The notes under the pieces: generated by a model | What the model was told of the DNA's origin: nothing | Database searches by the model: none | Seen by the model: the letters and a program-made list of their open reading frames with translations, nothing else | Position numbers and translations under genes: made by a program | Virus record (IMG/VR): IMGVR_UViG_3300040960_001334 | Location: 1 to 35,083 of that record | DNA length: 35,083 bases | DNA from: a virus | Strand: one strand, 5' to 3' | In this document: in pieces, positions 1-35,083 of the stretch | Position numbering within the stretch: the stretch's first letter is position 1 | Layout: every line of letters begins with the position of its first letter

Positions 1-133
1 ACCCTTCCCCCTGGCGGCGCACCCTGATGATGCGCCGATGGTTTGGCTTGGCCCGCAGTTCTCGCCGTATTTTTTCAGCTTCAAATTCATTATCTGCTGT
101 GTGACTGGCGACAAGTGCTTGCTGTTTATACAC
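1..133 (-). CDS. Hypothetical protein, 3' end cut by the window edge
   Basis: This is the second copy of the 61-residue ORF at 34228-34413. It starts with GTG (CAC at 131-133 on the plus strand) behind a GGGGA ribosome site, and runs off the window at base 1 after about 44 codons. It differs from the other copy at codon 5 (Gln for Arg). In a circular genome the gene would be completed by the sequence before 34280. The protein is small and basic, with an Arg/Lys-rich centre. I do not recognise a family. Confidence 0.6.
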   Translation of the reverse strand, partial: MYKQQALVASHTADNEFEAEKIRRELRAKPNHRRIIRVRRQGEG

Positions 134-135
134 AA

Positions 136-402
136 CTAATCCCCAAGCAGGTATTGCCGGACAGATGCTGTGTTGATGCCCAGCAGGTGAGCAATGGGCA
201 AGGGGTCAAACCCCTCACCCGTCAGATAGTCTGTGACGCGCCGCTGTTTTTCATTAAGCCGCTTTTCTTTCTTGCGCCGGAATTTCATGCACACTTTGCA
301 CACAGGCTGCTTTCGGTCCTTGGTGCGCGGGTGTGAGTAGTATTCCGAAAGCAGTTTTGTTTCGCCGCATTTGGTGCATTCTTTGGTATCAGGCATCGAC
401 AA
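136..402 (-). CDS. Small zinc-ribbon protein with C-terminal helix-turn-helix-like part
   Basis: An 88-residue basic protein. Residues 9-41 hold two Cys-x2-Cys pairs (CTKC and CKVC) about 24 residues apart, a typical zinc-ribbon spacing also seen at the N-terminus of many phage HNH-type proteins. A Lys/Arg stretch follows, and the last 30 residues (from VTDYL to YLLGD) could form a short helix-turn-helix. No HNH catalytic His-Asn-His is visible, so nuclease activity is not supported. It overlaps the start of its own region with the end of the Bet gene by 14 bases, so it is translated in the same leftward early operon. Its second copy at 34416-34682 differs only within the first 12 residues, although the DNA has many silent changes. 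Likely a DNA-binding early protein; exact role unknown. Confidence 0.75.
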   Translation of the reverse strand: MSMPDTKECTKCGETKLLSEYYSHPRTKDRKQPVCKVCMKFRRKKEKRLNEKQRRVTDYLTGEGFDPLPIAHLLGINTASVRQYLLGD

Positions 403-1330
403 TCTCCGCTTGTTGGATGCGTTCTTCTATTGCTTTTTTGAGTTCAAGGCTGTCTGTTTTGTTATGTACCCACAATTGACGCAGCGCCTCGGCATTGTGG
501 TTGCGGAACCAGTCAACTTCGGCAGGTTCTGCTGTGCCGACATATTCCAAGACCCTGTCGACTGCTTCGCCAATTGGCACAGAAACCAGATCACCCATTT
601 GTTCAAACTGGAACAGGGTTGCAGGACCACCCAGCCGCGCTTGACGCTTCTGGCGTTCGGCAGCTTCGGCTGCTTCCCAAGCATTAGAACTTTCTACATG
701 GTCAAATTCTTCAGCAACATGCACACCGGCTAGGTCTTCGGGCCAGCCTTTTCGCAAGGCTTGGCTTTCGGCACACTTCGCCAGCATGTGCTTAGGCATC
801 TTGTGCCATTTTTCTTTTTTGGGGTCTAAAACATACCCGCGTGTGCCTGTTTTTTTCATTTTCTTCTTTCCACTATCTTCCCACACCTCGCCGGTATCTT
901 GCCAAATTACGTCTTCAATTATTGGTGCAAATTCGTGCCAGTAGGCCATGCCAACGACCCTGTGCCAGTCGCCTTTGTTGTCCTGCTTGTAGGCGTTAAC
1001 TCGAGCATACTCTATGCCCAGCGGGTTATCTGGTCCTATCAGGCTTTCATCACAGATAATCTGGTAAGGTTCGTCGTCAGGGCGATAGTTGCCCTGCCGT
1101 TCAGCAAGGCCACGATACCCTTCGATGCTGGTGATAAATGAGCATTTGCGATTTGAACCACTGCCAAAGACAACACAGTAGATTTGCTTGCGGAACGGGT
1201 CTAATCCGACCCGCCTGCAAACCTCGGTAAACATATTAAATTCATCCGACGTGGTTCCTGCCGCAACAGTATTTCGGATTAGAGCAATTTGGTCGTTGCT
1301 GTAGGTGCGTTCAAGGATTTCTTGTCCCAT
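389..1330 (-). CDS. bet: Phage recombination protein Bet (RecT/Red-beta superfamily single-strand annealing protein)
   Basis: A 313-residue protein. Its N-terminal 200 residues carry the Bet-family pattern: an 'EFNMFTEVCRRVGLDPFRKQIY' type segment around residues 30-50, 'SFITSIEGYRGLAERQGNY' around 64-82, and a 'KMPKHMLAKCAESQALRKGWPEDLAGV' type segment near 180-205. These proteins anneal single-stranded DNA during phage recombination and concatemer formation. The C-terminal 110 residues are charged and variable, as usual in the family, where this part contacts partners such as SSB or the exonuclease. No matching 5'-3' exonuclease is visible nearby. The gene lies one base downstream of the Gp157-like gene, so the two are co-transcribed leftward. 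The 3' part is repeated, with strain differences, at the right end of the window. Confidence 0.93.
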   Translation of the reverse strand: MGQEILERTYSNDQIALIRNTVAAGTTSDEFNMFTEVCRRVGLDPFRKQIYCVVFGSGSNRKCSFITSIEGYRGLAERQGNYRPDDEPYQIICDESLIGPDNPLGIEYARVNAYKQDNKGDWHRVVGMAYWHEFAPIIEDVIWQDTGEVWEDSGKKKMKKTGTRGYVLDPKKEKWHKMPKHMLAKCAESQALRKGWPEDLAGVHVAEEFDHVESSNAWEAAEAAERQKRQARLGGPATLFQFEQMGDLVSVPIGEAVDRVLEYVGTAEPAEVDWFRNHNAEALRQLWVHNKTDSLELKKAIEERIQQAEIVDA

Positions 1331-1331
1331 C

Positions 1332-1835
1332 TTATTTTCTCCTTAGTGTGAGGCTGATGCCGCCATTGTCGATGTGTGTTCCGGGGACTTCGCCTTCGGC
1401 TGCTCGCAGCTTTGACTTGTCCAACACGGGGTCCGGTTGTTTAAAATATTCGGAAGGTATCAACGCTTCGTTGTCTACGACACGCGCTGGCTTGGTGTTG
1501 CGTAAAGTGTAGGTGGCACCGGGCAGTTTGATGGTCTTTTCTCCGGCTATGTCCATTGCTTGCAAGACAAGGTTTCGCAGGGTGTTGATATGCCGCTTTC
1601 GGCTGGCCTTGCGTTCGCTCAATTTCTTGAGCAAGGCATCGGTGCCTTCAACGTCGATCTCCAGTTCCATGATGGCTGTATCGACTGCACCAAGAACTTC
1701 CAGCAGATCGACTTCCCCTTCTAGGGTGTCGAACAATGTCTGGTCGTCAATGCCGGGAACGTCTGCTAGTTCCGATTTTAAATCGGCCCATTGTTCGGCT
1801 TGGTCGGTAGCGTGTTTGATTAGTGGATTTGTCAC
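1332..1835 (-). CDS. Siphovirus Gp157-like protein
   Basis: A 167-residue acidic protein with a long predicted helical, coiled-coil-like part (residues about 45-110). It contains the run 'ALLKKLSERKASRKRHINTL' and ends in a beta-rich tail (TYTLRNTKPARVV, then IPSEYFK). This arrangement is that of the Gp157 family first named from Streptococcus phage Sfi, commonly next to recombinase genes in siphophages. Its biochemical role is not established. The start is GTG with an AAAGG ribosome site 8 bases upstream. It is the first gene of the leftward early operon, directly downstream of the control region, and Bet follows almost without a gap. Confidence 0.85.
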   Translation of the reverse strand: MTNPLIKHATDQAEQWADLKSELADVPGIDDQTLFDTLEGEVDLLEVLGAVDTAIMELEIDVEGTDALLKKLSERKASRKRHINTLRNLVLQAMDIAGEKTIKLPGATYTLRNTKPARVVDNEALIPSEYFKQPDPVLDKSKLRAAEGEVPGTHIDNGGISLTLRRK

Positions 1836-1852
1836 TAAATTACCTTTCGTTT

Positions 1853-1871
1853 GTGTGACTGACTTTCACAC
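1853..1871. promoter_or_regulatory. Palindromic operator candidate in the leftward leader
   Basis: GTGTGA and TCACAC flank a 7-base centre. The left part (1853-1863) is the exact reverse complement of GTCAGTCACAC at 2316-2326, and a 10-base version occurs at 2203-2212. The copies sit just upstream of the first gene of each divergent operon, as expected for binding sites of one phage regulator. No such regulator is identified. Confidence 0.45.
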
Positions 1872-1906
1872 AGTAACGCAATGCAGCGATAATTAAAACT
1901 ATTTTG

Positions 1907-1935
1907 ATTATATAATATGTAACAGGTTCTACATA
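1907..1935 (-). promoter_or_regulatory. Candidate leftward early promoter
   Basis: Read on the minus strand, a perfect -10 TATAAT lies at 1907-1912. No good -35 exists at the right distance; the region where it would lie (1930-1935) falls inside the first unit of the palindromic repeat array. This arrangement suits a promoter that is repressed or activated by the protein binding the array. A plus-strand TATAAT at 1911-1916 overlaps it. Confidence 0.45.
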
Positions 1936-2118
1936 ACCTGGCGGTAGGTTCGGTCTAACCTATAACAAGTTCGGGCTAATGGGTGGTCAAGTTACGGCTA
2001 ATAGGTGGTCAGGTTACGGCTAACCTGCAACGGGTCTGGGTCAACAGGGGGGTAGGTTCTGTCTAATAGGTGGGTAGGTTCCACATAACCTGCCACGGGT
2101 TCTCGCTAACCTGTCACA
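1921..2118. repeat. Nine-unit array of 21-22 bp imperfect palindromes (operator or iteron array)
   Basis: The unit resembles AGGTTnnnnnnTAACCT, a 5-6 base inverted repeat with a 6-base centre. Unit starts are at 1924, 1946, 1967, 1989, 2011, 2032, 2054, 2076 and 2097, so spacing is always 21 or 22 bases, two turns of B-DNA. Several units keep both arms (1924, 1946, 2011, 2076, 2097); others have a degenerate right arm such as TAATAGG. It lies between the leftward and rightward operons. Proteins bound to all units would line up on one face of the DNA. Candidate roles are repressor or activator operators, replication iterons or a partition-like site. It is not a CRISPR array: there are no spacers of constant length between conserved repeats. 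Confidence 0.85.
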
Positions 2119-2132
2119 TATTAGGCAAAGTA

Positions 2133-2163
2133 AAACCCCCCAGCTGTCAAGACCGGGGGGTTT
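2133..2163. terminator. C/G hairpin in the control region (terminator or attenuator)
   Basis: AAACCCCCC (2133-2141) pairs perfectly with GGGGGGTTT (2155-2163) around a 13-base loop. The flanking run is three T on the plus strand and four T on the minus strand, so it could stop transcription in either direction. It separates the repeat array from the start of the rightward leader. Confidence 0.55.
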
Positions 2164-2178
2164 AAGGAAGGTGAACCC

Positions 2179-2271
2179 ATGAACGGGATCGCGCCAAACA
2201 TTGTCAGTCACAACAAAGAAAGGCCAACAACACGAAGGAGAAAAGACTTTGAGTTGTTAAGGGGATTATAA
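2179..2271 (+). CDS. Possible 30-residue basic leader peptide
   Basis: An ATG at 2179 follows an AGGAAGG ribosome site 7 bases upstream and opens 30 codons ending in TAA at 2269-2271. The product is basic (RPTTRRRKDFELLRG near the end) with no known match. It is the only sensible ORF in the 536-base control region. It could be a real early peptide, a leader peptide, or chance. The strong ribosome site is the only support. Confidence 0.33.
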   Translation: MNGIAPNIVSHNKERPTTRRRKDFELLRGL

Positions 2272-2280
2272 GGAGCATAG

Positions 2281-2326
2281 TTTACAGCCGCAAGATTTTT
2301 GGTTAATGTTTTTTCGTCAGTCACAC
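2281..2326 (+). promoter_or_regulatory. Candidate rightward promoter with downstream operator box
   Basis: TTTACA at 2281-2286 is separated by 17 bases from TAATGT at 2304-2309, a fair -35 and a weak -10. The predicted start of transcription falls on GTCAGTCACAC (2316-2326), the inverted twin of the box at 1853-1863. The initiator gene begins 46 bases after the box. The same TTTAC -35 appears in two minus-strand promoters of this phage. Confidence 0.35.
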
Positions 2327-2371
2327 AGTCAAGAACGGGCTGAATATTGTCTACTATAACAGGAGAAAAGA

Positions 2372-3058
2372 ATGAGCCACGAAGCGAGCATTTGGGCGCT
2401 CAACCTTCCCCATAACAACGCAACGCACAAAGTCGTCTTGTTGGGCTTGGCGAACCATGCCGACCCTACTGGCGGCAAATGCTTTCCATCCATAACGCGG
2501 CTAGAACTATACACTGGACTAAGCAGGCGCACCGTAATTAGGGCTATTAAGCAAATGGAAGAATTGGGGATAATCTCTGCTATTCACACCAAGGGCAAGT
2601 CAACGCAATACCAGTTGCATATTGACCTCGAACTAGTGCCAGACAAGCACCAGTGCCAGAATGGCACTAGTGCCACTGACGACACAACTAGTGCCATTGA
2701 CGACACTAACTGGTGCCAGAGTGGCACCCTAACTATCAATAACCATCAAGAACCATCAATAATATATGATCAATTTGAGCAGTTTTGGGAGTTGTACCCG
2801 CGCAAGGTTGGCAAGCGAAAAGCGCAGAAAGAATTTGAACGAGCCATGAAACGCGGTTCAATGGAAACAATCACCCAAGGCTTGTTGAAACAGAACGCAG
2901 CATGGCTGGCAGCAGGAACGCCCGTAAAGTGGATACCGCACCCGACGACCTGGCTGCACCGTGACGGGTGGGAAGATGAACCAGCGCAGCCAGAACAACA
3001 ACAATCACGCTTGCAAAGGAGCACAGCGATATTGCTTGAAAGGGGGAACGTTCAATGA
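2372..3058 (+). CDS. Replication initiator, lambda O-like, with N-terminal helix-turn-helix
   Basis: A 228-residue protein. Residues 1-90 match the winged helix-turn-helix arrangement of phage initiators: 'KVVLLGLANHADPTGGKCFPSI', then 'LELYTGLSRRTVIRAIKQME', 'LGIIS' and a beta wing. A low-complexity linker (about 92-128) is rich in Thr, Asp and Asn because its DNA is made of repeats. The C-terminal part (about 130-205) has 'FEQFWELYPRKVGKRKAQKEF' and 'WIPHPTTWLHRDGWEDE', a module common at the C-end of phage initiators and thought to contact the helicase loader or helicase. An AGGAG ribosome site precedes the ATG. It is the first rightward gene and overlaps the next by an ATGA. Its own gene contains the likely origin, as in lambda O. 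Confidence 0.85.
   Translation: MSHEASIWALNLPHNNATHKVVLLGLANHADPTGGKCFPSITRLELYTGLSRRTVIRAIKQMEELGIISAIHTKGKSTQYQLHIDLELVPDKHQCQNGTSATDDTTSAIDDTNWCQSGTLTINNHQEPSIIYDQFEQFWELYPRKVGKRKAQKEFERAMKRGSMETITQGLLKQNAAWLAAGTPVKWIPHPTTWLHRDGWEDEPAQPEQQQSRLQRSTAILLERGNVQ
2631..2785. other. Likely phage replication origin: iterons plus AT-rich stretch inside the initiator gene
   Basis: The box AGTGCCA occurs at 2635, 2652, 2669 and 2690, with GGTGCCA at 2712; spacings are 17, 17, 21 and 22. Two of them form inverted repeats with a 3-base centre: AGTGCCAgaaTGGCACT at 2652-2668 and GGTGCCAgagTGGCACC at 2712-2728. An AT-rich tract (about 2730-2785, including AATAATATATGATCAATTTG) follows directly. Iterons followed by an easily melted tract in the middle of the initiator gene is the lambda ori arrangement. 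The encoded linker is low-complexity, which shows the DNA rather than the protein is constrained here. Confidence 0.75.
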
Positions 3059-3594
3059 GTTCGCTAGTACCTATTGAAAAATACGATTACGACAAATGCG
3101 TGATGGCTGCAGGTGCCATTATATCCGCTTATCCAAAGCTGTTCTTGGAAGATGAAGTCGGCTTCCAGGGGCGGCTGGCAGTCGTGCTAATGGATTATCC
3201 AAGGGCTGTTGTCGATGATGCCGTCAAGCACATTCCGTCAGTGATACCGAAGAAACAACTTGAGTTGCATTCGGTGCGCCAGTATTGCAACAAGGCGTCA
3301 CAGCCGATCTATGAGGCGCGGCGATACCAGCGCGAGCAGTTGCAGCAGGAACGGGCAGAAGCTGAACACATTGCCGAGGTAAAACGGGACAGGCTGGCTT
3401 ATGAAGCATGGCAAAAAGCCAACCCCGGCAAGAGCCGTTTCGATTATTTGGGCATCACCTGGCGACCAGGCAAAAGCGCCACCATTGATGTGACGCCCTA
3501 CATAGAAACAGAATGGGGGGCGCATTCGCAGGCGATGCAAGACCGAGAAGCCGAAGGAACCGTAGCCCGTTCGCTAGGCATGGAAACGGCATAG
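3055..3594 (+). CDS. Replication-region protein of unknown family (possible helicase-loading partner)
   Basis: A 179-residue protein starting at the ATG that overlaps the initiator stop (ATGA). Residues 1-80 look alpha-helical and globular. A strongly charged segment around residues 85-120 (REQLQQERAEAEHIAEVKRDR) is coiled-coil-like, and the C-terminus has a 'SRFDYLGITWRPG' type stretch. I do not recognise a family and see no Walker A motif, so it is not a DnaC-type ATPase. Position directly behind an O-like initiator is where lambda-type phages carry the helicase loader P, which also lacks obvious ATPase motifs. That role is an inference from position only. Confidence 0.7.
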   Translation: MSSLVPIEKYDYDKCVMAAGAIISAYPKLFLEDEVGFQGRLAVVLMDYPRAVVDDAVKHIPSVIPKKQLELHSVRQYCNKASQPIYEARRYQREQLQQERAEAEHIAEVKRDRLAYEAWQKANPGKSRFDYLGITWRPGKSATIDVTPYIETEWGAHSQAMQDREAEGTVARSLGMETA

Positions 3595-3609
3595 GTTATT
3601 TGTTATGAT
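3581..3609 (+). promoter_or_regulatory. Candidate promoter before the virion genes
   Basis: TGGAAA (3581-3586), a 17-base spacer and TATGAT (3604-3609) form a sigma70-like promoter in the only gap between the replication genes and the first virion gene at 3637. The -35 lies inside the end of the preceding gene. No experimental support. Confidence 0.35.
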
Positions 3610-3636
3610 CAGCAAACAATAGTCAGGGAATGATGC

Positions 3637-3951
3637 ATGAGCTTTCACGCACGATTGGTCGGCCGGACGCTGACCCAAGACCGGATACGGATTAACGCTT
3701 TAGCGGCGGCTATAGAGTTGTTCAGTTTGATTGGGCATCCGTCAATGGCGCAGATAGAAACGGCTTTTGATCTTGATCCTTCTGATGCGGAATGGGCGCA
3801 ATTTAAGCAGATGTATGACAGATCAACGAACAAGCGCCGTTTTTTGGCGATTGCGGCGAATGCGATGCGTTTGGCGGAGGGGGGTCATTTTGGGATGGAT
3901 GACAGCACGACCTTCTTTTCAAGGCTGACGAGCGCGACCAGCGGGGTGTAG
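3637..3951 (+). CDS. Hypothetical protein at the head of the fibre/virion gene group
   Basis: A 104-residue protein, probably helical, with 'LTQDRIRINALAAAIELFSL' and 'KQMYDRSTNKRRFLAIAANA'. It has no signal peptide, membrane segment or known motif. Its stop lies three bases before the start of the 432-residue virion protein and it is expressed with it. An accessory or assembly role for the virion proteins downstream is possible, but there is no direct evidence. Confidence 0.65.
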   Translation: MSFHARLVGRTLTQDRIRINALAAAIELFSLIGHPSMAQIETAFDLDPSDAEWAQFKQMYDRSTNKRRFLAIAANAMRLAEGGHFGMDDSTTFFSRLTSATSGV

Positions 3952-3954
3952 GTC

Positions 3955-5253
3955 ATGAGCCTTTATGCGTCAGTTGTTGGGTTCCAGGCTAAGACGACGA
4001 CTGGTACGCTTGACATTACAGGCAGTCTTGGTGGTGAGAACCCGAAGGCAGCATTGTTTTTTATGACTGAAGAGACCACCTTATCCAACACGCCTTTGAC
4101 GCCCTTTCATTTCACGATGGGCATGACGGACGGGACGAACGAGTTTTATTCGGTGGTTCACTCGGAAACGGGTGTTACAACGACGGATGATTACAGTGCG
4201 GCTTATACGGACGCCGTGTTAAGAGGGATTGATGGCACAGGGGCGCAGACCTACAAAGCTGCTTTTGATAGCTGGATAACGAACGGGGTTCGAATTAACT
4301 GGTCTGATGCAGCACCTTCGGCCTTTCAGGGGTTTGTTGTGCTGCTTGGCGGGTCTGATCTTGCGAATGCCTATGTTGGTACGTGTGGCACGGGTGCAAC
4401 GGTTACTGATCCGGGTTTCTCGGTTAATCAGGTGATTATGGCGGCGATTGGCACGGGCATTGCCAGCGGCACGGTTGCTAATGGCGCTCACATGATGTTT
4501 GGCATGGGGCTTGATACCAGCACGTTCAGTAATAGCACGTCTTCCAATTTGGGTTGGTCGTTTCTAATGCGGGATGGTTTGTCAACGTCAGCGCCTGGTA
4601 CTGTTTGGGAAGATGCTTGTGTCATTTCCAAGCTGAAAGATACCACGACATCTGGTTTTGACTACAACATGACGGTCGGCACATGGAGTTCGAGCGGGTT
4701 TACGACGAGCAGCGACCACAGTAATTCGGACAAGGTTGGGTATTTGGCGCTGGAGTGGAACAGCGGTTGTGATGTTCGTTTAGAGCCGCTGGATAACAAC
4801 AATTATACATCCACGGGCGTGAACAAGCACGATTACGGTGTGACATTTGGCGGCACTGGAACGCCGGTTCTTAATATGTTGTCTGGTAGCCTTTCAAGGC
4901 GAGACACTGGCAGCCGCGATAATAATGACGCAGGGGGTATGCACATTGCAGCGACTGATGGCACAACAGACAAAGCTGTCGGCGGCGGTGTAGATGATGG
5001 GGTGTCAACAACGGCGACTGGCTCTAATGCGTCATCGAAGTCTCTAGCTATCCCTAATCCCTTTGCGCCACAGAGCAGCAGTGCATGGATCAGGGCAACA
5101 TTTGATAGCTGGGCCACAGATGGCGTGAACCATAATTATGACGCAGTTGCCGGTGGATCGAATTATCACTATCTTGGTTGGGTGGTCGTTCCGTCTGATG
5201 GTGTGGCGGTGCCAGTATTCACAAATCACTATCTAAGAATGATGGGGTCGTAA
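3955..5253 (+). CDS. Probable virion surface protein (beta-rich, with an internally repeated motif)
   Basis: A 432-residue protein very rich in Gly, Ser, Thr and Asp and poor in Lys, as is typical of phage surface and fibre proteins. A motif near residues 103-135 (AAFDSWITNGVRINW followed by a hydrophobic strand) returns near 380-412 (ATFDSWATDGVNHNY and a hydrophobic strand), which points to a duplicated domain. There is no signal peptide or enzymatic motif. It is followed after one base by the repeat-rich fibre gene. This suggests a receptor-binding or capsid/tail decoration complex together with the next three genes. The family is not recognised. Confidence 0.7.
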   Translation: MSLYASVVGFQAKTTTGTLDITGSLGGENPKAALFFMTEETTLSNTPLTPFHFTMGMTDGTNEFYSVVHSETGVTTTDDYSAAYTDAVLRGIDGTGAQTYKAAFDSWITNGVRINWSDAAPSAFQGFVVLLGGSDLANAYVGTCGTGATVTDPGFSVNQVIMAAIGTGIASGTVANGAHMMFGMGLDTSTFSNSTSSNLGWSFLMRDGLSTSAPGTVWEDACVISKLKDTTTSGFDYNMTVGTWSSSGFTTSSDHSNSDKVGYLALEWNSGCDVRLEPLDNNNYTSTGVNKHDYGVTFGGTGTPVLNMLSGSLSRRDTGSRDNNDAGGMHIAATDGTTDKAVGGGVDDGVSTTATGSNASSKSLAIPNPFAPQSSSAWIRATFDSWATDGVNHNYDAVAGGSNYHYLGWVVVPSDGVAVPVFTNHYLRMMGS

Positions 5254-5254
5254 A

Positions 5255-7243
5255 ATGCGCTACTTGAAACAATCAACGGCTGTTGATGTGATGCTCGGCC
5301 CCTTTGTAGACAGCACTGATGGTTCGACGACAGAAGAAGCACTGACGCTATCCCAGGCTGACTTGCAGCTATCAAAAAATGGCGGAGCAGCAGCGCAGAA
5401 GAATGACACGACTTCCGGCACTCACCGCTATGGTGGCAATTACATGATTGATCTGGACGCCACAGACACGAACACTCTTGGCTCCCTTCGCCTGATGTGT
5501 AAAGAAAGCGGTGCGCTCCCCATTGTGGCTGACTTCATGGTAATCCCGGCCAATGTCTACGATAGCCTGATTGGCGGCACGGATACGCTTGAAGTAGACA
5601 CCACTCTTATTGAAGGGGTGGATGCCACAAATCAGATCAACGCCGCAGCAGACACCGCAATCAGTGACGCCGCTCTGGCCACCGCAGCCGCCTTGGCCAC
5701 CGTAGACAGCAACGTAGACGCAATCCTTGTGGACACGGGAACGACCATTCCCGCACAGATTACGGGGTTGAACGACTTATCAGCGGCACAGGTCAACGCA
5801 GAGGTTGACACGGCCATCGCAGACGCGGCACTGGCAACGGCGGCGAGCCTTGCGACTGTAGACGCGAATGTTGACGCCATTCTTGTGGATACCGGCACGA
5901 CAATTCCCGCACAGATTACGGGGTTGAATAACCTGTCAGCCGCCCAGGTTAATGCGGAAGTTGATACTGCAATTGCTGATGCAGCATTGGCAACGGCAGC
6001 AAACTTGGCCACGGTTGACACGAATGTCGATGCCATTCTTGTGGACACAAGCACGACTATTCCGGCGCAGATCAGCGGGTTAAATGATATTTCGGCCGCC
6101 CAGGTTAATGCGGAAGTCGATACAGCTCTTGCCGACTATGACGGCCCGACGAAAGCCGAACTCGACGCTGGTCTGGCGGCGCTGAATGATCCAACGGCGG
6201 CGGCTATTGCAGATGCCGTATTGGATGAGGCGTTGGCAGGGCACGCTACAGCGGGGACTTTAGGCAAGGCTGTCACAGACATTGAGGCCGACACGAACGA
6301 ATTGCAAAGTGACGATGTGCCAGGATTAATCGCAGCACTGAACAACTTGTCAGCGGCACAAGTCAACGCGGAAGTCGATACTGCGATTGCCGATGCTGGC
6401 CTTGCTACATCGGTTGCACTGGCGACAGTTGATGCCATTGTGGATGCCATTCTCGTAGACACAGGAACTACCATACCGGGGTTGATTGCAGCCCTGAACG
6501 ACCTAAGTGCCGCCCAAGTTAATGCAGAGGTAGATACGGCGATTACTGATGCCGCGCTTGCTACAGCCGCAAACCTGGCGACAGTCGACGGCATTGTGGA
6601 TGCAATCTTGGTCGACACGGCTACGACCATTCCGGGATTGATTGCCGCGTTGAACGACTTATCAGCTGCCCAAGTCAACGCAGAGGTGGACACGGCGCTT
6701 GCCGACTATGATGGCCCAACCAAGGCTGAACTTGATGCAGGGCTGGCAGCGCTGAATGATTTGTCTGCAGCCGAAGTGAACGCAGAAGTTGACACCGCAC
6801 TTGCTGACTACGATGCGCCAACAAAGGCAGAATTGGACGCTGGCCTTGCGGCACTGAATGACCCGACTGCCGCAGCGATTGCCGATGCGGTGCTAGACGA
6901 GGCAACGGCAGGTCACACAACACCGGGAACTGTTGGCGCAGCCATTGTAGATATACTGGCAGACACGAACGAGCTACAGGCGGATGATGTGCCCGGCCTA
7001 ATTGCGGCGCTGAATGACGTATCAATTGGTGATATACTGCAAACGCAGTTGACTGAAAGTTATGCCGCAGACGGCACAGCACCAACGCTGACGCAAGCTG
7101 TGATGCTAATCATGCAGCACCTGACAGAGGTGGAACTTGTCGGCACCACATGGACCACGAAGAAACTGGACGGGACTACCACAGCGGCAACATTTACAAC
7201 GGATGATGCCAACGACCCAACCAGCATTACTAGGACAGGCTGA
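5255..7243 (+). CDS. Long repeat-containing fibre protein
   Basis: A 662-residue protein in three parts. Residues 1-125 are a compact N-terminal domain (MRYLKQSTAVDVMLGPFVDS; GTHRYGGNYMIDLDATDTNT), probably the attachment domain. Residues about 128-590 are Ala/Asp-rich repeats without aromatic core. The module LSAAQVNAEVDTA is present seven times, alternating with ATVDxNVDAILVDTGTTIPA units, and a longer DYDGPTKAELDAGLAALND block recurs. This pattern suits a long trimeric coiled fibre shaft. The C-terminal 75 residues (from about SIGDILQTQL) form a terminal domain with a TWTTKKLDGTT-type beta strand, common in phage structural proteins. The stop overlaps the next start (TGATG). Whether it sits on tail or capsid cannot be told from sequence. 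Confidence 0.8.
   Translation: MRYLKQSTAVDVMLGPFVDSTDGSTTEEALTLSQADLQLSKNGGAAAQKNDTTSGTHRYGGNYMIDLDATDTNTLGSLRLMCKESGALPIVADFMVIPANVYDSLIGGTDTLEVDTTLIEGVDATNQINAAADTAISDAALATAAALATVDSNVDAILVDTGTTIPAQITGLNDLSAAQVNAEVDTAIADAALATAASLATVDANVDAILVDTGTTIPAQITGLNNLSAAQVNAEVDTAIADAALATAANLATVDTNVDAILVDTSTTIPAQISGLNDISAAQVNAEVDTALADYDGPTKAELDAGLAALNDPTAAAIADAVLDEALAGHATAGTLGKAVTDIEADTNELQSDDVPGLIAALNNLSAAQVNAEVDTAIADAGLATSVALATVDAIVDAILVDTGTTIPGLIAALNDLSAAQVNAEVDTAITDAALATAANLATVDGIVDAILVDTATTIPGLIAALNDLSAAQVNAEVDTALADYDGPTKAELDAGLAALNDLSAAEVNAEVDTALADYDAPTKAELDAGLAALNDPTAAAIADAVLDEATAGHTTPGTVGAAIVDILADTNELQADDVPGLIAALNDVSIGDILQTQLTESYAADGTAPTLTQAVMLIMQHLTEVELVGTTWTTKKLDGTTTAATFTTDDANDPTSITRTG
5640..7020 (+). 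repeat. Protein-level tandem repeats encoded with scrambled codons
   Basis: The module SAAQVNAEVDTA appears near 5783, 5936, 6092, 6350, 6512, 6664 and, as SAAEVNAEVDTA, near 6766. The amino acids are almost unchanged while third positions vary: valine in the VNAEVD core is GTC, GTT, GTA or GTG, and the first serine is TCA, TCG, AGT or TCT. There are no long identical DNA blocks. Confidence 0.85.
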
Positions 7244-7446
7244 TGCGGATTGTTTCGCGGGGATTTGGTGTTAGTGATGGCCGTGTGGTCATGCGGGGTT
7301 TTTATTCTTCGTTTATCCCAAATCAAGCACGGGCAATTCCTGTCGGGAGCAGGTCACGGGCATTAAATGCTTCGGCGCGTTCGCGCACACTTACAGCAGG
7401 GGGCAGGGGGCGCAGCCTTAACGTATCAAACAAGGTGACAGACTAA
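7243..7446 (+). CDS. Small basic repeat protein of the virion group
   Basis: A 67-residue basic protein. Its second half consists of about three ten-residue repeats of the form xxRxRxLxxx (GSRSRALNA, SARSRTLTA, GGRGRSLNV). Short proteins with such Arg/aromatic ten-residue repeats recur beside fibre genes in many siphophages; their job is unknown. It is coupled to the fibre gene (start and stop overlap in TGATG) and ends in overlap with the next start (ATG at 7446). Confidence 0.65.
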   Translation: MRIVSRGFGVSDGRVVMRGFYSSFIPNQARAIPVGSRSRALNASARSRTLTAGGRGRSLNVSNKVTD

Positions 7447-7742
7447 TGACACAAGTTCAGATCAAGTCCCCAGGCTCAATCTTCGATTGGTCATTTGATT
7501 GGGATGCCGACAGCGTGTTGAGCGCTAGTGAAACCATTTCAACGAGTTCGTGGGCTGTATCACCTACAGGTGAAATGACTACCAGCAGCCCTGCAATAGA
7601 CAACGACAACAAACAGACAAGCGTTATGGTTACAGCAGGCAATGACCGCACAACGTACCGCCTGACTAACACCATCGCCACTAGTGCCGGGCGCACCCAC
7701 GAACGGATGATTACTGTTCGGGTTGCCCCTGTCGGCCTTTAG
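7446..7742 (+). CDS. Small beta-sandwich-like virion protein
   Basis: A 98-residue protein. The layout matches a family of small phage proteins with an Ig-like or BppU-like fold: a 'FDWSFDWDADSVLSASETIS' segment, a central 'SSWAVSPTGEMTT' strand, and a C-terminal 'YRLTNTIATSAGRTHERMIT' ending. Such proteins usually accompany small Arg-repeat proteins and fibre genes, as here. Its stop overlaps that of the convergent minus-strand gene (shared bases 7739-7742), which ends this gene group. Confidence 0.7.
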   Translation: MTQVQIKSPGSIFDWSFDWDADSVLSASETISTSSWAVSPTGEMTTSSPAIDNDNKQTSVMVTAGNDRTTYRLTNTIATSAGRTHERMITVRVAPVGL

Positions 7743-8038
7743 GCGCGTTTCATCTTCGTAACATCACCAAAGCTGGTCATCAAGTTGTGAACTTGGTGTA
7801 ACCCGCAGGGCCATATTTGGAAGTTGGTGGCGGTTTCTACGGCGACGTCAGACGCTGTGAAAGACTTTTCGGCAGGGTGCCGGTAAAGGTGGCAGAAGAT
7901 AGCGTGCCGCTGATCCATAGGCACAATGGGAAATAGCTCAAAAACGTGGTTGTTGATAAACAAGTTGAGCGCCGCCCGTGCTTCGTCCCAATTGTCAGCT
8001 TCGCCTATTTCTTGACCGTTAAAGAATACCGTCTTCAT
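7739..8038 (-). CDS. Hypothetical protein, convergent minus-strand gene
   Basis: A 99-residue protein with a clear ribosome site (GGAAGGGAC) 7 bases before its ATG. It is probably soluble, with a 'DNWDEARAALNLFINNHVFE' helix and a His-rich segment (DQRHAIFCHLYRH). No family is recognised. It is a single minus-strand gene between two plus-strand groups and shares stop-codon bases with the virion gene on its left. It could be a late-acquired accessory gene or an early gene that is silent in late infection. Confidence 0.65.
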   Translation of the reverse strand: MKTVFFNGQEIGEADNWDEARAALNLFINNHVFELFPIVPMDQRHAIFCHLYRHPAEKSFTASDVAVETATNFQIWPCGLHQVHNLMTSFGDVTKMKRA

Positions 8039-8227
8039 GGGTTGTCCCTTCCGTGAATTGCGATAGACGGAATACTACAGCAAGGGTAAAAAGAATGCAC
8101 CCTTAACGAAAAGTGCTGTGTCATTCGCACTAATTCAAACCATCGTTAGGGAAGGGGCGGTGGGAGTTACTTGGACGTTCGCCTGCCGCCCCGCCTTTTA
8201 CGATATGGACGTTCTAAAAGGTGGCGC
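8039..8227. promoter_or_regulatory. Divergent intergenic region before the DNA-modification cassette
   Basis: This 189-base gap separates the minus-strand gene ending at 7739 from the ParB-type gene. GGGGCGG (8154-8160) can pair with CCGCCCC (8186-8192) around a 25-base loop, followed by GCCTTTTA; it might be an attenuator. The nonamer TGGACGTTC occurs twice (8172-8180 and 8206-8214). It is also the core of the leader found before several minus-strand genes. I see no convincing promoter. Confidence 0.35.
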
Positions 8228-8842
8228 ATGGACAAGAAAAAATACAAGATAACCTGGCGCAATACGGATGATCTTATTCCGTATGCTCGCAATGCCCGCG
8301 TTCACAGTGATGAACAGGTGGCGCAGATAGCCGCAAGCATATCCGAGTTCGGCTGGACTAACCCGATATTGCTAGATGGCGACAACGGCGTGATTGCCGG
8401 ACATGGCCGTTTGATGGCAGCGCGGAAGCTGGAACACAAAGAGGTTCCGACCATCGACCTGCACGGTTTAAGCGAAGCGCAGAAGCGGGCCTATATCATT
8501 GCGGATAACAAGACTGCCCTGAATGCCTCATGGGACTTTGATATGTTGACGGTTGAGTTTGAGGAACTGGCAGGCATGGATTTTGACCTGGCGCTGACCG
8601 GCTTTGGCGAAGTGGAAATTGACGCCATTGCCAATGATGGCCTTGACCTAAGTGTGCTGGATGACGTTTCAGATGATGAACTGGAAGGCTACGAGGCCAA
8701 CGTGCGGAAAGCCATACAAGTTGAATTTGAGCAGGAACACTTTGCCGAAGCGCAGGAGTTGTTTAAGTTTTGGCGTGAGCGTGAAGCATATGTTGGCGGC
8801 TTAATAATGGATTTCTTGCGAGCAGAAAAAAACAAGCTGTGA
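8228..8842 (+). CDS. ParB/sulfiredoxin-fold nuclease-domain protein
   Basis: A 204-residue protein. Residues 1-100 are a ParB N-terminal domain: IPYARNARVHSDEQVAQI, SISEFGWTNPILLD, the GHGRL signature near residue 59, then a Leu-rich segment and AYIIADNKTAL. In phages and plasmids this domain is often the N-terminal half of DNA methyltransferases; here no methylase motif follows. The C-terminal part is acidic, then ends in a KFWREREAYVGGLIMDFLRAEK-like helical segment also seen on free-standing phage ParB proteins. I chose ATG 8228 over an in-frame TTG at 8171 because AGGTGG precedes it and the family begins here. It overlaps the glycosyltransferase gene by four bases (GTGA). Likely guides or nicks DNA within the modification pathway. 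Confidence 0.82.
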   Translation: MDKKKYKITWRNTDDLIPYARNARVHSDEQVAQIAASISEFGWTNPILLDGDNGVIAGHGRLMAARKLEHKEVPTIDLHGLSEAQKRAYIIADNKTALNASWDFDMLTVEFEELAGMDFDLALTGFGEVEIDAIANDGLDLSVLDDVSDDELEGYEANVRKAIQVEFEQEHFAEAQELFKFWREREAYVGGLIMDFLRAEKNKL

Positions 8843-9570
8843 TTATCTGCATACCTACCAAGGGCCGACCCGAAACCAGCACCTACAAACTGTTTGAGGC
8901 AAGCGGGCATGAGGTTCATCACTTCATTGAGCCGCAAGACTTCGACGATTATGCCGTTCCAAACAAGGTCAACATCCAGGCCAACGATCAAGGGCTGGTC
9001 TACGCCCGTAACTTCATCATGGATTGGGCGCGGGGCAACGGCCACCAGTTCATATGCATGTGTGATGATGATATGACAGAGTTTGGTGTTGCTGTGAATA
9101 ACCGCTGTGTCAGTCAACCTGGTGCTGACGCACTAAGTGCGCCTATTGCAGCGTTTGAAAAGGCCGGGGCAGCGATAGGCGGGTTCAATGCGAGGCAATA
9201 CGCTTGGAGTGAAAAAAAAAGCTATCGCTTGAACGCTGGTAAGAGCGAAGGGGTAGTGTTGATGAACATGAGGAAAATATATTGGCGATATCGCGGAGGC
9301 ATGAAGCAAGACAGAGACTTCCTGATGCAGTGCCTAGATAATCGGCAGAACTTTATTTTTTTTCCAAAGGTATATTATGGAACCCCTGTTATTGGCACAA
9401 ATAAAGGGGGGCTGCATGAGCAATACGCAACAGGGGTTGACGCGAAAGCAGCGTATACTCTGCAAAAGCGATGGCCTGAATATTCCAAGATCATTGAACA
9501 GCACGGGCGCATTGACGTCCGGTTGGACTACAAGCGCAAGGCCGCAGATATGGGATTGAAGGTAATATGA
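8839..9570 (+). CDS. TET-associated glycosyltransferase (TAGT-like, GT-A fold)
   Basis: A 243-residue protein. It starts with IICIPTKGRP, a GT-A nucleotide-sugar-binding strand and loop. It has QGLVYARNFI near 51-60, the metal-binding acidic triad CDDDM (D76-D78), GGMKQDRDFLMQCLD near 153-167 (the usual acceptor/catalytic Asp segment) and a TNKGGLHEQY segment near 187-196. This order fits the small glycosyltransferases that accompany TET/JBP dioxygenases in phages and are thought to add a sugar to the hydroxymethyl group of an oxidised DNA base. It starts with GTG inside the stop of the ParB gene and ends in an ATGA overlap with the dioxygenase, so the cassette is translationally coupled. The sugar donor cannot be read from sequence. 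Confidence 0.82.
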   Translation: MIICIPTKGRPETSTYKLFEASGHEVHHFIEPQDFDDYAVPNKVNIQANDQGLVYARNFIMDWARGNGHQFICMCDDDMTEFGVAVNNRCVSQPGADALSAPIAAFEKAGAAIGGFNARQYAWSEKKSYRLNAGKSEGVVLMNMRKIYWRYRGGMKQDRDFLMQCLDNRQNFIFFPKVYYGTPVIGTNKGGLHEQYATGVDAKAAYTLQKRWPEYSKIIEQHGRIDVRLDYKRKAADMGLKVI

Positions 9571-10379
9571 ACACGCTGGAACTGGTCAGGCTGGATGGGC
9601 CAGCGGTTAAGGTCGGGCAGAAATGCCCCGCCATAGAACCCAACATTACCGAAGACACCATATTCACCGAGAGCGGGAAGCCTGTGGGGTTTTACCTGCG
9701 GGACATAACGCAGCACTCAACTATTGCCGGTGAACTGGCAGCTATCGCCAACAGGGAATTGTGCAGCGACAGGGTGCCAAAAACAGAAATGAGCCGTGGC
9801 CCCCAGGGCAGCAAGTTGGACAAACTAAAACGGCTACAAGAAGGAAAGAACCTTGTGACGCAATACAGCGCCATCCTTGGTTCAGTTCCACCAAAACCTC
9901 ATATGCGCCGACCCTACCCAACTATAAGCAGCGTTCATTCCTGCAAGACAGCTAAGATATTTGTGAAATCAATGCTTTACCTTTGCCGGGAAAGCGAGGC
10001 GCTTATAAAAAAGTTGATGCCTGAACAATACGAGGTGCAGAAAGCCGCCATAGCCGCCAACGTGCCGGTCAAATACAGGTTCGGTGAGTTGTTCACTAGT
10101 TCAATCAGCAATTACAACATCGCAGCCGATTATCACATAGACCGCGCCAACTTGCGGGATTGCGTCAATGTGATCATAGCCAAGCGGGAAGCGGCAACAG
10201 GCGGGAACACAAATGTTCCGTCCTTTGGTGCTACGGTCGATAGTTGCGATAATTCAATGCTCGTGTATCCAGCATGGAAAGACATACACGGCGTAACACC
10301 GATAGTGAAGCAGTTGCCTTATGGCTACAGGAACACGCTCGTATTCTACCCCCTAGCAGCGTTCGCAAAGTACGTTTGA
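9567..10379 (+). CDS. TET/JBP-family 2-oxoglutarate/Fe(II) DNA base dioxygenase
   Basis: A 270-residue protein. The double-stranded beta-helix core shows the iron ligands as YHIDRAN (H190, D192) and DIHGVTPI (H241), and the 2-oxoglutarate-binding Arg in YRNTLVFYPL (R255). The upstream LxxxANxELxSDRVPKxxM segment (about 58-75) is typical of phage TET/JBP proteins. The family oxidises the 5-methyl group of cytosine (TET) or thymine (JBP) in DNA to hydroxymethyl and beyond. A GAAGG ribosome site lies before the ATG, which overlaps the glycosyltransferase stop. Its own stop overlaps the start of the QueE-like gene (TGATG). No C5-methyltransferase is encoded in this phage, so whether the substrate is host-made 5-methylcytosine or thymine is open. 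All four key residues are present, so it should be active. Confidence 0.85.
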   Translation: MNTLELVRLDGPAVKVGQKCPAIEPNITEDTIFTESGKPVGFYLRDITQHSTIAGELAAIANRELCSDRVPKTEMSRGPQGSKLDKLKRLQEGKNLVTQYSAILGSVPPKPHMRRPYPTISSVHSCKTAKIFVKSMLYLCRESEALIKKLMPEQYEVQKAAIAANVPVKYRFGELFTSSISNYNIAADYHIDRANLRDCVNVIIAKREAATGGNTNVPSFGATVDSCDNSMLVYPAWKDIHGVTPIVKQLPYGYRNTLVFYPLAAFAKYV

Positions 10380-11047
10380 TGCTGCCAGTAAATGAGATAT
10401 TTCAAGCGGTGCAAACAATTGGAGCCTTCACCGGCACACCGTCTATCTTCATTCGTTTGCAGGGTTGCCCTGTAGGTTGCCCGTGGTGCAACACTAAACA
10501 TGCCTGGGCCATCAACGACGACACGCGCACAAATTTCGTTGATATGGTTGCCAAAGAAGAACTTGGTCAGCCAGAATGGGCATGGGTTGAGGCGAAGTGG
10601 CTGGTGGAATACATAGTCGGTTTGTTTGAAGGAAACCATGTCGTGATAACGGGCGGCGAGCCATGCCAATACGACCTGACGCCATTGACGAATATGCTTG
10701 AGGGATACGGCTACACAACCCAGGTTGAGACAAGCGGGGTGCTGCCGGTGCAGGTGTCAGCATTTACATTTGTGACCGTTTCACCCAAGATAGACCAGCC
10801 GGGCGGGTTGCAGGTTATTGAGCAGAACGTGATCGACGCTGACGAAATAACCTTTGCCATCAGCAGCGAGCGCGATATAGCCGCGCTTCAAAGCTTGTTA
10901 AATGCGTTAAAACGACCCGTGGGCATGGTATACCTGCACCCAATAAGGAGCACATACCAGAACGCCCGATTGTGTGTGCAGGCGGCAACAGAGGCAGGGT
11001 GGCGCGTATCGTTGCCTGCGATGTTCAACGGAGTTAGCGATGGGTGA
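10379..11047 (+). CDS. queE: QueE-like radical SAM enzyme (7-carboxy-7-deazaguanine synthase family), active-site divergent
   Basis: A 222-residue protein, the length of enterobacterial QueE. The N-terminus NEIFQAVQ..FTGTPSIFIRLQGC is strongly QueE-like. The radical SAM cluster Cys are C30, C34 and C37 (CPVGCPWC), followed by the family's NTKHAW. The SAM motif TGGEP is at 91-95. True QueE makes 7-carboxy-7-deazaguanine from carboxy-tetrahydropterin in queuosine and 7-deazaguanine DNA pathways. Two usually conserved elements are changed: QGEG is QTIG (12-15), losing the Glu, and the C-terminal QTHK is replaced by PAMF (213-216). No QueC, QueD, FolE or DpdA gene is visible. The gene symbol marks family, not proven activity. 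The ATG at 10379 overlaps the dioxygenase stop; an upstream in-frame start at 10274 would only add residues antisense to family alignment. Confidence 0.85.
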   Translation: MLPVNEIFQAVQTIGAFTGTPSIFIRLQGCPVGCPWCNTKHAWAINDDTRTNFVDMVAKEELGQPEWAWVEAKWLVEYIVGLFEGNHVVITGGEPCQYDLTPLTNMLEGYGYTTQVETSGVLPVQVSAFTFVTVSPKIDQPGGLQVIEQNVIDADEITFAISSERDIAALQSLLNALKRPVGMVYLHPIRSTYQNARLCVQAATEAGWRVSLPAMFNGVSDG

Positions 11048-11492
11048 CAACCCGCACAAGGACCATTTTGCGCCTGAAAAGGTGGCCCAAGTGCTGATTG
11101 ACTGTGGCGGCATCAAGGCTGTGGCAGCGAAGGCGTTGGGTTGTTCGCGTCAGACAATCTATAATTACATTGAGAAATACGATATGTGCAGGGATGCCGT
11201 GGAAGAAGGCATTGAGATCGTTCTGGATAAAGCCGAATACAATTTGGTTCAAGGCATCGCTGACGGGCACGAAGGTTTTACCAAATATTACTTGAACAAC
11301 AAAGGAGCGCGGCGTGGCTACGGTTTTAGACCGGAGGCAAATGGAGCAATCGGCGGACCCGATCAGGCTGCGGAAAGTGCAGCGTCCGGCGCAAGACTTG
11401 TCGCTGATAGAATTACTCGCTTGTCAGCCGCAATCGACGCTAGACCATTACCTGAAAGTGTGGATGGAGACGAACCAGAGCGAGTTGAGTGA
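11040..11492 (+). CDS. Terminase small subunit
   Basis: A 150-residue protein with an N-terminal helix-turn-helix of terminase small-subunit type: 'EKVAQVLIDCGGIKAVAAKA' then LGCSRQTIYNYIEKY. A 'KAEYNLVQGIADG' helix and KYYLNNKGARRGYG follow, the usual oligomerisation part. It binds the packaging site on phage DNA and recruits the large subunit. ATG 11040 overlaps the end of the QueE-like gene by eight bases. The last 179 bases overlap the chosen start of the large subunit in another frame. Confidence 0.82.
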   Translation: MGDNPHKDHFAPEKVAQVLIDCGGIKAVAAKALGCSRQTIYNYIEKYDMCRDAVEEGIEIVLDKAEYNLVQGIADGHEGFTKYYLNNKGARRGYGFRPEANGAIGGPDQAAESAASGARLVADRITRLSAAIDARPLPESVDGDEPERVE

Positions 11493-12726
11493 CCTTCAAT
11501 ATGATTGGGAATTCAACGGCAGGCCGTCACAATTTGCACCAAAGGGGAACTGGACCATATGGGCATTGGTCGCAGGCCGAGGGTTCGGCAAGAACCGCAG
11601 CGGCGTAGAATGGGTGCGAAGCCTTGTAGAAGGGCCAACCCCACTAACAGCACCAGAAGGTGCGCCAAAGTGGATTAACATTGTCTCCAGCACCAGTTCT
11701 GACAATCGCGACTTCGTGGTCGAAGGCGAAAGCGGGTTTCTCAACCTTTGCCCCCCCGACTATATGCCAACCTATGAGCCATCCAAACGGCGTTTGACTT
11801 GGCCTAATGGGTGCCGTGCTACGTTGTTCAGCGCAGAAGAACCCGAAAGCCTGCGCGGGGCACAAGGCGAGGTGTCGTGGTGTGACGAACTGGCAAAGTG
11901 GAAATATCCAGACAGGGCATGGTCCAACCTGCGGTTCGGTATGCGCCTTGGTGAGAACCCCCGCACCCTGATAACAACAACACCGCGCCCGGTGAAACTG
12001 CTCATTGACCTAATGAAGCGTGAACGCACCCACGTTACCAGCGGCACGACCTACGACAACGCCAGCAACCTCGCCAAGTCATTCTTTGAAGATGTTATCA
12101 CCGACTATGAAGGCACCCGACTAGGTCGCCAGGAGCTAATGGGCGAACTGCTTTTAGACCGCCCCGGCGCACTGTGGAACCTCGAACAACTGGATATGCT
12201 GCGGGTTGACCAAGCACCCGAAGACCTTGTGAGAGTGGCCGTGGCTGTTGACCCAGCCGTTACTGCTAATGACGGTTCAGACGAAACAGGCATTGTTGTT
12301 GGCGGCAAAGCCGCAGACGGTCACGGTTACTTGTTGGGGGACTATACGATCAAGGGTTCACCGAACGAATGGGCCACCAAAGCAGTGCAGGCGTACTACG
12401 AGCATGAAGCCGATTGCATCGTGGCAGAAGTCAACCAAGGCGGCGACATGGTTGCAAGCACTATCCATGCGGTAGACAAATCTGTTAAAGTCGTGTCAGT
12501 TCGCGCAACGAGGGGCAAAGTTGTTAGAGCGGAGCCGGTAGCTGCGCTATACGAACAGAACAAGGTGCATCATGTTGGCACCTTCTCGAAGTTGGAAGAT
12601 CAGATGGTGAATTTCACACAAGACTTTGACGCCAAGAAAGAAGGGTATTCCCCCGACAGGCTTGACGCTGCTGTGTGGCTGTGGGTTCACCTAATGGTCA
12701 AAACGAAAAGGAAGCCCCAGGTATGA
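11314..12726 (+). CDS. Terminase large subunit (ATPase and nuclease)
   Basis: A 470-residue protein driving genome packaging. The ATPase part shows a Walker A-like AGRGFGKNRSG, in which the usual Thr/Ser after GK is Asn, a Walker B ending in SWCDE with catalytic Glu, and the coupling motif ITTTPRP. The nuclease part shows VAVDPAV, IVAEVNQGG and SPDRLDAAVW, carrying the acidic metal-binding residues. The pattern resembles the gene-transfer-agent and alphaproteobacterial siphophage type. GTG 11314 has AAAGGAG six bases upstream but gives a long overlap with the small subunit; ATG 11341 (GGAGG three bases away) and ATG 11464 are alternatives. The stop overlaps the portal start (ATGA). Confidence 0.92.
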   Translation: MATVLDRRQMEQSADPIRLRKVQRPAQDLSLIELLACQPQSTLDHYLKVWMETNQSELSDLQYDWEFNGRPSQFAPKGNWTIWALVAGRGFGKNRSGVEWVRSLVEGPTPLTAPEGAPKWINIVSSTSSDNRDFVVEGESGFLNLCPPDYMPTYEPSKRRLTWPNGCRATLFSAEEPESLRGAQGEVSWCDELAKWKYPDRAWSNLRFGMRLGENPRTLITTTPRPVKLLIDLMKRERTHVTSGTTYDNASNLAKSFFEDVITDYEGTRLGRQELMGELLLDRPGALWNLEQLDMLRVDQAPEDLVRVAVAVDPAVTANDGSDETGIVVGGKAADGHGYLLGDYTIKGSPNEWATKAVQAYYEHEADCIVAEVNQGGDMVASTIHAVDKSVKVVSVRATRGKVVRAEPVAALYEQNKVHHVGTFSKLEDQMVNFTQDFDAKKEGYSPDRLDAAVWLWVHLMVKTKRKPQV

Positions 12727-13985
12727 AGTGGCCGTGGCAGCGAAAGCAATCCGCAGTGCGCGAAAGCGTTTCCCAATTTGTCGGCGTTGGCGACCCCGCC
12801 TTTATGACACGCAACCCGGCGCAGTTTGCCAAAGAAGGCTACAGCTACAACCCGGTTGTCTATAAATGCGTTTCGCTTATTGCGCGGTCAGTGAGCAGCG
12901 TTCCAATCAAACTCCGCGTTGGCGGTGAAGAAACAGAACAACACAACATCCTTGATGCACTTGAACGGCCTAACCCTGTGCAGTCCCAAGCAGCTTTCAT
13001 CGAGGCGTACTTGTCAGAAATGCTTATTTCAGGAAACGGCTATTGCGAGCGTGTAACCAGCACGGACAACCGTATATTGGAATTGTGGACGCACTCACCG
13101 CAATATATGAAAGTGCTCAAAGGGAAATACCGTTTGCCTGCTGGGTATCAGTGGTCTAACGGCATGAACAAACACACATGGCAGGCCGACCCGGTAACGG
13201 GGCAGAGTGACATTCTTCAGATCAAGACGTTCAACCCCTTGGACTATTGGTACGGGATGTCGCCAATGGAAGCGGCTGTTTATGGCATAGACAATCACAA
13301 CGCTGCATCCAAGTGGAATTACAAGCTGCTGAAGAACGGTGCCGCCACGACTGGCCTGCTGACGCACAAGATCACCGAAGACGAAGAAGAATTATCACCC
13401 GAACAGTTGGAAAAGCTGCGGAAACAAATGGCAGACCGCGCTTCTGGTGTGGACAGTTCAACCACATTAGTTCTGGAAGGTAACTTCGACTATATGGAAA
13501 TGGGCATGAACCCTAAAGACCTTGACTGGCGGGAAGGCAAGCACATGAGTGCCGGGGAAATCGCGTTGGTGTACGGGGTGCCAGGTCAGCTTGTGGGCAT
13601 CCCTGACGCACAGACCTATTCCAACAACCGTGAAGCACGGCTGGCCTTGTGGACGGAAACGATCATCCCCATTGCTGAAATGATGCTGGGTGAATTGTCT
13701 GTTTGGTGCAGCGGCTTCTACGATGAGGACATTCAACTTTACCCAGACCTAGACGGTGTTGAAGCATTGTCACCCCTGCGAGAACGCAAGTGGGAGCGCG
13801 TTACCAAGGCAATCAACAACCCGCTGACTATTAACGAGGCACGGGAAGAACTCAACCTGCAGCCGGTAGAAGGCGGCGATGTGTTGTTGGTGCAAGCTGG
13901 GCTGTTGCCCATTACCGACAGCGGCGAACTGATGCCAGTAGATGACGAAGTAATGGCCTATCGGATTGCATATGGTGAGCAGTAG
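12723..13985 (+). CDS. Portal protein, HK97 family
   Basis: A 420-residue protein. It shows the HK97-portal order: N-terminal NPVVYKCVSLIARSVSSVPI, then LLxxPNPxQSxxxFxE as ALERPNPVQSQAAFIEAYL, GNGYCE, HSPQYMKV, MSPMEAA, NHNAASKWNYKLLKNGAATTG, and DLDWREGKHMSAGEIALVYGVP with NNREARLALW towards the end. The dodecameric portal forms the DNA entry ring at one capsid vertex and docks terminase and later the connector. ATG 12723 overlaps the terminase stop; its own stop shares a base with the GTG of the next gene. Confidence 0.95.
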   Translation: MKWPWQRKQSAVRESVSQFVGVGDPAFMTRNPAQFAKEGYSYNPVVYKCVSLIARSVSSVPIKLRVGGEETEQHNILDALERPNPVQSQAAFIEAYLSEMLISGNGYCERVTSTDNRILELWTHSPQYMKVLKGKYRLPAGYQWSNGMNKHTWQADPVTGQSDILQIKTFNPLDYWYGMSPMEAAVYGIDNHNAASKWNYKLLKNGAATTGLLTHKITEDEEELSPEQLEKLRKQMADRASGVDSSTTLVLEGNFDYMEMGMNPKDLDWREGKHMSAGEIALVYGVPGQLVGIPDAQTYSNNREARLALWTETIIPIAEMMLGELSVWCSGFYDEDIQLYPDLDGVEALSPLRERKWERVTKAINNPLTINEAREELNLQPVEGGDVLLVQAGLLPITDSGELMPVDDEVMAYRIAYGEQ

Positions 13986-14746
13986 TGTTCAACCTGCGAA
14001 CAGAGGCAGCGCGTAAGCGCGAAGCCGCGTTTCAAGAACGCCAACGCGCCGCATTTGAGCGCCGTATTTTTACAAGAATGCGCCGGGAATTTAACCGCGT
14101 TTCAAAAGAACTGGCGCGGGTTTATATCAGCGACGACCTTACCAACTTTGATGCTGTTATCGAAAAGCACCGCGAAAACGTGTTGAACATTCTCACAGTT
14201 CAATACCGTGGCGCATTCCGTTTGTTTGGGGGCCGCGTGTTGGACGATGGGGCAAAACGCTTCGCCCCTAGCAAAAAGACGGCTGAAAGTGTATTCTCGG
14301 AAGCCATGAAAACGTGGATTGCAACAGTAGGCGTGGAAAAAGCCGTGAGAATAAGCGACACCACACGCAGTCAAGCCGCCGCCGCGTTGTTGGCAACGAT
14401 GAACGAAGGGCAAGAAGTGACCGCCGCTGAAATACAAAAACGAACAGGCGGTGTAGTAGGCAGGACGCGGGCGCGGGTCATTGCCAGAACTGAAACGCAC
14501 AATGCCGCTAATGCAGCGAGCCTAGAAGCGGTTGATGCACTTGAGCTAGAGGAAGTCCAGAAAGAATGGATTTCTGTAGAGGACAGCAGAACACGGCAAA
14601 GCCATGCCGCCGCAGATGGACAGTTAGTTCCTGTGGACAGTTCGTTTGTCGTGGGTTCGGCGATGTTGTCCCACCCTGGCGACCCTACCGGCCCAGCAGG
14701 CGAAGTCATCAATTGCCGGTGCGTGATGGCATATGTGACGGAGTAG
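13985..14746 (+). CDS. Minor head protein (SPP1 gp7 / Mu F-like head morphogenesis domain)
   Basis: A 253-residue protein. The N-terminal 70 residues are strongly helical and basic (Arg-rich). The C-terminal part has RARVIARTETHNAANAAS, the signature of the phage head morphogenesis domain, then KEWISVEDSRTRQSHAAADGQ and HPGDPTGPAGEVINCRC, the usual cysteine-bearing end. These proteins associate with the portal and are packaged in the head. The start is GTG at 13985, sharing one base with the portal stop. Confidence 0.9.
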   Translation: MFNLRTEAARKREAAFQERQRAAFERRIFTRMRREFNRVSKELARVYISDDLTNFDAVIEKHRENVLNILTVQYRGAFRLFGGRVLDDGAKRFAPSKKTAESVFSEAMKTWIATVGVEKAVRISDTTRSQAAAALLATMNEGQEVTAAEIQKRTGGVVGRTRARVIARTETHNAANAASLEAVDALELEEVQKEWISVEDSRTRQSHAAADGQLVPVDSSFVVGSAMLSHPGDPTGPAGEVINCRCVMAYVTE

Positions 14747-14749
14747 AAA

Positions 14750-15385
14750 ATGGAAACGAAACACATCCCAATGGAATTAAAGGCGTCCGGCGAACAGGGA
14801 ACATTCTCTGGGTACGGTTCAATCTTTGGTAATGTAGACCTGCACGGCGACATTGTTGAAAAGGGCGCGTTTACCGAAACGCTTAAGGAACGCCCCATTG
14901 AACATGTCGGCCTGTACTGGATGCACGACCCCCGCGAACCGATTGGCAAATGGTCAATCATGGAAGAACGCGAACAAGGCTTGTGGGTAGAAGGCAAGCT
15001 GACGCTGGGTGTATCACGCGCCCGTGAAGTTTACGAACTTATGAAGGACGGCGCTGTTACCGGCTTGTCCATCGGATACCGAACCCGCAAGTACGACCTT
15101 GACGGCGAGAACGATATTCGTATTCTAAAAGACGTTGAACTGTTCGAGGTGTCCGCAGTGAGCGGTCCCGCGAATGAGGAAGCCCGTATAGCAGGCGTGA
15201 AGTCAGCGAAAGACTTTGCCAATCTTGCTACGGTACGGGAAGCGAACCAAGCCTTGCGCGATGCTGGCTTTTCGCAGCGAGAGGCAAACGCCTTTATTTC
15301 CCGTGTTAAGTCATTCGGTCAACGTGACGTTGACAATGAGGAACTAATCCGCGCCATTGACGGCGCACGATCTGCACTCAAATAA
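14750..15385 (+). CDS. HK97-type prohead protease
   Basis: A 211-residue protein of the phage prohead protease family (U35/herpesvirus-assemblin-like fold). GYGSIFGNVDLHGDIVEKGAF near residue 20-40 and the His motif YWMHDPREPIG near 60 are followed by VTGLSIGYR, with the nucleophile Ser, around 103. The C-terminal segment (FANLATVREANQALRDAG) is a scaffolding-like helix. It cleaves the N-terminal part of the capsid protein during maturation. It lies four bases after the minor head gene and 14 before the capsid gene. Confidence 0.92.
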   Translation: METKHIPMELKASGEQGTFSGYGSIFGNVDLHGDIVEKGAFTETLKERPIEHVGLYWMHDPREPIGKWSIMEEREQGLWVEGKLTLGVSRAREVYELMKDGAVTGLSIGYRTRKYDLDGENDIRILKDVELFEVSAVSGPANEEARIAGVKSAKDFANLATVREANQALRDAGFSQREANAFISRVKSFGQRDVDNEELIRAIDGARSALK

Positions 15386-15399
15386 ACGGAGTTGACCAA

Positions 15400-16746
15400 A
15401 TGGAACTCAAAGAAGCAATTGACGGCCTCAAGCGCGACTGGGAAGGTTACAAGGAAACCAACCAAGAGCGCATTGATGCCGCTGTAAAAGGCGCAGTTGA
15501 CCCTCTGATCGAGGAAAAGCTGAAAACCGCCAACGACGATTTCTCAACTAAGTTTGACGAAATCATGGAAGCCCAGAAGGGCATCAAGGCCGAAGCTGAA
15601 GCACAGATCAAACGTGCCGACGAATTGGAAGCTGCGCTGAAGCGTGCATCTGACAACGACAACGGCGTTGATTTTGGCGAGGCGCACAAGTTTATGGCCT
15701 TGGCACAGCATAAGTCAGTAGACGAACTGCTGGAAGACCAGGTGGACATGGGCAAGTTCAACGACTACGAAAAGTCGTTTGTTCGTTCTTATCTGCGCCG
15801 GTCTGAAAAGCACGCCATGAACGATGCCGAAACAAAAGCGTTGTCTATTGCTGGCGACCCGCAGGGTGGCTATCTGGTGCCGCCGACGATGGCAACCAAC
15901 ATCATCACCAAGATTTTCGAGACTTCGCCTGTGCGCTCTATTGCGTCCACAGTGACCATCGGCACTGACCGTTGGGAAGTCCCGCTTGACCGTGATGAAG
16001 CGACGACAGGTTGGGTGGGTGAAACCGCAGCCCGGTCCGAAACGGACACACCGGAACTCGGCAAGTTTGAAATCCCCGTTCACGAACAGTACGCCAACCC
16101 GCGTATCACGCAGAACATGCTTGACGATGCACAGTTGGACATTGCTGGCTGGTTGAATGGCAAGGTTGCTGACAAGATGGCCCGTACCGAAAACACCGCG
16201 TTCGTCAACGGCAACGGCGTGACACAGCCTCGCGGCTTTATGGACTACGCTTCAACTGCTGTTACAACGGCTGATGCAAGCCGCGCCTTCGGTGTGTTGC
16301 AGTACATCATTACCGGTGCTTCTGGTGGCTTCAACGCTACTGACCCCGGTGATGCCCTGATTGATCTGGTGTATGCGCTGAAGGCTGGTTATCGCCAAGG
16401 TGCAAGCTGGGCAATGAGCCGTTCCACTGTTGGTGCTGTTCGCAAAATTCAGGACGGTGACGGTAACTATCTGTGGCAACCGAACTTCACTGATTTGCAG
16501 CAGTCTAACCTGTTGGGTGCGACAATCACCGAACTGGAAGACATGGCTGCTATCGGTGCTGACAGCTTCTCCATTGCCTTTGGTAACTTCAGCGCTGGCT
16601 ACCAGATCGTTGATCGCCAGGGCATCCGGTTGCTGGTTGACCCGTACTCTGCCAAGCCTTACGTCCAATACTACACCACCAAGCGTGTAGGCGGTGACGT
16701 TGTGGACAGCGAAGCCATCAAGCTGCTGAAATTCGGCACCTCGTAG
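15400..16746 (+). CDS. Major capsid protein, HK97 fold
   Basis: A 448-residue protein. Residues 1-90 are a charged coiled coil acting as internal scaffold (delta domain), expected to be removed by the protease before maturation. The HK97 core starts at about GDPQGGYLVPPTMATNIITK, continues through the E-loop segment WEVPLDRDEATTGWVGETAA and LGKFEIPVHEQYANPRITQNML, and contains GNGVTQPRGFM. The gene has its own GGAG ribosome site and is followed by a perfect transcription terminator, which suits a highly expressed product. Confidence 0.95.
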   Translation: MELKEAIDGLKRDWEGYKETNQERIDAAVKGAVDPLIEEKLKTANDDFSTKFDEIMEAQKGIKAEAEAQIKRADELEAALKRASDNDNGVDFGEAHKFMALAQHKSVDELLEDQVDMGKFNDYEKSFVRSYLRRSEKHAMNDAETKALSIAGDPQGGYLVPPTMATNIITKIFETSPVRSIASTVTIGTDRWEVPLDRDEATTGWVGETAARSETDTPELGKFEIPVHEQYANPRITQNMLDDAQLDIAGWLNGKVADKMARTENTAFVNGNGVTQPRGFMDYASTAVTTADASRAFGVLQYIITGASGGFNATDPGDALIDLVYALKAGYRQGASWAMSRSTVGAVRKIQDGDGNYLWQPNFTDLQQSNLLGATITELEDMAAIGADSFSIAFGNFSAGYQIVDRQGIRLLVDPYSAKPYVQYYTTKRVGGDVVDSEAIKLLKFGTS

Positions 16747-16758
16747 GCTTCAAAAAAC

Positions 16759-16784
16759 AGGGGGACTTCGGTCCCCCTTATTTG
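16759..16784 (+). terminator. Rho-independent terminator after the capsid gene
   Basis: AGGGGGAC (16759-16766) pairs with GTCCCCCT (16771-16778) across a TTCG loop, with TTATTT following. On the minus strand six T follow the stem, so it works both ways. It would leave the capsid message as the 3' end of most transcripts and reduce expression downstream. Confidence 0.85.
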
Positions 16785-16810
16785 AAACACGCAAAAAAAA
16801 GGAGAGCAAC

Positions 16811-17218
16811 ATGCTCCGCGATTTGCACAACAATATCACAGTCAGCAATGCGCTTGACACGCAGGTTATCAGCACTAACACCACCACAGTCGGTGACATT
16901 ATTGACACCAAGGGCAACAGTGCCGTTGAGTTCGTCATTCAGTCTGGCACCCTGACGAATGGCGCATTTGCTGTTCTGATTGAAGAAGGCGATGCCGCCA
17001 ACCTTTCTGACGCTGCTGCTGTAGCTGACGCCGACTTGCTCGGCACAGAAAGCGATGCTGGCTTTGCCGCCACCGACGACAACACTGTAACGAAGATCGG
17101 TTACATTGGGGACCAACGCTACGTGCGCTTGTCTATCGTGTCGACTTCCGTAACTTCAGGCGGCACCCTTGGTGCTGTGGCCGTTCTCAAGCCGCTGATG
17201 CGTGGCACGACTGGCTAA
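16811..17218 (+). CDS. Probable capsid decoration/head structural protein
   Basis: A 135-residue acidic, beta-rich protein (VEFVIQSGTLTNGAFAVLIE, RYVRLSIVSTSVTSGGTLGA). Proteins of this look sit right after the major capsid gene in many siphophages and act as surface cementing or spacer subunits. It has its own AGGAG ribosome site eight bases before the ATG, so it can be translated from read-through transcripts. The family assignment is by position and composition. Confidence 0.7.
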   Translation: MLRDLHNNITVSNALDTQVISTNTTTVGDIIDTKGNSAVEFVIQSGTLTNGAFAVLIEEGDAANLSDAAAVADADLLGTESDAGFAATDDNTVTKIGYIGDQRYVRLSIVSTSVTSGGTLGAVAVLKPLMRGTTG

Positions 17219-17296
17219 TCGAGGTTCGGGCGGGACGATCTGGGCCTTGCGCCGTGAAGGGTTGTCCCTCTTGCCTCGGTTGTTCCGCTCGACGCT

Positions 17297-17316
17297 GTTA
17301 AAACGGCGATTTTAAC
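17297..17316. repeat. Inverted repeat GTTAAAAC.../...GATTTTAAC
   Basis: TTAAAA and TTTTAA arms flank CGGCGA, in the 163-base gap before the 70-residue gene. Closely similar stems occur at 19532-19562 and 31323-31343, so it is one of three related sites in this genome. The gap holds no other obvious signal apart from GGAAGGG before the next gene. Confidence 0.5.
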
Positions 17317-17381
17317 GGGGCCACACGGGTGAAGCGCAGGCACCCTAACCCCAACATCAAATCCAACGGAAGGGCGTTAGA

Positions 17382-17594
17382 ATGAAAATACGGCTACTCA
17401 AAGCATGGTCCTACAACCTTGATGGAATGCACACGCTGACCGGCAAGAAAGATGAAGAAATCAACCTTGAAGGCCGCGAGGCTTTGGCTGCTGATGCCAT
17501 TGAAGGCGGGTTCGCAGAAGAAGTGAAACCCAAAGCCAAGAAAAAGGCTGCACCTAAGAAAAAGGGCGCGGCTCCAGAAAACAAAGCGAATTAA
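17382..17594 (+). CDS. Small Lys-rich hypothetical protein of the head region
   Basis: A 70-residue protein with a short N-terminal domain (MKIRLLKAWSYNLDGMHTLTG) and a Lys/Ala/Pro-rich tail, consisting of PKAKKKAAPKKKGAAPENK. Such tails bind nucleic acid or are disordered. Similar small genes with Lys/Pro tails are common between capsid and connector genes. Ribosome site GGAAGGG lies 8 bases upstream. It is closed by a strong terminator at 17640. Confidence 0.65.
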   Translation: MKIRLLKAWSYNLDGMHTLTGKKDEEINLEGREALAADAIEGGFAEEVKPKAKKKAAPKKKGAAPENKAN

Positions 17595-17639
17595 GGTCTG
17601 TCGGCTAGTCTCCTTCCCCCCTCACTGATAGACCGGAAG

Positions 17640-17666
17640 CGGGGCCGTTCAGCGGCCCCGTTTTTT
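17640..17666 (+). terminator. Strong rho-independent terminator
   Basis: CGGGGCCG (17640-17647) pairs with CGGCCCCG (17653-17660) across TTCAG, followed by six T (17661-17666). It ends the head gene transcript on the plus strand. Its stem overlaps the last codons of the first minus-strand gene (stop at 17649-17651). Confidence 0.92.
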
Positions 17667-17816
17667 GTTGGCTTTGTTCCTTCCATCGTTTTCATAATCC
17701 ATGATGTTGTGGCTGGTCGCACCCCAACGGCTGATGAAGCGTTGCATCACTTCTGTGTTGTTGTCCTTTAACGCCTGGCAATATTGGGTCCATTCGCGGC
17801 GGTCTGTTTTGTTCAT
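17649..17816 (-). CDS. Hypothetical 55-residue protein
   Basis: An uninterrupted 55-codon frame from ATG at 17816 with AAGGAG ten bases upstream. The product begins MNKTDRREWTQYCQ and ends in a basic stretch (RNKANKKRGR). Its start follows the stop of the next gene (17820-18017) by 3 bases, so the two are coupled in the minus-strand cassette. Its C-terminus is read through the terminator stem. No family recognised. Confidence 0.6.
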   Translation of the reverse strand: MNKTDRREWTQYCQALKDNNTEVMQRFISRWGATSHNIMDYENDGRNKANKKRGR

Positions 17817-17819
17817 AGT

Positions 17820-18017
17820 CTATGCTCCTTCATATTCGGCTTTGCGTGACAGGAAGCCGGGGTCGTTGTCGGCGTTGTATTCCATGCAGGCGCGTATCGC
17901 CTCTGCTTCTGTCTGCACATGACACAAGGTTGTCTTGCGGCCTAAATGCGGCTCACGGCCACCCGGCCATTCGGGGTTACGCTTCCAGAAATTGCGTACG
18001 AAAACATGATAGTTCAT
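17820..18017 (-). CDS. Hypothetical 65-residue protein
   Basis: Small soluble basic protein (NYHVFVRNFWKRNPEWPGGREPHLGRKTTLCHVQ; the last part includes EAEAIRACMEYNADNDPG). The helix-like 'TEAEAIRACMEYN' resembles small phage proteins with a single modified beta-alpha fold, but no family is named with confidence. The ATG overlaps the stop of the GcrA-like gene by four bases. Ribosome site GGGAG is visible upstream. Confidence 0.6.
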   Translation of the reverse strand: MNYHVFVRNFWKRNPEWPGGREPHLGRKTTLCHVQTEAEAIRACMEYNADNDPGFLSRKAEYEGA

Positions 18018-18337
18018 AGTTCTTCTCCCTCTTTGGTTGGTTTAAATAGACTGATTTGATAGGACCGGAAAGGGCATGATTGGATTAAACACGGATTTCC
18101 TTCGTTCAAATTATTTGCAAGGTGCACCAATACAATTTCACACTGTGGGCAAAGAGGCTCACCTTGTATTTTTCGTTTTCCGTTGACCATGTGGCGTTTG
18201 GGCAGGTTCATATGCCTTCGCTTGGCCGATACGGTGGCAATGTTCTTTCGCAGCCTCTTGGCAATATCCTTGATAGGTGCGCCGTCTGCCCACATATCAG
18301 TTAGCGTCTTTTCCATTTCTGCGTCCCAATGTCCCAT
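18014..18337 (-). CDS. GcrA-like transcription regulator
   Basis: A 107-residue protein. The N-terminal 50 residues (GHWDAEMEKTLTDMWADG followed by PIKDIAKRLRKNIATVSAKR) match the GcrA helix-turn-helix, with the final MNLPKRH basic turn. GcrA is an alphaproteobacterial cell-cycle regulator that binds RNA polymerase sigma factor at methylated promoters. Phage copies are common and presumably steer host or phage transcription. The C-terminal part has Cys pairs (CPQC; CLIQSC) that may bind a metal, unlike typical GcrA. It shares four overlapping bases with its neighbour. Confidence 0.72.
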   Translation of the reverse strand: MGHWDAEMEKTLTDMWADGAPIKDIAKRLRKNIATVSAKRRHMNLPKRHMVNGKRKIQGEPLCPQCEIVLVHLANNLNEGNPCLIQSCPFRSYQISLFKPTKEGEEL

Positions 18338-18609
18338 TATTCGTCTACCCCTTCCATGAAGGCTTCAACGGCTTGGTCAAGAATACTGCGGGTGGTGTGT
18401 ACCCTGACGGCAGCGCGTTCGGTGTTTACCGTGTCGGCGTCTTTGATGGCGTTTTCTAGCTCGTCTGCCAGCCACTTGATGAAGTCGGGTGTTGCTGACC
18501 AATGCGGGGTGAACGTGTCTTCTGATGGATGAATGGTGGCCTTTAGCACCCCGAACTTGTTAGCCTGTGCGCGTGCATGTTCCATTGCTTGCTGGTTAGT
18601 TCTTTCCAT
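18337..18609 (-). CDS. Hypothetical phage protein, 90 residues
   Basis: Start chosen at ATG 18609, which follows AAAGGAACGTCTG, the leader shared by several genes on this strand; a longer frame to 18681 has no ribosome site. The protein (MERTNQQAMEHARAQANKFG; TPHWSATPDFIKWLADELEN) is acidic and probably helical. Related small proteins occur in many phage genomes without known role. Its stop meets the start of the GcrA-like gene. Confidence 0.65.
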   Translation of the reverse strand: MERTNQQAMEHARAQANKFGVLKATIHPSEDTFTPHWSATPDFIKWLADELENAIKDADTVNTERAAVRVHTTRSILDQAVEAFMEGVDE

Positions 18610-18620
18610 CAGACGTTCCT

Positions 18621-18758
18621 TTAGTCGTTGTTGAACAGGTAGATCACAGCCCACATCGCTATCAGCGGCAACGCATACCAAAGAGCAAAAGGGATGGTAA
18701 TGGCGATAAGAACAGCAGCGAGAGTGCCGCTGATTTTGTCATATGTTGACTGACGCAT
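18621..18758 (-). CDS. Tiny membrane protein, 45 residues
   Basis: A 45-codon frame from ATG 18758, which overlaps the stop codon of the next gene upstream (TAATG). GAGG lies 8 bases before it. Residues about 11-40 are hydrophobic (TLAAVLIAITIPFALWYALP, then LIAMWAVIYLF): one long or two short transmembrane segments. A holin-like or superinfection-related role is possible but unproven. Confidence 0.6.
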   Translation of the reverse strand: MRQSTYDKISGTLAAVLIAITIPFALWYALPLIAMWAVIYLFNND

Positions 18759-19027
18759 TAGCCCGCCTCATTTGTCTGTATTTCAACGCTGGTGTACAGG
18801 TCTCCAAGTAGGGACCTCATCGCTTTGGCGTCAATTTTGTCCCTGAACCAGACACATTGAAAATCGTCATACCGAGAATAGTAGACCTGGTTGGAATGCA
18901 TTATGTCCTGCATCAGCTGGCCAATCACATCGCTGACATTCAGACGCAACCACCATCTGTGAGTAAATATGCGACCCTCAATATTAAGCCGGTGCATGTT
19001 CTTTGTTTCAGGATTGAGAATGGACAT
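18758..19027 (-). CDS. Hypothetical protein, 89 residues
   Basis: The start at 19027 is set by the AAAGGAACGTCCA leader; the longer frame to 19210 would add an implausible Cys-rich extension. The protein has aromatic-rich stretches (IFTHRWWLRLNVSDVIGQLM; YYSRYDDFQCVWFRDKID). No family recognised. It overlaps the tiny membrane gene downstream by one base. Confidence 0.6.
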   Translation of the reverse strand: MSILNPETKNMHRLNIEGRIFTHRWWLRLNVSDVIGQLMQDIMHSNQVYYSRYDDFQCVWFRDKIDAKAMRSLLGDLYTSVEIQTNEAG

Positions 19028-19044
19028 TGGACGTTCCTTTTTGT

Positions 19045-19185
19045 TTAAAAGTCTTCGCGAGAAGCGGAAACTATGGCAGCAATGATAGCAATGATTACGA
19101 CGAAGACAACCCGCATGAGGAACCATGCAACACGGATGGCAAAGTAACCAACAACAACTACAAGAACGAGTGTTAAGAAATCCAT
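19045..19185 (-). CDS. Tiny membrane protein, 46 residues
   Basis: A 46-codon frame from ATG 19185 with AGGGG 7 bases upstream. Almost all of it is hydrophobic: DFLTLVLVVVVGYFAIRVAW followed by FLMRVVFVVIIAIIAAIV, likely two transmembrane segments with a short Arg-containing turn, and a charged tail SREDF. It sits between the two leader-bearing genes. Function unknown. Confidence 0.6.
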   Translation of the reverse strand: MDFLTLVLVVVVGYFAIRVAWFLMRVVFVVIIAIIAAIVSASREDF

Positions 19186-19193
19186 TGTTGCCC

Positions 19194-19478
19194 CTATGCC
19201 ACGTTGTCAATGGCTATTTCTTCAACCTGCTTAATCAGCGCCGATGCATTATCAACGCCAAGAAAATATTCCAGTGCAGCAGGAAAGGTTGCAAAGCACT
19301 CGTCGCCTTCTTCATTGGAGAGTTCCACATATTCAAACATCGCTGAATATTCGTACATCACACCCCGCGCACCATCGACGACCCGTTCTATCAGAACAGA
19401 ACATTCTGACGCGACATGGTAGTAGTGGCCGAGACTTTCAAAGTCGGTTTGAGCGCATGTATATTCGAGATTGGACAT
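19194..19478 (-). CDS. Hypothetical protein, first gene of the minus-strand cassette
   Basis: Start chosen at ATG 19478, behind AAAGGAACGTCCA; 15 further residues upstream in the frame lack a ribosome site. The 94-residue acidic protein has DGARGVMYEYSAMFEYVELS and ECFATFPAALEYFLG segments and no recognised family. It is the promoter-proximal gene of the cassette read from a promoter at 19522-19549. Confidence 0.6.
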   Translation of the reverse strand: MSNLEYTCAQTDFESLGHYYHVASECSVLIERVVDGARGVMYEYSAMFEYVELSNEEGDECFATFPAALEYFLGVDNASALIKQVEEIAIDNVA

Positions 19479-19521
19479 TGGACGTTCCTTTCGGTGACTG
19501 AATTTGGTAATCTCAATAATC

Positions 19522-19568
19522 ATAATACGCAGTTAAAACTAAAAGTAAACCCCCGTTTTAACTTTTTT
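19522..19568 (-). promoter_or_regulatory. Cassette promoter and overlapping inverted repeat
   Basis: On the minus strand TTTACT (19544-19549), 16 bases and TATTAT (19522-19527) form a good sigma70-like promoter. It is enclosed by GTTAAAAC (19532-19539) and GTTTTAAC (19555-19562), an inverted repeat that could be an operator over the -35. On the plus strand the right arm runs into six T (19563-19568), so it may also act as a weak terminator before the connector genes. The sequence GGGGGTTTAC is shared with the promoter at 33541-33569. Confidence 0.55.
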
Positions 19569-19580
19569 CTGTGAGGCAGT

Positions 19581-20213
19581 ATGCGACACTATGAAAGAAC
19601 CACAGAACCGGCAATTGACCCGATTACCGTTGATGAAGTGAAGTCAGCAGGGCGCATTGACCACGAAACCGAAGACGGCCTGCTTGCAATGTATGTTACG
19701 GCTGCTGTGGATGCTTGTGAGAAGTATTTGGGCCGCGCCCTGATAAGCCAGACCTGGACGCTCTATTACGACGAGTGGCCGAACAATGACGAGCCGTGGT
19801 GGGATGGCGTACGGGTGGCGTCACAGAACGTGTTGAGTAGCGAAGCCGATGTGATTGAATTGCCTTATGGGCCGTTGCTATCGGTGACAAGCATTTCCAC
19901 ATTCAACACCAGCGACACTGAAAGCACTGTGCCAACTGATGTGTATGGAGTGACGACTGGCATTAGTTCACGCGTTTATCTGAAAGATGGGCAAGTGTGG
20001 CCCAGCGCAACGCGCACCCGTGACGGGGTAAAGATTGTCTATGTGGCTGGCTACGGCACCGACTTCAACGATGTGCCAATGGCAATCCGCCAGGGCATCA
20101 TTCAGTTGTGCGTTCATTGGTACGAAAACCGCGAGGCAACAGTTGATGTGAACGTCAACAAGGTGCCCAACATGATCCGCAAGATATGGTCCCCGCATAA
20201 GGCCATCCGATGA
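19581..20213 (+). CDS. Head-tail connector protein (gp6/phiE125 gp8-like)
   Basis: A 210-residue protein. It has the family order: DPITVDEVKSAGRID, then YVTAAVDACEKYLGRALISQTW, and a C-terminal MAIRQGIIQLCVHWYENREA helix. Members form the ring below the portal. An ATG with a weak GAGG site starts the gene after the minus-strand cassette, so plus-strand transcription resumes here from an unidentified promoter or by read-through. Confidence 0.88.
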   Translation: MRHYERTTEPAIDPITVDEVKSAGRIDHETEDGLLAMYVTAAVDACEKYLGRALISQTWTLYYDEWPNNDEPWWDGVRVASQNVLSSEADVIELPYGPLLSVTSISTFNTSDTESTVPTDVYGVTTGISSRVYLKDGQVWPSATRTRDGVKIVYVAGYGTDFNDVPMAIRQGIIQLCVHWYENREATVDVNVNKVPNMIRKIWSPHKAIR

Positions 20214-20536
20214 CCGTAGGAAAGATGCGCCACAGGGTAACACTCAAGAACCACCCTACAACGGCGGTGGGTGCTGGCGGTGTTATATCCCAAACAGAAG
20301 ACGTTATCGCTACCATATGGGGCCGGGTGCAACCAACATCGGGCGTGCAGACAAACGCCCATGACCGTTTGGAATATCCTGTAACGCATACGGTGACAAC
20401 CCGCTATCAGGCTGAATACAAGTCTGCTCGATTTATCACCCACGATAGCCGTTCATTCAAAGTGCTGGGTGTGCAAGAAGAAGAAGAACGGGGCCGCTGG
20501 TTGGTGTTCAATTGCCAAGAAGGTGTGCCGCAATGA
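20210..20536 (+). CDS. Head closure/adaptor protein (SPP1 gp16-like, DUF-type head-tail adaptor)
   Basis: A 108-residue beta-barrel protein. MRHRVTLKNHPTTAVGAGGV and an IWGRVQPTSG segment, then ARFITHDSRSFKVLGVQEEE, fit the small head-tail adaptors that close the connector. It overlaps the connector gene by four bases and the tail-completion gene by four. Confidence 0.86.
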   Translation: MTVGKMRHRVTLKNHPTTAVGAGGVISQTEDVIATIWGRVQPTSGVQTNAHDRLEYPVTHTVTTRYQAEYKSARFITHDSRSFKVLGVQEEEERGRWLVFNCQEGVPQ

Positions 20537-20979
20537 CCAAGGTTACAGTCACAGGCATGGACAAGCTGGAGCGCCAGTTGGAAGCAATCACGCCAGCCAT
20601 TCGCAATGAAATGAAAGGCGCAATTTCTGATAGCCTGCTTCGGGTTCACCGTGCAGCGGTCAAACGTGTGCAAAAAGGCCCAGCCACGGGCAAAATATAC
20701 AATCGCCGGGGCAAGCCGCACCAAGCTTCAGCACCCTATGAAGCGCCCATGTCAGACACCGGCACTCTTGCCAGGTCAGGCCATGTCGTGCAGGACAGTG
20801 ACGGCCTTGGCGGTGAGGTTGTGTTTGATGCTAAATATGCTCGATACTTGGAACTTGGCACCCGCAATATGGTTGAACGCCCCTATCTGTTGCCTTCGCT
20901 GCGTGATAACGAAGACTACATTGACAAGCGCACAAAGCAAGCCGTTCGGGATGGCACCAAGAAAGGGGGCCGCAAGTGA
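20533..20979 (+). CDS. Tail completion/neck protein, HK97 gp10 family
   Basis: A 148-residue protein. The N-terminal MDKLERQLEAITPAIRNEM helix, the GTLARSGHV strand and YARYLELGTRNMVERPYLLPS, a very conserved HK97 gp10 element, identify the family. It joins the head to the tail. ATG 20533 overlaps the previous stop; an earlier in-frame start at 20512 adds residues without a ribosome site. Confidence 0.92.
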   Translation: MTKVTVTGMDKLERQLEAITPAIRNEMKGAISDSLLRVHRAAVKRVQKGPATGKIYNRRGKPHQASAPYEAPMSDTGTLARSGHVVQDSDGLGGEVVFDAKYARYLELGTRNMVERPYLLPSLRDNEDYIDKRTKQAVRDGTKKGGRK

Positions 20980-21386
20980 ACGCATGGGAATTACAGAAGG
21001 CTGTGTACACCAAGCTGACAGATGATGCTGGGTTGATGGCATTAGTCACCGGCGTTTATGATTGGGTGCCAGAAGGCACCGCGTTTCCATATATCACTAT
21101 TGGTGAAGGACAGTTTAACGAGCGCGACAACAAGACGCATAACGGCATCCGCACAGACCTGATGGTGCATGTATGGTCAAATCGAGGGATTGTCGGTATA
21201 AGGGGACGGGACGAGGCAAGGCAGATCGCCCAGGTCGTATATGACCTTCTGCATTGGCAACCGCTAACGATTGAAAATTACGATCATGTTTTCACTAAAT
21301 GGGCGTTCGGTGAGACAATACTAGACGTTGACGGTGTGACGTATCATTCTGTTCAACGGTTTGAAATTCTGGCCCACGAAACTTAG
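20976..21386 (+). CDS. Tail terminator/completion protein (DUF3168-like)
   Basis: A 136-residue protein beginning with GTG in overlap with the previous stop. WELQKAVYTKLTDDAGLMAL, VYDWVPEGTAFPYITIGE and a DLMVHVWSNRG strand are the DUF3168 signature (also in gene transfer agents). These cap the tail tube next to the head. Confidence 0.9.
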   Translation: MNAWELQKAVYTKLTDDAGLMALVTGVYDWVPEGTAFPYITIGEGQFNERDNKTHNGIRTDLMVHVWSNRGIVGIRGRDEARQIAQVVYDLLHWQPLTIENYDHVFTKWAFGETILDVDGVTYHSVQRFEILAHET

Positions 21387-21397
21387 GAGTTTGAAAG

Positions 21398-21808
21398 ATG
21401 GCAGAACAAGCAGGTAAGGACATGCTGTTGTATGTCAGCGATGGTATGTCCGGTTGGACGGTCTTCGCTGGCTTGCGCCCCACTCGTATCGCACTGAACC
21501 GCGAAACTGTGGACATTACCAACAAGGACAGCACCAACCACTTCCGTGAACTGTTGAAGGCAGCAGGCGTTAAGTCATGCTCATTTGCAGGCGGTGGCGT
21601 TTTTCTTGATGCGGCTGTTGATGAAACAGTCCGTGCGGATTTCTTCGCTGACACTGAAACCGACTATCGGGTTCTGGTGCCTGACTTCGGCACATTTGAT
21701 GGTGCGTTTCAGATCACCAACCTGGAGTTTGAAGGCGACTACAATACGGCGGTCAACTTCACCATCCAGCTTGAGAGTGCAGGCGACCTGACCTTCACTT
21801 CGGTATAG
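21398..21808 (+). CDS. Major tail tube protein (TP901-1 type)
   Basis: A 136-residue protein. GKDMLLYVSDGMSGWTVFAG, then LRPTRIALNRETVDITNKD and a beta-rich end (ITNLEFEGDYNTAVNFTIQL) match the TP901-1/GTA tail tube family. It polymerises into the tail tube around the tape measure. It has its own GGAG site and is followed closely by the chaperone genes. Confidence 0.92.
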   Translation: MAEQAGKDMLLYVSDGMSGWTVFAGLRPTRIALNRETVDITNKDSTNHFRELLKAAGVKSCSFAGGGVFLDAAVDETVRADFFADTETDYRVLVPDFGTFDGAFQITNLEFEGDYNTAVNFTIQLESAGDLTFTSV

Positions 21809-21815
21809 GTGACAC

Positions 21816-22157
21816 ATGGCGAACGCAAGAGGGACAGTTCACCTAGTCATCGGTGGTAAGAAACGCGGCTTCAAGGCTTCATTTGAAAACATCGTTGCAA
21901 TTGAGCAAACAACTGGCAAAGCAATTTTCCGGCTGGCTCAAGATGCCGCAACGATGGAGATGTCGCTGGCAGAGATTACCCAAATTCTCCATTCATCCAT
22001 GATGGGGACTAACGTGCCGGACATTGAGAAGTTCGGTCCCCAGGTCTTCAAGCTGGGCATTGTCAATGTTATGCCCACGGTGGTTGAAATTCTAACCAGT
22101 GCCATAAGCACTGGCGAAGAAGAAACGGGAAACGAAGAAGGGGCGGAGAACGAATAG
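21816..22157 (+). CDS. Tail assembly chaperone, upstream frame (GTA gp10-like)
   Basis: A 113-residue protein. Residues 1-95 (GTVHLVIGGKKRGFKASFEN; then TTGKAIFRLAQDAATMEMSL and a PDIEKFGPQVFKLG segment) match the gene-transfer-agent gp10 chaperone family. The acidic tail (STGEEETGNEEGAENE) contains the slippery heptamer at 22127-22133. Normal termination gives this short form, the counterpart of lambda G. A -1 shift gives the longer form joined to the next frame. Confidence 0.9.
   Translation: MANARGTVHLVIGGKKRGFKASFENIVAIEQTTGKAIFRLAQDAATMEMSLAEITQILHSSMMGTNVPDIEKFGPQVFKLGIVNVMPTVVEILTSAISTGEEETGNEEGAENE
22127..22133 (+). promoter_or_regulatory. Programmed -1 frameshift site G GGA AAC
   Basis: In the chaperone frame the codons are ACG GGA AAC, so the heptamer reads G_GGA_AAC: the XXXYYYZ form with Z = C, one base different from lambda's GGGAAAG. 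A shift back by one base continues in the frame of the next ORF, which is open from 22088 across 22178 to 22369. This mirrors the lambda G-GT tail chaperone arrangement. Confidence 0.88.
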
Positions 22158-22369
22158 ACCCCGATGCACCCTTCCCAATGCGTCGGATGATGCAAATTGG
22201 AATGGGTGTGATGGGGTGGCCTCCGTCCGAGTTCTGGCAGGCGACACCATATGAGCTATATGCCGCCGTTGAAGGGTGGCAAGAAGCGAACGGCGGTGGC
22301 GGGGAAGACAAATACCCGGACCGCGAAAGCATTGAGGATTTGGTGGTAGAATATGGCGACGGAACTTGA
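22133..22369 (+). CDS. Tail assembly chaperone, shifted frame (T part; TIGR02216-like)
   Basis: Reached by the -1 shift, this frame runs from 22133 and encodes RRRGGERIDPDAPFP, then MRRMMQIGMGVMGWPPSEFW and QATPYELYAAVEGW, ending in DLVVEYGDGT. The family usually begins with a 'fpW.rlm..gl..L..sP.eFw..tp.El' pattern; the FP lies before the only ATG (22178), which has no ribosome site, so entry by frameshift is more likely than independent start. The end overlaps the tape measure start by 17 bases. Confidence 0.82.
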   Translation, partial: RRRGGERIDPDAPFPMRRMMQIGMGVMGWPPSEFWQATPYELYAAVEGWQEANGGGGEDKYPDRESIEDLVVEYGDGT

Positions 22370-24347
22370 AAAGATTGTTATCCGCGTTGAGGCGGATTTA
22401 GCCACCCTGAAAAAAGGGCTGGTTGACGGCGAACGCCAGACCAAGACTTCATCCGAAAAGATGGCGGCATCACTTGAGAAGATCGGTGGTACTGCTGCGC
22501 GTGTTGGTAAGACTGTTGGCACTATGGGCCTTGCGGCTGCTGCTGGTTTGGCAGTTCTTTCCAGACGCGGCCTTGAAACAGCAGATGCCATAGACAAAAG
22601 TTCCAAAACGGCGAACATTTCCACCAAAGCATTTCAGGAATTATCGTTCGCGGCATCACTGGCAGGGTTGAGCCAACAGCAGCTTTCTATTGCTCTGGAA
22701 AGTTTCAACCGGCGCTCAGGGCTTGCCAAAGACGGCAACGAAACATATCTCAAAACGCTTAAGACCCTGAAAGTAGATCTGCGTGAAGCTGGCGGCGCAT
22801 TTAAGTCAACTGAACAGTTGATGGAAGAAAGCCTGGTTGCGCTTGCCAAGATTGATGATGCCGCATTACAGGCAGCACATGCATCGGTGATCTTTGGCGA
22901 TGATGCAGGCAAGCGGCTTCCATTGTTGCTGAAAGACGGCATTCAAGGCTTGGAACAAATGCGTAAACGTGCCCACGAATTAGGCATTGTTCTTGATGAT
23001 GGGTTGATTGGCAAATCAGTGCAGGCCAAAGATACGTTGACCGGGTTGCAATTCGTTCTTGAGAACAAGTTGGCCGTGGCTGTTGCCGAAAATGCGGGGG
23101 CAATTGAACAGCTAGCAAGTGCCGCAACTACTGTAATTCCAAAACTTATAGACGCAACGCTTGCAGCGTTAGAGCTTCTGCGCGTTGTTGATATGAGCCC
23201 AGAACGCTTGCTTAAATCCATTAACGTCAGCATGGCAAGTGGAACTGGATTTACAAGGGCGCAGCTTGAGAGTGCCAAAGCACTCGGCGTTAACCTTTAT
23301 TCAGCAATGCCTAGTGTTAAAGAAAGGATAAGAAATGAAGCTAGTTTTAAAGGTCCTATAAACCCCGTTAAGGTTGACCCGATCATCGCAGAGCTACAGC
23401 AGATTGTAGACGAAAGAGCAGCAGCAGCCGATGCACTTAGAGCAATCACAACTGGTACAGGCGGCGGTGATGGTGGTGGCAGCTTTTCCGAGAACCTTCG
23501 CAAGTCTGCGGAGAAATTCACACCAAAACAGAGCGATAGGAAAGACCTTTCGTTTGAGACTGTTGAAAATGCATTTCAACGCAACACAGAAATTCTGGAA
23601 ATGCAGAAGCAGTTAAACGAAGAACTGCTAAAAGCACAAGGCACGGATGAAAGCCGGTTGGAATTGCTCGCCGCCCAGCAGGCAGGGCGCAAACAAGAAC
23701 TTCAATTCATGTTGGCTGCATCTGATCTAGCGCCGGAGTTGAAGCAGCAGTTGCTTGATACGCTTGATGCTTTAGCGAATGTTGAACTGGACAATCTGAA
23801 GACTGAACTGCAAGACGCCAAAGACGCAGCCAATGGCCTTGGTGATAGCCTGAACCAAGCGTTCCAGAACGCGGTATTGAACGGTGAGAATTTCATCAAG
23901 GTTCTCGGGCGTATGCTCAAGCAGGTTATCTTGTTCGGGCAAGACGGCAAGGGCGGCATCTTCGGTGGTTTGCTGAATGGCATCTTCGGAAAGGTTGGCG
24001 ATTTCTTCGGTGATGGTATTGGTGGGCTGTTTGGGTTTGCTGAAGGTGGTCGGCCTATGCCCCGCCGTGCTGCTGTAGTGGGTGAAAATGGGCCAGAACT
24101 ATTCATTCCCGACAGCAGCGGCACCGTCTATAACAACCGCGAGTTCGGGTCAATGATGCGCCCGCAAGGCCAAGGCATCATTCAGCACTGGGTGCTTGAG
24201 CAAAACATTCATTTTGACACTACGCTAGAAAGCGTTGATACGCGTATTGCACAGGCAACGCCACGGCTTGTTGAAGCATCCAAATCGGCTGTACAGGACG
24301 CCATGCAGCGAGGCGGCGGCTTCGCGTCAACTGTGAGAGGATACTAA
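22353..24347 (+). CDS. Tail tape measure protein
   Basis: A 664-residue, mostly helical protein. The N-terminal LEKIVIRVEADLATLKKGLV helix, a Gly/Ala hydrophobic segment (GLAAAAGLAVL), DAIDKSSKTANISTKAFQEL and long charged helices follow the tape measure layout. Near the C-end is a second glycine-rich hydrophobic part (FGGLLNGIFGKVGDFFGDGI) and GENGPELFIPDSSG, a frequent ending. At about 0.15 nm per residue it would set a tail of roughly 100 nm. Confidence 0.95.
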   Translation: MATELEKIVIRVEADLATLKKGLVDGERQTKTSSEKMAASLEKIGGTAARVGKTVGTMGLAAAAGLAVLSRRGLETADAIDKSSKTANISTKAFQELSFAASLAGLSQQQLSIALESFNRRSGLAKDGNETYLKTLKTLKVDLREAGGAFKSTEQLMEESLVALAKIDDAALQAAHASVIFGDDAGKRLPLLLKDGIQGLEQMRKRAHELGIVLDDGLIGKSVQAKDTLTGLQFVLENKLAVAVAENAGAIEQLASAATTVIPKLIDATLAALELLRVVDMSPERLLKSINVSMASGTGFTRAQLESAKALGVNLYSAMPSVKERIRNEASFKGPINPVKVDPIIAELQQIVDERAAAADALRAITTGTGGGDGGGSFSENLRKSAEKFTPKQSDRKDLSFETVENAFQRNTEILEMQKQLNEELLKAQGTDESRLELLAAQQAGRKQELQFMLAASDLAPELKQQLLDTLDALANVELDNLKTELQDAKDAANGLGDSLNQAFQNAVLNGENFIKVLGRMLKQVILFGQDGKGGIFGGLLNGIFGKVGDFFGDGIGGLFGFAEGGRPMPRRAAVVGENGPELFIPDSSGTVYNNREFGSMMRPQGQGIIQHWVLEQNIHFDTTLESVDTRIAQATPRLVEASKSAVQDAMQRGGGFASTVRGY

Positions 24348-24348
24348 T

Positions 24349-24960
24349 ATGGCTTTCACCTACCCCCTAACAATGCCAACTTCGCCGGGTATACAGGTTT
24401 CCAAGTTCGGGGTTCAGTTTCGCAACAAAGTTTTCCGTTCCATGAACGAAACTGTGCAGGTAGCCAAGGAACCAGGAGACTTGTGGGTGTATGAATTTCG
24501 CTTGCCAAAAATGACCCGCGCACAAGCGGCAGCGTGGCAGGCATGGGGAATGAAACTGCAAGGCCGCTTCGGGACGTTCTATGCGGCTGACCCTGACGCC
24601 ACCACAGCGCGGGGTGTTGGCACTGGCACACCATTGGTGAACGGCGCTTCGCAGGTTGGCACATCAATCATCACCGATGGATGGACCGTTAGCCAAACGG
24701 GCATCTTACTTGCTGGTGACTACATAGAGATTGAAGACGAACTGTATATGGTGACGGACGACGCCAATTCGGACGTATCAGGCAACGCAACATTCAACAT
24801 CAGCCCTGCCATCCCCGCAGGCAATGCACCGGCTGACAATGCCGCCATCACGGTATCATCGGCACAGGCAATCTTTCGGCTAACATCTGACGACCTGATA
24901 TGGGACGTTGACGCGCTTTCAATCTATGGCATGACTTTCAAGGCAATACAGGACAGATGA
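24349..24960 (+). CDS. Tail protein after the tape measure (distal tail/baseplate type)
   Basis: A 203-residue protein. The N-terminal FTYPLTMPTSPGIQVSKFGV stretch, VYEFRLPKMTRAQAAAWQAW and LQGRFGTFYAADPD are features of small tail proteins at this position in alphaproteobacterial phages. Beta-rich with a TWTVSQTGIL-like central insertion. It probably forms the distal ring to which the hub attaches. Four-base overlap with the next gene. Confidence 0.75.
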   Translation: MAFTYPLTMPTSPGIQVSKFGVQFRNKVFRSMNETVQVAKEPGDLWVYEFRLPKMTRAQAAAWQAWGMKLQGRFGTFYAADPDATTARGVGTGTPLVNGASQVGTSIITDGWTVSQTGILLAGDYIEIEDELYMVTDDANSDVSGNATFNISPAIPAGNAPADNAAITVSSAQAIFRLTSDDLIWDVDALSIYGMTFKAIQDR

Positions 24961-25562
24961 CACGCGACTTAACAGCAGCAGTACACACAGAACTTGCAAG
25001 CAGTTCGATTATCCCCCTGGTGGTGGTGGAATTAGACTTTTCAAGCGGGTTCCTGCGCGTGTTCAATGGAATTGGCAGCGTCACCGTTGATGGTGATGTG
25101 TATTCTGGGGTCGGTGAACTAGGTGGCATTGAGAAGATCAGTGAAACGACCTCCATTCAGGCTAACAACCTCAAGCTATCGCTAAACGGCATCGACCCGA
25201 CATTGCTTTCCAAGGCCATTGATGAAGACTACCAGGGGCGGTCTGCTACGGTGAAAGTGGTTCTATTAGACGACGACTACCAGCAGATTGCGGACAGCTT
25301 TGTGATGTTCGGCGGGTTCATGGACAACATGATTTTTACAGACGGCAAAGAAACGGCTGCTATCACCGTTAATTGTGAAAGTTGGCTCCGCACGTTGGAC
25401 CGTTCCAATAACCGCCGCTATACAGGCGAAGACCAGCAAGAGCGCTTCTCCGGTGATGTTGGGTGTGAGTTTGTGGCGACCCTTCAAGACAAAGAACTGC
25501 TATGGGGTGCACCTAACCCTAAGACGCCAACCGACAAGAAAAGCGGGCGAGGGTCGCGCTAA
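24957..25562 (+). CDS. Minor tail protein (DUF2163-like)
   Basis: A 201-residue protein. Its N-terminus SSIIPLVVVELDFSSGFLRV and VYSGVGELGGIEKISETTSI, followed by IDEDYQGRSATVKVVLLDDD, resemble the N-terminal domain of DUF2163 tail proteins of gene transfer agents and related phages. Such proteins belong to the baseplate. It ends just before the NlpC-like gene with a one-base overlap. Confidence 0.8.
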   Translation: MTRDLTAAVHTELASSSIIPLVVVELDFSSGFLRVFNGIGSVTVDGDVYSGVGELGGIEKISETTSIQANNLKLSLNGIDPTLLSKAIDEDYQGRSATVKVVLLDDDYQQIADSFVMFGGFMDNMIFTDGKETAAITVNCESWLRTLDRSNNRRYTGEDQQERFSGDVGCEFVATLQDKELLWGAPNPKTPTDKKSGRGSR

Positions 25563-25960
25563 TGGACCCGATCACAGAAATGCACAAGGCCATAGACGCC
25601 AAGAAAGAAACCACCTTCAAATGGGGTTCGCACGATTGCTGCATGTTTGCTGCTGATGTTGTGCAGGCCATGACCGGCGAAGATTGGGCCAGCGAGTTTC
25701 GGGGAAAGTACAGCACCAAAGATGGTGCCATTGAGGCGTTACAAACTATCGGCAAGGGTTCGCTTTACCACACTATTCGGGGCAAGTTCGGCAACCCAAA
25801 ACCATTGGCACAGGCCAAGCGCGGTTGGCTGATGGGCAAGAAGACTGGCGATTGGCTGGCACTGGGCATTTGCACCGGCACCCATACGCTGTTTGCTCAC
25901 AAAAAGGGATGGAATGAAGTCAAGACTTTAGAATGTGATTATGCCTGGGAGATTAAGTAA
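25562..25960 (+). CDS. NlpC/P60-like tail peptidase (DUF6950-like)
   Basis: A 132-residue protein. The motif FKWGSHDCCMFAADVVQAMTG holds the likely nucleophile Cys26 in a DCxxFxAD setting, as in tail-tip NlpC/P60-like proteins. CTGTHTLFAHKKGW and the final YAWEI are typical of the family; the usual catalytic His is not obvious, so activity is uncertain. Such proteins sit at the tail tip and help the phage cross peptidoglycan. Confidence 0.8.
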   Translation: MDPITEMHKAIDAKKETTFKWGSHDCCMFAADVVQAMTGEDWASEFRGKYSTKDGAIEALQTIGKGSLYHTIRGKFGNPKPLAQAKRGWLMGKKTGDWLALGICTGTHTLFAHKKGWNEVKTLECDYAWEIK

Positions 25961-28872
25961 TGCCCCAAGTCATTCCAATCCTTCTTGCTGGTATTAAATC
26001 GACACTTTTGAAAACTATCGTTCAAGGGTTGATCGTCGGGCTTGTTATGACCGGCGTTAAGGCATTGCTAAAAGCCGTTGGCATCATTGGTGGCAGGAAA
26101 ACTGATGATGTTGGCTCACGAATACGGCCATCACAATCTGCTGATCTTCCACGGACATACATCTACGGCACACAGCGTGTAGGCGGTGACATTCTGTTCT
26201 ATGACACCAGCGGCACAGATAATGACAAGTTGTGGATGATGATCGCCTATTCATCCCGCGAATGTGACGCCCTAAACAAAGTTTATTTTAATGACGAGGA
26301 AATCTCGTTTAACGTCAGCAATCAGGCAACCACCAGCCCATACAGCAGCGTGACATGCAAGCGGCACATTCAGTATGGCACGGACGACCAGGCGGCAACA
26401 GCGGCCTTTGTGTCGGGCGTGTATAACTGGACGGCAAACCATCGCAACCGAGGCACAGCGACTATCGGCTTTGAATTGGAATTTGACCGCGATGTGTTTC
26501 CGAACGGTCTTCCGCTATTGTCTGCGGAATGGCAAGGTGCAAAAATTTATGACCCGCGCCTGGATAGCACTGTTTCAGGTGGTAGTGGCGCCCACAGAGT
26601 TGCAGACAAGACGACTTGGGAATATAGCGCCAATGCTGCGTTGGTTCTTTATGACTACATGCGCGACGATTTGATTGGCCCGGCATTCCCGAACAGCGTG
26701 TTTGATATGGCGAACATAATTGCTGCTGCTAACACTTGTGACGAAAGCGTTGCCCTTGCTGGCGGCGGCACTGTGGCGCGGTACACCATCAACGGTGAAG
26801 TGGATGGCGACGAACGGTTTGGTTCTGTTGTTTCTGATATGTTGGAAGCAATGGCCGGTGACATTACATTCACGGGTGACAAGTTTTTGATTTTCCCCGG
26901 CGAGTATGCAACTCCTACCGTCAGCTTTGACGAAAGCAACTATTCGTTCTTTGAAATAACACCCGCCCCGCCTCGCAACCAGTTGGTCAACGGGGTCAAG
27001 GGCGTTTTTGTGGACGCCACGCAGGACTATCAACCCGTAGACTACCCTGCACAGACCAGCACAACAGCACTAACGCAAGACAACAACGAACGGTTCTGGC
27101 TAGACCTCGATTTGGCATATGTGACAAACAATGCCACGGCTCAGCGCATTGCGAAGATTGAGTTTGAACGCGCCCGGTTGCGTAGGATAATTTCAATGCA
27201 GACCAACCTTGAAGGGCTGCGCGTCAAGCCAAACGATACGATTTATGTGAGCCATGTTAACACAGGGTTGGTAAATGAAGTGTTTCGCGTTTTGACCGTT
27301 GACTTTGAAATGAACGGCGAAGACGGCACCGCGTACACTTGCAACATCACAGCCAAGGAAGAAAACAGTGCCGCATATTCGTGGACAGCAGCCACTGATG
27401 AAACGGTTGTTACCATTCCCAATGAAATCAACCTTCCTCTGTACCCGTACGGGGGAAACTTGCAAACGCCATTCGGTGTCGTTGTTTTGCCTGATCTTGT
27501 TACCAGCACGGGCGGGGCTGTTCAGTCTGGCGTGAATGTCTCTTTTTCGGCTCCGAACAGTTGGGTGCAAGCCACACAGGTTGAAGTCACTGACAATGCC
27601 AGTGGTGACACCGTAGGCGCAGCCGTGGTCCCCAGGGGGCAAACAGAAGTATTTATCCCAACGGGGGCTGGCACGTTCGATGTTGCGTTGTTTAATCATG
27701 GCAACTTCGGAGAACATTCCAGCACGGTAAATGACACAAGCAACACCGTTACCGACGAAACAGAGGCACACGACACGGTGAACGTGTCGGGCGTAAATAG
27801 CGAAGGCGTAGCAAAAACTTTCGGCAAGGTGTGGCGGGAAACGTTTGATAGCTATACTGCCATCAGTGATGTGACAGATCGTTATGAAGACATAAACAGC
27901 ACGGCTAGTGGGGCAGAGCTATCCCTTGAAACGGGTGGCACGGCAGGCAACCAGTTTCTTCGTATAGGCAACAACAGCGGCAATGACGAATATTGCCTCG
28001 TCCATTCGGGGCCGTCTATTCCGTACAACCCAAACAGCACATACCGGATAGGGTTCAGGGCGAAGCAGCCGACTGGCAGCGGCACAGTTTCAATGGGCGT
28101 AGTGGGGCGCAATGCGGCAGATGATGACTTTATCGACAGTGACGGTGATACAGGGGGGAGCTTTGACCCGTTTGATTGTTTCTTCCGTGCAGGCGAGAAT
28201 GTGACACTGACCACTAGCTTTGTTGATTATGAAGGCTATTTCTCCGGCACGAGTGCCACCCCATTGAGCCAAGCAGCAGACACGCCAACAGGCGCATTGG
28301 AGTTGCACACCGACTGCAAATATTTTCGACCGTATATCACCGTCAACGAAACGGACCAAGCGGGCCAGGTTGACATTGATGAAATATGGATTGAAGAAAT
28401 GCGCCCTATTGAAACTGGCGACATTGCCGACAACAACGTGACGACACCAAAGTTCGCCATTCAGGCTGCAACGGAATTGGTGTCTACATTCACAGCCACA
28501 GAAATCAGCAGAAGCACTGTCGGCCCGCATGATGTGCAGAATGTAACCATTGCGTCTGGCGACAATAACGGTGGCGTTTGCTACATTGTTTTCACCTGCT
28601 CGTGGGGTTCTAATAACACCGACAACAATTACCCGTTATTTGAGATCATTGCTTATGAGAACGGCACCGAGGTTCGCACTGTTATGACAACAAACTTGAA
28701 CCGCATGAGGTCTAATCCAGACGCTGCACACTCCGCAGCATTGACCTGCATTGATGACCCGACTGCTGGCACCACCCTGAAATATGCTTGCGAGGTAACG
28801 CTTGCCAGCGGGGAAACTGCAACGTTTGAAGATCGATCTATTGCTGTGTTCCAAGCCAAGGACAACACCTGA
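25960..28872 (+). CDS. Tail tip/central hub protein (J-like), likely host-specificity protein
   Basis: A 970-residue protein, the largest in the genome. A hydrophobic N-terminal segment (LLKTIVQGLIVGLVMTGVKA) precedes a J/hub-like domain: SADLPRTYIYGTQRVGGDIL, LWMMIAYSSRECDAL, then ATIGFELEFDRDVF and DKFLIFPGEYATPTVSF. A repeat-poor beta region from about 500 carries Ig-like strands. From about 630 a lectin-like domain (FDSYTAISDVTDRYEDI, NSTYRIGFRAKQPTGSG) may bind host sugar. The C-terminal 130 residues form another beta domain. It overlaps its neighbours by one base. Confidence 0.85.
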   Translation: MPQVIPILLAGIKSTLLKTIVQGLIVGLVMTGVKALLKAVGIIGGRKTDDVGSRIRPSQSADLPRTYIYGTQRVGGDILFYDTSGTDNDKLWMMIAYSSRECDALNKVYFNDEEISFNVSNQATTSPYSSVTCKRHIQYGTDDQAATAAFVSGVYNWTANHRNRGTATIGFELEFDRDVFPNGLPLLSAEWQGAKIYDPRLDSTVSGGSGAHRVADKTTWEYSANAALVLYDYMRDDLIGPAFPNSVFDMANIIAAANTCDESVALAGGGTVARYTINGEVDGDERFGSVVSDMLEAMAGDITFTGDKFLIFPGEYATPTVSFDESNYSFFEITPAPPRNQLVNGVKGVFVDATQDYQPVDYPAQTSTTALTQDNNERFWLDLDLAYVTNNATAQRIAKIEFERARLRRIISMQTNLEGLRVKPNDTIYVSHVNTGLVNEVFRVLTVDFEMNGEDGTAYTCNITAKEENSAAYSWTAATDETVVTIPNEINLPLYPYGGNLQTPFGVVVLPDLVTSTGGAVQSGVNVSFSAPNSWVQATQVEVTDNASGDTVGAAVVPRGQTEVFIPTGAGTFDVALFNHGNFGEHSSTVNDTSNTVTDETEAHDTVNVSGVNSEGVAKTFGKVWRETFDSYTAISDVTDRYEDINSTASGAELSLETGGTAGNQFLRIGNNSGNDEYCLVHSGPSIPYNPNSTYRIGFRAKQPTGSGTVSMGVVGRNAADDDFIDSDGDTGGSFDPFDCFFRAGENVTLTTSFVDYEGYFSGTSATPLSQAADTPTGALELHTDCKYFRPYITVNETDQAGQVDIDEIWIEEMRPIETGDIADNNVTTPKFAIQAATELVSTFTATEISRSTVGPHDVQNVTIASGDNNGGVCYIVFTCSWGSNNTDNNYPLFEIIAYENGTEVRTVMTTNLNRMRSNPDAAHSAALTCIDDPTAGTTLKYACEVTLASGETATFEDRSIAVFQAKDNT

Positions 28873-29261
28873 TGCGCTTTTCTATATACAACACCAGCAC
28901 CGGCGAAGTTGTAAGAACCATCACCTGCAGCAAACAATCACAGGCGCAAGCCAACTGCGCCCCTGGCGAAGCTGTCTCACAAGATGCCCCGCCACGCGGC
29001 AAAGATGATCGGGATTTCAAGGTTGACCCAGCAAGAGGCAAACACCGCAACAAGACAGCAGCCGAAAAGCATGAAGACAATGCGAAGCGCGAATTGGTCC
29101 GTGACCAGATGTGGGAAAAGGAAGAACAAGACCGCGCAGCGCACCGGCAGACAATTATCAATTCAGGCGCAACAGAACAAATGGCTGACGCTGTAATGCA
29201 GTCAGTCTACGGCACAGAAACACGCAAACCAAAAGAACGAAACAAGCGCAGACCTACCTAA
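28872..29261 (+). CDS. Small basic protein after the tail tip gene
   Basis: A 129-residue protein. The N-terminal 40 residues are globular (FSIYNTSTGEVVRTITCSKQ, like the first strand of small tail-tip accessory proteins). Residues 55-110 are highly charged and helical (KHRNKTAAEKHEDNAKRELV). Position suggests a tail-fibre assembly or accessory role, but no family is identified. The stop lies in a small hairpin. Confidence 0.6.
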   Translation: MRFSIYNTSTGEVVRTITCSKQSQAQANCAPGEAVSQDAPPRGKDDRDFKVDPARGKHRNKTAAEKHEDNAKRELVRDQMWEKEEQDRAAHRQTIINSGATEQMADAVMQSVYGTETRKPKERNKRRPT

Positions 29262-29274
29262 TCAGGTAGGTTTC
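29252..29274 (+). terminator. Small hairpin at the end of the tail operon
   Basis: ACCTACCT and AGGTAGGT pair perfectly over 8 bases with an AATC loop containing part of the stop codon; only three T follow. A weak terminator or mRNA end signal before the lysis genes. Confidence 0.45.
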
Positions 29275-29309
29275 GTGTATCGTCAGGATAGTAGAGTAGG
29301 AGCGCGGCC

Positions 29310-29747
29310 ATGGCTAAAGATGTTGATCTGGTAAAACTGGCAGAAACAGTCGGTGCCGCAGCAGCAGAGGCAAGCAATAATTCAAAAAACCTAATCGAAA
29401 TGCACAAACGATTAGACGAACACGTTATGGACCAGAATACCCAATTCACGCGCCTGCAAGAAAAGATCGAACGCAACGCTGCCGAAAGCACGTTGCAGCA
29501 CAACGAACTTGCAAGCAAAGTCGATGCCATAACGCACGGCCTTGGGCAGTGCGTTGCAAACCATGTTGAAGTTGCTGTCCAACCCGTTATTGACGAAGTG
29601 AAGAACCACAGAAAACTGATGTGGTCAGTCGCTGGCGGTTTCATAGCTTTGCTGTTGGCTGTCGTCGCTTACCTGCTGACGCAGGGTGTGCCGTGGGACA
29701 CAGCAATGACAGCCCATGCCAACGGTTCTTTTCATCGGGGGAACTGA
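29310..29747 (+). CDS. Membrane-anchored coiled-coil protein (XhlA-like/holin candidate)
   Basis: A 145-residue protein. Residues about 12-100 are a coiled coil (AAAAEASNNSKNLIEMHKRL) ending in KNHRKLMWSV, then a single transmembrane segment (AGGFIALLLAVVAYLL). This layout is that of hemolysin XhlA-type or other lysis-associated membrane proteins. Ribosome site TAGGAG is present. Its stop shares one base with the endolysin start (TGATG). Confidence 0.72.
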   Translation: MAKDVDLVKLAETVGAAAAEASNNSKNLIEMHKRLDEHVMDQNTQFTRLQEKIERNAAESTLQHNELASKVDAITHGLGQCVANHVEVAVQPVIDEVKNHRKLMWSVAGGFIALLLAVVAYLLTQGVPWDTAMTAHANGSFHRGN

Positions 29748-30139
29748 TGCCCAGCTTCGGTTCATCGTCGCGCAGGCAACTTGAAACCTGTGACCCGCGT
29801 TTGCGGAAAGTCTTTGAAGAAGTCGTTCAACACTTTGATTGCACCGTTTTATGTGGGTATCGCAATGAAGAAGATCAGAACAAAGCCTTTGACCAAGGCC
29901 GCTCGAAGGTTCGATACCCTGATGGAAAACATAACGTCAATCCGAGCAGGGCTGTTGATGTGGCTCCTTACCCTATTAATTGGGAAAACCTTGAGCGCTT
30001 CTATTATTTTGCTGGCCATGTTATGAATGAGGCACGCAACCAAGGCATTTGCCTTAGATGGGGCGGTGATTGGGACAGTGATACAGAGGTCAGCGATAAC
30101 GGTTTCAACGACCTTGTTCACTTTGAACTGGTGGAGTAA
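29747..30139 (+). CDS. Endolysin, M15 peptidase (T5-type L-alanyl-D-glutamate endopeptidase fold)
   Basis: A 130-residue protein. Zinc ligands fit the M15 pattern GKHN (H62), AVDVAPYP (D71) and LVHFEL (H125), with the preceding VLCGYRNEEDQNKAF segment typical of the family. It cuts peptide cross-links of peptidoglycan at lysis. The frame could start earlier at 29621, but ATG 29747 has GGGGGAA before it and a stop overlap with the upstream gene. No signal peptide, so it needs a holin. Confidence 0.9.
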   Translation: MPSFGSSSRRQLETCDPRLRKVFEEVVQHFDCTVLCGYRNEEDQNKAFDQGRSKVRYPDGKHNVNPSRAVDVAPYPINWENLERFYYFAGHVMNEARNQGICLRWGGDWDSDTEVSDNGFNDLVHFELVE

Positions 30140-30142
30140 CGC

Positions 30143-30412
30143 ATGGCCGAGAAAAAAATATACGTTCACGTTAGGAACCTGCAGCTTGATAATGAGCTGA
30201 AGGAAGCGACACCGCTTCGGGCAATCATCTTGAAAGAGCCGGACAAAGAGGAATTGCGTTGTCACGGTGTCCGTATCTTGCAGGACGGCAAAGTCGTTGC
30301 AGAAATATTCCAGAACCGGAACGACAACCCGCCTAACGCCTATGTGGCGACAGAGTGTGACGTTGAGCCGATCTTTATTGAAGCAGGGAAGAAGACAGAT
30401 GAACCAGAATAG
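30143..30412 (+). CDS. Hypothetical protein of the lysis region
   Basis: An 89-residue acidic, beta-rich protein (IYVHVRNLQLDNELKEA; VAEIFQNRNDNPPNAYVATE). No recognised family. It lies four bases after the endolysin and overlaps the holin-like gene by 14 bases, so it is made with the lysis genes. Confidence 0.65.
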   Translation: MAEKKIYVHVRNLQLDNELKEATPLRAIILKEPDKEELRCHGVRILQDGKVVAEIFQNRNDNPPNAYVATECDVEPIFIEAGKKTDEPE

Positions 30413-30584
30413 CAAGGCCACAGGTGGCGCAGGTGTCGGCGGTGCAATTGGCACGATCATTGTTTGGTACGGTCCACAGGCAGGGTGGTTCACCATGTCG
30501 TCAGCAGAAGAAGGTGCCATGATTGCAACAGCACTAGGCGTGATCGTCGCTTTTGCTGCGCGGTGGTTGCCCGAACCGAAGTGA
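30399..30584 (+). CDS. Holin-like membrane protein, 61 residues
   Basis: The start is taken at ATG 30399 rather than the 30267 frame start, as it has a GGGAAG site and a good membrane profile. Two hydrophobic segments (GGAIGTIIVWYGPQAGWF and GAMIATALGVIVAFAARW) with a short acidic loop and a charged tail fit a class II-type holin, the pore former that releases the endolysin. Its stop overlaps the start of the lipoprotein gene by three bases (GTGA). Confidence 0.72.
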   Translation: MNQNSKATGGAGVGGAIGTIIVWYGPQAGWFTMSSAEEGAMIATALGVIVAFAARWLPEPK

Positions 30585-30808
30585 AATGTCTAGCTGGTCT
30601 AATTGGCCTCGCTGGTCTGCTTGGCCTAAGTGGATGCGCTGGCCTCGGAAAGATACCGTGCAACCACGAAAGGACGATCTACGCCCTGGGGATGGTAACA
30701 ACCGACCAAGCGGCAATCGTAACGAAGATAACAGAACGGAGAATGTGTGATGCGGCTAACACTGACGATCTTGGGGGCAATGGCCCTAATCCTGACAGCA
30801 CTGACTGA
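30581..30808 (+). CDS. Small lipoprotein of the lysis region
   Basis: A 75-residue protein from GTG 30581. The N-terminus MKCLAGLIGLAGLLGLSGCAG is a lipoprotein signal, with the lipobox LSGC, so Cys19 would be lipidated. The mature part (about 56 residues) has few prolines and no coiled coil. Position after the holin suggests an outer-membrane partner such as an Rz1-type spanin, but that family is usually Pro-rich, so the role is unsure. It overlaps the next exported-protein gene by 62 bases in another frame. Confidence 0.65.
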   Translation: MKCLAGLIGLAGLLGLSGCAGLGKIPCNHERTIYALGMVTTDQAAIVTKITERRMCDAANTDDLGGNGPNPDSTD

Positions 30809-31244
30809 CAAAGCCCTCGCGGGCGACAAAAACTCAATCTACTTCGAGCAGCAAAGCGGTCTCTTCCGCGTGGGGTTCAGCGGCAAGGCGTGTGGCAGCT
30901 TCCCGATGCCTAGCGTGTCGCTAGATGGAGAGCGGTCGTGTGCGCGTGTACCGCTTACATACATGCACAAAAAGACAGACGCCAACGGCAACACGACTAA
31001 GGAAGTTTTGAAGCTGGAAGACTACCACGACGAAAGCTGCACCCGTAGCGTAGACGCAGCAGGGAACCCAACCGAAACTTGTTCAATCAAGGTGGTATCT
31101 GGCCGGTCTATCGAGGGCGACTTTGGTAGGAAACAGAACTTCTCATTGCTGGGCGCGACCTTTGGTGATGCATCTGGCGACAGCGAAGCAACGCGCCGGG
31201 TGAATACCGGCCTCGCTGCTGCGCGACGATCAACGCAGGAATGA
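30747..31244 (+). CDS. Secreted protein with signal peptide, unknown function
   Basis: A 165-residue protein. MRLTLTILGAMALILTALTD followed by KALA-GDK is a signal peptide (cleavage after ALA), so the mature protein is periplasmic. It contains four or more Cys (KACGSF, RSCARV, ESCTRS, ETCSIK), likely disulphide bonded, fitting that place. GTG 30747 or ATG 30750 are both close to GGAG. No family recognised. It is the last gene of the late operon. Confidence 0.7.
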   Translation: MMRLTLTILGAMALILTALTDKALAGDKNSIYFEQQSGLFRVGFSGKACGSFPMPSVSLDGERSCARVPLTYMHKKTDANGNTTKEVLKLEDYHDESCTRSVDAAGNPTETCSIKVVSGRSIEGDFGRKQNFSLLGATFGDASGDSEATRRVNTGLAAARRSTQE

Positions 31245-31276
31245 CCCGTAAATAGTTTCTAAGACGGGTTAAGTGA

Positions 31277-31308
31277 AAAGGGTGTTGGCATATGTGCTGG
31301 CACCCTTT
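31277..31308 (+). terminator. Terminator of the late operon
   Basis: AAAGGGTG (31277-31284) pairs with CACCCTTT (31301-31308) with a further inner pairing GCA/TGC. It lies 33 bases after the last late gene and before a convergent minus-strand gene. Confidence 0.6.
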
Positions 31309-31322
31309 GTGCTTTGTGGGGC

Positions 31323-31343
31323 GTTAAAACGGGGCGTTTTAAC
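31323..31343. repeat. Inverted repeat GTTAAAAC/GTTTTAAC between convergent genes
   Basis: An 8-base perfect inverted repeat with a 5-base GGGGC loop. It ends directly at the stop codon of the minus-strand gene (31344). Similar stems lie at 17297 and 19532. Either a bidirectional terminator or a protein-binding site used three times. Confidence 0.6.
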
Positions 31344-31769
31344 CTAATAGAACGTCATGAGTTCCCGTTCAATGTCTGGACGGTCTGTGCCGGGCGGCAT
31401 CAATGTATTCGCTGCATATGTCAGGGTGTCTTCGTAGAACTGGTTGAACTCGTCTTTACTCATAGATGATATGCCGCGCAGCCTGTACTGCACCTGCCCG
31501 TCAGCACGGATGAACGGTTCAGCCTTGCCCAGCGAAATAAGAATGTCGTCGTGCAATTGATCCTTGTTCCAGCCTCGTACATTGTGCTTTGCCAGCAAGC
31601 CGACCAGCACCCACCACTTGCGAACTAACTTGAGGTTCTTTGCCTTGTGGCCGTCCAGATAAATCAGTTCACCGTCATTGACGCTGTGGAAAAAGTTTTG
31701 TGCGCTTTCACTGGCAGGCTCAAACCCGTACATCGTCTTGCGCCATATCGGCCTATCTTTTTGCGGCAT
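31344..31769 (-). CDS. Hypothetical phage protein (DUF1367-like)
   Basis: A 141-residue protein. SESAQNFFHSVNDGELIYLD, then a 'KNLKLVRKWWVLVGLLAKHN' segment resembles the DUF1367 family found near replication and recombination genes in lambda-like phages, with the 'RN..HRK.fall' element changed. Function unknown in that family. AGGGG precedes the ATG. It is the last gene of the leftward early operon and stops exactly at the inverted repeat. Confidence 0.65.
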   Translation of the reverse strand: MPQKDRPIWRKTMYGFEPASESAQNFFHSVNDGELIYLDGHKAKNLKLVRKWWVLVGLLAKHNVRGWNKDQLHDDILISLGKAEPFIRADGQVQYRLRGISSMSKDEFNQFYEDTLTYAANTLMPPGTDRPDIERELMTFY

Positions 31770-31831
31770 CGTTTACCCCTGTTCTGCTAGGGTGTTGCGT
31801 AGACAATCGTGGCTGCAACAGTTGGTGAATA

Positions 31832-32239
31832 ATGAGACAGATTACTTTCAAGGTTCCCGGAAAACCTACAGGCAAAGGCCGCCCAAGGTTCACGCGCAAT
31901 GGCCGTGCATACACGCCGAACAAGACCCGCGCATATGAAAGCCTCGTCGCTAGGGTTGCCAAGATTGCGATGGCAAGCGAACCAGTCCTAACTGGGCCGG
32001 TGCGGTTGCAGATTGAAGCCTGCTTCGCCAAGCCTAAAAGCTGGTCAAAGAAAAAGAGAGAAGCGGCATATTGGAAAACAAGCATTCCAGATGCGGACAA
32101 TCTTGCCAAAGTCGCTGATGCGTTGAACGGTATCGTTTGGGATGATGATGCCCAAGTCTGTGAATTATCAGTCAAAAAGGTATATTCGGTGCATGACGTT
32201 GAAGAAATGATCTTCATTGTCACCGAACTCACAGCATAG
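31832..32239 (+). CDS. rusA: Holliday junction resolvase RusA family
   Basis: A 135-residue protein. RusA motifs are clear: VPGKPTGKGRPRFTRNGRAY at the start, the DNA-binding Asp segment SIPDADNLAKVADALNG with the catalytic Asp residues and DDAQVCELSVKKVY near the end. It cuts Holliday junctions so that packaging can use branched DNA. It is on the plus strand alone amid minus-strand early genes and converges by 11 bases with the following gene. A GGTGA site precedes ATG 31832. Confidence 0.94.
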   Translation: MRQITFKVPGKPTGKGRPRFTRNGRAYTPNKTRAYESLVARVAKIAMASEPVLTGPVRLQIEACFAKPKSWSKKKREAAYWKTSIPDADNLAKVADALNGIVWDDDAQVCELSVKKVYSVHDVEEMIFIVTELTA

Positions 32240-32435
32240 GCTTGATGTCGTTTGACCACACCCGCCATGCCTCGGCTGGGTCGTCTGTGATTTCGTATTC
32301 ATTCATCCAAGCCACAATCTGCTTTTTAGTCGGCTTCCCATTGTGGCGGTTGACTTGGCGAAGCAATACATCCAATTTGCTGTTGGACATGCCGCGCAAC
32401 GGGCGGCGTCTGTTTTTGTCTTTGTGTAGGTTCAT
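32229..32435 (-). CDS. Hypothetical basic protein, 68 residues
   Basis: Basic, helical, with 'MSNSKLDVLLRQVNRHNGKP' and TKKQIVAWMNEYEITDDPAE. It could start at residue 16 (MSNSK). No family recognised. Its stop runs into the end of the convergent RusA gene, and the start overlaps the gene upstream by four bases. Confidence 0.55.
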   Translation of the reverse strand: MNLHKDKNRRRPLRGMSNSKLDVLLRQVNRHNGKPTKKQIVAWMNEYEITDDPAEAWRVWSNDIKPML

Positions 32436-32722
32436 CGTCTATAACCCCTGACTGCTTCTGAAACGCGCCCAGCGTTCACGTTAAATTTTGCGCCTATGTC
32501 TGTCTGTGACATAGCTGGGTTCGCCCGCCAATAATCCCGTATTTCTTCCGTCAGTTCTGGCGTCATAGGGCTGGAGCTTATGGGTGCTTTCCTGATCGGC
32601 TTGCGCCGTGACAGGTTAGCAGACAGCCTGCGCATTTCTGCAGCGGCTTCACATATGTCTGCGCCTGTTTCCAATTCATTAGCCACTTGGTTCAGGCGTT
32701 CTTGAATGTCAGGTATCTTCAT
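32432..32722 (-). CDS. Putative helix-turn-helix DNA-binding protein
   Basis: A 96-residue protein: an acidic helical N-terminus, a Ser/Pro linker and a C-terminal helix-turn-helix-like element (EEIRDYWRANPAMSQTDIGA then KFNVNAGRVSEAVRGYRR). Suited to an early regulator. It overlaps the next gene upstream by 14 bases. Confidence 0.6.
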   Translation of the reverse strand: MKIPDIQERLNQVANELETGADICEAAAEMRRLSANLSRRKPIRKAPISSSPMTPELTEEIRDYWRANPAMSQTDIGAKFNVNAGRVSEAVRGYRR

Positions 32723-32906
32723 AGTCGGCTCCTAGTTTGTCAGTGATAACTTGGCGCACTGCGCCGGGTGTTGTCACGTCTGGGTAATAGTCGCTCAAGG
32801 CGTCGATCAGGTCAGCCGTCAGATATACTGAAACCTTTTTGCCTGCCTGTTTTCCCTTTGGCTTGCGGCCTGCGCCAGTGCGGGTACCGCCACGGTTTTC
32901 AGTCAT
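32709..32906 (-). CDS. Small ribbon-helix-helix-like protein
   Basis: A 65-residue protein with a Gly/Arg-rich start (RGGTRTGAGRKPKGKQ) followed by KVSVYLTADLIDALSDYYPD, a strand-helix pattern of ribbon-helix-helix DNA-binding proteins. Many phages carry such GxRxGAGRK proteins. Likely a regulator; target unknown. Confidence 0.62.
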   Translation of the reverse strand: MTENRGGTRTGAGRKPKGKQAGKKVSVYLTADLIDALSDYYPDVTTPGAVRQVITDKLGADYEDT

Positions 32907-33148
32907 TGGTCTATCCCCAGAGCAGCAGCAACTTTGTCTTCATCCATAACGTCAACGCGGCTCATGTAGACGGCGGGTCCGTCAAGTTCGACCTTGAAGC
33001 CTTCCCCGTGGGCGCGCTGCGCGTACCATTGCCCCCGGTCATTACAGTTGATATAGGCGACCAGGTTAGACATTGAGCCGGTGTGGCCTGCATACATGTG
33101 ATGCTGGTTGCGATAGTTGTTAAGAATGATGTGGTTTGTGGTGGTCAT
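32903..33148 (-). CDS. Hypothetical phage protein, 81 residues
   Basis: A His/Asn-rich N-terminus (NHIILNNYRNQHHMYAGHTG) and YINCNDRGQWYAQRAHGEGF, ending in DEDKVAAALGIDQ. No family recognised. AAGGAAAAG lies before the ATG; overlaps the previous gene by four bases. Confidence 0.6.
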   Translation of the reverse strand: MTTTNHIILNNYRNQHHMYAGHTGSMSNLVAYINCNDRGQWYAQRAHGEGFKVELDGPAVYMSRVDVMDEDKVAAALGIDQ

Positions 33149-33158
33149 TGTCTTTTCC

Positions 33159-33509
33159 TTATTCGGTTTCGATCAGTTGGGGGTGCTTGGCGATGAACTC
33201 GCCCACGGTCCCAAAGAAAATTGTTTCGGGTATTCCGTTGTTTTCCCAAGAGGCGCATGACCGTGCAATCATGTTTCCTTTCCGGTCAATGTCGTACTGG
33301 TATTCGGTGTCGCCGTGAGCATCATGCCCTGTAGTGAAATCTGCGCTGTCATTGGCTCGCATAAATTTGGCTGCGAGTGATGCATACCCTGGCACGTTGT
33401 TCATGTTGTTGAAATACATCGCCGCGCCTGCTTCATAGCCATCGTGGTGGATGTAGAAGGTTACGCTGCCACTTTCAGTTTCAAATTTATATGTTGCGCG
33501 AGTGCTCAT
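33159..33509 (-). CDS. Hypothetical phage protein, 116 residues
   Basis: STRATYKFETESGSVTFYIH, the central DGYEAGAAMYFNNMNNV and YQYDIDRKGNMIARSCASWE occur in small phage early proteins of unknown function. The ATG follows AAAGGAACAGTCCA, a variant of the shared leader, and a well-placed promoter (33541-33569). It heads a sub-operon reading leftward. Confidence 0.65.
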   Translation of the reverse strand: MSTRATYKFETESGSVTFYIHHDGYEAGAAMYFNNMNNVPGYASLAAKFMRANDSADFTTGHDAHGDTEYQYDIDRKGNMIARSCASWENNGIPETIFFGTVGEFIAKHPQLIETE

Positions 33510-33540
33510 TGGACTGTTCCTTTGTTTGCGTTACCATTTT

Positions 33541-33569
33541 AATATAGGGGCATATTTTCATAATGTAAA
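33541..33569 (-). promoter_or_regulatory. Minus-strand promoter before the 116-residue gene
   Basis: On the minus strand TTTACA (33564-33569), 17 bases and TATATT (33541-33546): a near-consensus sigma70-like promoter. GGGGG lies directly upstream of the -35, as at 19550-19554. It would begin transcription at about 33535. Confidence 0.65.
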
Positions 33570-33578
33570 CCCCCAAAT

Positions 33579-33872
33579 TCAAAATAATTGCATTTTTCCT
33601 TCTTTCCATATGCGGTAAAGCGTTTCGGCTTCTGCAACGGGGTCTTCAATGTCGGTGTACCGTTTGAACCATTCTGCTTCGTTCATGCCTGCTAGGTGAA
33701 CGCTGTCCTTGTCGCCATTGTGGTGCCGCGCACACAGGGGCAGGCGGTACTTGTCGGGCGACTTCAACCCCATACCACTATGACCAGTGCGGCGCAGGTG
33801 ATGCGCCACGCCAGCCGGTACAATGCGACACCGGGAACAAGGCAACGAGCGTAGCCATTCGCCGTGTGTCAT
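33579..33872 (-). CDS. HNH-like/DUF968-type protein
   Basis: Start taken at ATG 33872, which overlaps the upstream stop (ATGA); the frame extends to 33932 without need. The 97-residue protein has SLPCSRCRIVPAGVAHHLRR, then GMGLKSPDKYRLPLCARHHN: a Cys-x2-Cys, His-His and LCxxHH arrangement typical of DUF968/HNH endonuclease-fold phage proteins. It may cut DNA during recombination or packaging. Confidence 0.78.
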   Translation of the reverse strand: MTHGEWLRSLPCSRCRIVPAGVAHHLRRTGHSGMGLKSPDKYRLPLCARHHNGDKDSVHLAGMNEAEWFKRYTDIEDPVAEAETLYRIWKEGKMQLF

Positions 33873-34231
33873 TCGCCGTTGACCTTGCGCGTTGCAAAGA
33901 AGTCGGGGTGCTGCGGGTGGTCTTCCTGCCATAGCCTCGCCAAGTAGGCAGTCATATTGTTGTTGATCTTTAGCGGGGCAACCACTTCTGGCACACCTTT
34001 GTCGGTGGGGCGCAGCATTGTCTCCCAGCGTATGCGTTCAACGATCATTTTGGATGATGCGCGGGTGCGCCCGGCATGTAATAGCTCACGGGCAAACTGG
34101 CAGAAATAATTGTAGATTGCCGGATGCTTCCGGTGTGTATCAATGAAGCGTTGTTCGTATTCGTTGATAGCAGCGCGGGTGCCGTCAACGAGGCTACGCA
34201 TTGAGCCGTTGAAAAGTGATTGTTGGTTCAT
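33869..34231 (-). CDS. Hypothetical phage protein, 120 residues
   Basis: NEYEQRFIDTHRKHPAIYNY and FCQFARELLHAGRTRASSKM, then IVERIRWETMLRP. Predicted helical. Relatives are frequent in siphophages next to HNH genes; function is unknown. The ATG follows GAAAGGAACGTCTAA, the shared leader. Confidence 0.7.
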   Translation of the reverse strand: MNQQSLFNGSMRSLVDGTRAAINEYEQRFIDTHRKHPAIYNYFCQFARELLHAGRTRASSKMIVERIRWETMLRPTDKGVPEVVAPLKINNNMTAYLARLWQEDHPQHPDFFATRKVNGE

Positions 34232-34413
34232 TTAGACGTTCCTTTCGGTTTGAACGGGGTCAGGTATTCATTGACGACATACCCTTCCCCCTGGCGGCGC
34301 ACCCTGATGATGCGCCGATGGTTTGGCTTGGCCCGCAGTTCTCGCCGTATTTTTTCAGCTTCAAATTCATTATCTGCTGTGTGACTGGCGACAAGTGCTC
34401 GCTGTTTATACAC
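34228..34413 (-). CDS. Hypothetical basic protein, 61 residues
   Basis: Complete copy of the gene cut at 1-133. GTG start after GGGGAC. KIRRELRAKPNHRRIIRVRR is strongly basic, so nucleic acid binding is possible. Overlaps the next gene by four bases. The end repeat begins inside it at 34281. Confidence 0.6.
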   Translation of the reverse strand: MYKQRALVASHTADNEFEAEKIRRELRAKPNHRRIIRVRRQGEGYVVNEYLTPFKPKGTSK

Positions 34414-34415
34414 AA

Positions 34416-34682
34416 CTAGTCCCCAAGCAGATATTGCCGCACAGACGCAGTATTGATGCCTAGCAGGTGCGCTATAGGCAAGGGGTCGAACCCCTCGCCA
34501 GTAAGGTAGTCTGTGACGCGGCGTTGCTTTTCATTAAGCCGCTTTTCTTTTTTGCGCCTAAACTTCATGCACACTTTACACACAGGCTGTTTGCGGTCTT
34601 TGGTGCGCGGGTGTGAGTAGTATTCCGAAAGCAGTTTCGTCTCACTGCACTTGCTGCATTTCTTTGTATCAAGCATCAACAA
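34416..34682 (-). CDS. Small zinc-ribbon protein, second strain copy
   Basis: 88 residues, identical to the copy at 136-402 after residue 12; the N-terminus reads MLMLDTKKCSKC instead of MSMPDTKECTKC. The Cys pairs are kept. The DNA differs more in silent positions than in protein, so selection has kept the sequence in both strains. Confidence 0.75.
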   Translation of the reverse strand: MLMLDTKKCSKCSETKLLSEYYSHPRTKDRKQPVCKVCMKFRRKKEKRLNEKQRRVTDYLTGEGFDPLPIAHLLGINTASVRQYLLGD

Positions 34683-35083
34683 TCTCCGCCTGCTGGATGC
34701 GTTCTTCCATAACCTTTTTCAGTTCGAGGCTGTCTGTTTTGTTGTACGCCCACAATTGGCGCAGCCCTTCGGCATTGTGGTTGCGAAACCAGTCGACTTC
34801 GGCAGGTTCTGCTGTGCTGACATATTCCAGAACCCTGTCGACTGCTTCGCCAATTGGCACAGAAACCAGATCACCCATTTGTTCAAACTGGAACAGGGTT
34901 GCAGGACCACCCAGCCGCGCTTGACGCTTCTGGCGTTCGGCTGCTTCGGCTGCTTCCCACGCATTAGAACTTTCTACATGGTCAAATTCTTCGGCAACAT
35001 GCACACCGGCCAGGTCTTCGGGCCAGCCTTTCCGCAGGGCTTGACTTTCGGCACATTTCGCCAGCATGTGCTTGGGCATCTTG
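34669..35083 (-). CDS. bet: Bet recombinase, second strain copy, N-terminal part beyond the window
   Basis: The C-terminal 137 codons of the Bet gene, from the KMPKHMLAKC region to the stop. Differences from the copy at 389-1330 are few and mild (Gly to Ser, Ala to Gly, VH to AY, AI to VM) and lie in the variable tail. The start of the gene lies outside the window. Confidence 0.85.
   Translation of the reverse strand, partial: KMPKHMLAKCAESQALRKGWPEDLAGVHVAEEFDHVESSNAWEAAEAAERQKRQARLGGPATLFQFEQMGDLVSVPIGEAVDRVLEYVSTAEPAEVDWFRNHNAEGLRQLWAYNKTDSLELKKVMEERIQQAEIVDA

Follow-up and report, generated by a model that had tools for sequence, protein, structure and literature searches.

Among phages, phased arrays of operators are a familiar control element in the space between divergent operons. 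In lambda OL/OR and in the Mu operators, repeated sites lie between divergent early promoters at intervals of about two helical turns. Operators of the Arc/Mnt type, bound by ribbon-helix-helix (RHH) proteins, are short AGGT...ACCT-type palindromes, and parS of pSM19035 is reportedly an RHH-bound centromere repeat array. For the lambda origin of replication, PMC7466680 describes iterons inside the initiator gene together with an AT-rich element, and binding of lambda O to imperfect inverted repeats.

The window analysed here is the whole of a 35,083-base virus record (IMG/VR record IMGVR_UViG_3300040960_001334) with a siphophage gene set (terminase, portal, capsid, tape measure and endolysin). 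An array of nine units (1924..2117, + strand) is found between its divergent early modules, with Gp157, RecT and an 88-aa protein encoded leftward and an O-like initiator and a 179-aa protein encoded rightward. In its repeated sites between divergent early operons, about two turns apart, the array resembles the multi-operator regions of temperate phages (lambda OL/OR; Mu), but it has nine sites, and neither an integrase nor a CI/Cro or Mu-type repressor gene alongside is recognised. Its AGGT...ACCT-type short palindromes recall the Arc/Mnt-type operators, and the phage has an RHH-like gene; this gene, however, is also found in phage contigs that lack the array. Like parS of pSM19035, the array consists of tandem short sites of a kind suited to small DNA-binding proteins, but its units are longer and palindromic, and no ParA-type partner is recognised. 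The likeness to lambda O and its origin concerns an element within the initiator gene (2635-2778), where mid-gene palindromic iterons of an O-like gene are followed by AT-rich DNA. The array, in contrast, lies outside the gene, has another unit and stays when the N-terminal domain of the initiator is swapped. With a probability of about 0.58, the array is a multi-site operator, with putative binding by a regulator of both early operons that is not the initiator.

The array in the window and in its relative

The array is made of 16-bp units of the form RGGTTC-n4-TAA(C/T)..., separated by spacers of 5-6 bp and repeated with a period of 21/22. Units start at 1924, 1946, 1967, 1989, 2011, 2032, 2054, 2076 and 2097, with unit-to-unit spacings of 22, 21, 22, 22, 21, 22, 22 and 21 bp. 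Pairwise comparison of the nine 16-mers gives a mean identity of 0.625, and the same offsets applied to 34,424 other starts in the window, leaving out those that overlap the array (~1681-2120), give a maximum of 0.339 (mean 0.252, sd 0.019). The first-pass annotation of nine units every 21 or 22 bases is thus borne out. Exact matches to AGGTTn5TAACCT on the + strand number four, all within the array; matches with 2 mismatches are scattered elsewhere, and nowhere else do exact or nearly exact units cluster. The array has a 65-bp super-period (lag-65 identity 77/129) and its spacings fall into triplets (22-21-22, 22-21-22, 22-21). Thus, it has probably grown by 65-bp triplets.

Only one other array carrier was found among the contigs, IMGVR_UViG_3300034375_007482 (L005, also G001; 23,022 bases), and the comparative arguments made here concern this one pair of phages. 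Window and L005 are 92% identical over 1-2035, 95% over 2012-2376 and 90% over 2758-5197. The L005 array has six units (3875-4003 of that contig) in the same phase as in the window, the difference being one 65-bp block. Searching for the unit in related phages, as had been proposed, therefore yields one relative in which unit and phase are both retained.

Each unit had been described as a small palindrome, which is true of units 1, 2, 5, 8 and 9 (self-complementarity 0.62-0.75) but not of units 3, 4, 6 and 7 (0.25-0.38), where only the left half and the AA in the centre are kept. At a self-complementarity of >=0.62, 5/9 units of the window and 4/6 of L005 are palindromic. Counted over 15 units, the nine of the window plus the six of L005, positions G3, T4, A12 and A13 are invariant (15/15), and T5 (14/15), G17 (14/15), G2 (13/15) and T11 (13/15) vary little. 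At position 6, 11/15 units have C (the rest A, with one T), which has no symmetric pairing with T11, position 11 being T or C across units. This asymmetry gives the units a direction, and all of them point one way. The accompanying idea that bound proteins would lie on one face of the DNA is sensitive to the helical repeat: the phase is nearly perfect at 10.8 bp/turn (vector strength 0.99), but not at 10.5 bp/turn (0.55), where unit 9 lies 171 degrees off unit 1.

In the collections searched, unit and array are not found beyond this relative and unrelated look-alikes. A two-unit pattern starting AGGTT has no matches in viral contigs, and a looser two-unit pattern finds five stretches, the L005 relative plus four unrelated ones. 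With a three-unit pattern there are 20, namely the L005 contig (as L012) and 19 unrelated stretches that are microsatellite-like or coding tandem repeats, with a few operator-like repeats (L015, L029, L033). In a Halorubrum persicum contig (L040, 1299-1336), two similar palindromes stand about 22 bp apart, apparently in an intergenic position and probably unrelated. A distant blastn search of 1840-2371 in phages gives no match, and searches of an open-licence library gave no paper that describes the array. Protein queries with the initiator, Gp157, RecT and the 179-aa protein all return the L005 contig. Further relatives from these queries are L017 and L018, with RecT 42-43% identical and no array in the loci examined; L038, on a contig too short to reach the array; and L039, matching at 30%. 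Among the relatives found by protein, the inspection for arrays covered L005, L017, L018 and L038; similarity to the initiator extends to 146 phage records.

The two ends of the window (1-803 and 34281-35083) match each other with 92% identity, so that the record probably represents a circular genome of ~34.3 kb whose assembly drew on a mixed population. An alphaproteobacterial host is probable, given homologues of a 96-aa protein in Roseobacter, Caulobacter and Brevundimonas phages; homologues are also listed from Planktothrix and Synechococcus phages. Elsewhere in the genome, adjacent genes for a TAGT-type glycosyltransferase, a queuine tRNA-ribosyltransferase-like protein and a QueE-like protein (8839-11047) suggest a DNA modification of the 7-deazaguanine type. 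A RusA-like frame (31832-32239, + strand; phrog_140, E 4.9e-43) overlaps an ORF on the other strand that has no match (31753-32268, - strand).

On the leftward side, the first gene is Gp157/Gam-like (1332..1835, - strand; Pfam PF05565, E 6.7e-17; phrog_253, E 6.4e-22) and the second encodes a RecT-type annealing protein (389..1330, - strand; Pfam PF03837, E 5.5e-26). A leftward promoter with a perfect -10 and a poor -35, the latter overlapped by unit 1, had been proposed. The AT-rich stretch to the left of that unit (1889..1922, 91% A+T) holds this -10, but a consensus scan gives no leftward promoter and L005 has a changed TATAAT, so this part of the first-pass annotation is poorly supported. 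In each phage the scan gives a single + strand match, not the same one in L005 as in the window, with no convincing promoter on either side of the array.

Between the array and the initiator gene there is a stem-loop, AAACCCCCC...GGGGGGTTT (2133..2163, - strand), seen in the alignment with L005, where one C-G pair is replaced by T-A. It is terminator-like for leftward transcripts, having its T tail on the - strand, and a terminator scan lists the L005 copy as leftward terminator-like but not the window copy. The motif GTCAGTCACA has three copies in the 35-kb window, all in the control region and each reading the same way as the divergent gene on its side: one in the leftward leader (1854..1863, - strand) and two on the rightward side (2203..2212 and 2316..2325, + strand). 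The same three are present in L005. This motif may be a second operator, or it may act in RNA as a nut-like or leader element. A possible 30-aa arginine-rich ORF, read from the sequence, occupies part of the interval from the stem-loop to the initiator gene (2179..2271, + strand); it has a good ribosome-binding site, and its one change relative to L005 is synonymous.

The initiator gene and its iterons

The lambda-O-like replication initiator (2372..3058, + strand) has an HTH_36 N-terminal domain (PF13730, E 3.6e-14; phrog_270, E 4.7e-38) and also matches phrog_391, 'replication initiation O-like' (E 4.9e-14). Five RGTGCCA-type iterons lie within the gene (2635..2728, + strand; starts 2635, 2652, 2669, 2690 and 2712), of which two also have the complete inverted arm (RGTGCCAnnnTGGCACY), and their count is reached in 0/300 dinucleotide shuffles of the gene. 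They are directly followed by an AT-rich stretch (2729..2778, 74%), so that the repeats at 2635-2778 have the layout of ori-lambda, in which palindromic mid-gene iterons precede an AT-rich element. In L005 the in-gene iterons are of the GGGACAAA or GGACA(A) type, in place of the AGTGCCA type of the window. Four GGACA(A)-type sites (starts 4848, 4870, 4892 and 4914; 22-bp spacing) are followed there by a stretch of 79% A+T. Their clustering is weaker, the 7-mer count being reached in 15/300 shuffles and the 6-mer count in 6/300. The array unit shares no motif with the in-gene iterons of either phage.

The tight alignment of window and L005 takes in the stem-loop, the possible 30-aa ORF and the ribosome-binding region and reaches the start codon of the initiator. 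Identity of ~95% extends to 2376, 5 bases inside the initiator ORF, and then breaks. Over their first 79 residues the two initiators are only 27% identical, whereas the C-terminal part is 88-94% identical; HTH_36 matches both N-termini. In the L005 initiator (L005 4257-5291), an HNH domain (PF01844, E 1.4e-12) also separates the DNA-binding domain from the C-terminus.

The DNA-binding domain of the initiator and the in-gene repeats thus appear to have been exchanged together, with the intergenic array kept. The array is independent of both, and it should therefore answer to something other than the initiator. This joint exchange, seen in a single pair of phages, is the strongest sign that the initiator does not bind at the array. 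A lambda-type origin is most likely to lie inside the initiator gene and not in the array.

These comparisons bear directly on the best of the alternatives, in which the array would be a replication origin or auxiliary origin, its units being iterons for the O-like initiator and 1889-1922 an unwinding element. The first-pass annotation does not mention the lambda-O-like nature of the rightward gene, which is what makes origin iterons the chief alternative. The initiator gene does adjoin the array, the palindromic repeats are about two turns apart, a stretch of 91% A+T flanks unit 1, and lambda O too binds imperfect inverted repeats (PMC7466680); but, as in lambda, the O-like gene itself holds better-placed iterons with an AT-rich flank of their own, and these change with the DNA-binding domain, while the array is kept despite the 27% identity over 79 residues. 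As the array (1924-2117) is also outside the initiator gene (start 2372) and has no motif in common with the in-gene iterons, an origin at this position is unlikely.

Candidate ligands and other readings of the array

Among the ORFs scanned with PHROGs there is no integrase and no CI-like repressor, in agreement with the first-pass annotation, which had recognised no repressor gene; several small helix-turn-helix (HTH) or RHH candidates are seen. The best-placed is, tentatively and with the odds still well against it, the 88-aa product of the third leftward gene (136..402, - strand), a zinc-binding protein with a C-terminal HTH-like part (phrog_1035, E 1.3e-11, residues 6-57). It is ranked first because it is encoded in the adjacent leftward operon. 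The protein is 95% identical in L005. Its model (pLDDT 76.6) has helices at 36-61, 68-74 and 78-86, and a structure search with this model gives no matches at E <= 0.001.

Another candidate is a 107-aa HTH protein, D5-like or GcrA-like (18014..18337, - strand; phrog_323, E 0.0039; PF13936 HTH_38, E 0.0073), which is 96% identical in L005. Its gene lies in a minus-strand island of small genes of no known function within the structural module (17600-19560), an island kept in L005 at 93-94%. The 88-aa and 107-aa proteins are both present in the two array carriers and absent from the other contigs compared. This co-occurrence carries little weight, because overall similarity predicts it and because a terminase-side HTH protein and a ParB-like protein co-occur too, being found in L005 as well as on the G002 contig, which stops short of the array region. 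The 107-aa protein is thereby neither favoured nor disfavoured. The 96-aa protein, which is HTH-like, is in 0/7 records, including L005, whose contig ends before that gene, so this absence carries no weight.

Since no phage repressor is recognised, the ligand could instead come from the host, as a regulator or a protein of the nucleoid type through which the phage would sense the state of its host. The two-unit pattern, however, occurs in genome contigs at two unrelated places only (Halorubrum and Prevotellaceae), in a search that degenerate single host sites could escape, and a host ligand is distinctly unlikely.

The first-pass annotation had also listed an RHH protein as a candidate, and a 65-aa RHH-like protein is encoded at 32709..32906 (- strand). 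Autoregulation of the Arc/Mnt kind would fit its RHH-like sequence, a weak Arc-like match (phrog_3431, E 0.025), a helix pattern of low confidence and the resemblance of Mnt operators to AGGT...ACCT. Copies 80-85% identical are nevertheless found in three contigs that share parts of the window genome (L043-L045, or G003-G005; one of 38.6 kb) and have no cluster of units in the three records, nor an O/RecT module in the stretches read, although these records may be fragments. The L005 contig ends before the gene. The array-less copies are suggestive evidence against this protein, which is now a disfavoured candidate and, as the ligand, improbable.

A packaging or partition site, bound by the terminase small subunit or the ParB-like protein, is very improbable. 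Repeat arrays are often bound by terminase and ParB proteins, and a terminase-side HTH protein and a ParB-like protein are encoded here and common to L005, but the terminase genes are 9 kb from the array, the ParB match is a weak one to the N-terminal domain only, and there is no ParA partner among the scanned ORFs. That the array works as RNA, or as single-stranded hairpins in a leader transcript, is hardly credible and was rejected, for in spite of the palindromic units and the conserved stem-loop to their right, four units are unable to form a hairpin, RNA of the array, from either strand, shows no folding excess in four tests against base-composition shuffles (z -0.46, -0.80, -1.11 and -0.33), and no Rfam match falls at the array, with one chance-level match elsewhere.

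An array-bound control element, as first proposed, therefore survives in part: a multi-site protein-binding element fits best with the conservation in L005, the lack of an RNA excess and the lack of an iteron match, but its link to a leftward sigma-70 promoter is not supported. As in phage multi-operator switches, phased repeats lie between divergent early operons, and the sites are kept in one relative. Under the multi-site operator reading, a small phage-encoded DNA-binding protein, distinct from the replication initiator and probably dimeric, would bind each unit, with RGGTTC as a strong left half-site and TAACCT as the right half-site, the latter being absent from 4/9 units of the window. 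The two-turn spacing would let neighbours touch, so that cooperative binding along one face would be expected. Binding to the array may then repress early leftward and rightward expression, switching both together; such joint control is suggested by the position between the divergent operons.

What the pair of phages means

The most interesting feature of this locus is that an initiator domain and its in-gene repeats seem to have been exchanged beside a constant array. The two close phages amount to a natural experiment, differing in the DNA-binding domain of the initiator and in the in-gene iterons and having the intergenic array in common. A further reading, rather speculative at present, gives the array a constant coordinating role, in which it would tie replication and recombination to early transcription whatever the specificity of the initiator. 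The initiator domain and the in-gene origin would then form an exchangeable cassette with its left border at the initiator start codon, and the array and its ligand, remaining constant, would determine how active the origin of any given cassette is. For a phage group that has no isolated close relatives among the collections searched, the comparison provides a short list of candidate ligands, and the pair of window and L005 would tell the origin of replication apart from a second, regulatory array, one that annotation would otherwise take for the origin.

Follow-up and report, generated by a model that had tools for sequence, protein, structure and literature searches.

Base J of kinetoplastids is made by JBP1/2 and JGT: thymine is hydroxylated and a sugar is then added. 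In phages, cytosine hypermodification by TET enzymes reportedly starts from a phage C5-methyltransferase, as described by Burke et al. in 2021. As far as the summary in PMC12730594 goes, the characterized phage TETs act on 5-methylcytosine (5mC), together with a C5-methyltransferase and glycosyltransferases. Thymidine hypermodification (phages M6, ViI, phiW-14, Tonitrus and Wooper) uses a thymine-derived 5-hydroxymethyl group as its attachment point. M6 has a thymidylate-synthase homologue; this phage and others of its type are believed to produce 5hmdU at the level of the nucleotide pool, from which it is incorporated (PMC6449724). The actinophage isolates Wooper and Tonitrus carry the gene order ParB–TET–amino acid:DNA transferase (ADDT)–kinase (PMC11955845). 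A further and common phage cassette, ParB–DpdA–QueC–FolE–QueD–QueE, belongs to the 7-deazaguanine pathway.

We analyzed the virus record IMGVR_UViG_3300040960_001334 over its whole length of 35,083 nucleotides (the window). Its first and last 803 bp aligned over their full length with 91.7% identity, so that the two contig ends join up, strain differences aside. The phage genome is essentially complete. In a collection of 84,980 species genomes of bacteria and archaea, a host search by the prophage route confirmed no TET relatives, and a TerL search returned only ~50% identical alpha- and betaproteobacterial relatives. The locus holds four genes that overlap by a few bases each, as the original prediction described, and their open reading frames and families were recovered as follows, directly ahead of the terminase genes:

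8228..8842, + strand: ParB-like protein, 204 aa (phrog_620, 3e-54; Noc/ParB/KorB fold by model and Foldseek)
8839..9570, + strand: TAGT (TET-associated) glycosyltransferase, 243 aa, GTG start (PF20691, 4.3e-16; triad D76–D78)
9567..10379, + strand: TET/JBP 2-oxoglutarate/Fe(II) dioxygenase, 270 aa, proposed thymine hydroxylase (PF12851, 2e-8; residues; AlphaFold2 and Foldseek)
10379..11047, + strand: QueE-derived radical SAM protein, 222 aa (phrog_2076, 9e-30; E. coli QueE 6NHL, 4e-51)
11040..11492, + strand: small-terminase-like protein, helix-turn-helix (weak phrog_309/4044; HTH Pfam matches)
11314..12726, + strand: large terminase subunit, marker of the packaging module 3' of the cassette (PF03237, 1.5e-25; PF17289, 4e-16)
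8606..8630, no strand: left breakpoint of the swapped module, within parB past the conserved core (similarity to siblings lost)
10373..10379, no strand: right breakpoint of the same module, where the QueE gene begins (similarity to siblings returns)

The dioxygenase matched the Tet_JBP profile PF12851 with an E value of 2e-8 and 34.0 bits, slightly below the cut-off of 34.9. Residues H190, D192, H241 and R255, already singled out in the original prediction, were invariant in 82 of 82 relatives and in four actinophage homologues. The HxD...H iron triad and the 2-oxoglutarate-binding Arg were both present. The AlphaFold model (pLDDT 90.4) gave CcTET (2.9e-10), TET2 and NgTET1 as its best PDB matches in Foldseek, and the predicted structure is a TET/JBP double-stranded β-helix fold. 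RefSeq and PHROG label this protein 'queuine tRNA-ribosyltransferase'. The TET/JBP residues and fold ruled out this label, and a tRNA-ribosyltransferase tie between the dioxygenase and the QueE-like gene is likewise false. The TAGT scored 59.9 bits against PF20691 (cut-off 27.5). Its acidic triad was placed correctly at positions 76–78 and reads D76–D77–D78; D76, D77 and D158 were invariant in 13 TAGTs.

The ParB-like protein consists of a CTP-ParB/Noc/KorB-type core (residues ~1–135), a disordered linker (138–154) and a helical tail (155–204). G58 and R61 of its GxxR motif were invariant. Foldseek matched the model to Noc, ParB-CDP and KorB; the modeled fold is a ParB/Noc/KorB N-domain of the CTP-dependent clamp type, for which CTP use is predicted. 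The helical tail was seen only in TET-linked ParBs and was missing from the 54 DpdA-, Mom- or methylase-linked ParBs examined. In our census sample of 81 related TET loci, ParB was present in 77, and the dioxygenase almost always followed it.

Profile searches of the studied record found no C5-methyltransferase (PF00145), in agreement with the original prediction, and no thymidylate-synthase-type hydroxymethylase (PF00303). Zero profile matches were obtained for an ADDT or a kinase, so the genome has none of these hallmarks of the M6/ViI type. As there is no thymidylate-synthase-type hydroxymethylase in the genome, hydroxylation, if any, must happen on DNA. Nor was a methyltransferase a constant neighbor among the relatives: of 43 related records taken whole, 3 had a C5-methyltransferase, as did 3 of the 81 loci, and the gene lay kilobases from the cassette and never adjoined it.

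The tailoring partners across the 81 TET loci were FkbM (27), TAGT (23) and ADDT (9, usually with a kinase), and ~15 loci had no adjoining tailoring gene. Along the TET tree, at least 26 tailoring-gene changes were counted, with TAGT, FkbM and ADDT partners intermixed. The ADDT is PF18724, the same family as the M6 thymidine-hypermodification enzyme. A sibling with a 96% identical TET (L003) carries a kinase where the studied genome has TAGT, and this kinase and the '5-hmU DNA kinase' of Gordonia phage Wooper are members of one family (3.5e-36). Another relative (L080) has both an ADDT and a Wooper-family kinase. BLASTP gave no direct match between the L003 kinase and M6 gp54; what ties it to thymidine hypermodification is the Wooper kinase family, together with the ADDT. 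Because thymidine-hypermodification enzymes replace TAGT beside closely related dioxygenases, thymine is the likely target, and glycosylation of 5-hydroxymethyluracil (5hmU) by TAGT would follow from this.

The original prediction left a choice between thymine and host-made 5mC. The thymine half is well supported by context, namely methyltransferase-free cassettes and swaps to ADDT or 5-hmU-kinase genes. The other half is a rival, in which the host, or else a companion phage, would supply the 5mC that the dioxygenase oxidizes, and TAGT would glycosylate the 5hmC; we consider it unlikely. It would agree with the 5mC substrate of the characterized phage TETs summarized in the source cited above, and three relatives do have a C5-methyltransferase somewhere. 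TAGT is also found in cytosine pathways, acting on glucosylated cytosine in the T6-type second glucosylation (PMC13390438), so the sugar step alone gives no pointer to thymine. However, neither the studied genome nor any of the 81 cassettes contains a C5-methyltransferase, the same TET clade pairs with ADDT and 5-hmU-kinase-family genes, and sparse host 5mC would give few modified sites.

The cassette resembles the Burke-type cytosine system in having a phage TET dioxygenase and a glycosyltransferase, and differs from it in the missing methyltransferase. If thymine is the target, it also resembles the base J pathway, with thymine hydroxylation by a TET/JBP-fold enzyme followed by sugar transfer. 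It differs from that pathway in having no J-binding domain, a TAGT instead of JGT, a ParB partner and a phage genome. As an analogy for how the cassette would work, the earlier comparison with base J synthesis is fair; the product itself is a prediction. With thymidine hypermodification, the shared features are the proposed attachment at a thymine-derived 5-hydroxymethyl group, the neighbors of related TETs (PF18724 and the 5-hmU-DNA-kinase family) and, for Tonitrus and Wooper, ParB and TET (PMC11955845). Compared with M6-type phages, the studied genome has no thymidylate-synthase homologue and carries a glycosyltransferase in place of kinase and ADDT.

The QueE-like gene had a different distribution. 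It was found in 2 of the 81 fetched TET loci plus the studied genome, and 22 of 24 TAGT-TET loci (studied genome included) had no such gene. It keeps its place beside the terminase, and the adjoining module varies (TAGT-TET, kinase-TET, Mom or N6-methylase). Four siblings (L082–L085) carry Mom or N6-methylase in the identical locus, with the same QueE and no TET-TAGT. These ParB-Mom and ParB-N6-methylase modules are alternative occupants of the locus, with adenine modification enzymes and a different ParB tail. Nucleotide similarity to L085 stops at 8606 and returns at 10373; that to L082–L084 stops at 8630 and returns at 10377. An additional pathway step carried out by the radical SAM enzyme was thus not supported, and a dedicated TET-TAGT step was rejected on this distribution.

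The position of the gene is the slot of the last gene in the 7-deazaguanine cassette. The full order with the terminase behind QueE was seen in ~60 loci, including one (L145) with a TerL of the studied-genome type. The slot, the ParB on the left and the QueE on the right beside the terminase are the same in both; in contrast, profiles built from relatives found no DpdA, QueC, FolE or QueD in the studied genome, and the substrate residues of its QueE are gone. The QueE-like gene is most likely a backbone gene, the end of a displaced 7-deazaguanine cassette. No genome was found that combines this phage's own backbone with an intact deazaguanine cassette, so that we infer, rather than observe, a relic instead of a single acquisition of QueE.

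The QueE-like protein aligned with E. coli QueE (6NHL, 4e-51) at ~43% identity across the aligned part. It keeps CX3CX2C (C30, C34, C37), GGEP at 92–95, S135, R26 and T39. The changes are G13T, E14I, D38N, K158T, Q187H, S190R, A195N, Q213P and loss of the terminal H, and the altered sites lie on the substrate side, in the CPH4 pocket (QGEG, CDT, K158, Q187, Q213/H). The QueE-like protein has 8–9 substrate-side changes, against 0–2 in equally diverged pathway QueEs; 72 pathway QueEs averaged 0.24 changes and were near-invariant at the positions altered here. Two other lone phage QueE-like proteins were altered at the same positions. The dN/dS of 0.03–0.05 indicated strong purifying selection. 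The gene probably survived with a rebuilt substrate pocket and a putative new radical SAM role. We tentatively propose that this protein and the two other lone proteins may form a new radical SAM class, with the radical chemistry re-used on a new substrate after the 7-deazaguanine pathway was lost or swapped out. It is possible, and again tentative, that this role is useful whatever DNA modification is carried, acting for example on a host metabolite, the nucleotide pool or a counter-defence target.

Other roles appear less probable. A real extra tailoring step of any cassette here, such as a radical rearrangement of the modified base, with a role like that of the Pseudomonas phage M6 radical SAM isomerase, is quite improbable. 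The gene lies in the same operon with an overlapping start and encodes an intact, strongly selected radical SAM core, and radical SAM enzymes reportedly tailor thymidine adducts in M6, in work by Lee et al. from 2022. Yet the TET-less siblings keep the gene and most TAGT-TET loci manage without it. Kinship with the radical SAM protein of the M6 modification cluster was rejected, as that unrelated 480-aa protein gave no alignment. It is rather unlikely that the protein lost pterin catalysis and moonlights as a host-takeover factor, for example by blocking host division, an effect that E. coli QueE has when abundant. The E. coli enzyme associates with the Z-ring and induces filamentation that does not depend on its part in queuosine synthesis; its R27A mutant makes no queuosine but still induces filaments (PMC11142719). 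The phage protein keeps the cluster cysteines and a region aligning with the E45–W67 segment, but several consensus residues of this segment (T61, D/E63) are not conserved, the activity is missing from distant QueEs, and R27 is retained while other pocket residues are gone. Continued synthesis of CDG, boosting the host queuosine pathway, is very unlikely. The close similarity to E. coli QueE and the kept cluster, GGEP, R26 and T39 would fit it, and overexpressed E. coli QueE with E15A as its sole change remained able to make queuosine (PMC11142719), so the loss of pocket residues is no proof of lost CDG synthase activity. However, the residues lost here scarcely vary in equally diverged pathway QueEs, and the phage has no other pathway gene.

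We therefore favor, as the probable explanation of the whole locus, a ParB–TAGT–TET thymine-modifying cassette beside a QueE-like relic with a new role outside the pathway. The three genes directly upstream of the terminase genes would act on DNA after replication. ParB, with its CTP-clamp-type fold and TET-specific tail, may load the dioxygenase onto newly replicated phage DNA; TET would hydroxylate the thymine methyl group to give 5hmU; and TAGT would add a sugar, producing a base-J-like glycosyl-5hmU that protects the DNA ahead of packaging. The interior of a deazaguanine cassette, from the parB core to where queE begins, would have been replaced by recombination, with QueE left as the last gene. 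The QueE-like protein would then have lost its pterin-binding residues and, in our proposal, owed its survival to a new radical SAM role.

What surprises most at this locus is the apparently repurposed QueE. The old question of whether phage TET/JBP enzymes can hydroxylate thymine in DNA, feeding base-J-like or amino-acid-tailored products, becomes testable. A ready-made panel for it is a single dioxygenase clade in which tailoring genes for sugar, methyl, amino-acid and kinase steps are exchanged freely. The probably repurposed QueE cautions against reading such a gene, by annotation only, as queuosine or deazaguanine pathway. In a single slot, bounded by a common ParB core and the packaging genes, phages swap entire DNA-modification chemistries, and the ParB tail tracks the modifying enzyme.

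The original prediction placed four genes of a DNA hypermodification cassette in the window. All four were found, overlapping by 1–4 bases, and two terminase genes followed them:

8228–8842, ParB-like protein
8691–8842, helical tail of the ParB-like protein (residues 155–204), shared with 76 relatives
8839–9570, TET-associated glycosyltransferase (TAGT)
9567–10379, TET/JBP dioxygenase (TET)
10379–11047, QueE-like protein
11040–11492, helix-turn-helix small-terminase-like protein
11314–12726, large terminase (TerL)

The window is a siphophage genome that encodes an O-like replication initiator and RecT as well as portal, capsid and tail proteins. Its ends (1–803 and 34281–35083) matched over 803 bases at 91.7% identity, an imperfect overlap lying partly in the recT-like gene. 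The 35,083-base record is therefore a closed circular genome of about 34.3 kb that mixes two slightly different strains. A 662-aa protein (5255–7243) is built of degenerate repeats of the ALADYDGPTKAELDAGLAALND type. Its alignment to siblings broke into many shifted pieces, indicating that repeat number differs among strains.

PF12851 matched the dioxygenase at 2e-8, slightly under the curated cut-off. The predicted H190, D192, H241 and R255 were invariant in all of the 82 relatives aligned, and four actinophage homologues have them too. A profile from 31 relatives matched TET2 in the PDB (E 0.011); this match aligned the arginine and the second histidine of the iron site. The AlphaFold2 model (mean pLDDT 90.4) had CcTET, TET2 and NgTET1 as its top structural matches. 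The protein belongs to the TET/JBP enzymes. RefSeq and PHROGs wrongly call it "queuine tRNA-ribosyltransferase", as residues and fold are those of TET/JBP. Labels also mislead in phrog_6059, phrog_800 and the RefSeq entries for MED4-184 and for cluster B mycobacteriophages, where TET dioxygenases carried the same queuine label and 5-hmU-kinase-like proteins were called "terminase small subunit" or "adenylate kinase".

A viral contig scan gave 80 TET loci, and Prochlorococcus phage MED4-184 made 81. ParB stood beside TET in 77 of them, and the gene between the two varied. The commonest partner was an FkbM-type methyltransferase (27 loci: L001, L025, L033, L062 and 23 more), suggesting an O-methylated or otherwise methyl-tailored hydroxymethyl base; the MED4-184 partner was also of this type. 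TAGT occupied the position in 23 loci, a kinase alone in three and other glycosyltransferases in four. Two glycosyltransferase-like proteins at this position (L052:9045-10004 and L072:4158-5063) were assigned by eye; the latter had no Pfam or PHROG match. Nine loci carried an amino acid:DNA transferase, accompanied by a kinase in all but one. These transferases matched PF18724, to which gp51 of Pseudomonas phage M6 belongs, and homologues are present in many Salmonella and Klebsiella phages. About 15 loci had no tailoring gene. ParB was followed directly by TET in L015–L019, L021–L024, L041, L042, L076, L077 and L079; these may make 5hmU without further tailoring, or the tailoring gene may lie elsewhere. 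On the TET tree the tailoring states were intermixed, with at least 26 changes.

Host-made 5-methylcytosine and thymine had both been proposed as substrates. The predicted lack of a C5-methyltransferase was upheld, as a PF00145 search across the window gave no match. Such a gene was also not a constant neighbour in relatives: among 43 whole records three had one, as did three of the 81 loci, kilobases away from the cassette. In L003, whose TET is 96% identical to that of the window, a P-loop kinase sits exactly at the TAGT position, and similarity to the window was missing precisely across the TAGT gene (8842–9567). This kinase belongs to the family of the Gordonia phage Wooper "5-hmU DNA kinase" (3.5e-36). 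Locus L080 carries both an amino acid:DNA transferase and a Wooper-family kinase. Wooper and Rhodococcus phage Tonitrus have the gene set ParB-TET-transferase-kinase, and that of Tonitrus has been reported as a putative system for hypermodifying thymidine (PMC11955845). Because enzymes acting on 5-hmU-derived bases swap with TAGT around one dioxygenase clade, gene context makes thymine the most likely substrate, better supported than cytosine. A search for PF00303 (thymidylate-synthase-type enzymes) across the window was negative. Since the window has no recognisable route to 5-hmdUTP, the reaction would have to take place on DNA. A late step, after replication, would agree with the position of the cassette just upstream of the packaging genes.

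The ParB model showed a ParB/Noc/KorB-type CTP-binding core, a disordered linker and the helical tail. A profile was built from the last 60 residues of 76 TET-linked ParBs, which match it by construction. Among 54 ParBs whose linked gene is DpdA, Mom or a methylase fusion, it had no match, indicating that the tail goes with the modifying enzyme. ParB would load or track on DNA and its tail would dock the modifying enzyme, possibly as a partner-specific docking domain.

The QueE-like protein matched E. coli QueE (6NHL) at 4e-51, with about 43% identity over the aligned part. No TET locus outside the lineage of the window (L002, L003) had the gene. Siblings L082–L084 and L085 share TerL (98% identical) and the same QueE (96%) but have no TET; ParB-Mom (L082–L084) or a ParB-N6-methylase fusion (L085) replaces the cassette. 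This argues against the proposal that the radical SAM enzyme adds a further step. Nucleotide similarity to these siblings was 93–98% up to 8606–8630, inside parB, was then lost, and returned at 10373–10377, the queE start. Thus, the swapped module lies between the parB core and queE and does not include QueE. The order ParB-DpdA-(QueC)-FolE-QueD-QueE, often with a terminase next, occurs in about 60 other phage loci, and in L145 this deazaguanine cassette precedes a TerL of the window's family. The window lineage retains both end genes, ParB and QueE, with other genes between them. The most economical history is that a 7-deazaguanine cassette was replaced and QueE was left over; alternatively, QueE may have come by a single acquisition.

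The dN/dS of the QueE-like gene between the window and siblings was 0.03–0.05, similar to that of the terminase, indicating a protein in use. Among 72 pathway-type QueEs, 42 alignment columns are conserved at a level of 95% or more. In these columns each of the 72 had 0–2 changes (mean 0.24), including those at least as far from E. coli QueE as the window protein. The window type retains the cluster cysteines and the GGEP, ETSG and SPK motifs; it has G13T, E14I/V, D38N, K158T, Q187H, S190R, A195N and Q213P, and the terminal histidine is missing. E. coli QueE binds its substrate through Q13, E15 (position 14 in the window protein) and R27, and magnesium through T40 (PMC11142719). Its Q189 is among the predicted SAM-side residues (PMC11142719), so some changed positions may not face the pterin. 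E15A alone did not abolish queuosine synthesis under overexpression (PMC11142719). Two other QueE-like phage proteins (L155:1271-2107 and L156:8902-9645) are changed at the same substrate-side positions, with no FolE, QueD or QueC gene nearby. They clustered with the window type through long branches, so the changes may be independent or of common origin.

The ParB-TAGT-TET cassette of three genes belongs to a known kind, in an arrangement that is new. Earlier computational work by Iyer et al. in 2013 reportedly predicted such cassettes in outline. The radical SAM gene appears to be a retained, rebuilt QueE and not a pathway step, and is the more surprising part.

Follow-up and report, generated by a model that had tools for sequence, protein, structure and literature searches.

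A putative lambda G/GT-like -1 frameshift joining the TAC_11 and TAC_6 tail chaperone frames of a virus, with varied counterparts in gene transfer agents

Two overlapping reading frames in the tail region of the virus record IMGVR_UViG_3300040960_001334 (IMG/VR) very probably form one gene encoding two proteins by programmed -1 ribosomal frameshifting, in the manner of the phage lambda tail genes G and G-T (PMC5009743, review). The sequence arrangement, a switch of coding frame at a slippery heptamer between close variants, and conservation in relatives are direct observations. The stretch analysed, hereafter the window, is 35,083 bases long and carries terminase, portal, capsid, prohead protease and tail genes; the parts of the chaperone region described below lie on its plus strand. 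The chaperone pair occupies the lambda-type position between the tail tube and tape measure genes: its upstream neighbour encodes the major tail tube protein (21398..21808; PF06199 Phage_tail_2, E 3.2e-35), and the gene for the tail length tape measure protein (22353..24347; phrog_9483, E 3.5e-24) follows directly, starting before the -1 frame has ended. Many relatives (L013-L039) have an extra open reading frame of about 82-98 residues, often starting with MAW, between the tube and the first chaperone, which the window lacks.

The 0-frame chaperone TAC_11 (PF11836; the 'G' product, 113 residues) spans 21816..22157 and ends with TAG at 22155-22157. The heptamer GGGAAAC at 22127-22133 is read in this frame as ACG GGA AAC, the X_XXY_YYZ phase that the initial annotation had assigned to it, and the -1 frame is, as also claimed there, open across the TAC_11 stop, being free of stops from 22088 to 22366 with its own stop ending at 22369. 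The stretch from the heptamer to the 0-frame stop (22127..22157) would be doubly coding, and the -1 frame extension, TAC_6 (PF09550/TIGR02216; the 'T' part, 22133..22369), would add 78 residues after the shift. In the structural genes of the window, in-phase XXXYYYZ sites of the A/T-type (Y = A or T) occur 5 times per 3452 codon positions, and by an arithmetic estimate about 0.03 in-phase heptamers would be expected by chance within the overlap. The heptamer alone is weak evidence, of modest weight, and the relatives make the case. No strong stimulatory RNA structure was found downstream of it (z -1.0 to -1.5), nor a good Shine-Dalgarno-like stimulator upstream, and a search of the DNA of this region in named phages gave zero matches. 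The heptamer and the open -1 frame could be coincidental, or a single gene could have been split by a sequencing error; in-phase GGGAAAG/GGGAAAC does occur twice elsewhere in the tail genes of the window (25702 and 27453, probably by chance), but independent metagenomes yielded contigs with the same layout, which dozens of diverged phages also show, and we regard this explanation as extremely improbable.

If the ribosome shifts here, most ribosomes would end at 22155-22157 and release the 113-residue TAC_11 chaperone, and a minority would slip back by one base on G_GGA_AAC. Tandem re-pairing would move the P-site codon from GGA to GGG and the A-site codon from AAC to AAA, the next codon would be CGA at 22133, and the predicted product is a fusion of 106+78 = 184 residues that includes the TAC_6 domain, with the junction ...EEETGN-RRRGGERID.... 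By analogy with lambda G/GT, many short chaperones would coat the tape measure protein and the few fusions would bring in the tail tube subunit, which would make the ratio of short form to fusion important for tail assembly. We infer the occurrence of the shift, its efficiency and the roles of the two chaperones. Transcriptional slippage could in principle yield the same fusion, and some relatives have long A runs (e.g. L035) at which polymerase slippage could contribute; the window, however, has no run of at least five identical bases within 22088-22369, and G_GGA_AAC shows the layout of a tandem slip. Slippage of the polymerase was rejected for the window on the lack of a homopolymer run, its probability being close to nil.

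Both parts of the proposed frameshift product belong to tail chaperone families. TAC_11 passes the gathering cut-off of PF11836 (36.9 bits against 27.8, E 3.9e-9) and TAC_6 that of PF09550 (38.2 bits against 23.4, E 1.9e-9). The downstream domain had been described as resembling TIGR02216 of gene transfer agents (GTAs); the PF09550 match agrees with this, but the TIGR02216 score of 33.5 bits stays below the curated cut-off of 56.1, with all 58 model positions aligned. Structures were predicted from alignments of the window with the fetched contigs. The AlphaFold2 model of TAC_11 is confident (pLDDT 87.7), and its best match among 242 PDB chains compared was the HK97 tail assembly chaperone 2OB9, with a middling Z of 5.6 over 80 residues at 4.4 A; 3KLU (YqbN) and 3D8L (ORF12 of lactococcal phage p2) followed at lower Z, amid unrelated entries. 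Foldseek gave no significant match for this model in the PDB, and a probability of about 1 against predicted viral proteins named tail assembly chaperone. The predicted TAC_11 domain thus appears to resemble the HK97 chaperone, as support rather than proof. TAC_6 is modelled as a small helical domain (pLDDT 83.5). By sequence, TAC_11 had no match in the PDB, and the only low-E match of TAC_6, a designed protein aligned over 19 positions, was disregarded.

The main rival to frameshifting is that TAC_6 is a separate protein, re-initiated at the first -1 frame ATG (22178..22180), or at 22187 or 22190, about 20 bases past the TAC_11 stop. An in-frame ATG close behind that stop, a predicted first helix of TAC_6 that starts at the residue of ATG 22178, and an own TAC_6 start adjoining the core in GTA clusters of Rhodobacterales, Afipia and Pseudolabrys all speak for it. 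Against this, no candidate TAC_6 start has a convincing Shine-Dalgarno sequence: the energies at 22178, 22187 and 22190 were 0, 0 and -1.1 kcal/mol, and the other nearby starts tested gave -3.4 to -10.7 kcal/mol. The initial annotation was right that ATG 22178 lacks a ribosome site, and that the Phe-Pro codons (22172-22177) precede it, but it erred in calling this ATG the only one, as it is the first of five (22187, 22190, 22202 and 22211 lie inside the TAC_6 domain). In addition, the close variant L004 carries CTG in place of ATG 22178, and most relatives that bear a heptamer lack any start codon in the stretch from it to the domain. Together with the substitution pattern described next, these observations make re-initiation very unlikely.

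The closest comparison involved the window and two variants, L003 and L004. Before the heptamer, TAC_11 third positions take 22 of the 23 substitutions between the window and the variants, and after the stop, third positions of the -1 frame take 17 of 25, changes common to both variants being counted twice. The 31 bases between heptamer and stop show zero changes among the three. Codon-periodic change in the -1 frame already begins upstream of ATG 22178 (at 22162, 22168 and 22177), which argues further against re-initiation there. Upstream of the heptamer, the changes at 22106 and 22112 fall on TAC_11 third positions and alter residues of the -1 frame, so no protein constraint is seen in this frame at that point. 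The heptamer is kept in every close relative, and none was found to have lost it with the downstream gene intact, the outcome that the initial annotation had named as contrary to its proposal.

To cover more distant relatives, loci were gathered through a tail tube alignment and through baseplate-region and named-phage searches, giving 203 loci with TAC_6, 207 with TAC_11 and 201 usable pairs, reduced to 154 by dereplication. In the chaperone tails, XXXYYYZ heptamers lie in the slippery phase in 77 of 110 viral and 29 of 34 bacterial cases. For A-type sites of viral loci the figures are 53/85 in the chaperone tail versus 7/25 in the domain body, where these sites have no phase preference (6/12/7). 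Since sites of all types in the viral domain body lean toward the slippery phase (20/24/57), cleaner controls come from the A-type and the bacterial comparisons. Presence of a heptamer was associated with absence of a start codon (63/22 versus 12/57, p ~1e-12 with kinship ignored). A- or T-type heptamers occur in 52 dereplicated loci. Of these, 17 have a -1 frame that becomes open precisely at the heptamer, 33 have one that opens no more than 15 nt away from it, and only 7 contain an ATG, GTG or TTG between heptamer and domain. Making the full domain in the 17 loci would therefore require a shift, unless translation starts at some codon outside ATG, GTG and TTG. Across the 154 pairs, in-phase heptamers are strongly enriched and for the most part stand in for a start codon. 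The tree shows deep divergence within the heptamer group; its automatic state labels are wrong for a few rows, L086 and L097 among them (AAACCCT with an incidental GTG), and its counts of state changes are therefore probably too high. In L142 and L147, TAC_11 and TAC_6 form a single continuous frame (a natural fusion or an assembly indel).

The bacterial loci arrange the same pair in other ways. GTA hallmarks (GTA_TIM, Rcc01698_C) were present in all three loci checked, and the tree groups most bacterial loci into a single clade of 100 rows (SH-aLRT 96), with the window placed outside. Within this clade, all Rhodobacterales loci, Afipia and most Pseudolabrys-type loci have an own TAC_6 start next to the core. 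A separate TAC_6 with its own start and no heptamer was seen in the Rhodobacterales GTA-like loci L112, L114, L123, L129, L131 and L141 and in the other GTA-like loci L067, L070, L078 and L081. In the remaining state of this clade, the -1 frame holds TAC_6, downstream of a conserved CCC-T (AAACCCT, GGACCCT, GGGCCCT or CCGCCCT); GTA-like loci of Hyphomicrobiales (Rhizobiales) with AAACCCTTGA, GGACCCT or GGGCCCT include L079, L097, L143, L176, L080, L108 and L100, among others. The CCC-T loci have a similar -1 frame peptide ahead of PFPW, often KPL.AAAG, GPLSAAAG or PPSAAAG, and among the 37 listed, 16 lack ATG, GTG and TTG from site to core, which favours shifting at these sites. As an alternative, where TTGA follows the CCC-T site, TAC_6 could begin at a TTG that overlaps the stop. 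Re-pairing of the first codon would be poor at GGACCCT and CCGCCCT. In a further group, TAC_11 runs into the core and ends PFPG.., TAC_6 has PFPW, and the underlying DNA, CCCTTTCCCTGG, forms a putative slip site inside the motif in L092, L126, L130, L159, L162, L205, L218, L230, L232, L240, L243 and L250. CCCTTT occurs in 9 of 12 read-through loci versus 3 of 34 own-start loci (p 3e-5, kinship ignored).

Hyphomicrobiales GTAs seem to retain the -1 shift at putative slip sites of the form N_NNC_CCU (often AAACCCTTGA) or C_CCU_UUC_CCU within the Pro-Phe-Pro-Trp motif. The same expression states were recovered from 289 evenly drawn alphaproteobacterial genomes. We lean toward the view that TAC_11/TAC_6 expression was rewired repeatedly, with A-type sites in phages, CCC-containing sites in Hyphomicrobiales GTAs and start codons in other GTAs. 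The initial annotation had also proposed checking gene transfer agents for the heptamer; from the more distant GTA clusters it is absent, its place being taken by a start codon or by another kind of slip site. We found no published account of a shift at CCC sites or of GTA rewiring in the literature searched, which was thin in subscription journals.

The proposed lambda G-GT mechanism is thus supported by phase, open frame, missing own start, protein families and relatives, all read from sequence. Lambda slips on the heptamer GGGAAAG. The window is like lambda G/GT in its place before the tape measure gene, the -1 direction, the class of heptamer, and a short chaperone with a fused extension; it differs in its families (PF11836/PF09550) and in a heptamer that ends in C rather than G. 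Xu, Hendrix and Duda reportedly described in 2004 a conserved frameshift arrangement in two-frame tail chaperones. HK97 and other two-frame chaperones share such an arrangement with the window, and the predicted TAC_11 fold may resemble that of the HK97 chaperone (2OB9), TAC_11 having no PDB sequence match. Genes g10 and g10.1 of RcGTA-type clusters are tail chaperones (PMC11409702, PMC9765227), and pfam11836 is present in g10 (PMC11409702). The first family is therefore common to the RcGTA-type g10 and the window, and in the GTA clusters read the two families follow each other as they do in the window; unlike the window, the Rhodobacterales GTA-like loci, a set that excludes RcGTA itself, lack the heptamer and give TAC_6 a separate start codon. 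A survey of Rhodobacter capsulatus phages describes frameshifting as usual for tail chaperone genes (PMC8601537), so for alphaproteobacterial phages the idea has precedent. In the window, the TAC_11/TAC_6 families take on the lambda G/GT arrangement, a kind already known.

For annotation, these results mean that the TAC_6 entry should describe one portion of a frameshift fusion rather than an orphan reading frame starting at 22178. If the shift works in GTAs, its slip-site type would be one for which the literature searched holds no description, and domesticated GTAs would still set the ratio of their two chaperones by recoding. The family comparison makes it testable whether GTAs have any need for a two-chaperone ratio, and for what reason certain lineages rely on a start codon where others have a frameshift.
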